Translations under genes and position numbers: made by a program | In this document: positions 1 through 64,000 of the stretch, one piece after another | Numbering within the stretch: the stretch's first letter is position 1 | How the letters are laid out: every line of letters starts with the position of its first letter | The notes under the pieces: model-generated | What the model saw: the letters and a program-made list of their open reading frames with translations, nothing else | Told to the model about the DNA's origin: nothing | The model's database searches: none | From: Candidatus Aegiribacteria sp. MLS_C | GTDB taxonomy: Bacteria > Fermentibacterota > Fermentibacteria > Fermentibacterales > JCC-6 | Length of the DNA: 64,000 nt | Assembly (NCBI GenBank): GCA_002030045.1 | Contig: LQBI01000032.1 | Span: forward strand, 62,001 to 126,000 | Direction of reading: 5' to 3'

Positions 1-783
1 AGCCATCAGACGCCCCAGCTGACCGTCCACCCAGGCAATCTCCCCGTCGTATAGACCTTCAAGACGGTTGCGACTGCCGGTATCGGCCACTGCGCCCTCC
101 TCCGTGAATTTCCAGAAGCCGATTTCCCTTTCCAGTCCTCCGTCCCCTTCCAGTCCTCCGTCCCTTTCCGAACCTCCGGTTCCGTAAAGGGTGTCGAAGG
201 GACGGGGAGGGTCATAGGGGTCGTGGGGATCGAAGAGGTGGACGACAAGGAGGAAGGGCCGGTCATCGGGCACCCGCTGCAGCCATCTGATAGCGCTGCT
301 CACCGTGCTGTCGGCCTTCCCGTTGCCGTCGTCCCTGCATTCGAAGAGGTCGAAGCCCCTATGAAAACCGAAATCTCCGCTCAGGAGGTAGACGTTGAAG
401 AAGCCCGCCGTGGCGTAGCCGTTGTCGTTCATCACCATGGCCAGCAGGGGCATCTCCGGGTCCATTCCGAAGACCCTTCCGGTGGGAACGTCCATTCCGG
501 CACCGTGGGAAACGGGGGTCTGACCGCTCATGATGCTGGCGGTGGCGGGAAGTGTCCAGGAGGACTGGGCGGTCACGTTCTCCATCATGACACCCGCTTC
601 CGCAAGGCTGTCCAGCACAGGCGAGGTATCCCTCCGGTAACCGTAGCAGGAGAGATGGTCGGCCCTGAGGGTGTCGATGATGACCAGCACTACGGAGGGC
701 CTTTCGACTCCCCTCGTGCAGGATGCCGTCGCAGTCAGGACGATGGCGGCGAGGACGAGCCCCGGCAGTCGCGGGTATCTCAT
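1..783 (-). CDS. Sulfatase-like / alkaline phosphatase superfamily lipoprotein (C-terminus beyond window edge)
   Basis: Manual minus-strand translation from ATG at 783: MRYPRLPGLVLAAIVLTATASCTRGVERPSVVLVIIDTLRADHLSCYGYRRDTSPVLDSLAEAGVMMENVTAQSSWTLPATASIMSG...LLVVHLFDPHDPYDPP...YDGEIAWVDGQLGRLM; lipobox-like Cys and sulfatase motifs. Open to window edge, so absent from the ORF track. Confidence 0.85.
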   Translation of the reverse strand, partial: MRYPRLPGLVLAAIVLTATASCTRGVERPSVVLVIIDTLRADHLSCYGYRRDTSPVLDSLAEAGVMMENVTAQSSWTLPATASIMSGQTPVSHGAGMDVPTGRVFGMDPEMPLLAMVMNDNGYATAGFFNVYLLSGDFGFHRGFDLFECRDDGNGKADSTVSSAIRWLQRVPDDRPFLLVVHLFDPHDPYDPPRPFDTLYGTGGSERDGGLEGDGGLEREIGFWKFTEEGAVADTGSRNRLEGLYDGEIAWVDGQLGRLMA

Positions 784-1100
784 GGCAGCTCCGTTCCGGT
801 GGTAAGCGGCGCGTATATCCAGGCGAACAGGGACCTCTCGGGAATGTAAACCCTGTACCAGTCCTCCAGTCCCCCGGTCACCCGCAGCGAGTCCCCCGTC
901 ACGGCACGGCCGAGGATCTCGTACTCCGTTCCCGGCCCCGCCCGGAGGTTGACCACGCCGCCGGTGACGGTGACCGTCTCCCAGGGGGTTTGCACCTGGG
1001 CCTCCGGGGTCGGCACTCCGGTATCCACCGCCGCGCCGCTGCCGCAGCCGGCCGGGATGGCCATCGAGAGGGGAGCCAGGATCCTGCAGATCCTCAGCAA
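780..1100 (-). CDS. SH3b-domain lipoprotein, probable TTG start
   Basis: C-terminal half of ORF 780..1466: VTVTGGVVNLRAGPGTEYEILGRAVTGDSLRVTGGLEDWYRVYIP is a bacterial SH3 pattern. LLRICRILAPLSMAIPAGC resembles a lipoprotein signal. The upstream part of the ORF is a shadow of the IspH-UbiA gene. Confidence 0.65.
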   Translation of the reverse strand: MLRICRILAPLSMAIPAGCGSGAAVDTGVPTPEAQVQTPWETVTVTGGVVNLRAGPGTEYEILGRAVTGDSLRVTGGLEDWYRVYIPERSLFAWIYAPLTTGTELP

Positions 1101-2818
1101 CTGCCGCCTCCGGCCAGCAGCATCAGTCCGGGCAGGATCCCTGCTGCGAAGAGGCTCCCGTCGGCCAGTGTCCTCTTGGCCAGCTCGGATGGGAAAGGCA
1201 CTCTTCCCAGAATGAAGAAACCCGCCGCCAGGGTCAGCAGACCGGGCATGAACAGCAGCGTGGCGGTACCCAGGCGGCCGGTGAGGGTCCCTGCGGCAAG
1301 CAGCAGCCCGGCGGCGGCGAAGCAGGTCCAGAAAAGGAACACGCTCCTTGCCCTTCCGGCATGGATGGGAATGGTGTCCATACCCATCAGGGCGTCCCCC
1401 TGGAGATCTACAAGGTCCGCCAGGAGGCACCGTCCGAGGAAGAGGAAGAAGAGCATTCCGGCCCACAGGAGCGTCCCGGTATGGAATCCCGATGCTGTGT
1501 AGCCGGGCAGGAAAGCGAGAAGGAAGGACCAGGCGCCTGCGAACATAAGGTCCCGGGATCCTGGAAGGGTTCGAAGGCCCCTGAACGGGTACACCCTTCG
1601 CATCAGGGGTACGGAGTAGAGCAGGAAGGCTGCCAGCATCAGTCCCAGGACCAGGGACCAGAGTGCTCCCAGCGTGAACGAAACAGCCAGGGACGAGGCG
1701 AATGCCCCTACTGAAAGCCAGGTGAGGAGCCTTGAATGGTCCCTGAGGAATTCCTGCCTTCCCAGGCCGGATGGATGGGAATAGCCGGACTCCAGTACCG
1801 AGGTCAGCAGGTGCGCGGCGAACAGGAAGAGCGATGCGCAGAGAGTCCTGAACACCCAGCGTTCCAGGGACATCACGCAGGCTCCCGCCGCCCCCAGGGC
1901 GAATGTGACGGGCAATACGTGGAAATTGCCGTAAACGGCGTTCTGAAGGAACCGTCTGACCCTTCCTATCCTGAGACGGCCGCCCTGTATCTCCAGGAGC
2001 CTCTCACGGACCTTGCGTATGCTCCAGCTGGGAGTGGAGGCGCCGGCTGTCAGGAGGACGTTCTCGTAACGGCGCATCTCGTTCCCGTCCAGATCGTCCT
2101 GTGTCTCCACGTGGAATGCCGGAAGACCCTGTTCCCGGGCTATCTCCGCCAGCCTCGCGGTGTTGGCGCTGTTGCGTCCCCCCACCACCACCACGCAGTC
2201 GGCCTTTACGCAGAGACGGCGCAGCTCCTCCTGCCTGAGACTGGTGGAATTGCAGATGGTGCAGGAGTATTCCAGGTCGGGGTACGCCTCCTCCATCCTC
2301 TTCCTGGTCCTCTCCCAGGTCTCGGTGTTCTGGGTGGTCTGCGACAGGAGGAAGGGTCTGTGCAGTTCCCCCAGCGAACCGACCTCCTCAGGGCCTGTTA
2401 TCACCCTTGCCCTGCCCCCTCCGTATGAGACGATGCATCTGACCTCCTGGTGATCGGGATCCCCAAGGACCACCACGTCGCAGCCTTCACCCGCCTTCTT
2501 CCATGCCAGTGCCAGGGCCCTTCCCACCCTTGGACAGGTGAGGTCCCTGATGGCGATGGGAAGCTCGCACAGTTCCCTCCGCCTCTCCAGCGTTGTCCCG
2601 TGGGTCCGGAGGAAGAGCGTTCCGCTTCCCATCGACTCGGGATGGTCGCAGAGCCTGACCCCCCTGTCCTCCAGTGCCTGGATGACCTGGGGATTGTGAA
2701 CCAGCTGGCCGTAGACTGCGTAGGGCTCGCCGCCCCGCCTGAGTTCCGCCAGGACCATGTCCACGGCCCTGCGGACGCCCCAGCAGAATCCCGCCGTCCT
2801 GGCGGTCATGACACCCAA
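1094..2818 (-). CDS. ispH: 4-hydroxy-3-methylbut-2-enyl diphosphate reductase (IspH/LytB) fused to C-terminal UbiA-like membrane domain
   Basis: N-term GFCWGVRRAV, LVHNPQVIQALEDRGV, RTHGTT, DLTCPRVG, LSQTTQNTETW, GASTPSWSIRKV are IspH signatures. C-term multi-TM with DLVDLQGDALMGMDTIPI, like the second UbiA DxxDxxxD motif. One uninterrupted 574-aa ORF. Confidence 0.85.
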   Translation of the reverse strand: MGVMTARTAGFCWGVRRAVDMVLAELRRGGEPYAVYGQLVHNPQVIQALEDRGVRLCDHPESMGSGTLFLRTHGTTLERRRELCELPIAIRDLTCPRVGRALALAWKKAGEGCDVVVLGDPDHQEVRCIVSYGGGRARVITGPEEVGSLGELHRPFLLSQTTQNTETWERTRKRMEEAYPDLEYSCTICNSTSLRQEELRRLCVKADCVVVVGGRNSANTARLAEIAREQGLPAFHVETQDDLDGNEMRRYENVLLTAGASTPSWSIRKVRERLLEIQGGRLRIGRVRRFLQNAVYGNFHVLPVTFALGAAGACVMSLERWVFRTLCASLFLFAAHLLTSVLESGYSHPSGLGRQEFLRDHSRLLTWLSVGAFASSLAVSFTLGALWSLVLGLMLAAFLLYSVPLMRRVYPFRGLRTLPGSRDLMFAGAWSFLLAFLPGYTASGFHTGTLLWAGMLFFLFLGRCLLADLVDLQGDALMGMDTIPIHAGRARSVFLFWTCFAAAGLLLAAGTLTGRLGTATLLFMPGLLTLAAGFFILGRVPFPSELAKRTLADGSLFAAGILPGLMLLAGGGSC

Positions 2819-2851
2819 GACTGTCCTCTCCCATCTTCAGGCTACGAATGA

Positions 2852-2886
2852 ATAAAGAAAGAGGGCGGCGGAATGCCGCCGCCCTC
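2852..2886 (-). terminator. Rho-independent terminator downstream of the 2907-3539 gene
   Basis: Perfect 11-bp stem GAGGGCGGCGG-AATG-CCGCCGCCCTC (2861-2886), followed on the minus strand by TTTCTTTATT. Confidence 0.8.
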
Positions 2887-2906
2887 CCTCGAGGCTCGTC
2901 AGGCTG

Positions 2907-3539
2907 CTACCTGTAGAGACCCTTGATGGCGCCCCAGCTCTCGCTTTCGAGAGCAAGTGAGCCTTCAGCCCTGAAGAAGACGTCGATGTCTTCCGATACG
3001 GGGATGAAGGGATCCCAGAGGATCCAGTCCTGGCTGCCGAAGGTATGCACCTCACCGGTGAAGTTGCTGAACTCGTCGTAGAGAGCCGACGGGTAACCGG
3101 TGGAGGAGTACATGGTGGTGTTGGATACCATCCAGAAGTCCGCTTCGCAGGTGACCGGGGTGGAGTAGTTTATGATCACCGGAGCGAAGTGGAGTGCGGT
3201 GGCGTCGTCAGCGGCCAGCTGGGAAACGGGCATGGCAACGTCGCCGTTCCAGAGTTCGAGGCTTATCTGGTCGGTGTCCCAGGGCAGGCTCGAATGATGG
3301 TAGAACCACCACTCGGTCCAGTCGCATTCGAAGCTACTGGCACCGGGCATGAAGTCGGTGATGTCGAACCAGCAGCCCACGTAGGCCACGCCGCCGTAGA
3401 TCCAGTGGGGCGTACCGTCGTCGTACTGGAGCAGGTCGTCGGTGCCCGTGCCAGGAAGACCCTCGACCCTGACATTGTCAAGGGCGAAGGAAGCAGCAGC
3501 TGCAAGAGCAAGTACTATAAGTACCTTCTTCATGAGCAC
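2907..3539 (-). CDS. Secreted protein of unknown function
   Basis: Signal peptide MLMKKVLIVLALAAAASFA; 210 aa rich in aromatic residues and Asp; flanked by its own promoter and terminator. Confidence 0.75.
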   Translation of the reverse strand: MLMKKVLIVLALAAAASFALDNVRVEGLPGTGTDDLLQYDDGTPHWIYGGVAYVGCWFDITDFMPGASSFECDWTEWWFYHHSSLPWDTDQISLELWNGDVAMPVSQLAADDATALHFAPVIINYSTPVTCEADFWMVSNTTMYSSTGYPSALYDEFSNFTGEVHTFGSQDWILWDPFIPVSEDIDVFFRAEGSLALESESWGAIKGLYR

Positions 3540-3587
3540 TCCTTTCTTTCATGGTTGGTTACTACTGAGATTACTGGCATCACAGCA

Positions 3588-3616
3588 AGTATGCAAGGGG
3601 CGGAAATTGCTGTCAA
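3588..3616 (-). promoter_or_regulatory. Sigma70-like promoter for the 2907-3539 gene
   Basis: Minus strand TTGACA (3616-3611), 17-bp spacer, CATACT (3593-3588). Confidence 0.5.
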
Positions 3617-5616
3617 GGCCGTTTTCCATGTCCGTTAACGTTCATGTCGGACTCGATCCTTCTCATTGCGTCCCTGTATTTTGCGGCGCTCTCGAAATCC
3701 AGCTTCTCGGCGCACTCCAGCATTCTTCTTTCGAGGAACACCAGGGCCTCCCCGTCGGTTCCCGGCATGCCCTCCATGAGGTCTTCCTTCTCCTCACGCG
3801 GACGGAAGACGTCGGCTATGCTGGTGGCCCTCATTATCTCGTCCCTGGACTTCCTTATGCCCTCCGGAGTTATTCCGTGCTCCTCGTTGTACCGAAGCTG
3901 TATGGCCCTTCTTCTGGAGGTCTCCCCGATGGCGTACTCCATGGAATCGGTCACCCTGTCGGCGTACAGTATCACCCTGCCGGCCATGTTCCTTGCCGCC
4001 CTGCCGGCGGTCTGCACCAGGCTGGTCCTGGACCTGAGGAAACCCTCCTTGTCGGCGTCCAGTATGGCCACAAGGGAGACTTCCGGCAGGTCCAGGCCCT
4101 CCCGCAGCAGGTTGACCCCTACCAGGACGTCGAAATCGGCCAGTCTCAGTTCCCTGAGTATGGACACCCTCTCAAGGGCGTCCACCTCGCTGTGGACGTA
4201 CCTGGCGCTGATGCCGAGATCCTGGAGGTAGGAGGTGAGCTCCTCCGCCATCTTCTTGGTGAGGGTCGTTACCAGCACCCTGCCGGAACGGTCCACGGCC
4301 TCCCTTATTCCGGAGACCAGGTCGTCCACCTGGGTGGCCGCCGGACGGACCTCCATCTCCGGGTCCACCAGTCCTGTCGGCCTCACTATCTGCTGCACCA
4401 CTCCGGCGGACCTCTCCAGTTCGTACTCGGCGGGAGTCGCGGACATGCAGATCTTCCGGCCCGTTATTTCCACGAACTCCTCCAGGTAGAGGGGGCGGTT
4501 GTCCAGGGCGGACGGAAGCCGGAAGCCGTTCTCGACCAGGGTCTCCTTCCGCGACCTGTCACCCCTGTACATGGCGGCCAGCTGAGGAATGGTACGATGG
4601 GACTCGTCAATGAACACCAGCATGTCCCTTCCTCGGTAGTAGTCTATCAGGCAGGCGGGCCGTTCCCCCTCGGCCCTTCCCGAGAGATGGCGGCTGTAGT
4701 TCTCTATACCGCTGCAGTAGCCGGTCTCCGCCAGCAGCTCGATGTCGTACCTCGTCCTGGTCTCGAGTCTCTGGGCCTCCAGCAGCTTGCCCCTGGACCT
4801 GAACCAGGCCAGCCGCTCCTCCAGCTCCCTCTCTATCCTTCCGATGGCCAGGTTCAGTTCCGTCTCCGAGGTCACGAAGTGCCTGGCGGGATAGATGAAG
4901 ACCTCCTCCAGGTCCTCCAGCACCGCTCCGGTCAGGTGGTCTATACGACGAATGCAGTCCACGGTGCTTCCGAAGAAATCCACCCTGAGGGCCATGCTGC
5001 CGTAGGCCGGGACGACGTCCACCACGTCGCCCCTGACCCTGAACCTGCCCCTCGTGAGCGCGATGTCGTTCCTGGAGTAGCGCATCTCCACCAGGTCCAT
5101 CATGAAGCGACCCCTGTCCATGCCCATGCCCCTCTTCAGGTGCAGCATGCCCGAGGCGAAGGTGTCGGGATTCCCGAGGCCGTAGATGCAGCTCACGGAA
5201 GCCACCACTATCACGTCCCTGCGGGAGAGGAGCGACGCGCTGGCCCTGAGCCTGAGCCTGTCGAGTTCCTCGTTGAGGTCCGCGTCCTTCTCGATGAAGG
5301 TGTCGGTGGTGGGAATGTAGGCCTCCGGCTGGTAGTAGTCGTAGTAGCTCACGAAATATTCGACGGCGGCGTCGGGGAAGAAACCCCGCAGCTCGCTGTA
5401 GAGCTGCGCCGCCAGTGTCTTGTTGTGGCTCACCACAAGCACCGGACTGTCCATGGCCTCTATGACTCCGGCCATGGTGAAGGTCTTCCCGGAACCGGTG
5501 ACGCCCAGGAGGGTCTGCCACATGTCGCCGTCCCTGAGACCTCGGATGAGGGAATCGATTGCCTTCGGCTGGTCCCCCGCCGGTCCGAAGTCGCTCACCA
5601 GCCGGAAGAGCGGCAT
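3613..5616 (-). CDS. uvrB: Excinuclease ABC subunit B
   Basis: FRLVSDFGPAGDQPKAI, GVTGSGKTFTMA, VSHNKTLAAQLYSE, YFVSYYDYYQPEAYIP, C-terminal UVR motif. Confidence 0.97.
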   Translation of the reverse strand: MPLFRLVSDFGPAGDQPKAIDSLIRGLRDGDMWQTLLGVTGSGKTFTMAGVIEAMDSPVLVVSHNKTLAAQLYSELRGFFPDAAVEYFVSYYDYYQPEAYIPTTDTFIEKDADLNEELDRLRLRASASLLSRRDVIVVASVSCIYGLGNPDTFASGMLHLKRGMGMDRGRFMMDLVEMRYSRNDIALTRGRFRVRGDVVDVVPAYGSMALRVDFFGSTVDCIRRIDHLTGAVLEDLEEVFIYPARHFVTSETELNLAIGRIERELEERLAWFRSRGKLLEAQRLETRTRYDIELLAETGYCSGIENYSRHLSGRAEGERPACLIDYYRGRDMLVFIDESHRTIPQLAAMYRGDRSRKETLVENGFRLPSALDNRPLYLEEFVEITGRKICMSATPAEYELERSAGVVQQIVRPTGLVDPEMEVRPAATQVDDLVSGIREAVDRSGRVLVTTLTKKMAEELTSYLQDLGISARYVHSEVDALERVSILRELRLADFDVLVGVNLLREGLDLPEVSLVAILDADKEGFLRSRTSLVQTAGRAARNMAGRVILYADRVTDSMEYAIGETSRRRAIQLRYNEEHGITPEGIRKSRDEIMRATSIADVFRPREEKEDLMEGMPGTDGEALVFLERRMLECAEKLDFESAAKYRDAMRRIESDMNVNGHGKRP

Positions 5617-7278
5617 TCAGCCCTTGAGGCAGTCGAGCCTGAGTTCGAAGGCGGAGGCAGGCCTTGCGATCCCCCATGCCTCCAGCACCGCGGGATGGAC
5701 CTCGCCCACGGTTCCCGAGACGCACCCGTCCAGCATCACGGCGGCGGCCCTTCCGGGGACGAACCTCGGGTCCTCCACCGGTGTGAGCGACAGCTCGATG
5801 TCCCTGGAGCGGCACAGGTGGCCGAGGACGGAGTGCACGTCGCCGAAATCAGCATCGTTCCCGCAGACCAGGCAGGCGATCATGACCTCCGTGGCGCAGG
5901 AACCGTCGCCGGCGGCGGTGAGCACCTCGCCTGATTCGAAGGTCCTGTGCGGGTAGGAAGCGTGAGCGCTGGCACTCTCGACCTCAAGCAGCCCCGGGAG
6001 CAGCGAATTCCTCACCACGCCGTACTCCCTGGTCATGGGATTGGATATGGCGACGGGAGGTTCGGGAGTCCCGGTCATGTCCAGGACCTTCTCCATGCTG
6101 GTGAGCACCGGACGGAGGACCTCCTCGAACCCTGCCCCCACCATCAGCAGCCTTACGGAATCGGCGAGTTCCTCCACCGGCGCGCTCCTTCCCCTGGTGA
6201 AGGACTCCGGGAGGAGCGGCTGGAAAGAACCCAGACCCAGGGATATCGCGATGTCCTCTATCATGTCCACCTGGTGGATGCCGTCGCGGCGGTATGGAGG
6301 CAGGACGCCCAGAACTGTGGTCCCTTCGACCCGGACCGAAGCGTAGTCCATGGCCCTGAGGGCTTCCACGACTCTGGACGCGGACAGATCGGTCCCCAGG
6401 ACCGACCGTATCCTGCCGAGGGTCGTCTCCATGGAATCTGCGAAGATGACCGGACACCCGCCTGTCTCACCGGAATGGCCGTCCGGATAGACGACCCTCA
6501 GGGGAGCTATGGATGACCCCCTGTCCTCCAGGTTGCACGCCAGTATCGTCGCCGTGAGCTGTACCGTCTCCCAGTCGGTGCCCGTTACCTCGCAGAAGAG
6601 CCGGCTGTCCCCGGGCCTGACCCTTCCCGTTGTCTGGCTGTTCAGTATCGGGGGGAACGAAAGCACGGCACCCCGGGCATCCTGAAGGACCGGGTAGTAC
6701 TCCGCCCCCTCCAGGATATGGGCGTAGGTGCGGCCGGTCTCGGTTTCCCCCAGTATCTCGGAGAGGGTCATCTCCTTATCCTCGCCCAGCGGTACGAATG
6801 AGACGTCGGGCTCCGCGGCCCGGTAACGCACCGGGAACTCGATCTCGTCCAGCCTGTAGAAACCGGCGCCGGCGGTGGTCCTGTTCCTTCCGAAGGAGGC
6901 AGCCAGCTTCTCCTGGACGTCTATGAGAGCTTCCAGTCCCGACCGGTCCGGCGCCCATCCGCAGGCGGTGAATGCGGCGACGAAGGGCCGCACCTGCTCC
7001 AGGGCCCCGTCCACGATCATCTCCGCGGCCGGTTGCGGAAGCCGTGCAAGGTGTTCCTCGGGTCCGCTTGAGTAACACCTCAGGGCCCTGGCCACTCCCT
7101 CAACGCACCAGAGGTCCGGCCGGTTGGTGTCGTTCAGTTCCAGCTTGAGCCTGTCCCCCCCGGAGGAATCCACCTCCCCCTTGACCAGCGAGAGCATCGC
7201 CGCCAGTTCATCGTCACCGGGATCGTCCATCCCGGCCATCCTGAACAGGTCCTCCCTGCTCACCTCTATCTTGGGCAA
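5617..7278 (-). CDS. pheT: Phenylalanyl-tRNA synthetase beta subunit, short archaeal/eukaryotic-like form
   Basis: 553 aa; begins MPKIEVSREDLFRMAGM; NDTNRPDLWCVEGVARALR; ILNSQTTGRV. No N-terminal EMAP/tRNA-bd-like extension is apparent; adjacent to pheS. Confidence 0.9.
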   Translation of the reverse strand: MPKIEVSREDLFRMAGMDDPGDDELAAMLSLVKGEVDSSGGDRLKLELNDTNRPDLWCVEGVARALRCYSSGPEEHLARLPQPAAEMIVDGALEQVRPFVAAFTACGWAPDRSGLEALIDVQEKLAASFGRNRTTAGAGFYRLDEIEFPVRYRAAEPDVSFVPLGEDKEMTLSEILGETETGRTYAHILEGAEYYPVLQDARGAVLSFPPILNSQTTGRVRPGDSRLFCEVTGTDWETVQLTATILACNLEDRGSSIAPLRVVYPDGHSGETGGCPVIFADSMETTLGRIRSVLGTDLSASRVVEALRAMDYASVRVEGTTVLGVLPPYRRDGIHQVDMIEDIAISLGLGSFQPLLPESFTRGRSAPVEELADSVRLLMVGAGFEEVLRPVLTSMEKVLDMTGTPEPPVAISNPMTREYGVVRNSLLPGLLEVESASAHASYPHRTFESGEVLTAAGDGSCATEVMIACLVCGNDADFGDVHSVLGHLCRSRDIELSLTPVEDPRFVPGRAAAVMLDGCVSGTVGEVHPAVLEAWGIARPASAFELRLDCLKG

Positions 7279-7279
7279 G

Positions 7280-8842
7280 TCATTCCCCCTTCCCTGTCAG
7301 AAGGCTGTCGGGCCTCACCCTGATGCTCCTGAGCCTGGCCAGGTCAGGTGTGACCAGGTCCCTTATGTCGTCCAGTCCCATGGCCAGCATGGCCATCCTG
7401 TCCAGACCCAGTCCCCAGGCTATCACCGGCACCTCCACACCCAGGGGCAGGCAGACCTCGGGGCGGAACAGCCCCGCGCCGCCTCCCTCCACCCATCCCA
7501 GGGCGGGATGGAGTATGTGCATCTCCACCGACGGCTCGGTGAAGGGGAAGTAGCCCGGAAGGAACTTGTAGTCCTCCGCGCCGGCTATCTCCTCGGCGAA
7601 CAGCGCCAGGAGACCCATGAGGTGCCTGAGGTTGATGTCCTCGCCCAGGACTATGCCCTCCACCTGGAAGAAGTCGGGCAGGTGGGTGGAATCCACCTGG
7701 TCGTATCGGAAACAGCGCGCGATGCCGAAGTACTTCCCCGGCACGTCAGGGTCCGAGGCAAGGGTCCTGGCCGAAAGGGCGGTTCCCTGGGACCTCATTA
7801 TGGCCTGAAGGGACCGGCTGCGGCTGAAATCGTATCCCCAGCCCCTCCCTCCGGTACCGGAGCCGTCCCGGTGCGCCGCGGCGACGCGGGCCTGCAGCGC
7901 CTCATTCGGCGGCGGCACTCCTGCTCCCGCTTCCAGATAGTAGACATCATGTATGTCCCTTGCCGGATGGAACTGGGGCATGAAGAGCGCGTCGTTGTTC
8001 CAGAACTCGTTCTCCGCGATGGAACCTCTCATCTCGCTGAAACCCAGGGCAATGAACCTCTTCCTGACCGTGTCCAGGAACTGCCTGTAGGGGTGCAGCC
8101 TGCCGGTGTGGATCTGCGAGGGAGGTATGTCCAGCGAGTACCTCCTGAACTTCGCGTCCCTCCAGCTCCCGTCGGCCAGTATTGAAGGGGTGATGGCCCC
8201 TATGGTTACCGTGCTCCTGGCCCGGGAGAGGGCATCGAGTCCCTCCCCGGTGATCTCTATGGTCCTGTCCGCCACGGAGACGATGACGAACTCCGCCCTT
8301 CCCCGACCCCTCCTGGGGCTCCTCTCCCTCACCAGTTCCTCCACATCGCCGGAGAGGTCCGACATGTCGATGGAGCCCTTCTCGGAGAGGGGGACGTAGA
8401 CGGTTTCCCAGATATCCTGAAAAACACTGTGCGACGGGTCGGCGGTCAGCCTTATACTGTCGCCCTCCCGGCTGACAGTCCCGCTCCTCGTGAGCGCTCC
8501 GAAGGCGCTTCCCCAGCGGCCCCTGTCGAAGGTGTCGTCCTCCTGTATCTCCTGCAGCGTCGAGGGACCGGATGAAAGGTGCCTCATCATAGCCATCTCC
8601 GGGGTCATTCCGGCCTCGAGGTTGGAAAGACCCAGGGGACCGAGCTGAAGCAGCTCCCTCTCCTCACGTGCCAGTTCCCGCACCAGTCCACGGGAAAGAA
8701 GCCATTCCACGGCTCTCCTGTAGGAACCCTCGTCGGGCAGCCCGCTCTCCTCTATCATCCGCCTGTCAGTGGACCTGCCGTTCACCTCCAGATGGGCAAG
8801 AAGAGCCTTCTCCAGCGGATGAAGGTCTCTTTCGTCAGTCAA
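7280..8842 (-). CDS. pheS: Phenylalanyl-tRNA synthetase alpha subunit, long archaeal/eukaryotic-like form
   Basis: 520 aa with ~200-aa N-terminal region that looks like winged helices; FIALGFSEMRGSIAENEFWNNDALFMPQFHPARDIHDVYYL; FFQVEGIVLGEDINLRHL; GLGLDRMAMLAMGLDDIRDL. Confidence 0.92.
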   Translation of the reverse strand: MTDERDLHPLEKALLAHLEVNGRSTDRRMIEESGLPDEGSYRRAVEWLLSRGLVRELAREERELLQLGPLGLSNLEAGMTPEMAMMRHLSSGPSTLQEIQEDDTFDRGRWGSAFGALTRSGTVSREGDSIRLTADPSHSVFQDIWETVYVPLSEKGSIDMSDLSGDVEELVRERSPRRGRGRAEFVIVSVADRTIEITGEGLDALSRARSTVTIGAITPSILADGSWRDAKFRRYSLDIPPSQIHTGRLHPYRQFLDTVRKRFIALGFSEMRGSIAENEFWNNDALFMPQFHPARDIHDVYYLEAGAGVPPPNEALQARVAAAHRDGSGTGGRGWGYDFSRSRSLQAIMRSQGTALSARTLASDPDVPGKYFGIARCFRYDQVDSTHLPDFFQVEGIVLGEDINLRHLMGLLALFAEEIAGAEDYKFLPGYFPFTEPSVEMHILHPALGWVEGGGAGLFRPEVCLPLGVEVPVIAWGLGLDRMAMLAMGLDDIRDLVTPDLARLRSIRVRPDSLLTGKGE

Positions 8843-8905
8843 TTGGCATCCTTTTCGTCTTTTCCGGCTGCTCCCGCGGTACCTGTCCGCGGACAGGCGC
8901 CCCGG

Positions 8906-11251
8906 TCATCTGACCCTCCAGAGCATGACGTCCTCCAGTAGGAACATTCCCTGCTCAGGCCTGGGAACGGCATCGTCGCCCTTCAGGACCGCACCGCACT
9001 GGGGGCAGACACAGGTATTCTCTTCGAGTTCGGCGTCGCATTCCGGGCATATCAGCCGGAGCCTGCCGTCGATGTAGTCCATCAGCTCCAGTGCGGAAAC
9101 ATAACCGTTACCGTCGCCGTCCGCATCTCCTCTGGAGCCCTGCAGCAGTATCGGGGTGAGGACCCTCTCGCTGACGCTGAGGTCTTCCCTGGCGGCGGTG
9201 AGCACCATGACCCCGCTTCCGGGAGCGAAGTCGTTTACGAACCCCCCGGAATGGCATGCGTCGAGGAACAGGAATACGGGCGCCGCTGCCAGAGAGTCGA
9301 CGATGCCGGCCACACGGTCGTCGGATATGTCATCATCGTAGAGGCAGAGGTACTCGTTTGCAGAATCCCCCTCCTCGGGTCCTCCCGAACCCGGGTGGGA
9401 CCTGTCCCCGTGACCGCTGAAGAAAACCACCACGCGATCCTCGGGTCCGGCCCGGTCCAGCAGGGACCTCATCCCCGCGATGAACTCCTCCGCTGTGCTC
9501 AGGGCATCCACCAGGAGTATCACATGATCCTCGGGGACTTCCTGATCACCGGTAAGGAACTCGTAGAACTCCACGGCGTCCATGCTGGCCCTGTTGAGAA
9601 CATCGGCCGCCGAAGGGTATCCGCTTATGCCTGCGCAGAGTGCCCAGGTCTCGGGAACCGGCGACGGCCCGGCAAGGGGGGACCTCCGAATGCGGCCTAT
9701 CTCCAGGTCGTAGTCGGTCTCCCCGTGCCTTTCGTAGAGATACACGGTTACGCCGTACACCGCATCCTCCTCCGCGAAAGCCACCACCGTCTCGTCACCG
9801 GCGGCGTCCACCGGGCTGAGCCATCCCTCCGCGACCAGGTCGAGTCCAGGACCCGTCACGTACAGGTCCAGGTCCACCTCCCGGTCCCCCCCGGAGAGAC
9901 CGATGTCAAGTATGGTCCCCGCATCCGCCGGGACCGAATGGAAGGCAACCGGCATTGAATCGTCTATTCGGCCGCTCCATGAGTCCTCCACCACCGGAGC
10001 GTCGGCGGCCGAGACGGTCAGGGACACGTCACCGCTGAGCCCGGCCTCTGAGAAGAAGGGGTCTATCCAGACCGTATCGCCGGTATTCACGTACAGGAGG
10101 AACTCCTCGTCACCCCTGGCCGAAGCGAATGTCAGGGCGGGTTCGCCCTCGCCCCTGAAGACGCGGACATCACCGTCCCGCGTCTTCTCGAATTCCGCGG
10201 AGATACCGAACAACCCCCCCGCGGGAGGTGAAAAACCGGCGGGGCCGCTGTCCCACCGGCCCAGTGAAACGGTGTTCCTCGCGGGTATTATCCTGCTGAT
10301 CGCGCCGGGCTTCCTGGTCTGAAGAGTGAAGGGCACTGATTCGGCATCGCCGGCGTCGAAGAGCAACACCTCGGCCACCGCCGAACGTTCAGCGGGGCGC
10401 AGCAGCAGCGTCTCCACGGTAGCGTATGACTGGCTGGCCATGATGTACTCCCCCGAATCGTCACGGAGAAGGAGGTCAAGGTCCGCACCCGGCGACCCTA
10501 TGATCAGGTCGAGGAAAAGAATGCCCCCGTGGGGAGGCACGATGAACCTGGACATCTCTCCCGGGACCGCCGCTCCGCTTTCGCCGGAGCCTTCCAGTAC
10601 CGGGAATCCGCCGGAAGGCATGACGGAAATGGAATACTCTCCCCTTCCCGACTTGTTGTACCTGCTCACCACCGCGGTCAGGGTCTCGCCCTGGAGCGCG
10701 GGCACGGTCACGGTCTCGAAGCCCTCCAGGGACATGCTGCTGCCCCAGAGCCGCATCCCGGTCCCGTAGACCTCCAGGTCGAGGTCCGTGTCACCTGAGC
10801 CCTCCAGCCTGAAGGTCCAGCTTCCCGTGGTCTCCGGACTGAAGGTGAAGGTCTCCGCCATGGCGTTCAACCCCAGTGCTCCGCTCACGGCCATTCCCTG
10901 CCCGATCCCGCGGTGGCTCAGGGTATCGACCGACAGCACGGTGGAGGTCACCCCGGAACCCTCGATAGTACTGACCCTTATGTAGAACCAGTAGTCGCTG
11001 AAGGCGGAGAGAACCATGCCCTCGCCCGGTGAGGACGCGCAGATCGGCTCCCCGTAATCGTCGAAGGCCGTCAGTTCCACCTCCCGGGAGGAGGAAACGG
11101 TCAGCAGGACGTAGTCGTCCTCGAGTATCCTCACCCATCCATCCCCTCCGGTCAGGTCAAGGGTGCACTCCTCTCCGGCGATCAGGGTCTCTATGGCCGC
11201 CGGGTCGGGCAGCGGTACGGACAGGACCAGCAACGGTATCAGGCATGGCAT
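8906..11251 (-). CDS. Secreted caspase-like (C14) peptidase with PPC-like repeats and C-terminal zinc ribbon
   Basis: His/Cys dyad VVVFFSGHGD and FLFLDACHSGGF; DADGDGNGYVSALELMDYI (EF-hand-like); CPECDAELEENTCVCPQCGAVL; N-terminal repeats of type DTDLDLEVYG / GADLDLLLRD / EVDLDLYVTG. Confidence 0.8.
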   Translation of the reverse strand: MPCLIPLLVLSVPLPDPAAIETLIAGEECTLDLTGGDGWVRILEDDYVLLTVSSSREVELTAFDDYGEPICASSPGEGMVLSAFSDYWFYIRVSTIEGSGVTSTVLSVDTLSHRGIGQGMAVSGALGLNAMAETFTFSPETTGSWTFRLEGSGDTDLDLEVYGTGMRLWGSSMSLEGFETVTVPALQGETLTAVVSRYNKSGRGEYSISVMPSGGFPVLEGSGESGAAVPGEMSRFIVPPHGGILFLDLIIGSPGADLDLLLRDDSGEYIMASQSYATVETLLLRPAERSAVAEVLLFDAGDAESVPFTLQTRKPGAISRIIPARNTVSLGRWDSGPAGFSPPAGGLFGISAEFEKTRDGDVRVFRGEGEPALTFASARGDEEFLLYVNTGDTVWIDPFFSEAGLSGDVSLTVSAADAPVVEDSWSGRIDDSMPVAFHSVPADAGTILDIGLSGGDREVDLDLYVTGPGLDLVAEGWLSPVDAAGDETVVAFAEEDAVYGVTVYLYERHGETDYDLEIGRIRRSPLAGPSPVPETWALCAGISGYPSAADVLNRASMDAVEFYEFLTGDQEVPEDHVILLVDALSTAEEFIAGMRSLLDRAGPEDRVVVFFSGHGDRSHPGSGGPEEGDSANEYLCLYDDDISDDRVAGIVDSLAAAPVFLFLDACHSGGFVNDFAPGSGVMVLTAAREDLSVSERVLTPILLQGSRGDADGDGNGYVSALELMDYIDGRLRLICPECDAELEENTCVCPQCGAVLKGDDAVPRPEQGMFLLEDVMLWRVR

Positions 11252-11357
11252 CGCGGAACCTCCATTGAGTCTTTATGTACTTGAAGCGTCGCCTGCAAGT
11301 GTCAAAGATATGAAACTGACGGGTCCTGCAGGTATAAGGACCAGGGGGAGGTGAAGG

Positions 11358-12062
11358 TCAGCCCCTGGTGTCGCTTTCCATGAATCTTCCGGCGAAGGTG
11401 TTGAAATCCGGATCGGGAACCTGCACCTTTTCCGCCTCCCGAAGTCTCAGGGCCAGGTCCCAGCAGCAGAGAAGCGCGTAGCCCAGCAGTCTTCTTTCCA
11501 TTATGAGCACGGCTGGGACGGACTGTCCCCTGTGGCCCAGCCTCAGAACGAAAGATCCATCCCTTACCCTCCTCGGCGGCCAGATGGAGAAGGAGACCTC
11601 CAGGGCTCCCTCGACGGTGTGGGAGGTGCGGACAAGCGCACGGAAGAGATCGAAGTCCCCTCCCAGATGATGGAGGGCCGACCTTATCTGACGCACCGTC
11701 CTTATGGAATTTGCGCCGGGAGCCGGGAAGCTTGTGGTGAAAACCGCCGGTTCGTCCCTGGGATACCCCAGCTCCAGCAGAGCGGAAGCCTCCCGGAGGC
11801 ATGCGCCGAAGAAGCCCGAGGCGATGTCCGGCGGCAGGTGGATGGTGCTGCGCGAGATGCCAGGAAGTAGGTTCATGTACTTCGACAGGCCTGCCACCCG
11901 TCCACTGGAAGGACTCCTGGATATCTCGTTCACGTGAGTCCTCAGCGTGTCGAAACCATCGACCCTGACCTCCGAGGTCCTTCCTCCGCTCCAGATGGCG
12001 GTGTAGTACAGGAGCCTGGATATGTCGGCCGGGTCCCTGAAACTGGACGGGAAGAGGGTCAT
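11358..12062 (-). CDS. Hypothetical protein
   Basis: Start at internal ATG 12062 gives an ATGA overlap with the xer stop. No recognised family. Confidence 0.6.
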   Translation of the reverse strand: MTLFPSSFRDPADISRLLYYTAIWSGGRTSEVRVDGFDTLRTHVNEISRSPSSGRVAGLSKYMNLLPGISRSTIHLPPDIASGFFGACLREASALLELGYPRDEPAVFTTSFPAPGANSIRTVRQIRSALHHLGGDFDLFRALVRTSHTVEGALEVSFSIWPPRRVRDGSFVLRLGHRGQSVPAVLIMERRLLGYALLCCWDLALRLREAEKVQVPDPDFNTFAGRFMESDTRG

Positions 12063-12952
12063 GGCTCCCTGGACCTCGGGTGGCACCTGTCGATTATGGA
12101 CCTGAGCCAGCTGCGGTCTACACCGGTGTATATCTCGGTGGTCCTTATGTCGGAATGGCCCAGCAGCTCCTGGACCACTCTGAGGTCCGCACCCCCCTGG
12201 AGCAGGTGGGTTGCGAAGGAATGCCTGAGGGTGTGAGGATGGATGTCCTCCCGGACCCCGGCCTCCTCAGCCGACCTGCGGACGATGTTCCATACCGTCA
12301 TCCTCGACATCGGGTTGCCCCTGTAGGTCAGGAAGAGCACCGGCGTGGACCTGCCGCGGGCCAGTACGGGTCTCGCCATGTCGAGGTAGCGCGACAGCCA
12401 GTCCACCGCGGCGCCGCCTACGGGCACCAGCCGTTCCCTGGAACCCTTGCCCAGGGGCCTCACCATGTAATCCTCCAGGTGGACCCTGGCCACTGTCATG
12501 CCTGTGATCTCGCTCTCCCTGAGACCTGCGCCGTAGGCGAGTTCCAGCATCGCCCGGTTTCGCATGGAGAGGGGAGTGTCACCCTTCCACACCTCGAGCA
12601 GTGCCTCCACGGTCTCCACGCTCACGGCATGGGGAAGCCTGAGCGGTTTCCTGGGGGATGGGAGCAGTTCCGCCGGATTGTCGTTCCGATTCCCCGTGGC
12701 CTGCAGGTACCTGTAGTAACCCCTCAGGGTGGATAGCTTCCGTCTAACGCTGGATGCTGAATAACCCGAGGAGGAGAGGAAATGTGAGTATTCGGCGATG
12801 TCCGATGGACCCGCCTCGGACAGCTCGGGTCCTGACCCGCCAAGCCAGTCCCGAAAATGCTCGAGGTCGACCCTGTAGGCCCGGACCGTCGACCCTGCAA
12901 GCTTCTTCTCGAGAGCGCCGTACTCGAGGTAGGATCCCAGAGTTTCATCCAT
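12059..12952 (-). CDS. Tyrosine recombinase, XerC/XerD type
   Basis: N-terminal SAM-like core-binding domain; HTLRHSFATHLLQGGADLRVVQELLGHSDIRTTEIYTGVD catalytic region. Confidence 0.92.
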   Translation of the reverse strand: MDETLGSYLEYGALEKKLAGSTVRAYRVDLEHFRDWLGGSGPELSEAGPSDIAEYSHFLSSSGYSASSVRRKLSTLRGYYRYLQATGNRNDNPAELLPSPRKPLRLPHAVSVETVEALLEVWKGDTPLSMRNRAMLELAYGAGLRESEITGMTVARVHLEDYMVRPLGKGSRERLVPVGGAAVDWLSRYLDMARPVLARGRSTPVLFLTYRGNPMSRMTVWNIVRRSAEEAGVREDIHPHTLRHSFATHLLQGGADLRVVQELLGHSDIRTTEIYTGVDRSWLRSIIDRCHPRSREP

Positions 12953-14387
12953 TCCCGGTCAGCCATGCCCTGAGGCCCTCTCCCGTACCATCGGGGCCGG
13001 ACCTGCCGTCCGTACTCCTCCTGCTCAGCGAAACCGTGACGCCCCTGGACTCCAGCTGATGGACCGTGAGTATCGCGCTGGTATGGTCCTCGAACTCCCT
13101 GACCAGAGTGGGCGCCTTCCTCAGCAGGTCCCAGGAGTCACGGACCGAAACTCCGAGAACGTCCCTCAGGGCCTCGACCACGGTATCCTCGTCGTCGGGG
13201 GAGGGTCTGCACAGGAAGAGTCTCAGCGGTCCTCCTCCCGTCAGGACCCTGAAATCGCTCAGAACCGTCCGGGCCTTTATCTCCTCCCTCGATGGCTCCA
13301 CCGGCGGTTCCGGTTCCGCCTCGGCCGCAGGATGCAGGACCGTCTCGCCGCCCTGCGAAGGTCCCTTCGGCATTGTATCCTCACGCACCGGAAGAGGGGT
13401 CTCGGAAACGGGAGCCGCTGCCCTGCGCTGGAGTACCGGGGGGAGGAACATGCCGGTGTCCAGCCGAGAAGGTGGCGGGTGAAGTATGACCCTGTCCGGA
13501 GCAGTTTCGTTAGCCCAGCTGCTGAATGCCCTGCTGCCCACTACGGGAGGCGGTTCAGTTGACTGGGCCTCAGGAGGGGCCAGGACCAGGACGCAGGGTA
13601 TGGCTCCGGGATCCGAATCGGGAAGCAGCGGAGGCTCCAGGGCGTAACCGGTGTCCATACAAACCGAGGGTATGCCCGCCGCGAACCTGGGAGGCGGGTG
13701 CATGAGGACGACACCGTCGGGTGTATGAATGGTGTCCAGCGGCGGAGGACCGGTGAAGAATCCCTCGGGAAGACCGGTCACCGGAGGTTCCCCTGAAGCG
13801 GTCCCATGGCTTTCCGCCGGTTCCTTTCTGCCGAAGAGGGTGTCGCTTTCGTCCGTTTTCGGTTCGGACCGCGGACTGGGCCTGAAGACGGCGTTGGACT
13901 TCCTTCTGGTGGCCAGGTTCTCCTGTATCGGTGTCTCTGTCTCTATCCTCACGATACCGCCGGACTCCGTCAGGGACTTCCTGATCTTCCTTGCCGTCTC
14001 GCTGTCCACGCCTTTGCTCAGAGCGAAGGGCATCCTGGAGAGCCAGTCTATGACCTGCTCCTGCGGCAGCCGTGTCATCTCCTGGAGCCTGCGTCTCAGC
14101 CTCGTCCTGTAACCCGGACGGTAGTTGACGAGAAGGACCCTGTAGAGCTGCACGGGTTCGGGTGTGCCTTCTCCGTCCGGCAGCACCCTGCACGTTACTC
14201 CCCTGTCCCGTTTCAGACCGTCGGCGATCTTTTGCGCCTCGCCCTCGGAGAGACCCGCGCAGACAACCGTCTCGCCGCGGCTGAAGGAGAGGAGTACGCT
14301 GTCCATGGGAAGATCGGTCCGACGGGCAAGGAGCTGGACCGTCCCCTCGGACGGTCTGTCACCGAGTACTTCGACCTTCCACTTCAT
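12945..14387 (-). CDS. Unknown protein with L7/L12 C-terminal-like segments
   Basis: Segments such as WLSRMPFALSKGVDSETARKIRKSLTESGGIVRIE resemble the bL12 C-terminal fold; proline-rich low-complexity middle. Confidence 0.5.
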   Translation of the reverse strand: MKWKVEVLGDRPSEGTVQLLARRTDLPMDSVLLSFSRGETVVCAGLSEGEAQKIADGLKRDRGVTCRVLPDGEGTPEPVQLYRVLLVNYRPGYRTRLRRRLQEMTRLPQEQVIDWLSRMPFALSKGVDSETARKIRKSLTESGGIVRIETETPIQENLATRRKSNAVFRPSPRSEPKTDESDTLFGRKEPAESHGTASGEPPVTGLPEGFFTGPPPLDTIHTPDGVVLMHPPPRFAAGIPSVCMDTGYALEPPLLPDSDPGAIPCVLVLAPPEAQSTEPPPVVGSRAFSSWANETAPDRVILHPPPSRLDTGMFLPPVLQRRAAAPVSETPLPVREDTMPKGPSQGGETVLHPAAEAEPEPPVEPSREEIKARTVLSDFRVLTGGGPLRLFLCRPSPDDEDTVVEALRDVLGVSVRDSWDLLRKAPTLVREFEDHTSAILTVHQLESRGVTVSLSRRSTDGRSGPDGTGEGLRAWLTGNG

Positions 14388-14408
14388 ATCGCGGACCGGG
14401 GCGGAACG

Positions 14409-15434
14409 CTAGAGCTGTTCCCTGACCAGTTCGATCCTGTCACCTATCCTGATCAGGTCGGAGGTGGATATGGAGAACACCAGCATTGCAGCCGTGTCAT
14501 CCGTAGTATCGAGGACTATCATCTCCGCAACCGGGACGTCGGGCTCCTGCAGCGTCCTCGAATCGGGGGACAGGACCTGGTCTCCGTACCTGAACATGGC
14601 GTATATGTCTCCGGGCTGAAGACCCTGCAGCGAACCCCTGTCGATGTACAGGACGTCGAAGGAATAGGCCCTTTCGGACTGGGGGTCCCTGAAGGCGATG
14701 ACGTAGGCGTCCAGGTTCTCCACCGTCTGCGCGGTGGCCACCGGAACCGGCTCCGCTGCATCGTAGGGGAGCAGGAAGTCGCCGTAGGTCACTGGAAGGT
14801 ATGCGTGCTCCAGCAGGGCCACGCTGGAGTTCGGGTCAACGTCCACGACGCGGCAGACGCCCGATACGCGGATGACCTCGCCCAGGTCGGCTCCGGTTTC
14901 CGGGTGGTACACGGGTCCCCCCGTCTTGCAGAGCCTGAAGACCATATCCTGCTGGACACCGTCGCTCTGCCCTATATCGATGGCAAGCAGGTCTCCGGGA
15001 TAGGAATGGATGTCGTCGAAGGGATCCTCCTCCTCCAGGTCGGTGTCGATGACGTATCCGGAGGGCTGGGGCGGAGTGTCCGTAACCATTCCAGTGGTTT
15101 CCAGAACGAGTCTGCTGAGCATCGGCCTGCTGCTGGAGCCTGACGTGGTGTACACGCCGGACGGGTATTCCGAGGCCTGGCTCAGCTGCACGGTCTCCCC
15201 GTAGATGTCGGGAATGATGAGTTCCTCGCCGGGCCGCAGGTATTCCACGCCCTCGAGGGAAGGATTGGCCCGCATTATGTCCTCCCAGTTGAAGGGAGTG
15301 GAGTAGTACTGGATGGAAAGGTCCCAGAGCGTGTCCCCGTACCTTATGATGTGGGTCCTTGCGGCATTCGCCGTGCTGAGGGTGCCAACCGCCAGAACGG
15401 CGAGGACCCCAAGCGTCAGAGCGTAACGTTTCAT
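14409..15434 (-). CDS. Secreted LysM-domain protein
   Basis: Signal peptide MKRYALTLGVLAVLAVGTLSTANA, then HIIRYGDTLWDLSIQYYSTPFNWEDIMRANPSLEGVEYLRPGEELIIP. Confidence 0.85.
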   Translation of the reverse strand: MKRYALTLGVLAVLAVGTLSTANAARTHIIRYGDTLWDLSIQYYSTPFNWEDIMRANPSLEGVEYLRPGEELIIPDIYGETVQLSQASEYPSGVYTTSGSSSRPMLSRLVLETTGMVTDTPPQPSGYVIDTDLEEEDPFDDIHSYPGDLLAIDIGQSDGVQQDMVFRLCKTGGPVYHPETGADLGEVIRVSGVCRVVDVDPNSSVALLEHAYLPVTYGDFLLPYDAAEPVPVATAQTVENLDAYVIAFRDPQSERAYSFDVLYIDRGSLQGLQPGDIYAMFRYGDQVLSPDSRTLQEPDVPVAEMIVLDTTDDTAAMLVFSISTSDLIRIGDRIELVREQL

Positions 15435-15491
15435 ATCAGCTGACCTCCCCGGATGGTCCATATCAATGAGCGAACTTCATAACTTCATAAT

Positions 15492-15520
15492 ATTCTAAGT
15501 TCATGTGCCGTTCAAGTCAA
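15492..15520 (-). promoter_or_regulatory. Sigma70-like promoter for the LysM gene
   Basis: Minus strand TTGACT (15520-15515), 17-bp spacer, TAGAAT (15497-15492). Confidence 0.55.
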
Positions 15521-15532
15521 ACCGCTCTTCGG

Positions 15533-16264
15533 CTAGTCCGGAGAGGGGTAGAGGACCGAGTTACCCAGGACTCCGGGAGTCCTCACGACGGTCACGGAAT
15601 AGGATCCTCCCACGCCGGCCACCGATTCCCTGTTCGGTCTGTTCACAGCCAGCATCAGTCTGCCTCTTCCGGGCGAATCGCCGGTCCATCCGCTGCCGAC
15701 CGCCACCGGGCTCCCGTCGTCCACCATCATTACGAGCTGCCCGTTGGTGGCTCCCGGCACGAGTGCCATGGCGGTGGAGAAATACTCGATGCCTTCGGGA
15801 CCGCAGGTCCCGGTCTCCATGGTGACGGTCCCGGAGGCGGTCACCACGAGCCGGTCGGTTTCCGTGAGGTCCAGACCGGTATCCACCCAGCCTGCCGATG
15901 CATGTACTTCGATGTCGGTCCGGGACTCGCTCGATGGAGGGCTCCAGACTATGGACCCGACATCCTCCGCCTCCATCACCGTGGCTCCGGGACCGCTCCC
16001 GACGGTGAAACTGCCGTTCTCGAAGCTCACCGGACCCCTGCAGCCTGCGGAACCGTCCCTTGGGAACAGCCTGCCCTCCTCCCGGTCCAGCACGGCCCGC
16101 GACCCGCTTATCACCACCGTGCCGCCCTCCACGGACTCGAGCCTTCCCGACAGTACGCTGCCGTCGGCTGTGACGAGCCTGTCCGGCCGGCGCTCACACC
16201 CCGCCGAGAAGAGGGACACAAGCAGGAGGACCGCGGTGGTCAGCCTTTCACTGCGGGGGATCAT
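15533..16264 (-). CDS. Hypothetical lipoprotein, lectin-like C-terminal region possible
   Basis: Signal and lipobox MIPRSERLTTAVLLLVSLFSAGC; DIEVHASAGWVDTGLDLTETDRLVVTASGTVT... resembles PA-IL/LecA-like domains by eye. Confidence 0.65.
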   Translation of the reverse strand: MIPRSERLTTAVLLLVSLFSAGCERRPDRLVTADGSVLSGRLESVEGGTVVISGSRAVLDREEGRLFPRDGSAGCRGPVSFENGSFTVGSGPGATVMEAEDVGSIVWSPPSSESRTDIEVHASAGWVDTGLDLTETDRLVVTASGTVTMETGTCGPEGIEYFSTAMALVPGATNGQLVMMVDDGSPVAVGSGWTGDSPGRGRLMLAVNRPNRESVAGVGGSYSVTVVRTPGVLGNSVLYPSPD

Positions 16265-18630
16265 CGGGCCATTCCCCTCTTCAGGTCGGGAATGAAGCTC
16301 CCTATCACGTCCTCCACCCTTTCCACCAGCCTGAACTCCATGAGTTTCCTGGTATTCTCCGGTATCTCCTCGAGGCTCTTGCTGTTCTCCGAAGGAATGA
16401 ACACCCTGGTTATCCCTGCCGCCAGGGCTCCGAGGGTCTTCTCCTTAATTCCTCCCACGGGCATGATCCTCCCCTGGAGACTGACCTCACCCGTTACCGC
16501 CATGTCCGGCACAACCGGTTTTCCCGTCAGCGATGAAAGCAGGGAGATGAGGATGGCCACGCCGGCGGAAGGACCGTCCTTTGGAGTTGCGCCGGCGGGG
16601 ACGTGGAGATGGATGTCGTGCTGCTTGAAATCCCTTTCGATACCGTAATCGGATGCATGCGACCTTATCCAGGAGAGGGCTGCCCTGGCCGACTCCTGCA
16701 TTACTTCGCCCAGCTGCCCGGTCAGTATCAGCTCACCCTTCCCGCTCATTATGGTGCTCTCTATGAGAAGTATCTCCCCTCCGGACGGGGTCCAGGCAAG
16801 CCCGGTGCAGACCCCCACCCTGGGACGGTCAGAAGCCCTCTCCCGAGTGTACACCCTGGCTCCCAGGAAGCGGTGCAGCACGGAAGGGGTCACGATCACC
16901 AGTTCCTCACCGCCTGCCGCCACGTTCATGGCCACCTTCCTGCATATCTTGCCTATGTTCCTCTCCAGCTCCCTGACCCCTGCCTCGCTCGTGTAGTCCT
17001 CGATCATCGCGCTGAGACCCCTGCTGCGGAAGCGGAGGTGGTCCGATGTGAGACCGGCATTCTCCATCTGCCTCCTGACGAGGTAGCGTCTGGCTATCTC
17101 CAGCTTCTCCGCCGCGGTGTATCCCGGTATCCTGATGATCTCCATCCTGTCACGAAGGGGCGACGGTATCGTGTCCAGGCGGTTCGCCGTGGTTATGAAC
17201 TGCACTCCGCTGAGGTCGAAGGGTACGTTCATGTAGTTGTCGCGGAATGAATAATTCTGCTCGGGGTCAAGGACTTCCAGCAGGGCGGAGGTAGGGTCCC
17301 CCCTGAAATCGCTGCCGATCTTGTCTACTTCGTCCAGCATGAAGACCGGATTGTTGCTTCCCGCCTCCTTCAGTCCCTGAATTATCTTTCCGGGCATGGC
17401 GCCTATGTAGGTCCTCCTGTGACCCCTTATCTCAGCCTCGTCGTGGACCCCTCCCAGTGACAGCCTCACGAAGTTCCTGCCGACAGCCCTGGCTATGCTC
17501 CTGCCCATGGAGGTCTTTCCCACTCCTGGAGGTCCGACGAAGCACAGGATGGGGGCCTTCCCCCGAGGATTGAGCTTCCTCACCGCAAGGAACTCGAGCA
17601 TCCTCTCCTTCACGTCCTTCAGGTCGTAATGGTCCTCCTCGAGCACCCTGCCCGCCCTCCCGATGTCGAGCCTGTCCTTCGTGCTCTCCAGCCAGGGCAG
17701 TGAGAGTATCCACTCGATGTAATTCCTTATCACCGCAACTTCCGGAAGACCGGGATTCATCCTCTCCAGCCTGTCCAGCTCCTCCATGGCCGCATCGTAT
17801 ACCTGCCCGGGGAGTTCCTTCTCCTCTATCCTCTCCCTCAGCTCATCGGCCTCCGGGTTCTCGCTCTCGCCTCCCAGCTCCCTCTGGATGGCCTTCATCT
17901 GCTCCTTGAGGATGTACTCCTTCTGGTCCTTCTCTATCTCGCTTCGGACCTGACCCTGTATCTTGTTGCGGAGCTTAAGTATACGAATTTCCTTATCCAT
18001 GATGGCGGACAGGTGCCGCAACCTGTCGAGCACTCCGTCGATCTCCAGGATTCTCTGCTTCTCGGTGTTGTCCACGTCCAGCCTGCTGGCCGCAAGGAAG
18101 CTGAGCTTCTCGGGATCGTCCGACATCTCCAGGAACTGGGTGTCCTCCGGAATGGTCCTTGTCAGTTCGAACACCTGTCTGAGCTGGATCCCCACTGTAT
18201 TCTGCCAGGCCTCCAGCTCCACCTCGCCCCTTGGAAAACGGGAGTCAAGCCGCTCCACCCTGGCCTGCAGGTAGGGACTTTCCGATTCCAGGTATTCAAG
18301 GATGCGGAACCGGACAAGCCCCCTGAGATGGAGCCTGATTATGTTGCCCGGGAACCTGTAGAGCCTGTCGATGCCCGTCACGGTACCGACGCTGTAAAGA
18401 TCGCCGGGTCCCGGCGAGCCCTCGGTCTCCCCGCGGGTGCTGACCACTCCTATCAGCTTGTTGCCACGCACAGCGTCGTCAACCATCTGCGTGACATCCT
18501 GGCTGGCTACCGTCCTCGGTACTATCGTGTACGGGTATACGACGCCGTCGGCGCTGGGAAGTACGGGCAGTATCTCGGGCAGTTCTATGGTGTTCACCGG
18601 CGTCATTCGATCGGCTCCTGAATCAGTCAA
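16261..18630 (-). CDS. lon: ATP-dependent protease Lon
   Basis: CFVGPPGVGKTSMGRSIARA; catalytic DGPSAGVAI with the Lys region GEVSLQGRIMPVGGIKEKTLGA. Confidence 0.96.
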   Translation of the reverse strand: MTDSGADRMTPVNTIELPEILPVLPSADGVVYPYTIVPRTVASQDVTQMVDDAVRGNKLIGVVSTRGETEGSPGPGDLYSVGTVTGIDRLYRFPGNIIRLHLRGLVRFRILEYLESESPYLQARVERLDSRFPRGEVELEAWQNTVGIQLRQVFELTRTIPEDTQFLEMSDDPEKLSFLAASRLDVDNTEKQRILEIDGVLDRLRHLSAIMDKEIRILKLRNKIQGQVRSEIEKDQKEYILKEQMKAIQRELGGESENPEADELRERIEEKELPGQVYDAAMEELDRLERMNPGLPEVAVIRNYIEWILSLPWLESTKDRLDIGRAGRVLEEDHYDLKDVKERMLEFLAVRKLNPRGKAPILCFVGPPGVGKTSMGRSIARAVGRNFVRLSLGGVHDEAEIRGHRRTYIGAMPGKIIQGLKEAGSNNPVFMLDEVDKIGSDFRGDPTSALLEVLDPEQNYSFRDNYMNVPFDLSGVQFITTANRLDTIPSPLRDRMEIIRIPGYTAAEKLEIARRYLVRRQMENAGLTSDHLRFRSRGLSAMIEDYTSEAGVRELERNIGKICRKVAMNVAAGGEELVIVTPSVLHRFLGARVYTRERASDRPRVGVCTGLAWTPSGGEILLIESTIMSGKGELILTGQLGEVMQESARAALSWIRSHASDYGIERDFKQHDIHLHVPAGATPKDGPSAGVAILISLLSSLTGKPVVPDMAVTGEVSLQGRIMPVGGIKEKTLGALAAGITRVFIPSENSKSLEEIPENTRKLMEFRLVERVEDVIGSFIPDLKRGMAR

Positions 18631-18985
18631 TGGGAGTCTTGCCGCTCTGGACCGGGATCCTGACGCTCCGGTCGGTGTCGAACGGGACGAATATCCTGAG
18701 GACCCCGTTCTCCATGGAGGCGGTTACATCCGCTATCCGTATCCTGCCGGGGAGGCTGATCTCCCTTCGGAACCAACCGGTGTAGATCTCCAGCTTCTGT
18801 GCCAGTTCCCGGGCAGGGGGCTTCTTTACCCCCTTTACGATGATGCTCTCTCCGTGGACCGTCAGTTCGACATCGCCTGAAGTGAGGCCCGGGAGTTCCA
18901 CGAAGACCAGCCAGTGATCGTCGGCCTCGTAGATGTCCACCGCCGGTGTCCAGTCGATCTCACCCTGTCTCAGAAGGAACATCAT
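18623..18985 (-). CDS. Small heat shock protein (Hsp20/alpha-crystallin)
   Basis: WTPAVDIYEADDHWLVFVELPGLTSGDVELTVHGESIIVKGVKK...FRREISLPGRI...ASMENGVLRIFVP. Confidence 0.85.
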   Translation of the reverse strand: MMFLLRQGEIDWTPAVDIYEADDHWLVFVELPGLTSGDVELTVHGESIIVKGVKKPPARELAQKLEIYTGWFRREISLPGRIRIADVTASMENGVLRIFVPFDTDRSVRIPVQSGKTPID

Positions 18986-18993
18986 TCGGCCGT

Positions 18994-21057
18994 CTACTCA
19001 ATGTCGAACCTGACCGACACGGTGGTTGATACCTCCACCGGCTGGTCCCCCTGCATGGCAGGGCTGAATACCCAGTTCCTCACGGCGTCCATCGCCGCCT
19101 GTCCGCAACCCAGGCCCAGGGGATCACTGACTATTGTGACTTCCTGCACGGTCCCGTCGGTCCCTACCAGGACCGAGAGGGTGACGTATCCGTGGATGTC
19201 TCCCCTTGCCCTTGCCTGGGACGGTACCGAGGGGGTGGTCTGTGAGATGGGGAAGGGCTGGGATATCGGCAGTTCCTCCACGGGTTCCACGGTGACCAGG
19301 GTATCCTCGACCACATCGGGTTCCTCCAGGGCCACAGCGTTGTACTGTATGGAAGTGGTTTCTCCCGCCGTTATCTCCACCGTTCGGACATCATCCTGGA
19401 AGTCGGGGTTGGAAAGCCTGACGGTATAGGTCCCCGGTTCCAGCTCCACTCCTCCGAAAGGCGTAGTTCCCACCAGCGTGCCGTCGACGTATACGTTGGA
19501 CCAGGGTTCCGGACCGACCATGAGCGTGCCGTTCTGGGCTATCTCCTCGAGGGAGACGGTACGGCTGTAGCCCTCCTCGTCGAGATCTATCGTGACCGCG
19601 AAGCCCTCGCGCTCCTCCATGGTCACCTGCAGGTAATAGGTTCCGAAAGGCAGCACCTGGCTCATCCGTCTTCCGGTGGCGACCCTTTCTCCGTCTATGT
19701 AGAAGGTCGCATTGCCGGGAGTGTCACCGGCCAGCTGAAGGGTGATCTGCGACTGCTGGGCGGCAAGGACGTTATGGGTATGGGTGAAATCCTCCGGCTC
19801 AGCCACCAGCACTGATTCGGGCATGGTCCTGTACCCCTCGATCATGGCCTGGAACACATGCTGACCTGTGCTTATGGTGTCCGAACTGCCCTCTATGACC
19901 TCGCCGTCCACCATGAAGGTCACCGCGTCGGCGCCGGGGTCCTCCTCCCCTTCCGGCATCTGGTAGCCGAAACTGACCATCAGGCTGGAGGTGCCCAGAG
20001 TGTCCAGGGTCAGGGTGTCGGTCCCCGTCACGCCCTCCTGGAAGGTCGGTTCCCAGACCATGGTCTCGTAACCCGGAGCGGAGACCGTGACCATCCTCTG
20101 CGTGAACAGGGTGTCGCTCAACACGAAGACACCGTCGGAGACCTCATCCACGGGTTCATCGTCCAGCGTGACCGAAACATTCTCGATACCGGGCACGACA
20201 ATGGTCTCGGTGAAGGGTTCCGTGGGTTCCACGACCACTTCCGGCTCCGGTTCCTTCCCGCCGAAGAGCTTGATGGCGGCGAAGATGATCGCCGCCAGCA
20301 GCACTACCACGCCCATGATGGCGTATATCCTCTTCCCTCCGCTGTCGCGTTCCGCCCTTCTTGAAGCCGTGACGGGCATCCCGGTCCTGGGAGTTTTCCT
20401 TCCGGAGGGTTTCTCCTTGACGGGCTCGGTCCCGGCGGTCCTCTCCGCCGCTGCCGGCGCGGCGGGAGCTGCCGTTCCGGTGGCGGTTCCTGCTGCCGCG
20501 CCTTCGGTGGGACCCTGGTACGATTCGGCGAGTTCAAGGAGTTCCTCCAGGACGGGAGCTGACGGCCAGGAATCGAATATCCGCCTGATGTTCTCCACCG
20601 CGAATTCCGGGTCGCCGGACTTCAGCCTGCTGCGAACCATGTCCGCCAGTCCGTCTATCTTTGCTATCATACGTACGTAACTGATCTTCTTCTTGATCAT
20701 GGCGTTGTCGGGATCGTGACGCTTCGCCCTCTCCAGCTCCTGGAGCGCCCTGACGGAATCGCCGGCTTCCATCGCCTCGTCGGACCTGATGATGCAGTCG
20801 TCGACAAAACCGGAGGAGGAGATGTTCCTGCCTGCTGAATGAGCCCTGCTGGACCTGCTCCTGTTGAACTTCTCCATGGCGGCGATCTCTCGCTCTACGA
20901 TGTTGATGCGCTCCATTATCTGCTGGTTGCCCGGATCCAGCTCGAGGGCCTTGCGGTAGGTGTCCAGGGCACCTTCCCTCTCACCCTGCTGGATCTGCTT
21001 CCTGGCGACCTGCAGTAATTTCCTGACCTGTTCGGATCCTGCTGCGCTCATCTCCAA
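18994..21057 (-). CDS. TPR / TM / PEGA-like / TonB C-terminal fusion protein
   Basis: N-terminal TPR-like helices; TM IYAIMGVVVLLAAIIFAAI; PEGA-like WSNVYVDGTLVGTTPFGGVELEPGTYTVRLSN; TonB_C GYVTLSVLVGTDGTVQEVTIVSDPLGLGCGQAAMDAVRNWVFSPA. Confidence 0.85.
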   Translation of the reverse strand: MEMSAAGSEQVRKLLQVARKQIQQGEREGALDTYRKALELDPGNQQIMERINIVEREIAAMEKFNRSRSSRAHSAGRNISSSGFVDDCIIRSDEAMEAGDSVRALQELERAKRHDPDNAMIKKKISYVRMIAKIDGLADMVRSRLKSGDPEFAVENIRRIFDSWPSAPVLEELLELAESYQGPTEGAAAGTATGTAAPAAPAAAERTAGTEPVKEKPSGRKTPRTGMPVTASRRAERDSGGKRIYAIMGVVVLLAAIIFAAIKLFGGKEPEPEVVVEPTEPFTETIVVPGIENVSVTLDDEPVDEVSDGVFVLSDTLFTQRMVTVSAPGYETMVWEPTFQEGVTGTDTLTLDTLGTSSLMVSFGYQMPEGEEDPGADAVTFMVDGEVIEGSSDTISTGQHVFQAMIEGYRTMPESVLVAEPEDFTHTHNVLAAQQSQITLQLAGDTPGNATFYIDGERVATGRRMSQVLPFGTYYLQVTMEEREGFAVTIDLDEEGYSRTVSLEEIAQNGTLMVGPEPWSNVYVDGTLVGTTPFGGVELEPGTYTVRLSNPDFQDDVRTVEITAGETTSIQYNAVALEEPDVVEDTLVTVEPVEELPISQPFPISQTTPSVPSQARARGDIHGYVTLSVLVGTDGTVQEVTIVSDPLGLGCGQAAMDAVRNWVFSPAMQGDQPVEVSTTVSVRFDIE

Positions 21058-21103
21058 CCTGCTCCCTCTGGTTGTTCATGCGAGCCCTGTAATAAGATGC
21101 CAA

Positions 21104-21131
21104 ATGCTATCAACTGACGCACCGGTGTCAA
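21104..21131 (-). promoter_or_regulatory. Sigma70-like promoter for the TPR-TonB gene
   Basis: Minus strand TTGACA (21131-21126), 16-bp spacer, TAGCAT (21109-21104). Confidence 0.35.
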
Positions 21132-21235
21132 GTACCCGGCGGGGTGCGTCCTTCTCCATTCACGTGAAAGATAGGCGGAAATCCCCTTCGATGACAACCT
21201 CTGTCCGTTCGAAGCCCCTAGGACTCCGGCGGTGG

Positions 21236-23263
21236 TCACCGTATCTCGGGAACGGATGCTTCTCCGAAGCGTCTCCGGAACTCCTCCTCGAGGCCGCCGG
21301 AAGCTAGTCCGGATGCGGCCAGCGCCGCCGCCCGGGGCAGCAGGTCGGCGTCAGCTGCCAGGCAGGCCGTTCTGAAGGCCGGTATTCCGTGCTGCCTGGT
21401 TCCGGCCACCTCTCCCGGTCCTCTCAGCCTCAGGTCCTCTTCGGCTATCCTGAAACCGTCGTTGGTCGAGGCCAGTATGTCCAGGCGGCGCCGGCCCTCC
21501 TCACCGGTGTTATCGTCCCTCATCAGGAAGCACCAGGAGTCCCTGCCCCCCCTGCCTATCCTCCCCCTCAGCTGATGCAGCTGGCTCAGGCCGAACCTGT
21601 CGGCGTGAGCCACGACGAGCACGGTGGCTTCCGGTACGTCCAGCCCTACCTCGACTACAGTGGTGCTCACCAGAAGGGCGACATCGCCCGAGACGAACCT
21701 TCCGCTTGCCTCCAGCTTCTCCTCGGATCTCATCGCACCGGTGAGGAGCCCCACGCCGTACTTTCCGAGGGGACCCCTGCGGAGTATCCTGAAGGCGGAG
21801 GAGGCATCCCTGAGGTCGAGCTCCTCCGAAGCTTCCCTCAGCGGGTAGACGACGTAGGCCCTCTCGCCTTCCGCCAGTCTCTCCCGAAGGAAACGGTAGA
21901 CCTCCGAACGGTCACTCCTGTCAACTATTCGCGTAACGGTGACACCCCTTCCGGGAGGCATCTCGTCAATGACCGACAGGTCCAGGTCCCCGTACAGGCT
22001 CATGGCGAGGGTCCTGGGTATGGGTGTTGCGGAGAGGAGCATGAAATGCGGGCTGGGGTCCCGGCCGGAGATGAGGCGATCCCGCTGTTCCACGCCGAAC
22101 TTGTGCTGCTCGTCAATTATGCAGAGTCCCAGGCGGGGAAGGGTCACCGAATCCTCCAGCACCGCGTGCGTGCCGACCAGTACTCCGATGCTGCCATCCT
22201 CCAGCATGGCGCGGAGTTCACGCCTGGCTGACCTGCCGGTGCCCCCGGTCAGCAGCCCGCAGCTGATCCCGAGAGGCGAGAGGAGACTCTCAAGGTTCCT
22301 GTGATGCTGGGAAGCCAGGACCTCGGTGGGAGCCACCACCGCCGCCAGATGACCGCTCCTGCAGCAGACCGCGCAGGCCGCTGCGGCAACGACCGTCTTC
22401 CCGGACCCCACGTCGCCCTGAAGAAGCCTTCGCATCGGTCTCCTCCCCGCCAGGTCGGAGACGATCTCCTCAAGTACCCTCCCCTGGGCCGCCGTGAGGC
22501 GGTAGGGGAGCGAAGCCGCAAGATCCGCCGCCGCGGAGCTGCCGCCGGACATCGGTATTCCGGGTCTGGAAGCCGCCCTGTCCCTCACCGAACGAAGGGC
22601 TGACTGGTGTACGAAGAACTCCTCCAGGGCCAGTAGCCTCCTGGCCCTCTCACCCTCCTCCGGGGAGGATGGGAAATGCATGGCACGAACTGCTTCCGTC
22701 CTGTCCTGGAAACCCATGGAGACCATCGTCTCCCGGGGAAGTATGTCCCTCAGCTCATCCGAGCACTCCTCGAGGGCCGTCATGGCTATTCTCCTCATGA
22801 CCGCCTGCGTGAGTCCCCGGGTGAGAGGATAGATCGGAAGCACGGAACCGTACTCCGGGCTCCCTTCCCCCTCGAATAGAATCTCGGGGTGCACCATGCC
22901 GAGACCACCGAAGCGGTCCACTCCTCCGCTGGCGGTGACTTCCGCGCCCGGCTTGAGCCTGTTCCGGATGAACCTGTAGTTGAAGAATGTCAGCCTGAGT
23001 TCCCCTGTGCCGTCTCTGAGAATGGCCTGGAACCTTGTCCTGCCCCTTCCGCCGGAACCGATCAGACCCGAGGACACTATTCTACCCGCAACGGTGGCGT
23101 CGGTCCCGGGCACCAGTTCCGCCACGGGAGTGATCCTGCGCCTGTCGCTGTAATCCCTCGGCGCTGTCATCAGCATGTCCAGCGCGGTCCCGATGCCCAG
23201 TCTGCCGAGCTGTTCGCCCCTGGCGGGACCTACGCCCCTCAGATACCTGACGTCCTTGTCCAG
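21236..23263 (-). CDS. recG: ATP-dependent DNA helicase RecG, probable CTG start upstream of the listed ATG
   Basis: LLQGDVGSGKTVVAAAA, LCIIDEQHKFGVEQR, QLRGRIGRG. In-frame upstream LDKDVRYLRGVGPARGEQLGRLGIGTALD matches the RecG N-terminal wedge start; in-frame stop at 23279-23281. Confidence 0.92.
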   Translation of the reverse strand: MDKDVRYLRGVGPARGEQLGRLGIGTALDMLMTAPRDYSDRRRITPVAELVPGTDATVAGRIVSSGLIGSGGRGRTRFQAILRDGTGELRLTFFNYRFIRNRLKPGAEVTASGGVDRFGGLGMVHPEILFEGEGSPEYGSVLPIYPLTRGLTQAVMRRIAMTALEECSDELRDILPRETMVSMGFQDRTEAVRAMHFPSSPEEGERARRLLALEEFFVHQSALRSVRDRAASRPGIPMSGGSSAAADLAASLPYRLTAAQGRVLEEIVSDLAGRRPMRRLLQGDVGSGKTVVAAAACAVCCRSGHLAAVVAPTEVLASQHHRNLESLLSPLGISCGLLTGGTGRSARRELRAMLEDGSIGVLVGTHAVLEDSVTLPRLGLCIIDEQHKFGVEQRDRLISGRDPSPHFMLLSATPIPRTLAMSLYGDLDLSVIDEMPPGRGVTVTRIVDRSDRSEVYRFLRERLAEGERAYVVYPLREASEELDLRDASSAFRILRRGPLGKYGVGLLTGAMRSEEKLEASGRFVSGDVALLVSTTVVEVGLDVPEATVLVVAHADRFGLSQLHQLRGRIGRGGRDSWCFLMRDDNTGEEGRRRLDILASTNDGFRIAEEDLRLRGPGEVAGTRQHGIPAFRTACLAADADLLPRAAALAASGLASGGLEEEFRRRFGEASVPEIR

Positions 23264-23293
23264 TGCTTTCCCTCGCCTTCAGTCCGGTGATGG

Positions 23294-23322
23294 AAACTAC
23301 AGTCCGAGACCTCGAGGGACAA
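23294..23322 (-). promoter_or_regulatory. Candidate promoter for recG
   Basis: Minus strand TTGTCC (23322-23317), 17-bp spacer, TAGTTT (23299-23294). Confidence 0.35.
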
Positions 23323-23350
23323 GTCGGAGGAGCCCCTTCCCGGGAGGGGG

Positions 23351-23953
23351 TTGACGAAGGGGCGTCCAGTAAGTAATGAAGGCGGAACCGTGAAACCATC
23401 CTTGGAGGTCGACAGCCGAAATGGAGCCGAGTACCAGATGGAGCTAAGCACAAGGGAGAGACTGGAAGCGATGATCAGGGAAAACCCTGACGACATCGAT
23501 TCCAGGCTGAGCCTGGCCGACATCATCAGGAAGGACAGGAGCCCTGAGGAGGCCCTGGAGATGTACGACACCGTCCTAGACCTCGATCCCGACAACGCGG
23601 TGGCCTACCTGGGAAAGGGGCTATGCTACGCAATGTCCCTTCTGGACAACATCCCCACCCGCGAGATCTGGGACAGGGAGCTGGACGAACAGGAAATGAT
23701 CGACAACGCCATGGAGTTCCTGGAACAGGCCGCGGAACTGGATCCCGAGCTGACCGATGCGTACAACGCCATGGGAAGGCTCTACGCAATCATCGCACAG
23801 GAGGAGGACGCGGTGGACATGTTCCGCCAGTCGCTCCAGGTGGACCCCTCCCAGCTGGACGTTGTCGAAGACCTCAAGGAGATAACGGGCAAGCCGGTCT
23901 GGAAGATACTGGACAAGGGCACCTGGATGGGCGAGGAAGAGGAGGAGGAGTAG
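23351..23953 (+). CDS. TPR-repeat protein (start uncertain: TTG 23351, GTG 23390 or ATG 23438)
   Basis: SPEEALEMYDTVLDLDPDNAVAYLGKGLCY and DPELTDAYNAMGRLYAIIAQEEDAVDMFRQSLQVDPS TPR motifs; acidic C-terminus. Confidence 0.8.
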   Translation: MTKGRPVSNEGGTVKPSLEVDSRNGAEYQMELSTRERLEAMIRENPDDIDSRLSLADIIRKDRSPEEALEMYDTVLDLDPDNAVAYLGKGLCYAMSLLDNIPTREIWDRELDEQEMIDNAMEFLEQAAELDPELTDAYNAMGRLYAIIAQEEDAVDMFRQSLQVDPSQLDVVEDLKEITGKPVWKILDKGTWMGEEEEEE

Positions 23954-23954
23954 C

Positions 23955-24809
23955 CTAGCCCCTCCTGCCCAGGGCCCTGACCAGTCCGGTCACGCATTTG
24001 CAGGCCGGTCTCTCCGTGGTCGGGTCGTCGGCTGCAAGGCCGGTCAGATAGTCTATCTCGGTCATCCTGCCTGCCTGGACGTCCTGAAGCATGCTGCACA
24101 TGTTGGAAGACGACAGCATGAGCTCTCTCAGCATTGAAAGAGACTCCCCGCCCGCCTCCTCCCTGCTTTCGACCGGAACAGCCGACACCAGTTCGGAGTA
24201 CAGAAGCTCCATGCATTCCTCGAGTCCTGACTCCAGGAGCATGTCGTTGGCAAGACCGGTTATGGCCCCCAGCGGGTTTATTGTGCTGTTGACGATCCAT
24301 TTGGCCCATCTGACGGGCTCAAGGTCCTCCACGGTCCGTAGAGGTATGGGGGAACCATGGAACACCGAGGGTGCGCCACCCTCGGCACCGGCCACCACGC
24401 TGCCGGGGAATGTCTCGACTGAAAGCCTGCCGGCGGTCCTGAAGCCGGCGGTCAGAACGACGGGTTCTATTCTCCCGGGGGGACCGGGCCAGTGCCTTTC
24501 GAGGCCCATGCCGTTGCAGACGCAGATGCACGCACCGTGTGAGGACTCCGAGGCTGGCCCGGAGACGCTCTCCAGGTGGTAGGCCTTCACGGCTATGATA
24601 CTGTCGTCCGCGGAAATCCTGTCCGTGGATTCCACCTTGCTGACGGTCGCGGTACCCGGATAGGCTCCTCTGGAAACGACATCCACGATGCCGCGGCCGC
24701 TTCCGGGAGGCCCCACCAGGATAATTTCGCGAAGGGGGGAGAGGGTGACGGCAAGTCCGCAGCCTACGGCGCCGTCACCCCAGATCGCCAGGCTTCTCCT
24801 ATTCTGCAC
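23955..24809 (-). CDS. Ketopantoate reductase family (PanE/ApbA)
   Basis: N-terminal GDGAVGCGLA Rossmann motif; KWIVNSTINPLGAITGLANDML; SSNMCSMLQDVQAGRMTEIDYLTG. Confidence 0.85.
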   Translation of the reverse strand: MQNRRSLAIWGDGAVGCGLAVTLSPLREIILVGPPGSGRGIVDVVSRGAYPGTATVSKVESTDRISADDSIIAVKAYHLESVSGPASESSHGACICVCNGMGLERHWPGPPGRIEPVVLTAGFRTAGRLSVETFPGSVVAGAEGGAPSVFHGSPIPLRTVEDLEPVRWAKWIVNSTINPLGAITGLANDMLLESGLEECMELLYSELVSAVPVESREEAGGESLSMLRELMLSSSNMCSMLQDVQAGRMTEIDYLTGLAADDPTTERPACKCVTGLVRALGRRG

Positions 24810-25182
24810 TTTCCCCGGCAGGTTTCCTGCCCTTCCTGCCCACCTTCTCCTTGACCTCTTCGATCTTCTCGATGCCCCTTGCCTTCACCTTGTCCAGCCT
24901 GGCCTTCGTATCCTCCAGTTTGCGGACGGTCTCCTCCAGCTTCTCACTGCCGGTGGTCCCGGCCTCGTCCACCAGTTTCCTGCCCTCGTCTATGAGTTTC
25001 TCGGCTTCGGTCCTCAGGTGAAGGTAGATATCCTCACCCCTGCCGTAAAGCTCTCCGGTGGTCGCCCTGACCTTCTCCCTGGTCTCCTCGCCCTTGGCCG
25101 GGGCGTATAGGAGGGCCACTATCCCTCCGGCCAGAGCCCCCGCCACGAAAGCCCAGAATTCGCCCTTCCCGTTCTCGGCCAT
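24799..25182 (-). CDS. YtxH-like small membrane protein
   Basis: FVAGALAGGIVALLYAPAKGEETREKV followed by amphipathic helices; AAAGGAGACAGGAA SD before ATG 25182. Confidence 0.75.
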   Translation of the reverse strand: MAENGKGEFWAFVAGALAGGIVALLYAPAKGEETREKVRATTGELYGRGEDIYLHLRTEAEKLIDEGRKLVDEAGTTGSEKLEETVRKLEDTKARLDKVKARGIEKIEEVKEKVGRKGRKPAGESAE

Positions 25183-25195
25183 TTCCTGTCTCCTT

Positions 25196-28100
25196 TCATT
25201 TTCCACAGCACTTCTTGTATTTCTTTCCGCTGCCGCAGGGGCAAGGGTCGTTCCTGCCCACCTTCGGCGCGTCCCTCACCACGGTTCCCCGGCCTCCTCC
25301 GGCGGTCGACCCGTCATTCCCGCTCCCGCTGTCAGCGGCGGGAAGTCCCGAAGCCGGGTGAAGTGCGCTGCCCTGTACCTGCCGGTTCTCGGGGAGGTCG
25401 GCCCTGGCGTTCCTCGGCCAGAGGGACAGCACCTGTCTCACCGCCAGCTTGTCTACTCTGTCCAGCAGTTCCTCGAACAGTTCGAAGGCCTCCTTCTTGA
25501 ATTCCACCAGGGGGTCCCTCTGGGCGTAGGCCCGGAGGTTGATGCCGGACTTGAGGTGGTCGATCCCGTACAGGTGCTCCCGCCACATCGTATCGATGGA
25601 ACTGAGGACCGCCCGCTTCTCCAGTTCCGCGGAGAGTTCGGGGCCTATCCTCTCCCTCTTCATGTGGTAGTAGTCCATCACCATCCTGATACATGCATCC
25701 CTGGCTGCGGAAGGATCGCCGGTCCCACCGATGGCCCCGGCCACGTCGAACCTGACCCCGGACAACTCTCCGAGAAGGGCCTGCGCCAGTTCGGTGTTCC
25801 ATTCGTCGGATTCGGTCTCGTCCGGGACCGCCTCCGTCATTATGTGGCGGGAGACAGCCTCCACCATCTCCAGGACCTCGCTGTCCAGGTCCTCCCCGGT
25901 GAGCGCCTGCCTTCTCCTGGAGTAGATGACCTCCCGCTGCTTGTTGACCACGTCATCGTATTCCAGCAGGTGCTTCCTGATGCCGAAGTTGTACTCCTCC
26001 ACCCTCTTCTGGGCCTTCTCTATGGCCTTGGTCATGAGAGGGTGCTCCACCGGGGTACCCTCCTCCTCCCTGCCGCTCCGCTTCATGAAGTCTATGAGCT
26101 TCTCCGAGGCGAAGAGCCTGAAGAGGTCGTCCTCCAGCGACAGGTAGAACCTGCTGGATCCGGGATCCCCCTGTCTTCCGCTCCTTCCCCTGAGCTGCCT
26201 GTCGATACGCCTGGACTCGTGCCTCTCCGTACCCAGCACGAACAGGCCACCCGGCATCCTGACGCCTTCGGGACCCGTGACCTCCTTGATCCCGGGTGCC
26301 AGTTTGATGTCGGTGCCCCTGCCCGCCATGTTGGTGGCTATGGTGACGGCCCCCTTCTGACCCGCCCTGGAGACTATCTCCGCCTCCTGCTGGTGCTGCT
26401 TCGCGTTGAGCACGCTGTGGGGTATCTTCCTTGCTTTGAGGAGCTTCGAGAGCAGTTCCGATACGTCCACCGAAACCGTTCCCACCAGGATCGGCTGACC
26501 CATGGAATGGAGCCGCTGAATATCGTTTATGATGGCGTTGTACTTCTCCCTGCGGGTCTTGTACACCTGGTCGTTCAGATCGCGCCTGATGACCGGCACG
26601 TTGGTGGGTATCACCACGACGTCCAGGTCGTATATGCTCTCGAACTCGTCCGCCTCCGTCTCCGCGGTACCGGTCATTCCCGCCAGCTTGTCGTACATTC
26701 GGAAGTAGTTCTGAATGGTGATGGTCGCCAGGGTCTGGGTCTCGCTCCTTATCTCGACCCCCTCCTTGGCCTCCAGGGCCTCGTGCAGGCCGTCGCTGAA
26801 CCTTCGGCCGGGCATCAGCCTGCCGGTGAACTGGTCGACTATTACGACCCTTCCCTCCTGCAGGACGTACTCTACGTCCTTCTCGTACATCTGGAAGGCT
26901 CGCAGGAGCTGATCAATGTTGTGCAGGGCCTCGGCCTTCCTCGAATGCTCGTGGTAGGCGGTCCTCTTCATCTCCAGCTTCCTGTCCTCGGGGATATCCT
27001 GCATCTCGATCTCGGATATCTCGTCGGCTATGTCGGTCAGCAGGAAGAAATCGGGGTCGTCCGGCGACAGCGTCCGCCTTCCCTCTTCGGACAGGGCCAC
27101 GGACTTCTCCTTCTCGTCCAGGGCGAAGAGCAGCTCCTCCTCCAGCTCCTGGGTCCGTTTCTCCCTCAGGATAACGCCCTCCATCCGCTGTACCGCCTGC
27201 AGCCTGTCCGGGTCCTGAAGGGCCCTCACCAGCTTCTTCTGCTTTGGCGCGCCCTTCCTGGCCTTCAGGTAGAGCAGCGCGGCCTCCTCGGTCCGGCCCT
27301 CGTCCCACATCCTGTCCGCCCTGGCGACTATGTCGTTCACCAGGAGTATCTGCTTCCTCACCAGCCTGGCCACAGGGTCACGGTACTCTTTGTACCTGTT
27401 CGTGGACCTTGCTACGGGACCGCTGATTATCAGGGGAGTCCTGGCCTCGTCTATGAGCACGCTGTCCACCTCGTCGACGATGACGTAGTTGTGACCCCTC
27501 TGTACCATTCCGTCCAGGCTGACCGCCATGTTGTCCCTGAGGTAGTCGAAGCCGAACTGGTTGTTGGTGCCGTAGGTTATGTCGCAGTTGTACTGCTGGA
27601 GCCTCTCCTCCGGCGACATCTCCATCTGAATGCATCCCACGGAGAGGTCCAGGTAACGGTACACCCCTCCCATCCATTCGGCGTCCCTGCCCGCGAGGTA
27701 GTCGTTCACGGTGACCAGGTGGGCTCCCCGGCCGGGAGGTATACCGTCTATCGGGGAGAACTCCCACTTCTCCGGGTCATCGCCGAACTTACTGCGGGCA
27801 AGTGACTTCCATCTTTCGTTCAGGTCCAGTGCGTTCAGGTACATTGGCATGACGGCCACGAGGGTCTTGCCCTCTCCGGTGGCCATCTCTGCTATCCTTC
27901 CCTGGTGAAGAACCACTGCGCCCATGATCTGCACATCGAAGGGGACCATGTTCCATTCCTGGAGGCTGCCGCTGACATGCCACGAACTGCCCAGTAGACG
28001 TCTGCAGGCTTCCTTCACCACTGCGAAGGCCTCGCACATGATGTCGTCGGTTGTCTCTCCGGCTGCCAGGCGTACCCTGAACCGCCTGGTCATGTCCCTG

Positions 28101-28228
28101 AATTCATCCTCGGAAAGCTCCGCTAGACCCTCCCAGTAACCGTTGACCGTGTCCACGAAGGGCTGGAGTTCCGCTATCTTCTTCCTCTGCCTGTCGCCGA
28201 ACAGCGACCTGACCACGTTCTTCAGCAA
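25196..28228 (-). CDS. secA: Preprotein translocase SecA, probable TTG start
   Basis: MATGEGKTLVAVMP, VHYALH-type DEVDSVLIDEARTPLIISG, TNMAGRGTDIKL, C-terminal SEC-C motif DPCPCGSGKKYKKCCG. TTG at 28228 preceded by GGAGGAA fits the SecA N-terminus (LLKNVVRSLFGD). Confidence 0.96.
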   Translation of the reverse strand: MLKNVVRSLFGDRQRKKIAELQPFVDTVNGYWEGLAELSEDEFRDMTRRFRVRLAAGETTDDIMCEAFAVVKEACRRLLGSSWHVSGSLQEWNMVPFDVQIMGAVVLHQGRIAEMATGEGKTLVAVMPMYLNALDLNERWKSLARSKFGDDPEKWEFSPIDGIPPGRGAHLVTVNDYLAGRDAEWMGGVYRYLDLSVGCIQMEMSPEERLQQYNCDITYGTNNQFGFDYLRDNMAVSLDGMVQRGHNYVIVDEVDSVLIDEARTPLIISGPVARSTNRYKEYRDPVARLVRKQILLVNDIVARADRMWDEGRTEEAALLYLKARKGAPKQKKLVRALQDPDRLQAVQRMEGVILREKRTQELEEELLFALDEKEKSVALSEEGRRTLSPDDPDFFLLTDIADEISEIEMQDIPEDRKLEMKRTAYHEHSRKAEALHNIDQLLRAFQMYEKDVEYVLQEGRVVIVDQFTGRLMPGRRFSDGLHEALEAKEGVEIRSETQTLATITIQNYFRMYDKLAGMTGTAETEADEFESIYDLDVVVIPTNVPVIRRDLNDQVYKTRREKYNAIINDIQRLHSMGQPILVGTVSVDVSELLSKLLKARKIPHSVLNAKQHQQEAEIVSRAGQKGAVTIATNMAGRGTDIKLAPGIKEVTGPEGVRMPGGLFVLGTERHESRRIDRQLRGRSGRQGDPGSSRFYLSLEDDLFRLFASEKLIDFMKRSGREEEGTPVEHPLMTKAIEKAQKRVEEYNFGIRKHLLEYDDVVNKQREVIYSRRRQALTGEDLDSEVLEMVEAVSRHIMTEAVPDETESDEWNTELAQALLGELSGVRFDVAGAIGGTGDPSAARDACIRMVMDYYHMKRERIGPELSAELEKRAVLSSIDTMWREHLYGIDHLKSGINLRAYAQRDPLVEFKKEAFELFEELLDRVDKLAVRQVLSLWPRNARADLPENRQVQGSALHPASGLPAADSGSGNDGSTAGGGRGTVVRDAPKVGRNDPCPCGSGKKYKKCCGK

Positions 28229-28424
28229 GCTGCAGTTCCTCCAGTCACCGGGAACGGCGGCCGCTTCCGGCGGCTCGCCTCTTTCGACCAATGTGTCCCG
28301 CTATCATCGATACTATAATAAACAAAGTCAGGATCACTTGGACCCGCGCCGTTCTTCCGTCCGAAGCTGCGGGCTTCCAGGGTTTCACGGCGCATGGAAC
28401 TGGACCTGTCTTGCCTTACCGGCA

Positions 28425-29402
28425 TCACCTGCACCGGGCCAGGGAGGCCTTCCCAGGCAGCGGGCCGCCAGGAGCAGGACCACTATTCCTCCCAGAACCG
28501 CCAGCAGGACCCTTCTCGAACTCATTCAGCAGCTCCAGCAGAGAATCGGCCCGCTGGACGAACACCTCGGCGGTATCCCCCGCCACCGCTGCTTCCGTCA
28601 ACCGGTGTCTGCACAGCTCCGTATCCCCCTCCCTCAGCGCGTCCCTTCCAGCGAAGTACAGCGCCCAGCCCAGTTCCCTGTCGGTCCCGGGACAACGCCT
28701 GCACTCCCTTGCCCTTCTAAGTGCCCAGATCACCCTATCTTCGTCGCCCTCCGCAGAGGACAGGGCAGCGCAGGCCTGCCAGTAGGAAAGGTCCGTTTCT
28801 CCTTCCAGACGCAACCCTGCCAGTATATCCCTGGAGGTCTCGAGGCTTCCGGCCTCGGCCATCCGCTGGGCCAGCACGCACCTGTAGAACGCATCTTCCG
28901 GCACCAGATCCACGGCCCTGGATGCCGATGAGAGAGCTGCCTGCGGATCGTCATTCCCCAGCTGGACGATCGAGAGCCAGATGCACGCGTCCGCGGCGGC
29001 GGAATCATCGCCGGAGGATTCCCTCACAAGGTAGTCGAGGGACGGTGTCTCCTCCGAACCGAGGTCCATCTCGCAGTCGGCCAGGTAGTACCGGCATACC
29101 CCTCCACCCCTGACGAAGACAGAGCAGGAAAGGACCTCGTGGTACATTCCCATCGCTCTCATGGCCCTCATGTACTCGGCCAGGAACCAGGGGTTCGATG
29201 GCTCCGCCCTCCAGGCTGCCAGCGCCGGCGAGACGGCCTCCTCCGGCAGTTCCATCCTGTTGGCGGTCCAGGCCAGGGCGTAGAGTACCCATGGATCGCC
29301 GCCGCTCTCCGCGGCCTCCTCCATGAGGACAGTGAGAGCCGCTGGAAGATCGCCCTCCCTCCTGAGAGAATCACCTGTGGAGAACGAAAGCGCGGTCACC
29401 AT
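28425..29402 (-). CDS. TPR-like exported protein
   Basis: TPR/Sel1-like helical repeats; upstream in-frame CTG at 29426 would add the signal-like PCFLPLLMVTALSFS. Confidence 0.65.
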   Translation of the reverse strand: MVTALSFSTGDSLRREGDLPAALTVLMEEAAESGGDPWVLYALAWTANRMELPEEAVSPALAAWRAEPSNPWFLAEYMRAMRAMGMYHEVLSCSVFVRGGGVCRYYLADCEMDLGSEETPSLDYLVRESSGDDSAAADACIWLSIVQLGNDDPQAALSSASRAVDLVPEDAFYRCVLAQRMAEAGSLETSRDILAGLRLEGETDLSYWQACAALSSAEGDEDRVIWALRRARECRRCPGTDRELGWALYFAGRDALREGDTELCRHRLTEAAVAGDTAEVFVQRADSLLELLNEFEKGPAGGSGRNSGPAPGGPLPGKASLARCR

Positions 29403-29429
29403 CAGAAGAGGAAGGAAACAGGGCAGCTG

Positions 29430-29834
29430 TCAGAACCCCGTCAGCGATGAGTCGGGGATCGAACCGCTGAAATGGAGCTGAACGGTGAAATCGTCCGACG
29501 GTCTCCACCTCAGATCGAGTCCGCCCAGCACCCTTCCGGCGGTGAACCCGTGGAAATCGTAGAGCCTGGCGTAGCCTATGTCCAGCGAGGCTTCCCAGTC
29601 CGGGTGCAGCATGAACGAGACCCGGCCGACCGTGAGGCCCTCTGCAAGGGTCCGGCCTCCGCCGGTCACCATGCTGAAGCTGGCGAATCCCGAGAAGTCG
29701 GGATCGAACCATGAGCCTACCGGTTCCACCAGTGAGAAGTCGGAGGGTTCCAGGCCCAGGGCCGAGACCGGTGTCCAGGCTGAGATCGTGAACATGGCGG
29801 TCAGACAGGCGAAAACGGCACGGAAAGTTCTCAT
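29430..29834 (-). CDS. Small exported beta-strand-rich protein
   Basis: Signal peptide MRTFRAVFACLTAMFTISAWTPVSA; alternating hydrophobic strands; C-terminal Phe. Confidence 0.65.
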   Translation of the reverse strand: MRTFRAVFACLTAMFTISAWTPVSALGLEPSDFSLVEPVGSWFDPDFSGFASFSMVTGGGRTLAEGLTVGRVSFMLHPDWEASLDIGYARLYDFHGFTAGRVLGGLDLRWRPSDDFTVQLHFSGSIPDSSLTGF

Positions 29835-29881
29835 CGTATGTCCGGCTCCATCCGAATTGTGTTACGTCGCATCCACTGGCT

Positions 29882-29910
29882 TAAATATACTATCCCGACC
29901 ACCGGGTCAA
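29882..29910 (-). promoter_or_regulatory. Sigma70-like promoter for 29430-29834
   Basis: Minus strand TTGACC (29910-29905), 17-bp spacer, TATTTA (29887-29882); TATATT is an alternative -10 at 15 bp. Confidence 0.5.
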
Positions 29911-29954
29911 TGTTCCTGAGGTCCTTTCCGAATGGTTTCCATTGCGCTCCCGGC

Positions 29955-30944
29955 TCAGCCGTCCTCCTTCCGGCACTCCTCCCCGAGCCCCGCCGTCCCG
30001 CTCCCTCCGATCAGCGACAGCACCGCGACGCCCAGGACCACTGCGAACCAGAGGGTAGAAAACCTCATGATCAGGGTGGTGGCGGCGGCATCCGGCCTGG
30101 ACATCGACAGGGTAAGTATGGCACCTATTGTTATCTCGGTGAGCCCCAGCCCGCCCGGTACCATAGAGACGGCTCCTGCAACGGTGCCTGCCGAGTGAGC
30201 CAGGAGGGCCACACCCACGGAGAGCGGGGGATCCAGTCCCATCGACATCGAGACGAGGCAAAGCACCATGGCCTCTGCGCCCCAGGAAAGCATTCCCAGG
30301 GGCACCGTCACCGCAAGGCTGCGAAGGTCCAGCAGGCTGCAGCAGTGCTTCTGGAAATCCTCCAGGCTTCCCCTCCTTTCCCTGAGCTTCCGGATCCTGC
30401 ACGCCAGCCCGGTCAGCATTCGAAAAGCCCTGCCCCAGAGAAGCAGTACCATCACCGCCAGCACTGCCAGCGCACCTGCCGCCACCGCCAGGACCGCTCC
30501 GCGGTGCCTCACCATCAGAAGGCCCGCCATTGCGATGAGCAGCATGCTGATCAGGTCTGTTATACGCTCTGCGATCACCACCGGCGATGTCCTGGAGACC
30601 GGGACCCCCCTCCTTTCCCTGAGCAGGTAGCACTTCAGCAGTTCGCCCAGCTTCCCCGGCGATACGGTCATCGAGAAACCGGCCAGGAAAACTCCGAGGC
30701 TCTCCTTCCAGGGAAGCCTGACGCGGACCCTTCGAAGGAAATAGTGCCATTTGAGGAACCTGAGGAAGTAGTTTGCAAGGGAGAGGGAGAGGAAAAGCGG
30801 CACCATGGAGAGGTCCATGGATGAAAGGGCGCTTCCCACGGAACGGACGTCGCCCAGGAAGACGAGGGCCGTGTAGACCACGACCGCGAGGACCAGCGAC
30901 CAGAGGGTCTTCCTCAAGAGGTCAGCTTTCCCCCGCCGATCCAT
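29955..30944 (-). CDS. YbhN/UPF0104-type flippase-like integral membrane protein
   Basis: FLAGFSMTVSPGKLGELLKCYLLRERRGVPVSRTSPVVIAERITDL and SMVPGGLGLTEITIGAIL are LPG_synthase_TM motifs. Confidence 0.85.
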   Translation of the reverse strand: MDRRGKADLLRKTLWSLVLAVVVYTALVFLGDVRSVGSALSSMDLSMVPLFLSLSLANYFLRFLKWHYFLRRVRVRLPWKESLGVFLAGFSMTVSPGKLGELLKCYLLRERRGVPVSRTSPVVIAERITDLISMLLIAMAGLLMVRHRGAVLAVAAGALAVLAVMVLLLWGRAFRMLTGLACRIRKLRERRGSLEDFQKHCCSLLDLRSLAVTVPLGMLSWGAEAMVLCLVSMSMGLDPPLSVGVALLAHSAGTVAGAVSMVPGGLGLTEITIGAILTLSMSRPDAAATTLIMRFSTLWFAVVLGVAVLSLIGGSGTAGLGEECRKEDG

Positions 30945-31752
30945 CCTCCGGCGGTTCTACGCCGGCGCCTGCGGATGCCATCCGTTCCAGCTCCTCAGCC
31001 ATCCTGCCCATTCCCGGAACGTCCCTGACCAGTTTCAGGGCCTTTGTGGCCAGCTTGGCGGATTCGTCTGCGTCGCCCTGCATGGCGCAGGCCTTCGAGG
31101 CAAGGGACAGTGCGTTGGCGCGGCTGGCGTTGAGGATGACGCTGCCAGAGGGGAGCAGTTCGTACGCCGTCATGGCCTGTACCCTGGCTTCCACAGGCTT
31201 TCTCATCTTGAGGTAGAGAAGGGCCAGGTTCGCGTGCACGCCGCTCCCGGTTGCGCCCTCCCTGAGTTCCAGGGCTTCCAGGAGCAGCTTCTCCGCCTCC
31301 TCCAGGCGTTCCCCCGACTCTATGAGCAGCCCGGCGATGTTGACGTTCATGGTGGGTTTCAGGGACTCGTCCATGGAGAGGGCCATCCTGTAGTACTCCT
31401 CGGCCCGCGCTGCATCCTTCCTGCCGCCGGCCACGTATCCGAGCTGAGCCAGGGCGAGGGCGCTCGTGTCGCCCCTCTCTATGGCATCGTCGATAACCGA
31501 TTCCGCCAGGTCGAACTGCCCCGACTTGATGTAGTAGTAGACAAGGGCGTTGGTGAGAGGGTCCGATACGTCCCTGCTGTTCATGTTCCTCCTGAGGTAG
31601 GAGAGCATCTCTTCTGTCTTCCCGGAGGCGGCAAGCCCGGCGGCCTTCCTCAGCTGCACCTGCTTCCAGGTCCCGGACCGGACGAGACGCCAGGCCAGGA
31701 AGAAAACCAGCAGGACCAGGAAGGATGCGAGCAGGAACCAGAGTGGCGGCAT
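30922..31752 (-). CDS. Membrane-anchored TPR protein
   Basis: N-terminal TM FLLASFLVLLVFFLAWRLV; several TPR motifs. Confidence 0.8.
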   Translation of the reverse strand: MPPLWFLLASFLVLLVFFLAWRLVRSGTWKQVQLRKAAGLAASGKTEEMLSYLRRNMNSRDVSDPLTNALVYYYIKSGQFDLAESVIDDAIERGDTSALALAQLGYVAGGRKDAARAEEYYRMALSMDESLKPTMNVNIAGLLIESGERLEEAEKLLLEALELREGATGSGVHANLALLYLKMRKPVEARVQAMTAYELLPSGSVILNASRANALSLASKACAMQGDADESAKLATKALKLVRDVPGMGRMAEELERMASAGAGVEPPEDGSAGES

Positions 31753-33965
31753 CAGCGGTGGCCGCCGCCGCTGCTCATGTCGAACTCGGTGAAATCCGGG
31801 ATCGTGGTGTCGGGAAGGAAGGTGTCACTCTCGTAGTCATGAAGCGGGCAGTATTCGGTGGGCGCTGTGCCCTGCCAGAATTCCTCCTGCCGGGTGTGCT
31901 CTCCGCATGTCTCCAGGGCCAGCTTGCCGGTTATCGTGCATATCACGGCTGTCTCCACGGAGTTCTCGGGAGGTCCGGGGAAGACTACGGTGGAGTCCGG
32001 GGGGAGGTCGGAAAAGACTCCCCGCATGAAGGCGTTCCAGATGGGCAAGGCGATGCTGCTCCCAGACTGGCCCCTTCCGTTCTGCAGCCTCATCCGTATG
32101 ACGTGGTTGTCGTATCCCACCCACACGCTTGCCACCAGGTCGGGGGTGAATCCCACGAACCAGGCGTCGGCGTAATCGCTGGTGGTGCCGGTCTTGCCGC
32201 CCGCCCTCCTGCCGGAGTAGGGGCCGCCCCAGTACCAGCGGCTGTTGGCGGCGGTTCCCTCCCTGATGACCGACTGCAGCATGGAGTTCATGAGGTAGGC
32301 GCCGGTCTCGGAGAGCACTCTTCTGCCTGAAGATGGTATACTGTTGTCCTCAAGTACGTTGCCGTACCTGTCCTCCACCCTGAGGATGGCCACCGCGTCC
32401 CTGGCCAGGCCTCCGGTGGCGAAGGGCGTGTAGGCCTGGGCCATCTCCAGGGGATTCACCATGCAGCTTCCGAGGGGAAGGGAGTGGACGATGGGTATCC
32501 TGGACTCTAGTCCCAGGGCCTTGGCTCTGGCGGCGACCGCCTCTATCCCCACGGCCATTCCGAGACGTACCGCCGATACGTTGAAGGACCTGGCCAGGGC
32601 CGTTCTGAGAGTGACCATCCCGTGGAAAGTGTGGTCATAGTTCCTGGGCCTCCATGACCCGGGGTTCAATTCGACGACCACCGGCTGGTCCAGCACGGTG
32701 TTGCCCGGTGACCAGCCCTGTTCGATGGCCTCGGCGTAGACGAAGGGTTTGAAGGCGCTTCCCGGCTGTCTCCGGGCCTGGACCGCCCTGTTGAACTCGC
32801 TGTCCCGGAAGTTCCTTCCGCCCACCATGGCCCTGATGAACCCCGTGTTAGGTTCCAGTGCCACAAGGGCGCCCTGTACGTAGTCGGGGGCTCCTCCGAC
32901 GGAATCCCTGACCGCCTGCCAACGTGCGTAGGAACTCTCGTACCTCAGACGCTCGGGGTCGGGCGGGAACTCCCCTGTTTCCGGGTCCCATACCGGTTCC
33001 ATCATTGTCAGGACGCTGTCCACCGCCCTGCAGGCCACGGCCTGCATGTCCGGGTCCATGGTGGTGTACACCCTCAGGCCCTGCTCGTAGACCGCCGACC
33101 ATCCGTACCTTTCCACCAGGTACTTGCGGACGTACTCCGAGAAGTAGTCCCATTCCTGCTCTATCTCAGGCCTGTGCACGTCCACGGCAAGGGGCGAGTC
33201 CATGGCCTCGTCGGCCTGCCGCTGCGTTATGTACCCCTCGTCCGCCATTACCTGAAGGGCGACATTCCTCTGGGTGAGGCATCTATCGGAATTCTCAAGG
33301 GGGTTGAACCCGCTGGGGTTCTTGACCATCCTGACCAGCATGGCGGACTGTGCAAGGGAGAGCTCGGCGGCTGAGATCCCACCGAAGTAGGTCCTGGCCG
33401 CAGCCTCGATCCCGTATGCTCCTGCACCGAAGTATATCTGGTTCAGGTACATCTCCAGTATCTCGTCCTTCTCGAACTGCCTCTCTATCTCCATGGCGAT
33501 GAAGGCTTCCTGGATCTTCCTCTGTATGGTCTGGTCCGGGACGAGGAAGAGACCCCTGGTGAGCTGCTGCGTTATTGTGGAGGCGCCGTGCCGCTCCCCG
33601 GTCCTGATGTCGTGGACCGCCGCCCTCAGTATGCTCCTGAGGCTGATGCCGCTGTGCTGGTAGAAGGTCCTGTCCTCGGTGGCGATGAACCCGTCTATCA
33701 CCCACGGGGAGACCTCCTCCAGAGTGACGGGATAGCGGTTCTCCACGCATGCAGTGGCCATCAGGTCGCCCCTTAGGTCGTAGATCTCCGTGGACGCCGC
33801 CGGCTCGTGACCCCTGAGACCCGCCACCAGGAGGTTGCCCCTGGCCTCCCGGAAAGCGCCGCTGCAGTCAGAGTATATCCTCAGGGCGAAGCCGAAACCG
33901 AAGAAAATGACAGTCACCGCGGCCAGTGAAAGCCAGTAGAGGGCCGCCGACACCCTCTCCCTCAA
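31752..33965 (-). CDS. Penicillin-binding protein 1A (GT51 transglycosylase plus transpeptidase)
   Basis: IATEDRTFYQHSGISLRSILRA, GASTITQQLTRGLFL; transpeptidase GSAFKPFVYAEAIEQG, SFN, KTGTTSDYADAWFVGF. Confidence 0.96.
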   Translation of the reverse strand: MRERVSAALYWLSLAAVTVIFFGFGFALRIYSDCSGAFREARGNLLVAGLRGHEPAASTEIYDLRGDLMATACVENRYPVTLEEVSPWVIDGFIATEDRTFYQHSGISLRSILRAAVHDIRTGERHGASTITQQLTRGLFLVPDQTIQRKIQEAFIAMEIERQFEKDEILEMYLNQIYFGAGAYGIEAAARTYFGGISAAELSLAQSAMLVRMVKNPSGFNPLENSDRCLTQRNVALQVMADEGYITQRQADEAMDSPLAVDVHRPEIEQEWDYFSEYVRKYLVERYGWSAVYEQGLRVYTTMDPDMQAVACRAVDSVLTMMEPVWDPETGEFPPDPERLRYESSYARWQAVRDSVGGAPDYVQGALVALEPNTGFIRAMVGGRNFRDSEFNRAVQARRQPGSAFKPFVYAEAIEQGWSPGNTVLDQPVVVELNPGSWRPRNYDHTFHGMVTLRTALARSFNVSAVRLGMAVGIEAVAARAKALGLESRIPIVHSLPLGSCMVNPLEMAQAYTPFATGGLARDAVAILRVEDRYGNVLEDNSIPSSGRRVLSETGAYLMNSMLQSVIREGTAANSRWYWGGPYSGRRAGGKTGTTSDYADAWFVGFTPDLVASVWVGYDNHVIRMRLQNGRGQSGSSIALPIWNAFMRGVFSDLPPDSTVVFPGPPENSVETAVICTITGKLALETCGEHTRQEEFWQGTAPTEYCPLHDYESDTFLPDTTIPDFTEFDMSSGGGHR

Positions 33966-35350
33966 GGCTGCTCCCCTTCTTCACCGGGTGTTTCGACCAT
34001 TGATGCGCGTATTCTCCTGAAGAGCGGCGTACCCTGGTCAGAATAGCCAAGGAAGTACTCGTAGTCACCTTCCACACCTTTGAATGTCACCTCGCGGCAG
34101 CCCGGTCTCCCGGAGGGCTGCGAGACGAAGTCCGCATGATAATCGCTGTCGTAATCCTCGAAGGTCCTCCACGCAAGCCTGTAGCCCGTGGTAGTTCCCT
34201 GGAAGAGGTAGAGGTTGCCGGCCCAGTAGACCACCCTCTCCGGATCGCTGTCGCCGTTCAGTTCAACGGCCAGGGCCCTCCAGACGGTACCTCCCACCTC
34301 GTTCTCGGTCCTCTGCTCCAGCTGGTGCGGATCAAGGTCTATCTGGACCTGCCCCAGGGGCTCGTTGGACCCTGCCGTCAGCAGGACCGGCCAGGTCCTG
34401 GACAGGGAGTCCCTCACCTCAACCAGGTCGCTGACCGAGAGGAAGAAGTCCCTGAAGCCCCTGAGCCTCTCCAGGTCCTCGGAGATGTCCGGTTCCACCC
34501 ATTCTCCCGTGGCGTAGAGCTGCTGCATTGCCTCGTGGCGTTCACTGAGGACCGATTTGGAGATGTAGGCCATCTCCCTCCAGATGTTGACGAGGGATAC
34601 CAGGTCCGACGGCAGGCCTGAAGCGGAGAAACCGGCCCTGTCCTGAATGATCTGGAACTTGCCGGCCCTCCTGATGTTGCATTGCGCCAGAATCGAGTAG
34701 CTGTCGTCCTGGAGATCGAGGATGAAATCCCTGTAGTCCGTTCCCGCCCCGATGGCGGCGTCAAGGGAGGCGTAGCTCTGCAGCGAGTCTATGATGCAGT
34801 CGTCGTGGAGCATCCTGGCGATGTGTATCTCGCGTCTCACCTGCGGATACTGGATGACCATGTCCGCCAGCTGATCAATGGTAAGGGAGTCCTCCGTCTG
34901 CCTGGGCAGTTCTACGCCGAAGCCGTCGATGAGCCACTCCTCCTCCAGGAGGAAGTCTATTCGGCTGACGGCCGGCATCTCCATTCTCCTTATCGAGCAG
35001 TGGTAGGAGGTCATCCTTCCCCTCGGGGTCTCTGAAATGGAGGTGAGCCTGCCTCCGGCGTCGAATGCCCGCCAGCGGCCGAATATCTGCTGAGGGGACA
35101 GACTGTCAGTGGGCAGGGTGTCTGCGAACCCCGGGGTAAGCAGCTCGTAGCAGGAGGGATCGTTCATGCCCAGGCGGTTGGAGAAGTCCAGGGCCACCTC
35201 CATCGGACCCCGGGGCATCACAATTATGGAATCCCGGGGCTGTTCGGTCGTCCCGCCGTCCGGATCGGGTACGGGAGGACCGTCTCCTCCGCCGCAGCCC
35301 AGGGCCAGAAGGAGAAGAAGGAGGACGGAGCCGACCGCGCGCCTGGTCAT
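33962..35350 (-). CDS. Hypothetical lipoprotein
   Basis: Internal ATG at 35350 gives MTRRAVGSVLLLLLLALGCGGG signal/lipobox and an ATGA overlap with the GspE stop; the listed longer ORF is an artefact. Confidence 0.75.
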   Translation of the reverse strand: MTRRAVGSVLLLLLLALGCGGGDGPPVPDPDGGTTEQPRDSIIVMPRGPMEVALDFSNRLGMNDPSCYELLTPGFADTLPTDSLSPQQIFGRWRAFDAGGRLTSISETPRGRMTSYHCSIRRMEMPAVSRIDFLLEEEWLIDGFGVELPRQTEDSLTIDQLADMVIQYPQVRREIHIARMLHDDCIIDSLQSYASLDAAIGAGTDYRDFILDLQDDSYSILAQCNIRRAGKFQIIQDRAGFSASGLPSDLVSLVNIWREMAYISKSVLSERHEAMQQLYATGEWVEPDISEDLERLRGFRDFFLSVSDLVEVRDSLSRTWPVLLTAGSNEPLGQVQIDLDPHQLEQRTENEVGGTVWRALAVELNGDSDPERVVYWAGNLYLFQGTTTGYRLAWRTFEDYDSDYHADFVSQPSGRPGCREVTFKGVEGDYEYFLGYSDQGTPLFRRIRASMVETPGEEGEQP

Positions 35351-37059
35351 TCCGCCCCCAGTGTCACCTTGAACATCTCCTCCGGCGTGGTGATCCCCGC
35401 CCTTACCTTTGCAATGGTATTGTCCCTGAGAGTTACCATTCCCTCGCCCACCGCCAATCTCCTTATCTCGTCGATCGGAGCGTTCCTCATCACTGCGTTC
35501 CTGATGCTCTCGGTCATTCCCAGCACCTCGAACACCCCCGTCCTGCCCTTGTAGCCGGTACCCCTGCAGCTCCTGCATCCGACGCCCCTCTTCAGCGTCA
35601 CTCCCTCCTCGAGGCCCAGGGATTCCCTCAGCGACCTTGAGGGCACGTAATCCTCGGCGCACTTGTCGCATATCATCCTGACCAGCCGCTGGGCCACCAC
35701 GGCCACCAGCGTCGTGGAGAGGAGGTAAGGCTCCACACCCATGTCCTTCAGCCTTATGGCTGCAGATGCCGAATCGTTGGTGTGCAGTGTGCTCAGCACC
35801 AGATGACCGGTGAGGGCGCACCTCATGGCGCTCCGGGCTGTCTCGCTGTCCCTTATCTCCCCTACCATGATTATGTCGGGGTCCTGCCGGAGAATATACT
35901 TCAGGGAGTTGGAGAAGGTCAGGTCCACCAGCGGCTGCACCGAGATCTGGTTGAACTCGTCGGTGACGAATTCGATGGGGTCCTCCACGGTGGTGATGTT
36001 CTTCTCCTTGGTGGCCAGCATGCTCAGAGAGGAATACAGGGTCGTGGTCTTGCCGCTGCCGGTGGGACCGGTTACCAGGACCAGGCCGTTGGGCCTCCAG
36101 ATGGCCTCCCTGTACCTTTCCAGGTCATCGTTCCTGAAGCCCAGCATGCCGAGGTCCTGCATGAGCATGGCGGGATCCAGTATTCTGAGCACCACCTTCT
36201 CGCCGAAGGCAACCGGTACGCTGGAGGCCCTTATCTCAACCGGCTTGCCGTCGAAGTGGGTCCTTATCCTTCCGTCCTGGGGCCGCCTCTTCTCTGCGAT
36301 ATTGAGCCCTGATATCATCTTGATCCTGGAGATTATCGGAGGGTGGAGTTTCTTGGGGATCTTGTATATATCGTGAAGGACCCCGTCTATTCTGAGCCTA
36401 ACCACCGTGCCCTTCCTGTGAGGCTCGAGGTGAATGTCGCTGGCCCTCTCCTCGAATGCGTACTGGAGCAGGTGGTTCACCGCGTTCACTATGGGCCTGT
36501 CGTTGGGTTCCACCTTCTGATCGGTCTCGCTGGATACGTAGCGTTCGAGGTTGCCCAGGTCCACCATCTCCCTGGAGTCCATCTCCCTGACTGCGGCGGT
36601 GATGGAGCCGTGAAGCCCGTAGAACTGCCTTATCACCCTGCCTATCTCCGAGGGTCTTCCCACGTAGAGTTCTATATCCCGGCCGAGCATGTGGCTGAGG
36701 TCCTCCAGGTACCTGGTGTTCTGAAGGTTGCACGTGGCCACCTTGAGCCCGGCATCGCTGTCGTCGAAGATAACCAGGTGGTGCTTCTGAGCGAAGGCTC
36801 CGGGAAGCAGTTCGGTGACCACCTGGTAGTCCAGCTCGAGGGGATCGAGGATCTTGAAAGGCAGACCGGTAATGCCGGCGAGGAACTTGTAGAGCAGCTC
36901 CTCGGACACCAGCCCCCTGGCCACCAGCAGGTTGAGCATGTTCTCGTCGGTGACGTCGTCGAACCTGGAAAGCCTCTCCAGACCGTCATCTGTGAGTATA
37001 CCCGCGGAATTGAGCTTGTCAGGAAGTGTCCGGACATCGATGTCGGGAAAAGTCCTCAT
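35347..37059 (-). CDS. GspE/PilB-type secretion/pilus ATPase
   Basis: VTGPTGSGKTTTLYSSLSML, DPIEFV, GEIRDSETARSAMRCALTGHLVLSTLHTND, CDKCAEDY...CRSCRGTGYKGR zinc tetracysteine, N-terminal MshEN-like domain. Confidence 0.95.
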   Translation of the reverse strand: MRTFPDIDVRTLPDKLNSAGILTDDGLERLSRFDDVTDENMLNLLVARGLVSEELLYKFLAGITGLPFKILDPLELDYQVVTELLPGAFAQKHHLVIFDDSDAGLKVATCNLQNTRYLEDLSHMLGRDIELYVGRPSEIGRVIRQFYGLHGSITAAVREMDSREMVDLGNLERYVSSETDQKVEPNDRPIVNAVNHLLQYAFEERASDIHLEPHRKGTVVRLRIDGVLHDIYKIPKKLHPPIISRIKMISGLNIAEKRRPQDGRIRTHFDGKPVEIRASSVPVAFGEKVVLRILDPAMLMQDLGMLGFRNDDLERYREAIWRPNGLVLVTGPTGSGKTTTLYSSLSMLATKEKNITTVEDPIEFVTDEFNQISVQPLVDLTFSNSLKYILRQDPDIIMVGEIRDSETARSAMRCALTGHLVLSTLHTNDSASAAIRLKDMGVEPYLLSTTLVAVVAQRLVRMICDKCAEDYVPSRSLRESLGLEEGVTLKRGVGCRSCRGTGYKGRTGVFEVLGMTESIRNAVMRNAPIDEIRRLAVGEGMVTLRDNTIAKVRAGITTPEEMFKVTLGAE

Positions 37060-38342
37060 AACGTACTCCTGACCAGCCGGCCGCCGTCCGCTTCCCAGAT
37101 GCCGGAACCGCCTATCCTTGCAGCGGCCTCTTCGGCGGCCTGGCCGGAGCCCCCGTGCACCATGCCCAGCACCTCTCCCGCCCGGACCTCGGTCCCGGCG
37201 GGGACCAGCTGTTCCCAGCCCACGTCATGCCTTATCCTGTCATCGATGGAGTACCTGCCACCTCCCATGGACCTGACGGCCTCCCCCACCTCGTAGGCGT
37301 CCATGCCTCCGTACAGTCCCGATCTCGAGGCGGAGACCTCCACCATGAAAGGTGCCGGAGGAAGCGACTCGAAGGCCGCCAGGTCGCCTCCCTGGGATTC
37401 AACCATCATCGCGAACCTATCCATGGCCGATCCGTCGTCCAGCCTTCGGCTGCAGAATTCCATGGCACCGGAGCGGTTTCCGTAATCCCCGGGCATTGAA
37501 CAGAGAAGCATCGAGGCAGCCAGTTCCAGCGTGAGTTCCCTCACGTCCCGGGGTCCCCCTCCCTGGAGTACTTCGATGGCCTCACGGACCTCCAGGGTGT
37601 TCCCTGTCATCCTTCCCAGTGGATGGTCCATGGACGTTATGAGCGCTTCGGTCCCTACCCCGGCGCCCCCCGCGATCCTGGTGAGGGTCCGGGCCAGTTC
37701 CAGCGCCTCCGTCTCGCTCCGCATGAAGGCCCCCCTGCCGACCTTGACATCGAATACCAGGGCATCCGTGTTCTCCGCCAGCTTCTTGCTAAGAATGCTG
37801 GCGCAGATGAGCGGAATGGAAGTGACCGTGGAAGTGGAATCCCTCAGCGCGTACATCTTCCTGTCAGCAGGGGCCAGTTCGTCGCTCTGGCCGATCATGG
37901 CCACCCCGTTCGAATTGACCAGGTCAACGAACTCCCGCAGGGGCAGTCCGACGTCCATACCCGGTATGGATTCCAGCTTGTCCAGGGTGCCCCCGGTATG
38001 TCCGAGGCTCCTTCCGCTTATCATGGGCACCCGCATGCCGCAGGCGGCCGCCAGCGGTGCCAGGACCAGGGATATCTTGTCGCCTACGCCCCCGGTGCTG
38101 TGCTTGTCCGCGAGAGGAGGTCCCTCCTCCCATTCGATGACCGTGCCGCTGTCCCTCATGGCCAGGGTCAGTCCCAGCGTCTCGTCCTCGGTGAGACCCC
38201 GAATGTACGCGGCCATCAGCCAGGCCGAGACCTGGTAGTCGGGGACCGAACCGGAACCCACCCCGGAGGCGAACCGGTAGAGGTCCTCCCCTGATACAGC
38301 CCTGCCGTCCCTGGTGGCGGCTATCAGGTCGGTGACCCTCAC
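37056..38342 (-). CDS. Thymidine/pyrimidine-nucleoside phosphorylase
   Basis: ADKHSTGGVGDKISLVLAPLAAACGMRVPMISGRSLGHTGGTLDKLESIPG signature. Confidence 0.95.
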   Translation of the reverse strand: MRVTDLIAATRDGRAVSGEDLYRFASGVGSGSVPDYQVSAWLMAAYIRGLTEDETLGLTLAMRDSGTVIEWEEGPPLADKHSTGGVGDKISLVLAPLAAACGMRVPMISGRSLGHTGGTLDKLESIPGMDVGLPLREFVDLVNSNGVAMIGQSDELAPADRKMYALRDSTSTVTSIPLICASILSKKLAENTDALVFDVKVGRGAFMRSETEALELARTLTRIAGGAGVGTEALITSMDHPLGRMTGNTLEVREAIEVLQGGGPRDVRELTLELAASMLLCSMPGDYGNRSGAMEFCSRRLDDGSAMDRFAMMVESQGGDLAAFESLPPAPFMVEVSASRSGLYGGMDAYEVGEAVRSMGGGRYSIDDRIRHDVGWEQLVPAGTEVRAGEVLGMVHGGSGQAAEEAAARIGGSGIWEADGGRLVRSTL

Positions 38343-38343
38343 G

Positions 38344-39423
38344 CTATCTCTTCCATATAAGCCTTGTGATGAGGACCAGGGCCACCACGAGGGAGCCTAT
38401 CCCGCCTATGAGCATCCACTGGGATCCCTGTCCCTGGAAAACTATGGCCGCGGCCCCCGCGACCCCGAAGAGTCCCGCCAGGATGCCCATGATCACCGCG
38501 GACCTTCGCCCCGGCAGGAACTCTCTGACGAACTCGCTCACGAACATGACGCCTCCCGGGAGGGCCGGGTGCCTTATCTCGTCGAAACGGTGGATCCTCT
38601 TGTTCCTCAGAAGCTCGCGCACCTCCTCCGGGTCCTCGAAGACGTAGTCCTCACCGTACGAGGTGGCTATACGGTAGAGCTTCCTGTCCCCTTCGGAGAC
38701 CCCGGACGTTCCCTCGTCGGACCCGGCGGCTTCAGCCTCGGTCCCAGAACTGTCATCAGGATTACTGCCCATGGCTTTCCCCGGCGCGGCCGTTCCTCCG
38801 GCAGCCGGGGCCTCGTGAACGGCGGACGGGGGCTTGCCGCTGGAAGGAGCGGGTTCCTCCACAGGCCATATCTCCCTTGTGAAATGCCCGCATTCAAGTA
38901 TGGACTGCCAGCTTTCTCCGGCAAGCATGACCTGGGCCTCCATGGGGACCCTTGACTCCGAGATCCATGTCCTCAGGGTCTCCAGGTCCCCGGGTACGAA
39001 GGTCCTCCCGTCGAACCTTATTCTTACCGGCTGCTTCTCCGGATCATCGTGGTCCCACTCCCTGAGGTATGGTGAGAGTTCGGGAGAGGCCTTTCCGAGT
39101 ATTCCCCCGGGAGGTGTCTTCGGCCCCTCCACCTGCACCTCGGAGGAGAGCCTTCCCTCGTGCGCCCACTGGACTATCGTCTCCCAGTCAGGGGCCACAT
39201 AGGTCTTTCCCCCCATCTTCAGCTTCCACCAGTTCTCCGGATCCAGCAGTGCGCCGAGTTCGCTGTTGGCGGTGACGGGTATCCACTTCTCGGTGCCAGC
39301 CACCCTGTAGCTGTCGTCGCTGGATATCCTGTGCTCCCTGGCCCACCTGAAGAAAACCTCCCGGTTCGCTGCCCTGTAGGTCCTGCCCTCGTGCCTGAGT
39401 TCGACGGCCCTGTCCTCAGCCAT
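38344..39423 (-). CDS. Unknown protein with repeated ~60-aa domain and C-terminal TM segments
   Basis: Repeats: LRHEGRTYRAANREVFFRWAREHRISSDD, LKMGGKTYVAPDWETIVQWAHEGRLSSEV, IRFDGRTFVPGDLETLRTWISESRVPMEA; two C-terminal TM helices. Confidence 0.7.
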   Translation of the reverse strand: MAEDRAVELRHEGRTYRAANREVFFRWAREHRISSDDSYRVAGTEKWIPVTANSELGALLDPENWWKLKMGGKTYVAPDWETIVQWAHEGRLSSEVQVEGPKTPPGGILGKASPELSPYLREWDHDDPEKQPVRIRFDGRTFVPGDLETLRTWISESRVPMEAQVMLAGESWQSILECGHFTREIWPVEEPAPSSGKPPSAVHEAPAAGGTAAPGKAMGSNPDDSSGTEAEAAGSDEGTSGVSEGDRKLYRIATSYGEDYVFEDPEEVRELLRNKRIHRFDEIRHPALPGGVMFVSEFVREFLPGRRSAVIMGILAGLFGVAGAAAIVFQGQGSQWMLIGGIGSLVVALVLITRLIWKR

Positions 39424-39461
39424 TGGAAACCCCCTGATATCGAGTTGTAAAGATGTTCAAG

Positions 39462-39490
39462 CGTATACATACAATACTGCCTTTTGTCAA
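39462..39490 (-). promoter_or_regulatory. Sigma70-like promoter for 38344-39423
   Basis: Minus strand TTGACA (39490-39485), 17-bp spacer, TATACG (39467-39462). Confidence 0.55.
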
Positions 39491-39493
39491 CTT

Positions 39494-41443
39494 TCAGAAA
39501 GCCCCTTCAGCAGCTGGGAAAGTGATCGAATCCGCCAGGGCTGCCCGGGCGGAGTCAGGGTCGACCCAGCCCCTGTCACGGGAGATCCTTATCAGCCTGT
39601 CCAGATAGTCTTCCCAGTAACCGGGAACGCTCCTCCTCGAAAAGAACCCATAGTACAGCCTCGGCCCGGGGAGGATGGAGACCAGGTAGGCCATCTGCCT
39701 GGTGGAAAGGTCCCCGAGTTCCCTGCCGAAGTAGTAGCGCGCCGCTTCCCCGAATCCGAAGACACCCGGGCCGAGTTCGACTATGTTGGCGTATATCTCC
39801 ATGATCCTGTCCTTGGAGAGGTAGGCTTCCAGCCTCCAGGTCAGGAAGACTTCCTGTACCTTCCTGGCCAGTGTCTTCTCCCTGCCGAGGAACAGGTTCC
39901 GGGCCAGCTGCATGGAGATGGTGGACCCACCCCTGACGAACCTGCCGGTCTCCATGTTGGCTATGATTGAGTTGCGGACGTGATACTCGCAGAAGCCTTC
40001 GTGAGTCCGGAAGGTGGCGTCCTCCGCACACCTCAGCAGACCCTCGAAGGATGGAGGGAGGGAGTCGAAGACGATGAAATCCTCGTTCAGGAGCGTATCG
40101 AGGTACACGGTCCTCCTCCCTCCCCAGCTGTCCCTCATGAGGCAGGAGCCTCCGTGGCGGAGCTGCCCTACATGAACGGGGCTCCTGTCCACCCGCAGTC
40201 CCGATGCATCCACGCTGGCGCTGAAATCGGAACTGTCGGGACAGCCCCAGTCCAGCACGAGCCTTGCGTAGAATGCTCCCCTGCCCGACATCTCCAGCCC
40301 CTCCAGCGGGCCCAGGAGTTCTGACGGGACTGAAGCGGCCAGGTCCCCTCCGTCCACCGAATCGTTCCACAGCTCCAGCTCCAGCCAGGGATCGCCGAAG
40401 AACCTGCCCCTCATCCTGAACTCCACAGGCAGGCTGCCTATTCGGAAGGTCCCGGAATCAACGGTTACAGCGGCGGTCCCCGGGCAGAAGCGTCCCTCCA
40501 GCGTCATGCCGGCGGTGGAGCTGACCGTGTCGGCGGACAGCCCTGGACAGTGGATGCGTATGGAATCCAGTCGGGCATTCACGCTGATCCCTACGGTGTC
40601 GCTTTCATGAACCTCCAGTACCAGCGTACCTGAGGGCACAAGGTCCACGTAGGAACCCGGAATGAGTTCCCGCGCCCCGGATACGATGACCTCCCTCAGG
40701 TCCTCGAGCCTGGAGGTGAGAATGACCGACGTGGAACCGCCCCCGTCATCGATGAGGAAGGATACTCCGGCCCTGTCGCCATTTATGGAGCTGATCACTC
40801 CACTGGCCTCCAGGTGGTCGTCCATGACCGCCGTCATGCGTCCCTGGACCGTGATCCCCGAAAGGAGCTCAGGCAGCCTGATCCTTCCTCCGGGGACCCT
40901 GGAGAGTTCGAACCAGGTGATGCAGGCGCTGTCCCTTCCGTCCTGAAGGAGGAGCGACCCGGCCAGGGTCCCCCAGCTTCCCTGCATCGTTATGGATACG
41001 TGCCGTCCAAGCGAATCCTCGAAGACCGACCCGCAGGCAAGCGAGGAATCCCCGGAGTCCAGCAGCATGAGGTCTGCGAACCTGCAGGGCGGCAGGACGC
41101 TTCCTCCCCCGGAGGATGCGGGACCACCGGCACCGGGACCCGGGACCCAGCTTCCACCGAGGACCAGGACGCTGTCGACGGACGGATCCAGTATGGAACC
41201 GCTCCAGTAGACGACGCACTCATCGAGGAACAGACCCCTGGCGGGAAGACCCAGTCCCTCCACCACGACGGTGCCGCCGCAGAATGCAGCCCGGCGGAGG
41301 GTCGCCCCCGGGTCGATGCCCCTGAGGAAACCCCTGAGGGGCACCGAGGCCAGGGGTTCAAGGCCCAGCCAGGTGAACAGTACCAGGAACAGCCCGATCG
41401 AGCAGATAAGTATCCTGCGCGACCCGCATTCCCAGGCCGCCAC
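39494..41443 (-). CDS. GT51 peptidoglycan transglycosylase with long N-terminal (AsmA-like?) region, GTG start
   Basis: C-term CAEDATFRTHEGFCEYHVRNSI, RGGSTISMQLARNLFLGREKTLARKVQEVFLTWRLEAYLSKDRIMEIYANIVELGPGVFGFGEAARYYFGR; ~420-aa N-terminal beta-rich region. Confidence 0.85.
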   Translation of the reverse strand: MAAWECGSRRILICSIGLFLVLFTWLGLEPLASVPLRGFLRGIDPGATLRRAAFCGGTVVVEGLGLPARGLFLDECVVYWSGSILDPSVDSVLVLGGSWVPGPGAGGPASSGGGSVLPPCRFADLMLLDSGDSSLACGSVFEDSLGRHVSITMQGSWGTLAGSLLLQDGRDSACITWFELSRVPGGRIRLPELLSGITVQGRMTAVMDDHLEASGVISSINGDRAGVSFLIDDGGGSTSVILTSRLEDLREVIVSGARELIPGSYVDLVPSGTLVLEVHESDTVGISVNARLDSIRIHCPGLSADTVSSTAGMTLEGRFCPGTAAVTVDSGTFRIGSLPVEFRMRGRFFGDPWLELELWNDSVDGGDLAASVPSELLGPLEGLEMSGRGAFYARLVLDWGCPDSSDFSASVDASGLRVDRSPVHVGQLRHGGSCLMRDSWGGRRTVYLDTLLNEDFIVFDSLPPSFEGLLRCAEDATFRTHEGFCEYHVRNSIIANMETGRFVRGGSTISMQLARNLFLGREKTLARKVQEVFLTWRLEAYLSKDRIMEIYANIVELGPGVFGFGEAARYYFGRELGDLSTRQMAYLVSILPGPRLYYGFFSRRSVPGYWEDYLDRLIRISRDRGWVDPDSARAALADSITFPAAEGAF

Positions 41444-41446
41444 CCG

Positions 41447-42154
41447 TCACCTTTCGCTGAAGGCCAGATTGATCTCGCTGAGAAGGGACTCCGCCGCTTC
41501 CCTGGGACGGGATGCCCGGGTAACGGGCCTTCCCACTACCAGGCTCGTGGCCCCGGCCTTCACCGCCTCGAAGGGGGTCGCCGTCCTCTTCTGGTCGTCC
41601 ATGGGGCTGTCCGAAGGTCTCACGCCCGGAGTCACTATCAGGAAATCCGGGGAAGTCGCTTCCCTCACGGCCGAAGCCTCCGCAGGGGAGCAGACCACTC
41701 CGGAGAGCCCGGACTCCATGGCGGCAATAGCCATTCGAGCAACCATTCCCGCCGGTTCCCCGGGTATGCCCACATCCTCCAGGTCATCGGCGCCGAGGCT
41801 GGTGAGAACCGTGACCGCCAGCACACGGGTGCCGCCTCCTGATACCCCGGCGGCCTCAGCCGCTTTCTCCATCATGCGCCTGCCTCCCGAGGCATGGACG
41901 TTCAGAAGGCTCGGGGAATAGGCGCAGGCTGCCCTCACGGCACCCTCCACCGTGTAGGGTATGTCGTGGAACTTGAGGTCCAGGAACAGAGGGAAGCCCC
42001 TTTCCCGTATATCCTCAAGAAGTCCGGGTCCCATGCCCACGAAGAGTTCCAGCCCAACCTTCATGCCGAGGGGAAGCCCCGCCAGCTCTTCAAGAAGACT
42101 CCTGTCCCTCTTCAGTTCCTCACTGGTCAGCGCCACGTAAAGCCTGGTTTCCAT
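41447..42154 (-). CDS. pyrF: Orotidine 5'-phosphate decarboxylase
   Basis: FLDLKFHDIPYTVEGAVRAA; FLIVTPGVRP; VVGRPVTRA. Confidence 0.93.
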   Translation of the reverse strand: METRLYVALTSEELKRDRSLLEELAGLPLGMKVGLELFVGMGPGLLEDIRERGFPLFLDLKFHDIPYTVEGAVRAACAYSPSLLNVHASGGRRMMEKAAEAAGVSGGGTRVLAVTVLTSLGADDLEDVGIPGEPAGMVARMAIAAMESGLSGVVCSPAEASAVREATSPDFLIVTPGVRPSDSPMDDQKRTATPFEAVKAGATSLVVGRPVTRASRPREAAESLLSEINLAFSER

Positions 42155-42262
42155 CCGGTCTCCCGTTCCTGTTCATCCGGTCTCCCGTTCCTGTCCGTCC
42201 GGTATCCCGTTCCTGTCCGTCCGGTATCCTGTTCCATGTCCTTCCCGTATCCGGTTCCACGC
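42152..42262. repeat. ~22-bp tandem repeat, 4 good copies plus a degenerate fifth
   Basis: CATCCGGTCTCCCGTTCCTGTT / CATCCGGTCTCCCGTTCCTGTC / CGTCCGGTATCCCGTTCCTGTC / CGTCCGGTATCCTGTTCCATGTC / CTTCCCGTATCCGGTTCCACG. Confidence 0.9.
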
Positions 42263-42276
42263 ACTTCCGCACGGCT

Positions 42277-42687
42277 TCACTCACCGCCGACAACCGTCAG
42301 CAGGACGCTGGCCGTTCCGGAATCCAGCATTCCCAGTCTTTCCGCCGCTCCGTAGGAGAGGTCGACGATCCTCCCCCCCACATAGGGCCCCCTGTCGTTC
42401 ACCCTGACCGTCACCTCCCTCTCGTTGTCCAGGTTCAGGACACTCAGCACCGTGCCGAAGGGAAGCGAGGGATGGGCGCAGGTGAGGCCGTACATGTCGT
42501 AGGTCTCGCCGCTGGCGGTGGTCTTGCCGTGAAAGCCGTCACCGTAGTACGACGCGGTCCCCCTCTGGCTGAAACCAGCAACCGCCGCGCCTGCGGCGAT
42601 CCCGGCGGACCTGTAGACCGGATTCGATTCCAGGTGGCATCCCTGCAGTAACAGCAGGAATGCCGCTGCCAGAAGGACCATACTCAT
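42277..42687 (-). CDS. RlpA-like double-psi beta-barrel lipoprotein
   Basis: QRGTASYYGDGFHGKTTASGETYDMYGLTCAHPSLPFGTVLSV...VRVNDRGPYVGGRIVDLSYGAAERLGM; lipobox LLLLQGC. Confidence 0.9.
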   Translation of the reverse strand: MSMVLLAAAFLLLLQGCHLESNPVYRSAGIAAGAAVAGFSQRGTASYYGDGFHGKTTASGETYDMYGLTCAHPSLPFGTVLSVLNLDNEREVTVRVNDRGPYVGGRIVDLSYGAAERLGMLDSGTASVLLTVVGGE

Positions 42688-43580
42688 GTCCCGGTACCGT
42701 CCGGGAATCCCCTCAGCCCGTCCAGGAGTTCCCTCACCCCTTCCAGCAGTTCGAGCGCGGCTCCCGGTCTCCTCATGAGCCAGGTGCCGACCTGCACCAT
42801 GGTGGCGCCTGCGGCCAGAAGCTCCAGGACGTCTTCGGGGCTGCCGACGCCTCCGGAGGCAAGGACGGGTATTCCCACGGCGCGGCGGGTCAGGTGCACC
42901 CTGGCCACCGTGAGAGGGAGGAGCGCCGGAGAGGAGTAACCCCCGACTCCGCGTTTTAGAGGGGCTTCCCCGGTCCTCCAGTCAACCGTCATTCCGAGGA
43001 AGGTGTTGCAGACGGTGACCGCCGAAGCTCCGCCCTCCTCCGCCGCCGCCGCCGACTCGACCATGCTGCCCTCGTTGGGCGTCAGCTTCACGCTGAAGGG
43101 TCTTCGTGTGGCCGCGGCCACCAGCCGCGAGACCTCCTCCACCGTGGAGGGTGAGGCGCCGAAGGCCGCGCCTCCGGCGGAAACGTTCGGACATGAGACA
43201 TTGATCTCGTAACCCACCGGCACTGGGGAGGAGTCGAGTCTTTCCACCACCGACGCGTAATCCTCCACGGTATCACCCGCCACGTTCACTATCAGCGGGA
43301 CGGGGAGCCGGGAAGCGGCGGGGAGGACCGAAGCCAGCACTTCCTCGACGCCCGGGTTGGCAAGACCGACGGAGTTCAGCAGTCCGTACCTGGTCTCGAC
43401 TATCCTCGGAGGAACGTTCCCGTCCCTGGGAAGTAGAGTGGTTGCCTTGGAGACCACGGCGGCCACTCCCGCCAGCATGCCCATCTCCATCAGTTCCAGT
43501 CCGAACCCTGCGGTGCCGGATGCAAGCATCAGCGGGGAATCGTACTCCCTGCCCCAGAGGGTCCATGGACCGGTCTCCAT
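42684..43580 (-). CDS. pyrD: Dihydroorotate dehydrogenase, class 1B-type
   Basis: Start METGPWTLWGREYDSPLMLASGTAGFG; VGLANPGVEEV; YEINVSCPNVSAGG; VKLTPN; ASGGVGSPEDVLELLAAGATMVQVGTWLM. Confidence 0.92.
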   Translation of the reverse strand: METGPWTLWGREYDSPLMLASGTAGFGLELMEMGMLAGVAAVVSKATTLLPRDGNVPPRIVETRYGLLNSVGLANPGVEEVLASVLPAASRLPVPLIVNVAGDTVEDYASVVERLDSSPVPVGYEINVSCPNVSAGGAAFGASPSTVEEVSRLVAAATRRPFSVKLTPNEGSMVESAAAAEEGGASAVTVCNTFLGMTVDWRTGEAPLKRGVGGYSSPALLPLTVARVHLTRRAVGIPVLASGGVGSPEDVLELLAAGATMVQVGTWLMRRPGAALELLEGVRELLDGLRGFPDGTGT

Positions 43581-44374
43581 CAGACCCCCTCCCAGCGTTC
43601 CCAGTCTATCCTCCCGGCGGGAATGACCGGGCCGTCGGTACAGCACTTGAGGTAGCCTCCGGCTGCCGCCGGTACCGAACATCCCTCGCAGACGCCCCAG
43701 CCGCAGCCCATCCTCGCCTCGGCGGAGACCTGGACCCTTCCGGACAGTCCGGGCGGTACCCTCTCCATGACCGCCTTCATCATGGCAACCGGGCCGCAGA
43801 GGGCTATGTTCGCGAAATGCTCCCAGGGAACACCGTCAAGAAGGTCCGTAACAAGACCCGCCCTTCCCGAGGAACCGTCCTCCGTGATGCTGGTGCAGGG
43901 GACTCCGGAAAGGTCCGTCAGCCTGCATGCCGAGGAGGCTCCGAGGACCGCCAGCCCGCAGTCCGCAGCCTGGCACAGCCGCGGGAAGCCTGCCGCCCCC
44001 ATGCCGCCACCTATCAGGAGCCAGCGGCCTCCGTCAAGAGCGTACCCCCTGCCCAGCGGGCCCAGAACCCTGAGGGAGGAACCCGTCTCCGTGGCCGCGA
44101 GGGCCTCTGTGCCTCTTCCCCGGACCTCGAAGAGGAGTTCGAAAGAGGAGGGTCCTATCCTTGAGATGGTGAAAGGTCTGCGAACCAGGGGAAAGGGTCC
44201 GGGAGGTATCTCGACCTGTACGAACCTGCCCGGCGAGGCTTCGTCCAGGAAATCGGGACCCGCCTGGAGTTCCAGACGGACTATGCCGGGTACGTCCTCC
44301 CGTCGACGGGTCACGGACATCATACGGTCCCGGATCATTCCCGGAACCCCGGCAGGCCGGTCACTCCCCGTCAT
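43580..44374 (-). CDS. pyrK: Dihydroorotate dehydrogenase electron transfer subunit
   Basis: FAD-binding RPFTIS; LLIGGGMGAAGF; [2Fe-2S] Cys cluster MGCGWGVCEGCSVPAAAGGYLKCCTDGPV. Confidence 0.9.
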   Translation of the reverse strand: MTGSDRPAGVPGMIRDRMMSVTRRREDVPGIVRLELQAGPDFLDEASPGRFVQVEIPPGPFPLVRRPFTISRIGPSSFELLFEVRGRGTEALAATETGSSLRVLGPLGRGYALDGGRWLLIGGGMGAAGFPRLCQAADCGLAVLGASSACRLTDLSGVPCTSITEDGSSGRAGLVTDLLDGVPWEHFANIALCGPVAMMKAVMERVPPGLSGRVQVSAEARMGCGWGVCEGCSVPAAAGGYLKCCTDGPVIPAGRIDWERWEGV

Positions 44375-46028
44375 CCTCCCTTCCTCCCAGTCTCCTGGAG
44401 GCGGATATCCCGTATTCCGTACCCGGGTAGTCTTCCACCAGCGTGTTCAGATAACCCTCCAGGATGCCGTCCTCCACTCTGGCCCCCTCTCCCGCCAGGT
44501 ACGCGGCCCAGATGAGTTCAGGTCCAGCCATTCTGCTCCAGGGGGAATCCAGGGTACTGTCCAGGATCTCCCAGGCTTCCCGGAACTCCGTTCCATCGAT
44601 CAGTTCCCAGGCTTTCTCGAGAACCACCGAGGGACGGTAGGGGTAGCCGGGACCCCTGGGAAGTCCGAGCCTGTGCTCGATTCCTGTGGCCAGGTCGCCT
44701 GAATCGCTCAGCGCGTAGGCCTCCATCAGCATGGACGCAGCGGAGTCCGCTTCAAGGGGCAGGACTTCCGCCAGGGTCGCCAGGGCCACCGCCCTCTCCA
44801 TTCCGGGTCCCTCGCCTGCCACCTGCCTAAGGCTCCGGAGGGCATCGGCGTCTTCGGGCCCGTAGAGGTCGATCCTCTTCTCCGCTATCATGATCGTGTA
44901 GAGCCAGTCGTCTTCGCCTGCGTCCCGGACCTCCTCCGAATAGTCCAGGAGGAGCTGCAGGTCGTTTCGTCTGTCGGCCGCAAGCCTCATCCAGAGGTAA
45001 TCGCCGCCGCGTCCCTCCAGTTCCTCGAGGTCAGCTATGGCATCCCGGACCCTTTCCTGCTCCTCGAGCAGGAGGGCTCTCCTGTAAAGGGCTTCCGCGC
45101 CGTACTCCCGGTACCTGTCCAGGTCCGCCGCGGAACGGTAGGAGAGCAGTGCCCCGGCGACGTCACCGGACAATTCACGTGCCTTGCCGTTGAGCAGGGC
45201 TATGGCGGCGGTCTCCAGGTCCGAACGGTATCCGCCCAGGAGGCGGTCGAGGACCTGGACGGCCATTCCCGGCCTGTCATCCATCAGGTAAGCGTCGGCC
45301 GCAGTGGTCAGCGCCCTGTAGTAACCCTCCCCCCTTCCGAAGTCCTCGCCTGCCTGAAGCGCCAGTACGGCTCCGCTGTCCGCCATGCCAAGGTCCATGA
45401 AGGCCATGCCCCTGAGCAGGGTGAACTCCGCTTCCAGGCTGTCGTCCCGGGGTACGCGCATGGTGTCTGCAAGGACCAGGGCGTCATAGGGCCTGTCGTC
45501 GAGAAGCAGGGTCTCCATCAGGTATAGCCTGGACCTGTCGTAGAGCTTCCGGTCGTCCTCGGAGACGCTCTCGAAGGATGCCGCCGCATCGTTGTACCTT
45601 CCAAGCTCAAGCGCCGCCTGGCCCATCCCGATGGTTGCCCTGTCGCTGATCTCGATGTCGTCGGTCATCACTATAGCCGATGCGTACGCCATCATGGCCT
45701 CGCTGAAATCGGAGGTCCCGCTTCCGGTAAGGGTCCTCCTTCCCGACTGGAGCAGGGCGTCACCCAGCAGCAGCTGGGCATCATCGGCCCACCTGCTCCC
45801 GGGGTAGACCGCCAGGACCCTGGCAGCGCCGGCGATGGCTTCGTCAAGCAGCTGCTCCTCCATGGAAAGGGGGTCGTCCGGGTTCTCCACGGCCAGGGCC
45901 ATCGCTTCGTCGAAGCTCTTCCTGGCGTTGTAGAACGTGTTGTAGTAGGCGCAGGAGGACAGCAGTACCACCGCAACCGCCACAAGTGAAGCGGAGGACC
46001 GGCTGATCCTATACCGCAAGCGTATCAT
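44361..46028 (-). CDS. TPR-like lipoprotein
   Basis: Internal ATG at 46028: MIRLRYRISRSSASLVAVAVVLLSSCAYYNTFYNARKSFDEA; helical repeats throughout. Confidence 0.8.
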   Translation of the reverse strand: MIRLRYRISRSSASLVAVAVVLLSSCAYYNTFYNARKSFDEAMALAVENPDDPLSMEEQLLDEAIAGAARVLAVYPGSRWADDAQLLLGDALLQSGRRTLTGSGTSDFSEAMMAYASAIVMTDDIEISDRATIGMGQAALELGRYNDAAASFESVSEDDRKLYDRSRLYLMETLLLDDRPYDALVLADTMRVPRDDSLEAEFTLLRGMAFMDLGMADSGAVLALQAGEDFGRGEGYYRALTTAADAYLMDDRPGMAVQVLDRLLGGYRSDLETAAIALLNGKARELSGDVAGALLSYRSAADLDRYREYGAEALYRRALLLEEQERVRDAIADLEELEGRGGDYLWMRLAADRRNDLQLLLDYSEEVRDAGEDDWLYTIMIAEKRIDLYGPEDADALRSLRQVAGEGPGMERAVALATLAEVLPLEADSAASMLMEAYALSDSGDLATGIEHRLGLPRGPGYPYRPSVVLEKAWELIDGTEFREAWEILDSTLDSPWSRMAGPELIWAAYLAGEGARVEDGILEGYLNTLVEDYPGTEYGISASRRLGGREDDGE

Positions 46029-47313
46029 CCCCGTAGACGAGCCTCTCGATCCAGACGGCCCTGACCCTTCCCCTGAGGGTCCTGTCCATGAAGGGCGTAT
46101 TGACGGATTTAGAGAAGCTTCCCCTTTCCCTGAGCGAATACTCCTCCAGCGGATCGAAGAGCACGCAGTCAGCCGGGGAGCCCGGCGCCAGCGAGGGCGG
46201 GTCCAGCCCGAGGACCGACGCGGGTCCGGTAGTGAGAAGGGCCAGTATATCGAGAGGCTGCATTCCCTCCATGGAGAGTATTTCAAGTGTCAGAGGAAGC
46301 AGCGTCTCCAGTCCGGTAATGCCGAACGAGGCCTCCCGGAGGGGGAGCGTTTTCCTCGATGGTTCATGGGGGGCGTGGTCCGAGGCCACGGCGTCCACCA
46401 TGCCCAGTCTGACCATCTCGACGAGCCTCTTCCTGTCCGACGGGGACCTGAGGGGAGGGTTCATCTTCGCCATGGCTCCGTGCACCTCCACAGCGGACTC
46501 GTCCAGGACCAGATGATGAGGCGTCACGTCAACCGTAACCCTCGCGGCGGCGAAAAGGCCTGACCTGGCTATCTCGATGCTCCTGGGGAGGGAAAGATGG
46601 GTAAGGTGGAGATGCCCCTTTGAATGGGCGGCAACCTCCATGCACCTCACCACGTCAGCCGTTTCCGACAGAGCGGGTATTCCCGGCAGCCCCAGCTTCC
46701 GGGACATTTCCCCCTCGTTCACCGCTCCTCCCGAGAGTCTCTTCTCCTCCGGATGCTCAACGACCGTTCCATCGAACTCCGCAACAGTTTCAAGGGCCTT
46801 CAGCAGGATGGCCGGATCATGGACCGGGTCACCGTCGTCGGAAAACGCCCTCGCGCCCATTCCCGCCATGCCCCTCAGGTCCGCCAGAACCCTCCCCCCC
46901 CTGCCGGAGGTCACGCACGGGATCGGAACCACCCTGACCGGACCAGCCGATGAGGCAAGACGGAGGAGTCTGTCCACCTCAGCGGCGGAGTCCATGGGAG
47001 GGTCGGTGTTGGGCATGACGCCCACCGTGGTGATCCCTCCCGCCAGTGCAGCCAGCAGACCGGTTTCCACTGTCTCCGATACCTCGTCCCCCGGCTGCCT
47101 CAGGTGGACGTGCATGTCGATGAGCCCCGGTATCAGCCATTTGCCGCCGCACCGGACCACGAGGGTGTCCTCGGGGGCCTCGAGACCGTTCCCGATCTCC
47201 ACCAGGCGGCCATTCAGAATGAGAACGTCGGCGACCGTGTCCAGCCCCGCCGAGGGGTCGAGGACGCGAACGTTCCTCAGGAGGTATCTGTCCAGTTCCG
47301 AATCACCTCGCAT
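46009..47313 (-). CDS. pyrC: Dihydroorotase
   Basis: LIDMHVHLRQPGDEVSET; GVMPNTDPPMDS; AFSDDGDPV; ASDHAPHEPSRK. Confidence 0.95.
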   Translation of the reverse strand: MRGDSELDRYLLRNVRVLDPSAGLDTVADVLILNGRLVEIGNGLEAPEDTLVVRCGGKWLIPGLIDMHVHLRQPGDEVSETVETGLLAALAGGITTVGVMPNTDPPMDSAAEVDRLLRLASSAGPVRVVPIPCVTSGRGGRVLADLRGMAGMGARAFSDDGDPVHDPAILLKALETVAEFDGTVVEHPEEKRLSGGAVNEGEMSRKLGLPGIPALSETADVVRCMEVAAHSKGHLHLTHLSLPRSIEIARSGLFAAARVTVDVTPHHLVLDESAVEVHGAMAKMNPPLRSPSDRKRLVEMVRLGMVDAVASDHAPHEPSRKTLPLREASFGITGLETLLPLTLEILSMEGMQPLDILALLTTGPASVLGLDPPSLAPGSPADCVLFDPLEEYSLRERGSFSKSVNTPFMDRTLRGRVRAVWIERLVYGDDTLAV

Positions 47314-47345
47314 AACGGCCTGTTTTCCGGCCTGTCTCAGTCAGA

Positions 47346-48605
47346 CTAGTCCCTGCCGTCGGATACGGCTTCGTCCCTGTCGGGGGCGGTGTTCTCCGTG
47401 TAGTCGCCCCTCACTGCAGTTATCCGTCTCTCGGGTGAGGAGTTCCAGTCGTCCCTCTCCAGTATCCTTTCCATTACCCTGGTTCCGGTTCCCGCGGAGT
47501 GGAAGGCGTCGAAGAACCTCGATGCCCACTCTTCCGTCTCCGAGACGATCCTGTCCCTGTACATGCCGGGAAGACCCATTATCCTGTGGTGGAAGGGGAG
47601 GTTGGCCTTCTTGTAGTTGCCCGAGCACCTTGAGTACTCCTGCGAATCCGCCCAGGCCAACATCTCTTCCCAGAGTTCAGCAGGTATTCCCCTGTCCGGG
47701 TCCTTCACGTAGGTCCCGTTCTCTATCACGGCGTTGCCGCTCACCGGGTCCATTTCCAGGCCCAGGACTATGTTCTGCCAGAGCGTGCCCACGTTGCCTT
47801 TGTTGATGCCGTACTCCCTGAAATGCCCGACCTTGTCCAGGGGAGTACCGCTTATGCCGTGCTGCGCGATCACGCAGCCGTACCTCGAGATGGCGTCGGC
47901 TATCTCCCGTGTCCTGTCCAGGTCGATCCCCTCCCCCTCGCCCTTGGAGGAATCGTAGGTACCGTGCTTGGATCCGTTGGATATGGCCAGGAAATCGGGG
48001 AAGATCCCCCAGCTGTTGAGACCCCCTACGAAGTACTCGGCCTCCTCCACCGTGGTGATGACCCCGGCTCCCTTGATCTCGCCGACCTCGGCCTCGAGGC
48101 CGATGTAGGATGGAACGTGCATGGCAAGGTCCCGGGTGTAGATCAGATTCTCCCAGTCGTGGTTGTGGGAGGCGTCCACCGCTACCGAGGTCCATCCCCT
48201 GGATATGGCGTCGGGGACCTTGACTATCGACTCGTCCCGGTCGGCCCCTGACTTGATGGCGTAGTGGTCCATGTGCAGCGCGTATACCACTCCGTCCCCA
48301 ACCATGCTCGAGTACTGCATTGCGAACCAGGGGAGGTTCTCGAAGGTCACTCCGGTATAGCCCGCCTCGGACTTGGCCAGCTCCAGCACCACGAAGGAAT
48401 CCGCCTCCCTGGCGGCCCTGATTATGCCCAGGGCGCTGAGGGGATTCCTTATGTTCGCCGCCATGACTATGGCCCTCTCCTCCACGGCCACCGCGGCTAT
48501 GTCCCTCATGCTGACCAGTGCGCACCTGCTGCCGGGCAGGGCCCTCCTGACGTTCAGGGGTCTCAGTTCCAGGAACCTGTCGTATTCGTTTATATTAGAC
48601 ATCAT
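47346..48605 (-). CDS. Class II fructose-bisphosphate aldolase-like
   Basis: YALHMDHYAIKSG; SVAVDASHNHDWENL; GLEAEVGEIKG; ISNGSKHG; IAQHGISGTP; KGNVGTLWQN. Confidence 0.8.
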   Translation of the reverse strand: MMSNINEYDRFLELRPLNVRRALPGSRCALVSMRDIAAVAVEERAIVMAANIRNPLSALGIIRAAREADSFVVLELAKSEAGYTGVTFENLPWFAMQYSSMVGDGVVYALHMDHYAIKSGADRDESIVKVPDAISRGWTSVAVDASHNHDWENLIYTRDLAMHVPSYIGLEAEVGEIKGAGVITTVEEAEYFVGGLNSWGIFPDFLAISNGSKHGTYDSSKGEGEGIDLDRTREIADAISRYGCVIAQHGISGTPLDKVGHFREYGINKGNVGTLWQNIVLGLEMDPVSGNAVIENGTYVKDPDRGIPAELWEEMLAWADSQEYSRCSGNYKKANLPFHHRIMGLPGMYRDRIVSETEEWASRFFDAFHSAGTGTRVMERILERDDWNSSPERRITAVRGDYTENTAPDRDEAVSDGRD

Positions 48606-48619
48606 GCTTCCCTTCAGGT

Positions 48620-48648
48620 TTGACCAAAGCTGCCAAGGGTGTTAATAT
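48620..48648 (+). promoter_or_regulatory. Sigma70-like promoter for the trkH-like gene
   Basis: TTGACC (48620-48625), 17-bp spacer, TAATAT (48643-48648). Confidence 0.55.
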
Positions 48649-48671
48649 GCTTGAAACCCCAGCCGAGAGGA

Positions 48672-50459
48672 ATGGTTCATACCTTGGACAGTTTCCCGGG
48701 AGACCGTACAACAAGGCTGCTGCTGGCGTTCCTGGTCCTCGCGTTACTGATAGTCCGCTTCGGGCTGCTTCCTGGCTCGCGGGACATCCGTACGGCATCC
48801 GATGCGCTCATCGTAATCGCCGCAGTCCTCTACGCCGCCGGGGTGATCTTCCCCGCAGGGGCCCGATCGATACGGAAGAGCTTCGAGGAGGAGAAATGGC
48901 TCCTGCTCTTCACTTCGCTCTACCTGGCTGCGGCGGCGGCAGCTCTGATGGGGGTCCGGTTGGAAAACGACACCGAGTCCCCTCTCTTGAGTACGCTCGT
49001 TTACCTTTCCATAGCGTACGCCTTCCTCTGCTCTTTAAGGGTCTTCCTGGCGAGGTTCGGCTCCTGGGTCCTCGAGAACCTTGCCCCCTGGGCTATACTG
49101 CCGGTCTCGTTCGCCATAGTGATAGCTTTCGGCACATTCCTTCTCATGCTTCCGGCCTCTACGCCGGAGGGCAGCCTGAACATTGTTGATGCGGCGTTCA
49201 CTTCCACTTCGGCCACATGTGTCACCGGGCTCATAGTAATGAACACGGCCACCGGCTTCACAACGTTCGGACAGACAGTAATCCTGCTCCTGATACAGGT
49301 GGGCGGACTGGGGATAATGTCATTCGCGGCGTTCTTCTCACTGTTCCTCGGCCACAACGCGGGGCTGAGGGAATCCGTCTCCCTGATCAGGGTCATGGAC
49401 AGCGACTTCGTGAGCGACCTCAAGAGGATGATGGGCTCGATCATCGGCTGGACCTTCACCATCGAGGCCGTGGGAGCCTTCATACTCTACATGATCTGGG
49501 ACGGTCAGCCCGTGGGCTGGACGCCACAGGCGAAGATAGGACAGAGCGTCTTCCACAGCGTTTCGGCCTTCTGCAACGCCGGTTTCAGCCTCAACCCGGT
49601 CCCGGCGGGTCCCTCCGCCGGTCTTTTCGCAAGTCCCGAGAACCTGGAGGGTTTCGCCCACGTACCGGGGATCGCGCTGACCATAGGGACCCTCATAGTC
49701 CTGGGAGGTCTGGGCTTCATGGTCCTGACCGCCATGGGCGCCCATATCCTGCACAGGATGCGTACTGGCACAAGAATGAGGATGACAGTGCAGGTCAGGC
49801 TGGTCCTCCTTATAACGGCGGCCCTCATACTGACCGGAATGGCGGCCTTCCTGGCCGCGGAATGGAACGGATCCCTGCAGGGAATGACCCTTAGCCAGAA
49901 GCTGGCCAACTCCTACCTGGGCTCCGTCACCCCGAGGACGGCGGGGTTCAACACGGTACCCACTTCCGCCCTGGCCCCCGCACTGCTCTGGTTCTACGTC
50001 ATACTGATGTTCATAGGTGCATCTCCCGGCGGAACCGGGGGAGGAGTGAAGACCAGCACGGTGGGAGTTCTCTGGATGACCATGGTCTCCCTGGTGAAAC
50101 GCAAGCCGGCTACGGAGATATGGAAGCGGCGCATACCTTCCCACGATATAAAGCGGACGGCTGCGGTGTTCTTCATGGCATCCATCACCTTCGCCCTGTC
50201 GGTCGGGCTCCTGCTCCTGGCGGAACAGGGAAGCGGTTCCGGTTTCGGTACCTTCGACTACGTTTTCGAATCGATGAGCGCCTTCGGCACCGTGGGTCTC
50301 TCGACGGGTCCCACGGCCTATTTGACCTGGATGGGAAAGGTGATAATCATACTGACGATGTTCGCCGGCAGGATAGGGCCGGCGGCTCTGGCAGCGGCCA
50401 CCGGCAGGAGGGACGTCATGCACTACAGGTATCCCGAGACCAGAATAACCATAGGCTAG
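48672..50459 (+). CDS. TrkH/KtrB-family potassium uptake protein
   Basis: TSTSATCVTGLIVMNTATGFTTFGQTVILLLIQVGGLGIMSFAAF; FHSVSAFCNAGFSL; SVTPRTAGFNTVP; GASPGGTGGGVKTSTV. Confidence 0.92.
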   Translation: MVHTLDSFPGDRTTRLLLAFLVLALLIVRFGLLPGSRDIRTASDALIVIAAVLYAAGVIFPAGARSIRKSFEEEKWLLLFTSLYLAAAAAALMGVRLENDTESPLLSTLVYLSIAYAFLCSLRVFLARFGSWVLENLAPWAILPVSFAIVIAFGTFLLMLPASTPEGSLNIVDAAFTSTSATCVTGLIVMNTATGFTTFGQTVILLLIQVGGLGIMSFAAFFSLFLGHNAGLRESVSLIRVMDSDFVSDLKRMMGSIIGWTFTIEAVGAFILYMIWDGQPVGWTPQAKIGQSVFHSVSAFCNAGFSLNPVPAGPSAGLFASPENLEGFAHVPGIALTIGTLIVLGGLGFMVLTAMGAHILHRMRTGTRMRMTVQVRLVLLITAALILTGMAAFLAAEWNGSLQGMTLSQKLANSYLGSVTPRTAGFNTVPTSALAPALLWFYVILMFIGASPGGTGGGVKTSTVGVLWMTMVSLVKRKPATEIWKRRIPSHDIKRTAAVFFMASITFALSVGLLLLAEQGSGSGFGTFDYVFESMSAFGTVGLSTGPTAYLTWMGKVIIILTMFAGRIGPAALAAATGRRDVMHYRYPETRITIG

Positions 50460-50474
50460 GATCGGGAGGACGTT

Positions 50475-51134
50475 TTGAAAGCTCAGAAGTTCGCGGTCAT
50501 AGGGCTGGGATCCTTCGGTTACAGCCTGGCCACCAAGCTGGAGGACCTGGGAGCCGAGGTCCTGGCGATAGACCAGAGCGAGAGGATAATACAGGAGATA
50601 AGCAACTCGGTTTCCGCGGCCGTGACCTTCGACTGCACCGACGAGAACATGCTTGAAGCCCACGGTCTTGCAAGCATGGATGTCGTCATAGTAGCTATAG
50701 GCGAGGATTTCGGGTCCAACGTCCTTGTCACCAAGATACTGAAGGACATGGGTCTGGTGGTGCACAGCAGGGCCACCAGCAAGAGGGAGGCCCGCATACT
50801 GAAGGCCGTGGGCGCAGACCACATCTACACACCGGAGCAGACCCAGGGGGTCACCGAGGCCAGAAGGCTGACACTGCAGGGTGTCGAGTCCTACATACCC
50901 CTATCGGGGGGCATCGTCTTCGCCCATGTCGAGGTCAAACCTGCGATGGTGGGCAGAATGATAAGGGACCTCGACATAAGGAAGATCTTCGGGCTGAACA
51001 TCGCCTACATCGGCAGGATGACCGAAGAGGGCAGGAAGTACAGGATACCGAGACCGGACGATGTTTTCAGGGAGGACGATCACATCTTCATAATGGGTAC
51101 GCAGGAGGACATCAAGCGTTTCCTGCAGAGCTGA
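50475..51134 (+). CDS. TrkA/KtrA-type RCK regulatory protein, TTG start
   Basis: KFAVIGLGSFGYSLATKLEDLGAEVLAIDQSERIIQE; TDENMLEAHGLASMDVVIVAIG; C-terminal TrkA_C domain. Confidence 0.93.
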   Translation: MKAQKFAVIGLGSFGYSLATKLEDLGAEVLAIDQSERIIQEISNSVSAAVTFDCTDENMLEAHGLASMDVVIVAIGEDFGSNVLVTKILKDMGLVVHSRATSKREARILKAVGADHIYTPEQTQGVTEARRLTLQGVESYIPLSGGIVFAHVEVKPAMVGRMIRDLDIRKIFGLNIAYIGRMTEEGRKYRIPRPDDVFREDDHIFIMGTQEDIKRFLQS

Positions 51135-51137
51135 GCC

Positions 51138-52088
51138 TCACTTCTTTCCCATCAGTTCCGCGAGGCCCGCGGAACCCAGTGCGTGGCGCTGGTCGCGGTT
51201 CATGTCCCTGAAGAGCTGTATGCAGAGTTCGGGGTTCCTGTGCTTGCCGGATATGGAGGTTATCAGCGTCATCACCACGTCCGGCAGTCTCTGCGGGTCA
51301 TCGAAAGCCCCCTTCTGCTGGAGCCCCTCGTCGGGAAGCAGCGCCATCTTGGCCAGCACCGGTCTCTCCTGGCGGAGCGCTCCGAATACGTTCACCGATT
51401 GCATGAAGCAGTCGGGCCAGCTCTCCAGCAGCGCCAGGTACCATTTGTTGAAGGCCGTTATCAGAAGCTGTATCTCGTCCAGGCCGACACCGGAGAGCGA
51501 CTGGGTCTTGCCCGGGTAGAAATACCCCACGCCGCCGTTGATGACCTCGTACTCAAGGAACTCCCAGACACCCGGGCCGTCCATGACCTTCCGCGGCATC
51601 CACCCTATATCGGCCCTGCCCTCGATGATGGGTATCAGGGCGGTCATATCGTTGAACACCACTCGTATCAATCCCGATTTCTTCTTGCTGACCAGCTTCT
51701 CGTAGAGCTCCATTATCTGGCCCCTGGAACCCTGGAGCCTCCTGAGCACGGGCTCCTCGGTCCAGCAGTGCATCAGGTACTTGAGAACGCCGTCCTCCAG
51801 GAAGTAGTAGGAGAGGATCATCTCGGTGATGTCCGTCTCGAGCCATTCGATGAAGTCCTCCAAACCATTGACGTCCCTTCCTATGAACCTGTAGGGAGTG
51901 CCGTTCTTGATGGCGTGATAGGCCACCGGACCACTGTCGTTGTCCACCCTCCAGTAGCCGTCGCGGTGAAGCTCGCGGCTGTCCAGGGCACCCCTTGCCA
52001 GTTCTCTGAGATTGAGGTACCGCACGGGTATGCCTTCGAAGTACTTCATGGAATAGGGCAGTTCCTCGGCCAGGAGGACATCGGTCAT
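51138..52088 (-). CDS. Hypothetical protein
   Basis: MTDVLLAEELPYSMKYFEGIPVRYLNLRELARG...; ATGA overlap with lepB stop. Confidence 0.65.
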   Translation of the reverse strand: MTDVLLAEELPYSMKYFEGIPVRYLNLRELARGALDSRELHRDGYWRVDNDSGPVAYHAIKNGTPYRFIGRDVNGLEDFIEWLETDITEMILSYYFLEDGVLKYLMHCWTEEPVLRRLQGSRGQIMELYEKLVSKKKSGLIRVVFNDMTALIPIIEGRADIGWMPRKVMDGPGVWEFLEYEVINGGVGYFYPGKTQSLSGVGLDEIQLLITAFNKWYLALLESWPDCFMQSVNVFGALRQERPVLAKMALLPDEGLQQKGAFDDPQRLPDVVMTLITSISGKHRNPELCIQLFRDMNRDQRHALGSAGLAELMGKK

Positions 52089-52816
52089 CGAATGAGCCTC
52101 GCGATCCTGTCGAACCTGGGAAGCCCCCGGCCCGGCACCCATGACCAGTATGTTACCAGTGCCTCTCCCTTTACCAGGTCGATGGGGAGTGCTCCCCACA
52201 CCCTGCTGTCACTGGAGTGGTCACGGTTGTCGCCCATCATGAACAGGTGCCCGTCCGGTACCACGTAGGCCAAGAGACCTTCCGGCGTCAACACGCACGC
52301 GTTCCTGATGTCCCAGTAGGCCAGGTCAGCCACGCGCCCGTAAAGCTGGTCGATGCAGAGAGGCCAGTCGGCGTCCAGAGGGCTCTGCTCCAGCGGGTCC
52401 TGATAGCACAGGGACCAGTTCTCCAGAGGGTTTCCGTTGACGTAGAGCGTATCTCCGCTCACCCTTACGGTATCACCCGGAAGCGCCACCAGCCTCTTCA
52501 CGAAATCGTTGCCCCCGAATGGGTATTTGAAAACCAGTATCTCTCCCACCTCGGGGTCGCCTGTGCCAGGCATCAGGAGGTTCCTGTCGCCGCCGCGGAA
52601 ACCATGGAAAGGAGGCCTCAGCCTGTCTGTCCAGGGGATCTGCTGTCCCTCCTCTACCTTCAGGACCAGGAGATGGTCCCCCACCAGCATGGTACGCTCC
52701 ATGCTGGGAGTGGGGATCCTGAAAGCCTCTATCACGTAGGGTCTTAGGAATCCGAAGAATATTATCAGCGCAAGGGCCAGCTGCAGGACCCAGTCCTTTA
52801 TCCTGGATATTTTCAA
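52085..52816 (-). CDS. lepB: Signal peptidase I, TTG start
   Basis: EAFRIPTPSMERTMLVGDHLLV; DFVKRLVALPGDTV; FMMGDNRDHSSDSRVWG; GGAGGTACC-TTG at 52816. Confidence 0.93.
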   Translation of the reverse strand: MKISRIKDWVLQLALALIIFFGFLRPYVIEAFRIPTPSMERTMLVGDHLLVLKVEEGQQIPWTDRLRPPFHGFRGGDRNLLMPGTGDPEVGEILVFKYPFGGNDFVKRLVALPGDTVRVSGDTLYVNGNPLENWSLCYQDPLEQSPLDADWPLCIDQLYGRVADLAYWDIRNACVLTPEGLLAYVVPDGHLFMMGDNRDHSSDSRVWGALPIDLVKGEALVTYWSWVPGRGLPRFDRIARLIR

Positions 52817-53183
52817 GGTACCTCCAGATGCGTTGCGAGTCGGCAAGCAAATGAATTGCACAGAATGCGCACCATTGTCAACAGCGGCGAGGCCGTTGTC
52901 CCTGACCCGGTATAGTGGGTCCGGACGTACCTCACTATATTACATCGTCTTCCGTTCCCGACCCCGTAAGGACGCTCGGCGGGCTGCATTCGGTGCGCAG
53001 CATCCGCGGAGCATGTCCGGGCGGATCGGGTGTCGATAAGCGAAAGCTTCGGAGGTGTCCCATGTCCGATACCCGTGTCACTGTATCCCCCCGCCGGGCA
53101 GCAGGCGTTCCGGCAGGCAGGCCGGTGCTTCCCCTGCCGGGACGGGAGTCCGCCTTTCCCGCAACCAGGGTCTTTCTTCATAG

Positions 53184-53858
53184 ATGAAGGCTCCAAGGGA
53201 GGGTCACAGGGAAAGGCTGAGGAGGAGGTATCTCCAGGGCGGGATCAAGGCCTTCTCCGACCGGGACGCACTGGAACTGCTCCTGTCCTACGCCATTCCC
53301 AGGAGGGACACCCGGGAACTCGCCCACGGTCTGCTGAAGAGGTTCGGTTCCCTTCGAAGCGTACTCTCACAGCCCCCGGCAATGCTGGGGACGGTCCCGG
53401 GCATGGGAGAGGCGGCATCGGTCCTCCTCAACCTGGTGACCGCCGTTTCCTCCCGCGCTCTCAGGCCGGTGGCCGGAGCCATGGTGATAGACAGTCCGGA
53501 AGTGGTGAGGGAGTATCTGCTGTCGGAACTGGGCGCTCTTCGAAGGGAGCGGCTGATGGCCCTGCTCCTGGATTCGGGGAACAGGCTGCTGGCGGAGTGC
53601 GTCCTGGAATACGGTACTGTGGACAGGGCTTCCGTACACCCGAGGAACCTGCTGGAAAAGGTGATAGCCACCGGGGCCACAGCTGTCATCCTGGTGCACA
53701 ACCACCCGGGAGGCGCCCTCAGGGCAAGCCGGGAGGACGTGGAGCTGACCAGGAAGCTCGAAGAACTCGGCAGGAGCCTCGGTTTCCGGGTGCTTGACCA
53801 TATCATCGTCGCCGAGGGAGAGACACTGAGCCTGAGGGAAGAAGGCCTGTTCTCATGA
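53184..53858 (+). CDS. radC: RadC/JAB domain DNA-repair-associated protein
   Basis: HREGHRERLRRRYLQGGIKAFSDRDALELLLSYAIPRRDT; VILVHNHPGGALRASREDVELTRKLEELGRSLGFRVLDHIIV. Confidence 0.93.
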   Translation: MKAPREGHRERLRRRYLQGGIKAFSDRDALELLLSYAIPRRDTRELAHGLLKRFGSLRSVLSQPPAMLGTVPGMGEAASVLLNLVTAVSSRALRPVAGAMVIDSPEVVREYLLSELGALRRERLMALLLDSGNRLLAECVLEYGTVDRASVHPRNLLEKVIATGATAVILVHNHPGGALRASREDVELTRKLEELGRSLGFRVLDHIIVAEGETLSLREEGLFS

Positions 53859-53889
53859 CCAATCGTCCGGAAAGGAGACCGCTTCGAAC

Positions 53890-54240
53890 ATGAGGTATAT
53901 CCTTATCGCGCTGGCCTTCCTGGCTTTCTCCTGCGGGGAACGGGGAATGCAGGACATCGCGAACCTCGACCAGCCCTTCACGCTGGCGGCCGGGGAAAGT
54001 GTCAAGGTACTGGACACGGACGTTTCCGTGCGGGCCGTGGAGGTGATCGACGGTCTGGAGGGAACACTGGATGCGGGTGCGGGATCGGCTGAACTGCTGG
54101 TGGACCACGGCATCGAGGAGGATATAATGGTCTACCTCCAGAGCGGAGGCTGGAAGACCCTGGGCGAGTACGAGGTCCATCTTCTTGAGGTCCGGACCGA
54201 CGACAGGGGTTCCGCCAGGGCCCTCCTGCTGGTCAGGTAG
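53890..54240 (+). CDS. Small hypothetical lipoprotein
   Basis: MRYILIALAFLAFSCGERG signal/lipobox; 116 aa. Confidence 0.65.
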   Translation: MRYILIALAFLAFSCGERGMQDIANLDQPFTLAAGESVKVLDTDVSVRAVEVIDGLEGTLDAGAGSAELLVDHGIEEDIMVYLQSGGWKTLGEYEVHLLEVRTDDRGSARALLLVR

Positions 54241-54273
54241 GAACAATCGGGCAGGACCCGGCACGAATGTCCT

Positions 54274-55332
54274 TCAGTCCAACTCGACAGGTGGTCTTGG
54301 CGATCGGCCCAGGAGTCCCAGGACTTCCACCGACGGGTATTCCTTCCTCCAGAATCGAACCAGGGACTTTCCGGTGTCCTCCGAAACCGGAGGCTCGTCC
54401 TTCACGAAGGGATCGTAGAACTTCTCCCTGAGAAGGTCCCTCCAGCCCTCGGCGCTTGTCACTCCGTAGAGGAGCCTCTTGTTCATGGGCACCCTGGGCC
54501 AGAAGACCTCGTTCCAGAAGAGAAGGTACCTGGGATCCCGGAAAACCGTATTCCATGTGACCCCCATGAAGTCGGCCATGAACCTGTGGCTTCTCCTCAG
54601 CTTGGCCACGTTCTCCTCTCCCGGACCGAATGACTCGATGGCCTGTGCGCAGGCCGGGAGAAGACCGATGACATGTATGTACATCGCGTCCCAGACATGC
54701 TCCACGTTGGAGAACTCCGCCATTCTGGCGCCCTCGTATTCAAGCTCGGGTATCGTCTCCACGCCGGCGTAGGTCTTCAGCGCCAGGCCCTGCTGGTACT
54801 CCACCGTGGGTGAGTGTGCGTCCCGTGCCTGCCTGAGGGTGTCCTCGGCCGCTTCCAAGAGCGGTTCCCGGCTCATCTCCAGGAGGACACCGTCCTCCTC
54901 CAGCATCGTGTTGAAGTGTATGGCGTTCGGAGCTTCCTCCTCGATGCGGAATATCCTCTCGTAGTATTTGGAGTTCTTCTCCCTGACAGCGGGGTCCATG
55001 GACTGGTAGGCCATGTGGTAGCCAGCGGCCGGAACGCCGGCCGAAGGGACTTCGTCCGGAGAACCGTATGAAGCGGTGGAAGCGGAAGGGACCGGTTCCT
55101 CCCCTGCCGCTGGAGGCTCCGATGCAAGTTCCCCGATGAGGCCGCCAAGTTCCGAGAAGGAGGGGTCAATGCTTATGGATGCGATGTCGGCGCCATCCTC
55201 GGCTTTCGAGGTGAGCGTCTGAAGCAGTTCCCGAGCCCTGGCCAGCTTCGGGTTTGACCGGTCCACAGTGCCGGAGAAGTTCTCCACGGAGTAGAGGAAC
55301 CCATCGAGTATCTGCCTGAGCGTGCTATCCAT
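54274..55332 (-). CDS. Hypothetical protein
   Basis: 352-aa ORF in collinear run, 8-bp overlap with the upstream gene. Confidence 0.65.
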   Translation of the reverse strand: MDSTLRQILDGFLYSVENFSGTVDRSNPKLARARELLQTLTSKAEDGADIASISIDPSFSELGGLIGELASEPPAAGEEPVPSASTASYGSPDEVPSAGVPAAGYHMAYQSMDPAVREKNSKYYERIFRIEEEAPNAIHFNTMLEEDGVLLEMSREPLLEAAEDTLRQARDAHSPTVEYQQGLALKTYAGVETIPELEYEGARMAEFSNVEHVWDAMYIHVIGLLPACAQAIESFGPGEENVAKLRRSHRFMADFMGVTWNTVFRDPRYLLFWNEVFWPRVPMNKRLLYGVTSAEGWRDLLREKFYDPFVKDEPPVSEDTGKSLVRFWRKEYPSVEVLGLLGRSPRPPVELD

Positions 55333-55963
55333 TCACGACCTCCCGGAACCTCTTCTCCAGGATCCCCATCTGGCGGTCGTCGAAGATCAACCTGTCACGG
55401 TAGGCGTCGCAGCCTGATATCCTCTCCCAGGTTACTCCGGGGTCTGCCTCCCTCATCTGTCTCCAGTACTCTCGGAAGGTACTGAGGGAGAGTTCCTCCG
55501 AACCGGACCCGGGAGGATCGGTGCAGAGGCTGAACAGGGCCTCCATCATGGGTCCCAGTGCGTTCATGGCCCTGTCTTCCTCGAAACCGGCCGAGGCTTC
55601 CCCCTCGAATTCCTCCAGGACGGCGTAAAGCTCGGCATGGGTTCCCGCCGACCCGATCAGCTCCAGCCTTCTCATGTCCTCGGCCTGCTTCCTCTCCTGG
55701 CCCAGCGCCCTGTACACTGCGGCCCGGTTCCGGTACCTGTCCGACACTTCGGCCTTCGCCATGGACAGCATGTTCCCGCTCTGTCTCACCATCCTCATGA
55801 AGTCGCCGGGGGACCCGGCCTCCTCAAGCATCTCCAGATAGCTGTGACAGTCGGCTATCAGGGCCCTGTGCAGCTCCGGCCTGCGGCCGAACCTCTCCAG
55901 CCTTGCCTGGAAGTACCTCCTCTGCATTCGAAGGTCGTCGGCCGGCCCCGATCCGTCCCTCAT
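55325..55963 (-). CDS. Hypothetical protein
   Basis: 212-aa helical ORF; ATGA overlap with leuD-like stop. Confidence 0.65.
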   Translation of the reverse strand: MRDGSGPADDLRMQRRYFQARLERFGRRPELHRALIADCHSYLEMLEEAGSPGDFMRMVRQSGNMLSMAKAEVSDRYRNRAAVYRALGQERKQAEDMRRLELIGSAGTHAELYAVLEEFEGEASAGFEEDRAMNALGPMMEALFSLCTDPPGSGSEELSLSTFREYWRQMREADPGVTWERISGCDAYRDRLIFDDRQMGILEKRFREVVNG

Positions 55964-56487
55964 ACCCCCTCCAGGTGTTCAGCGTACTGGAAGAGGCCTC
56001 CGGCCGAATAGATCTCACTGGCCACTCCGCTCATCGGCAGTCCGGTGAAGGAGACGGTCCCCGAGGAAAGGACACCCTTCTCCAGGTCCAGTTCAGCGAT
56101 TGCATGGTGCGTGAAGAGCCCGTCGGGCAGACCCGGAAGCTCTATCACCGGGAACCCGCTGTTGATCGCGTTCCTCTTGTAGATCGCTCCGAAGGACCTG
56201 GCGACGACGGCCTGGACGCCAAGTGCCTTGAAGCAGTCCACGGCGTGCTGGCGCGAGCTACCGGAGCCGAAATTGTCCCCGGCCAGTACCAGGTCTCCCG
56301 GTTCTGCCATCTCGGCGAACTTCTGGTAACCCTCTAGGTTGCCGAATGCGTACTGGCCCATCTTCTCCATCTCCACGACTGCCAGGTGCGCGTTGTGGAA
56401 GATCATGTCGGTATCTATGTCGGAGAAGAGCCTGCCGTCCTGCCTGAGGACCCACAGCCTTCCTCTCAGCACCAAGCTCTTGTTCAT
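55960..56487 (-). CDS. 3-isopropylmalate dehydratase-family small subunit
   Basis: Start MNKSLVLRGRLWVLRQDGRLFSDIDTDMIF; LAGDNFGSGSSRQHAVDCFKALGVQAVVARSFGAIYKRNAINSGFPVI. Confidence 0.88.
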   Translation of the reverse strand: MNKSLVLRGRLWVLRQDGRLFSDIDTDMIFHNAHLAVVEMEKMGQYAFGNLEGYQKFAEMAEPGDLVLAGDNFGSGSSRQHAVDCFKALGVQAVVARSFGAIYKRNAINSGFPVIELPGLPDGLFTHHAIAELDLEKGVLSSGTVSFTGLPMSGVASEIYSAGGLFQYAEHLEGV

Positions 56488-56555
56488 GGATGAACCTCCC
56501 TGTAATACGTGTAGGGGCCAATGGATGCGAATGCCACGGCTCGGTGACCGATCTG

Positions 56556-57803
56556 TTACCGCGGCCACAGCTCGTGGACCGAGGCTATCCTGCCGAGGAC
56601 CGCGGATGCGACCGCGGTGCCTATTCCCGCGAGATAGGTCTCACCCTTGCCCTGCTTCCCCTTGAAGTTCCTGTTGGAAGTGCTGACCTGCACCTCGCCG
56701 GAGCCCGTCATGCCTATCTGTCCGGAGGCGCAGCCTGCGCAGCCGGCGTTGCTGATTATGCCTCCCGCGTCGAAGATGACCTTCAGGTAACCTTCGTCCA
56801 GGAGCCTGGACCATGTGGTCCTGGTGGCGGGGACCACCTTCAGCATCACGCCGGGGGCGACCTTCCTGCCGCGAAGCAGTTCCGCCGTCAGGACGAGGTC
56901 CTCGTAGGTGCCGTTGGTGCAGCTCCCTATGAAGACCCCGTCCACCCTCACGCTGGTCATCTCGTGGACCGGGAAGACGTTGGTGGGACTGGGAGGGCAG
57001 GCTATCATCGGCATGAGTCCCTCTATGTCCAGGGTGTACTCCGCCTCGTATTCCGCATCGGGATCTGCGTACACAGCGTCCTCCCTGCTGATGCCGAAGT
57101 ATTGCAGGACGTTGCCGTTGGGCGGAATGAGGGCGATTATCGCCCCCATCTCGGTAGCGAGACTGGAAAGGGTTATGCAGTCGGGCAGTGTTGCCTGCTC
57201 TGCCCAGGGTCCATAGACCTCCACCGACTTCCCGAGCAGCTCGTGTCCGCTGAACCTTCCCAGCATGGCCAGGGCCACGTCCTTGGCCTCCGTCCCCCTG
57301 GACGGCATTCCCTGAAGCTCCACTCTCACGCTTGGCGGGACCTCGAACCACACCTTGCCGGTCTTGAACGCGAAAGCTATGTCCGTATCACCCATTCCCT
57401 GGCCGAACGCACCCACGGAGCCCATGATGTTCAGATGGCTGTCGGTACCGACCGTGGTGGTGCCTGGGAGTCCGTAACCCTCCTCTATGGTAACATGGGA
57501 GCCGATCCCGGCGTCCACGTCGTAGACGCGGATGCCGCGGTCCCTTGCGAATTCCCTTATCCGCTGCTGGTTTTCCGCATAGGGGATGGTGTTCGCCGGG
57601 ACGTTGCAGTCGAAGGTGAAGAACGTCTTCCCGGGATCCGCCACCGGCGAGTCGCCCCCGTACTGCTCGAGGTTCGCCACCACGCTGGCGCCGGCGAAAT
57701 CCCTGGCCGTCCTGTTGTCGATTCCCATCCACACCACGTCGCCGGCCCTGCAGTCCCCGCCTCCGTGCCTGCCGATTATCTTCTCTACAATGGTCCTGCC
57801 CAT
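56556..57803 (-). CDS. 3-isopropylmalate dehydratase-family (aconitase superfamily) large subunit
   Basis: Start MGRTIVEKIIGRHGG; VGTDSHLNIMGSVGAFGQGMGDTDIAFA; GSCTNGTYEDL; NAGCAGCASGQIG; STSNRNFKGKQG. Confidence 0.9.
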   Translation of the reverse strand: MGRTIVEKIIGRHGGGDCRAGDVVWMGIDNRTARDFAGASVVANLEQYGGDSPVADPGKTFFTFDCNVPANTIPYAENQQRIREFARDRGIRVYDVDAGIGSHVTIEEGYGLPGTTTVGTDSHLNIMGSVGAFGQGMGDTDIAFAFKTGKVWFEVPPSVRVELQGMPSRGTEAKDVALAMLGRFSGHELLGKSVEVYGPWAEQATLPDCITLSSLATEMGAIIALIPPNGNVLQYFGISREDAVYADPDAEYEAEYTLDIEGLMPMIACPPSPTNVFPVHEMTSVRVDGVFIGSCTNGTYEDLVLTAELLRGRKVAPGVMLKVVPATRTTWSRLLDEGYLKVIFDAGGIISNAGCAGCASGQIGMTGSGEVQVSTSNRNFKGKQGKGETYLAGIGTAVASAVLGRIASVHELWPR

Positions 57804-58567
57804 CTCTGCCTCCTGTTGATGTCGTCGGTATGCCATTCACCCCTGGGATCCCTGCCCAGGACGATGCACTTCAGGAAGGTCGGAGGTAGTCCCTCTTCCG
57901 AGTACCTTCGGGAATACTCCTCCAGGTCGAAGGGGACCCTCTCCCAGCTCAACGATATCGCCCCGGTGTGGTCGTCCACCTCCAGAACAGACAGGGTGGA
58001 CTCGCCGGGAAGTGTTCCTCCGCCTACGCTTCCGGGGTTGAATATCATGCCCTCGGCCACCGACCTGAGGAACATCCCGTGAGTATGCCCCAGGGCCAGG
58101 ACATCGCAGGAGTTCCGTCTGAGGGCGAAGCCGTATACCTCGTTCGTGTCGTGCTCCCCCAGGCTTCCGGTCACGTTGCCGGGAAGTCCGTGGACGCAGA
58201 GTACCTCGCGTATTCCAATTCGCAGCCTGATCTCCATCGGGAGCTTCCTCAGGAACTTCCTCTGTCCGGCGTCCAGCTGGTCCATCGTCCACTGCATGGA
58301 ATCGGCGGCCATTCTCTGCCAGTGTACGTTCTCGAACCGGTCCCCGGTGTCCTCCCTGCCCCTTCCCGCCGCCCTGTCGCAGTTACCCTGCACGCAACCG
58401 ATACCCTTCAACCTCACGAAATCCACCACCTCGGACGGAAACGGTCCGTAGCCCACCAGGTCCCCCAGGCAGACCACCAGGTCGGTTCCCGCCGAGGACA
58501 GGCGTTCCCAGCAGGCACGAAGGCCGGGCAGGTTCCCGTGAACGTCCGATATGAATCCGATCCTCAT
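57785..58567 (-). CDS. Metallophosphoesterase (YfcE-like)
   Basis: MRIGFISDVHGNLPGLRACWERL; CLGDLVGYGPFP; VQGNCDRAA; LGHTHGMF; NPGSVGGGT. Confidence 0.9.
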   Translation of the reverse strand: MRIGFISDVHGNLPGLRACWERLSSAGTDLVVCLGDLVGYGPFPSEVVDFVRLKGIGCVQGNCDRAAGRGREDTGDRFENVHWQRMAADSMQWTMDQLDAGQRKFLRKLPMEIRLRIGIREVLCVHGLPGNVTGSLGEHDTNEVYGFALRRNSCDVLALGHTHGMFLRSVAEGMIFNPGSVGGGTLPGESTLSVLEVDDHTGAISLSWERVPFDLEEYSRRYSEEGLPPTFLKCIVLGRDPRGEWHTDDINRRQRWAGPL

Positions 58568-59751
58568 GACCTGAACTCCCTGGTGTAGATGAGAGCCTCC
58601 CTGACCATTCCGCCGTGGGCCGCCGCGTCACAGAGCGATAGATCCATCAGTTCCGTGCTGTTCCCGGCTTCCAGCGCACTGCGTACTCTTCCGCTGCCGG
58701 TCAGTATGTCCACCGGCATCTTACCGTACTCGTACTCGTACGGCGGGTCGTTCCACCGGGTGGAGGAATATTCAAAAAGCTCCATCATTATGCCCAGTGC
58801 CGTCCTGATCGGACGGAATGAATCCCTGTCGGTGACGTGTATCTCACAGCCGCTGCAGAGTTTTCCGCAGTGCTTGTTGAAGGTGGGGATGAAAGCGTGG
58901 GGTCTGAGGACCGCGCCCTCCATCCAGTCCTTGCCGTTGAGTCTGCGGCTGATTTCGAAACCGTCCAGCCAGGGGGCTCCGAAGACCCTGAAGGGTCTGG
59001 TGGTGCCCCTTCCCTCGGAGACGTTGGTAGACTCGAGGAGGCACATGCCGGCGTAGACGAGCGCCGTTCCGGGATCGGGCATGTTGGGGGAGGGATGGAC
59101 CCAGGGGTATTCGGACGGCAGCCATTCTCCGTCCCAGCCCTCGACCGTAACCACCGATGGTTCCGGCAGCCGGTCCAGGATGGAGAACAGCCTGGCCAGC
59201 TCTCCTATTGTGAGGCCGTGACGCGCCGGTATGCCGTACAGGCCCACGAAGGACTCGTAGCCTTCCTCCAGGGGCCTGCCCTCCACTACGGACAGACCCA
59301 GGGGATTGGGCCTGTCGAGGACCAACACCGGAACACCGGCGGCAGCGCAGGCCCTGAGGCAGTAGGCCATGGTGTAGACGTAGGTGTAGTAGCGTGATCC
59401 GATGTCCTGGAGGTCTACGACGAGACAGTCCAGACTCTCCAGCAGGGACGGCGCCGGTTCCCTGGAGCCGCCGTAGAGACTGTGGACCGGAATTCCGAAC
59501 TCCGGGTGAAGGTAGCCTTCCCACTCTATCATGTTGTCCTGTGTCTCGCCGTAGAATCCGTGCTGGGGGCCAAGGACCATCCTGAGGTCGATCCCGGGCA
59601 TTGCGGCCAGCACCTCCAGCGCCGAACTGTACCGGGAGTCCACGGCCGCGTAATGGGAAAGCAGACCGACGGACCTGCCGGGGATCAACTCCCTCTTCAG
59701 GCGGTCGAGCCCTGTTTTCACCGAGCCTTCACGGCGGAGGTCAGAACTCAA
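58564..59751 (-). CDS. NamZ/DUF1343-family exo-beta-N-acetylmuramidase-like
   Basis: GPQHGFYGETQDNMIEWEGY; VHSLYG; VVDLQDIGSRYYTYVYTM; DRPNPLG; WVHPSPNMPDPGTALVYAGMCLLESTNVSEGRGTTRPF. Confidence 0.88.
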   Translation of the reverse strand: MSSDLRREGSVKTGLDRLKRELIPGRSVGLLSHYAAVDSRYSSALEVLAAMPGIDLRMVLGPQHGFYGETQDNMIEWEGYLHPEFGIPVHSLYGGSREPAPSLLESLDCLVVDLQDIGSRYYTYVYTMAYCLRACAAAGVPVLVLDRPNPLGLSVVEGRPLEEGYESFVGLYGIPARHGLTIGELARLFSILDRLPEPSVVTVEGWDGEWLPSEYPWVHPSPNMPDPGTALVYAGMCLLESTNVSEGRGTTRPFRVFGAPWLDGFEISRRLNGKDWMEGAVLRPHAFIPTFNKHCGKLCSGCEIHVTDRDSFRPIRTALGIMMELFEYSSTRWNDPPYEYEYGKMPVDILTGSGRVRSALEAGNSTELMDLSLCDAAAHGGMVREALIYTREFRS

Positions 59752-60514
59752 GCCGGTCTCCCCGGCGGAGGATCACCACCCTGTCCCTGAACCTCCTGGC
59801 CACGTCCTTCTCGATCTCGTGCCTGTCCCAGGGCTTCAGGTGGAACGCGTACACCGGTATGTCGGGACGGTCCAGCTTGTTCAGCTCCACCTCAAGCAGC
59901 GAGGGGGTGAGGTGGTTGCTGGCTATCGCGGTATCCTCCCTTGAATCGGGAAAGGAAATCTCCGCCAGAATGATCCTGAGGTCGTCGATCTCAGCTGCCT
60001 TCTTCCAGATCGAGAACGTGGGGCCGGTATCGCCGGTATGCAGCATCGAGCCGGTGCTCGTCCTGAAGATGAAGCCCCTGGCCCCCGCCCCGTGACACAC
60101 GGGCTCCGCCCAGGCGGAGATACCTCCCGGAAGCTGGAACCACTTCCTGTCCTCCATCTCCTCGTACACCAGAGTCGGCCCGCTGGTGGTCTTGATGCGG
60201 CTGAAATCCGGCCAGATCAGGTCGTTCATGTAGTGCTTCCTGACTATCTCCAGGCATGCCCTGCTCCCCATGACCCTGAGAGGCTCGTCCCTTATGGCCA
60301 CCGTAGCGTCTATCATGAAACCCAGTTCAAGGACATGGTCGAGGTGCGCATGGGTGAGGAGTACCATCTCGACGTTCTGCTGCTGGGACCCGGAGAGCAT
60401 GGATGCGGAACCCGCATCCAGGAGCACGGCTTCGCCCAGGAGCATGGAGCAAAGGTTGCATCCGTACTGCTTCGACCCGTCCACTCCTATGATATCAAGA
60501 TACACTTCCCTCAT
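59741..60514 (-). CDS. MBL-fold hydrolase, class II cAMP phosphodiesterase-like
   Basis: Start MREVYLDIIGVDGSKQYG; LLTHAHLDHVLELG; LHTGDTGPTF; AEISFPDS. Confidence 0.75.
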   Translation of the reverse strand: MREVYLDIIGVDGSKQYGCNLCSMLLGEAVLLDAGSASMLSGSQQQNVEMVLLTHAHLDHVLELGFMIDATVAIRDEPLRVMGSRACLEIVRKHYMNDLIWPDFSRIKTTSGPTLVYEEMEDRKWFQLPGGISAWAEPVCHGAGARGFIFRTSTGSMLHTGDTGPTFSIWKKAAEIDDLRIILAEISFPDSREDTAIASNHLTPSLLEVELNKLDRPDIPVYAFHLKPWDRHEIEKDVARRFRDRVVILRRGDRLEF

Positions 60515-61653
60515 CCTCTCCCGGTGATCACCCTGGGCAGGAACGGGCTGATCCTGGTAACGATCTCGTAGTTGATCGTCCCCACCCACTCGGCCATGGT
60601 CTCAGCGGATATGCTCTCGTCCCCGTCCCTTCCGAGGAGGACCACCTCGTCCTCCAGCCGGGCTTCGGGAATGTCCGTGAGATCTACCATGATGAGATTC
60701 ATGCAAACCCTTCCCAGGACCTGGGCCCTCCTTCCCCTCACCAGAACATGGGCGGTGTTGCCGCACTTCCTGTCGTAACCGTCTGCGTAACCTACGGGAA
60801 GAACGCCCAGCCTGGTCAGCCTGTTGGTCCTGTATGTGCATCCGTAGCCTATGAAGCTGTCCGGAGGAAGCTGCTTGATCTGGACTATCCTCGTCTTCCA
60901 GGACAGTACCGGACGCAGTTCCGGCACTCCTCCGCCCCCGGATCTGGCGGAAAGGTAGGTCTCCCTGGAGGGCCAGAGGCCGTAGAGACCGATCCCTGTC
61001 CTCAGCATGTCGAAATGCGTCTCCGGAAAGAGTATGGTGGCGGCGGTGCATGCGGTATGGATTATTCCCGGCCTCAGCCCCTGCTCCTCGAGTTCCCTTA
61101 CGACCTTCCCGAACACTTCCAGCTGCCCCTCGGCGTAGCTGTGGTTCAGTGTGTCCTCGATGTTGGCGAAATGCGTGGAGAGTCCCTCGACCCTCACTCC
61201 GGGAACACCGGCAGCGGTACGGACGAACCGGGACGCATCCTCCGGCATGATCCCCTGTCTTCCGGTGCCGGTCTCGACCTTGAGGTGGACTCTGCATTCC
61301 TCTCCGGTACGAAGTACGCGGGCCAGTTCCTCCAGGGTCTCGTAGTTGTAGACGGTGAGTCTGAGGCCGGCATCCACGGCCTCCCTCAACCTCTCCAGGA
61401 GCACGTGTCCCAGCAGCAGCACGGGACGGTCCACACCTGCGGTCCTGAGTTCGAGGCCCTCCTCCAGGGAATTGACCGCGAACCAGTCAGCCGAAGGCAG
61501 GATGGAGGCCATCTCGGTAGAGCCGTGGCCGTAGGCGTTGGATTTGATCACGGCACAGAGGAGCATTCCTCCTTCGGAGGAGCAGGAACGGAGCTGCCGC
61601 AGGTTCCAGTCAGGGGCCGATCCGTCGATTTCTACCCACTTGAGGTGTTTCAT
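60511..61653 (-). CDS. alr: Alanine racemase
   Basis: MKHLKWVEIDGSAPDWNLRQLR; AVIKSNAYGHGS; HLKVETGTGRQGI; VLPVGYADGYDR; GRVCMNLIMVDLTDI. Confidence 0.93.
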   Translation of the reverse strand: MKHLKWVEIDGSAPDWNLRQLRSCSSEGGMLLCAVIKSNAYGHGSTEMASILPSADWFAVNSLEEGLELRTAGVDRPVLLLGHVLLERLREAVDAGLRLTVYNYETLEELARVLRTGEECRVHLKVETGTGRQGIMPEDASRFVRTAAGVPGVRVEGLSTHFANIEDTLNHSYAEGQLEVFGKVVRELEEQGLRPGIIHTACTAATILFPETHFDMLRTGIGLYGLWPSRETYLSARSGGGGVPELRPVLSWKTRIVQIKQLPPDSFIGYGCTYRTNRLTRLGVLPVGYADGYDRKCGNTAHVLVRGRRAQVLGRVCMNLIMVDLTDIPEARLEDEVVLLGRDGDESISAETMAEWVGTINYEIVTRISPFLPRVITGRG

Positions 61654-61660
61654 GGCATAA

Positions 61661-61689
61661 TCTATAAACACCATGTATTGTCCATGCAA
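61661..61689 (-). promoter_or_regulatory. Sigma70-like promoter for alr
   Basis: Minus strand TTGCAT (61689-61684), 17-bp spacer, TATAGA (61666-61661). Confidence 0.45.
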
Positions 61690-61730
61690 GGATGATAGCC
61701 GTCAGGAAGCACGGGGAAGGATGGGAGAAG

Positions 61731-62819
61731 ATGCCGGAAGTCTATTTCCTGCCCGCCGAGAAGACCAGGATGAAAGGGTGCTATTCGGAACTCCTCAGGG
61801 AGTTCGGTTCCGTCAGCGACCTCCGCCCTACCGACACGCTGGCGGTAAAGCTCCACCCGGGTGAGGAGGGGAACACCTCCTACGTGAAGCCCAAGGAGAT
61901 ACTCAGCGTTCTGGACGCGCTTCGACCGGGCACAGCAAGGATCTTCCTGACGGATACCAGTGTCCTCTACCCCGGCAGGAGGATGAACGCACCGGACTAT
62001 CTTCGACTTGCCCGGGAACACGGGTTCGGCCCGCCCCACACTCCTCCATTCATAGTCGCCGACGGTCTCCGCGGTGAGAACGAGGTCCTGGTCGAGACAC
62101 CCGCCGGTTTCGATACCCGGAGGGCTCACGTTGCTTCCGCTATCGCCAGCGCTGATGCAATGGCGGTGGTCAGCCACTTCAAGGGACATCTGCTCACCGG
62201 TTTCGGAGGAGCGTTGAAAAACCTCGGCATGGGATGCGCCTCCCGGGCGGGCAAGCTCTACCAGCATTCCTCCGTTAAACCGGTCATCAGAGTGGAAAGA
62301 TGCACGGGGTGCGGCATCTGCGCTTCCCACTGCCATGCGGAGGCGATAACCGTCGACGGGACCGCAGCGATCGACTTGGAACTCTGCACCGGGTGCGGAG
62401 AGTGTCTCGGACGCTGTCCCGAGGGAGCCGTCCGCGTCAGCTGGGACCAGGAGATGGGAGTGTTCGTCAGGAGGATGGTGGAGTACGCCTGGGCGGTGGT
62501 TTCCGTCTCCCGTCCTCTCCTGTACGTAAATTTCGTGACATCGGTGGTTCCGGACTGCGATTGCATGCAAGATACCGGACCTGCACTGGTGCCTGACATA
62601 GGTATACTGGCATCTTCGGACCCCGTTGCGGTTGACGCGGCGTCCCTCGACCTGGTCACCGCGGCTCCGCCGGCCGGGGACTCTCCTGTCAGGGCGGGGG
62701 CCGGGAAGGACAAGTTCAGGGCATTCCGGCCGGATATCGACGGCGAGCTTCAGCTCAGGGAAGCGCAATCGATCGGCCTGGGCTCCACCGAGTACAGGCT
62801 GGTCAGGGTATGCCGGTGA
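61731..62819 (+). CDS. DUF362 protein with two [4Fe-4S] ferredoxin motifs
   Basis: SHFKGHLLTGFGGALKNLGMGCASRAGK; CTGCGICASHCHAEAI and CTGCGECLGRCPEGAV; SD GGATGGGAG before ATG 61731. Confidence 0.88.
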   Translation: MPEVYFLPAEKTRMKGCYSELLREFGSVSDLRPTDTLAVKLHPGEEGNTSYVKPKEILSVLDALRPGTARIFLTDTSVLYPGRRMNAPDYLRLAREHGFGPPHTPPFIVADGLRGENEVLVETPAGFDTRRAHVASAIASADAMAVVSHFKGHLLTGFGGALKNLGMGCASRAGKLYQHSSVKPVIRVERCTGCGICASHCHAEAITVDGTAAIDLELCTGCGECLGRCPEGAVRVSWDQEMGVFVRRMVEYAWAVVSVSRPLLYVNFVTSVVPDCDCMQDTGPALVPDIGILASSDPVAVDAASLDLVTAAPPAGDSPVRAGAGKDKFRAFRPDIDGELQLREAQSIGLGSTEYRLVRVCR

Positions 62820-62865
62820 ACTATTCGGCGGGGGCACTCGCGGAAGACTCTCAGGATCATCTCCG

Positions 62866-63565
62866 GTGATCCGCGGCACCGGGTACCGCGCGGCTTTCAA
62901 CATGAGTCTGGGAGCGCTCTTCCTGTCCCTTGTCCCTGTCTTCGTCAAGATAATACCCGAAGGATCGGGGATACTCATCCTCCCAGAAGCTCTTCATGAG
63001 GGGTCTCGTCGCCACGGCGGTCCTGGGCGGGCGGCTCGAACGCCTTCAGCTCCTGGCAATCATCGCGGGTTTCTCCGGAATCGTGGTCATCAGGTCTGGA
63101 AGAGTTCCGCTGACCGTCCCGGCGGTCCTGGCCGTCGTCTCTGCAGTCCTCTCCGGAGCGGCGTATACCACCCTGAGGGCTTTTCGAAGGAGCGACAGGT
63201 CCCTCATCGTGGTCTTCTGGTTCTCCGCGGCCATCACGCTGGTGTTCCTTCCGGCGGTGATAGCGGGAGGGGTCCTGCCCGGACCTCTGGACCTGCTGTT
63301 CCTGTTCGGGATCGGTATCGCAGGGGCCGCCGGTCAGCTATTCATGACCAGGGCGTACAGGTACGCTCCGGGAGGAGAGGCGGCGATCTACGGATATCTC
63401 AGCGTTGTCTTCTCCGTTGTCTGGCAGGTTGTGCTGTTCGGCTCGGTACCGGAGACGGTGGTGCTGGCCGGCGCCGGCCTGGTTCTCCTGGGGGGCTGGC
63501 TGAACTACATCGGCGGCAGGAACGGCTCCATTTTACCGCGGACCGACAGGCATCACCTATATTAG
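62866..63565 (+). pseudogene. DMT/EamA-family transporter with internal deletion and frameshift
   Basis: GTG 62866 frame: VIRGTGYRAAFNMSLGALFLSLVPVFVKIIPEGSG (TM1-like). The +1 frame then carries KLFMRGLVATAVLGGRLERLQLLAIIAGFSGIVVI... to 63565. The TM2-TM4 part of the first EamA half is missing. Confidence 0.6.
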
Positions 63566-63603
63566 AAATGGTTCATATTGCACCGACCCAACAGGAGGAG
63601 AGT

Positions 63604-64000
63604 ATGAAGTACCTGTATTCAACTGCGTTGTTTTGCCTGATGATGGCCGGCTGCGGCGGTTCCGCAGATCCTGTTTCGGCGGACATCCCGACCATGCCGG
63701 TGGACACCCTTCACGTGGATCTTGTCATCGGTGAGGAGCTGGGGGATTCCACCAGCACCTTCGGTTCCATAGTAGGCGCCCTGACGGACAGCGAGGGCCG
63801 CATGATTGTCCAGGACCAGGTCGAGGGCGCGGTGAAACTCTACGCTCCCGATGGGGAGTACATAAGGCATATCGCAAGGAGGGGAAGCGGTCCCGGGGAG
63901 CTTGGCTTACCGTGGGGAATGTTCGCCTTCCCGGACGGCAGGCTCGCTGTTCTCGACCTGATGAAGCAGGGATTCGTGGTCTTCGACGATTCCCTCGAGT
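63604..64000 (+). CDS. Lipoprotein with beta-propeller (6-bladed NHL-like) start, truncated by window edge
   Basis: Manual translation from AGGAGGAGAGT-ATG: MKYLYSTALFCLMMAGCGGSADP...GAVKLYAPDGEYIRHIARRGSGPGELGLPWGMFAFPDGRLAVLD. Open to 64000, so missing from the ORF track. Confidence 0.8.
   Translation, partial: MKYLYSTALFCLMMAGCGGSADPVSADIPTMPVDTLHVDLVIGEELGDSTSTFGSIVGALTDSEGRMIVQDQVEGAVKLYAPDGEYIRHIARRGSGPGELGLPWGMFAFPDGRLAVLDLMKQGFVVFDDSLE

Follow-up and report, generated by a model that had tools for sequence, protein, structure and literature searches.

In the Fermentibacterota, IspH is made as the first half of a single protein that continues into a membrane domain of predicted UbiA fold, and this IspH-UbiA fusion is the standard, essentially the only, form of IspH across the phylum. 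IspH (HMBPP reductase) is the final enzyme of the bacterial MEP isoprenoid pathway. The explanation that we favour, and whose chances we regard as about even, is that the only HMBPP reductase of these bacteria would be tethered to the membrane through a UbiA-derived domain which may still bind prenyl diphosphate, and that this domain would not be an ordinary quinone-type prenyltransferase. What appears to be new here is the phylum-wide occurrence of the fusion in Fermentibacterota and, judging from the aligned residues, a degenerate first Asp-rich motif across the fusion family. The gene was found in a window of 64,000 nucleotides (the whole stretch of DNA analysed) from Candidatus Aegiribacteria sp. 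MLS_C, with the following features in window positions:

1094-2818, minus strand: gene for the 574-aa IspH-UbiA fusion, from a TTG start at 2818 to the stop at 1094-1096
1979-2818, minus strand: IspH (LytB) domain, residues 1-280 (PF02401, PDB 3dnf, Foldseek, residue tally)
1097-1969, minus strand: predicted UbiA-fold membrane domain, residues 284-574 (PF01040, AlphaFold2, Foldseek)
1778-1804, minus strand: degenerate first Asp-rich motif TSVLESGYS, residues 339-347 (residue tally)
1553-1573, minus strand: R416 to R422, within LRTLPGSRD, candidate diphosphate-binding residues
1394-1417, minus strand: second Asp-rich motif DLVDLQGD with D468, D471, and D475 (residue tally)
2857-2890, minus strand: strong GC hairpin with a T-rich run after it (MFE -31.3 kcal/mol, z -5.5)

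The uninterrupted frame of 574 amino acids that the original prediction placed at 1094-2818 is real and is coded on the minus strand; a plus-strand reading of the same interval was rejected, as it has stops in frame. A purine-rich stretch, GGGAGAGGACAG, lies immediately 5' of the TTG start, and the homologues start at the equivalent position with ATG or TTG. The hairpin is situated between ispH-ubiA and the gene for a secreted protein upstream, and is likely the terminator of the latter. At the other end, the ORF list has an ORF with a bacterial SH3 domain (780-1466, minus strand; E 9.6e-10) that overlaps ispH-ubiA at its 3' end; the true start of this ORF is probably further downstream.

Sixteen loci from separate MAGs, all bearing the title Fermentibacteria, Fermentibacteraceae, or Aegiribacteria, encode relatives at 63-77% identity, and the fused frame is uninterrupted in these loci, two of which are partial. 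A wider search of related genomes, as had been proposed with the prediction, recovered the fused gene in 41 of the 42 Fermentibacterota genomes examined; in three genomes of low completeness the gene is cut by a contig end. No PF02401 match other than the fusion occurs in 40 of these 41 genomes; the remaining one has a single additional partial match of 330 bases. In the one genome that lacks the fusion (80% complete) a LYTB search gave no match. Outside the phylum, 19 genomes from a sample of 385 of all kinds carry the fusion (574-637 aa, E < 1e-16), again as the only IspH (19/19). Because an intact fused frame recurs in this many independent MAGs, within and beyond the phylum, the joining of two genes by a frameshift or misassembly, the former of which had been named as the danger to a one-gene fusion, can safely be discarded.

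The N-terminal half aligns to PF02401 (LYTB) over residues 3-274 and profile positions 1-266 of 267 (E 3.8e-73), scoring 246.5 bits where the curated Pfam cut-off is 24.5 bits, while with TIGR00216 it reaches 217 bits (cut-off 187.85). It matches the IspH entry 3dnf in the PDB (E 3.7e-45), and the full-length model superimposes in Foldseek on the IspH structures 3f7t and 3ke8 with an rmsd of 1.6-1.8 A. The catalytic signatures first read from the sequence are complete: the [4Fe-4S] cysteines Cys12, Cys95, and Cys189 as well as H41, H73, H123, E125, T161, S217, N219, and S261 are invariant in all 31 fusions compared. By its residues, the IspH half is most probably an HMBPP reductase that reduces HMBPP to IPP and DMAPP.

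The UbiA fold of the C-terminal half is weak by sequence and clear by predicted structure. PF01040 (UbiA) matches residues 377-535 with E 8.1e-7 and 29-32 bits, under the curated cut-off of 34.2, which is exceeded by seven Fermentibacterota fusions and by 17 of the 19 other fusions; searched singly, each of the 13 proteins in the phylum alignment matched UbiA (best E 2.1e-10). Using that alignment, AlphaFold2 predicts an all-helical domain (pLDDT 88, pTM 0.87), as expected of a UbiA fold of roughly nine membrane helices; for this domain the best PDB matches in Foldseek are the archaeal UbiA homologues 4od4, 4tq3, and 4od5 (TM 0.53-0.62, probability 1.00; E 1.8e-4 for 4od4), and the model of the entire fusion (pLDDT 91, pTM 0.86) has IspH structures as its first matches, followed by UbiA structures. 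A sequence search of the PDB with the phylum-only alignment gave no matches; with a wider domain alignment (A3) it reached DGGGP synthase 6m31 (E 6.5e-7), and no other relative with a known structure emerged by sequence. The UbiA-like character suggested earlier for this half is thereby borne out by profile, structure prediction, and conservation, and the lack of UbiA similarity that would have spoken against it was not what the Pfam comparison found.

Substrate-bound UbiA structures have both Asp-rich motifs (NDXXDXXXD and DXXXD) together with Mg and prenyl diphosphate (PMC7839719). The second is present in the fusion and conserved, as the original prediction had recognized in DLVDLQGD: D468, D471, and D475 are invariant in the 12 Fermentibacterota proteins tallied and D475 in all 31 fusions, D471-x3-D475 corresponding to the DxxxD of the UbiA superfamily. 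The canonical first motif was correctly reported as missing, since in T339-S-V-L-E343-S-G-Y-S347 the first Asp is replaced by E343 and the second by S347. Throughout the 12 Fermentibacterota proteins this motif reads (T/N/H)xxxE, with E343 in 12/12 and the second Asp absent in 12/12. The 19 other fusions have N in 18 cases, D (8), E (4), or another residue (7) at the position of the first Asp, and in most of them the second Asp is absent. The pattern [ND]xxx[DE]xxxD, which is crude and lies where the alignment is possibly 1-2 residues off in the most divergent members, was matched by 2/31 fusion domains versus 18/20 stand-alone UbiA homologues from fusion-bearing genomes, the latter chosen for the highest Pfam scores and hence biased towards canonical motifs; the two that do not match have a longer-spaced motif starting NDxFD. 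On this tally, the degenerate first motif is a property of the fusion family and not of one protein, and the literature searched yielded no statement to that effect for IspH-UbiA fusions. Glu in place of the first Asp also occurs in stand-alone homologues (NQASEEDLD, NQAAEEDLD), so the substitution by itself would not have to abolish catalysis. Besides motif 2, the residues R416/R422, R463, W430, and D553 of the fused domain are strongly conserved; the position of R422 is occupied by Lys in 19/19 non-Fermentibacterota fusions, and R416 and R422 are candidate diphosphate-binding residues.

The supposition that the fusion might be non-standard did not survive the literature, as IspH-UbiA proteins were published in 2015 from the sulfate-reducing Desulfobacterales, with a UbiA domain named PT_UbiA_5 (Rao et al., 2015; PMC4746011). 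These authors described 47 examples, proposed tethering and local supply, noted that the Desulfobacterales proteins have two DXXXD repeats, and tried to express the intact full-length protein, which failed (Rao et al., 2015; PMC4746011). Later papers in the literature searched contributed one passing mention. The Desulfobacterales proteins and those described here are alike in domain order (IspH then UbiA in one chain), in length class, and in having a UbiA domain without an assigned role, but the host here belongs to the Fermentibacterota, and only the second DXXXD is present next to a degenerate motif 1, whereas the published proteins have two by the authors' description. The fusion type is defined by its domain architecture, for which the two repeats are not required. 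The range of a little-studied fusion, known from sulfate reducers, thereby grows by an entire uncultured phylum, in which it is essentially the only IspH. The IspH-RPS1 fusions of Clostridia and others (PMC4746011) likewise consist of IspH with a long C-terminal extension, with the difference that the partner there is a set of S1 RNA-binding repeats and here a predicted membrane domain. Compared with UbiA prenyltransferases (ApUbiA 4od4/4od5, AfUbiA 4tq3, DGGGP synthase 6m31), the predicted fold and motif 2 are alike, while motif 1 (NDxxDxxxD) is missing, the domain is fused to IspH, and identity in the structural alignments is about 12-17%.

In the explanation that we favour, IspH would lie at the membrane's cytoplasmic side, tied covalently to a UbiA-derived integral membrane domain, and this domain would bind prenyl diphosphate through motif 2 and the conserved Arg/Lys. 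Such binding would place IspH beside membrane prenyl-lipid synthesis, or would respond to the prenyl diphosphate level. Both the membrane location and the ligand binding are deduced from fold and residues. Standard Mg-dependent ionisation of prenyl diphosphate by the fused domain is doubtful because the first metal site is degenerate, and a conserved UbiA domain that seems to have lost half its metal site is a testable oddity. Against this explanation, the conservation of motif 2, R416/R422, R463, W430, and D553 is what would be expected of a catalytic pocket. The original suggestion, that the fusion either tethers an isoprenoid step to the membrane or has put the domain to a new use, still appears the best reading, and the part of it that concerns UbiA catalysis stays putative.

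A tentative alternative, though one with a substantial claim, is a bifunctional Rosetta-stone enzyme, in which an active UbiA domain with a modified first metal site would prenylate a putative membrane acceptor and IspH would supply IPP/DMAPP locally. This view, with transferase activity, is favoured by Rao et al. (2015; PMC4746011). The conserved motif 2 and basic residues are in line with it, as is the place of DGGGP synthase as the only known-structure relative in the search with alignment A3, but the first Asp-rich motif is unmatched in 29/31 fusions by the pattern used, and the gene neighbourhood offers no candidate acceptor pathway. Moreover, IspH produces C5 units and most UbiA enzymes take longer chains from a separate synthase, of which the host genome has one, so that direct channelling is not obvious.

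It is unlikely that the fused domain has ceased to be a transferase and instead senses prenyl diphosphate to regulate IspH in cis, in which case an end product bound in the membrane domain would alter IspH activity. A sensor would be compatible with motif 1 being lost while motif 2 and the pocket residues are kept, and with the fusion being the only IspH. The comparison to be drawn is with HMG-CoA reductase and UBIAD1 (8djk; PMC4374513), where a UbiA-fold protein is bound to a controlling isoprenoid enzyme; this is a functional analogy only, as the two are separate proteins of the mevalonate pathway with a eukaryotic degradation mechanism. If true, such a sensor would be a bacterial analogue of UBIAD1 control over HMG-CoA reductase, and the MEP pathway would be under direct physical control at this protein should the domain sense or channel prenyl diphosphates. 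Quite improbable is a pure membrane anchor, that is, a UbiA domain without any ligand binding that only holds IspH at the membrane: the degenerate motif 1 would suit it, but D475, R422 (Lys elsewhere), R463, and D553 are conserved across 31 divergent fusions, and since a bare anchor is not expected to retain polar pocket residues, those conserved here seem to exceed its needs.

The host genome encodes, among MEP and prenyl genes, IspG and the one polyprenyl synthase. It has a single other UbiA gene, which is decaprenyl-phosphate phosphoribosyltransferase-like (NCBIfam NF008977 above cut-off) and lies at about 1140-2400 of locus L018, on contig C35 of this genome, where an IspE-like ORF, read by eye, adjoins it. 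Enzymes of this type are known chiefly from arabinan synthesis in Actinobacteria. All 19 non-phylum fusion genomes contain 1-6 further, separate UbiA genes each. A role in quinone synthesis was therefore rejected: with separate UbiA genes in the other fusion genomes and a phosphoribosyltransferase-like one in the host, there is no need there for the fused domain to serve as the generic quinone enzyme. A role in archaeal ether lipids, prompted by weak matches to DGGGP synthase, is likewise unsupported because GGGP synthase (PF01884) is absent, with 0/42 phylum genomes above the cut-off and no match in the host genome.

Of the five Fermentibacterota loci inspected, most have uvrB and the gene for a small secreted protein upstream of the fusion, with purB directly or nearly directly downstream; these neighbours are not shared with the other groups viewed. 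They are housekeeping genes and uninformative as to the role of ispH-ubiA. The small predicted secreted protein directly upstream (2907-3539, minus strand) had no match in Pfam and NCBIfam searches, and similar-looking secreted proteins occupy the same position in three further loci (L082, L084, and L085, the last with two copies). An ORF of 830 aa at 3442-5934 on the plus strand is antisense to uvrB and probably spurious. Further along, a protein of 781 aa (8906-11251, minus strand), whose long N-terminal region had no match in a Pfam search, has a caspase-like domain (Peptidase_C14, residues 536-673; E 3.9e-9).
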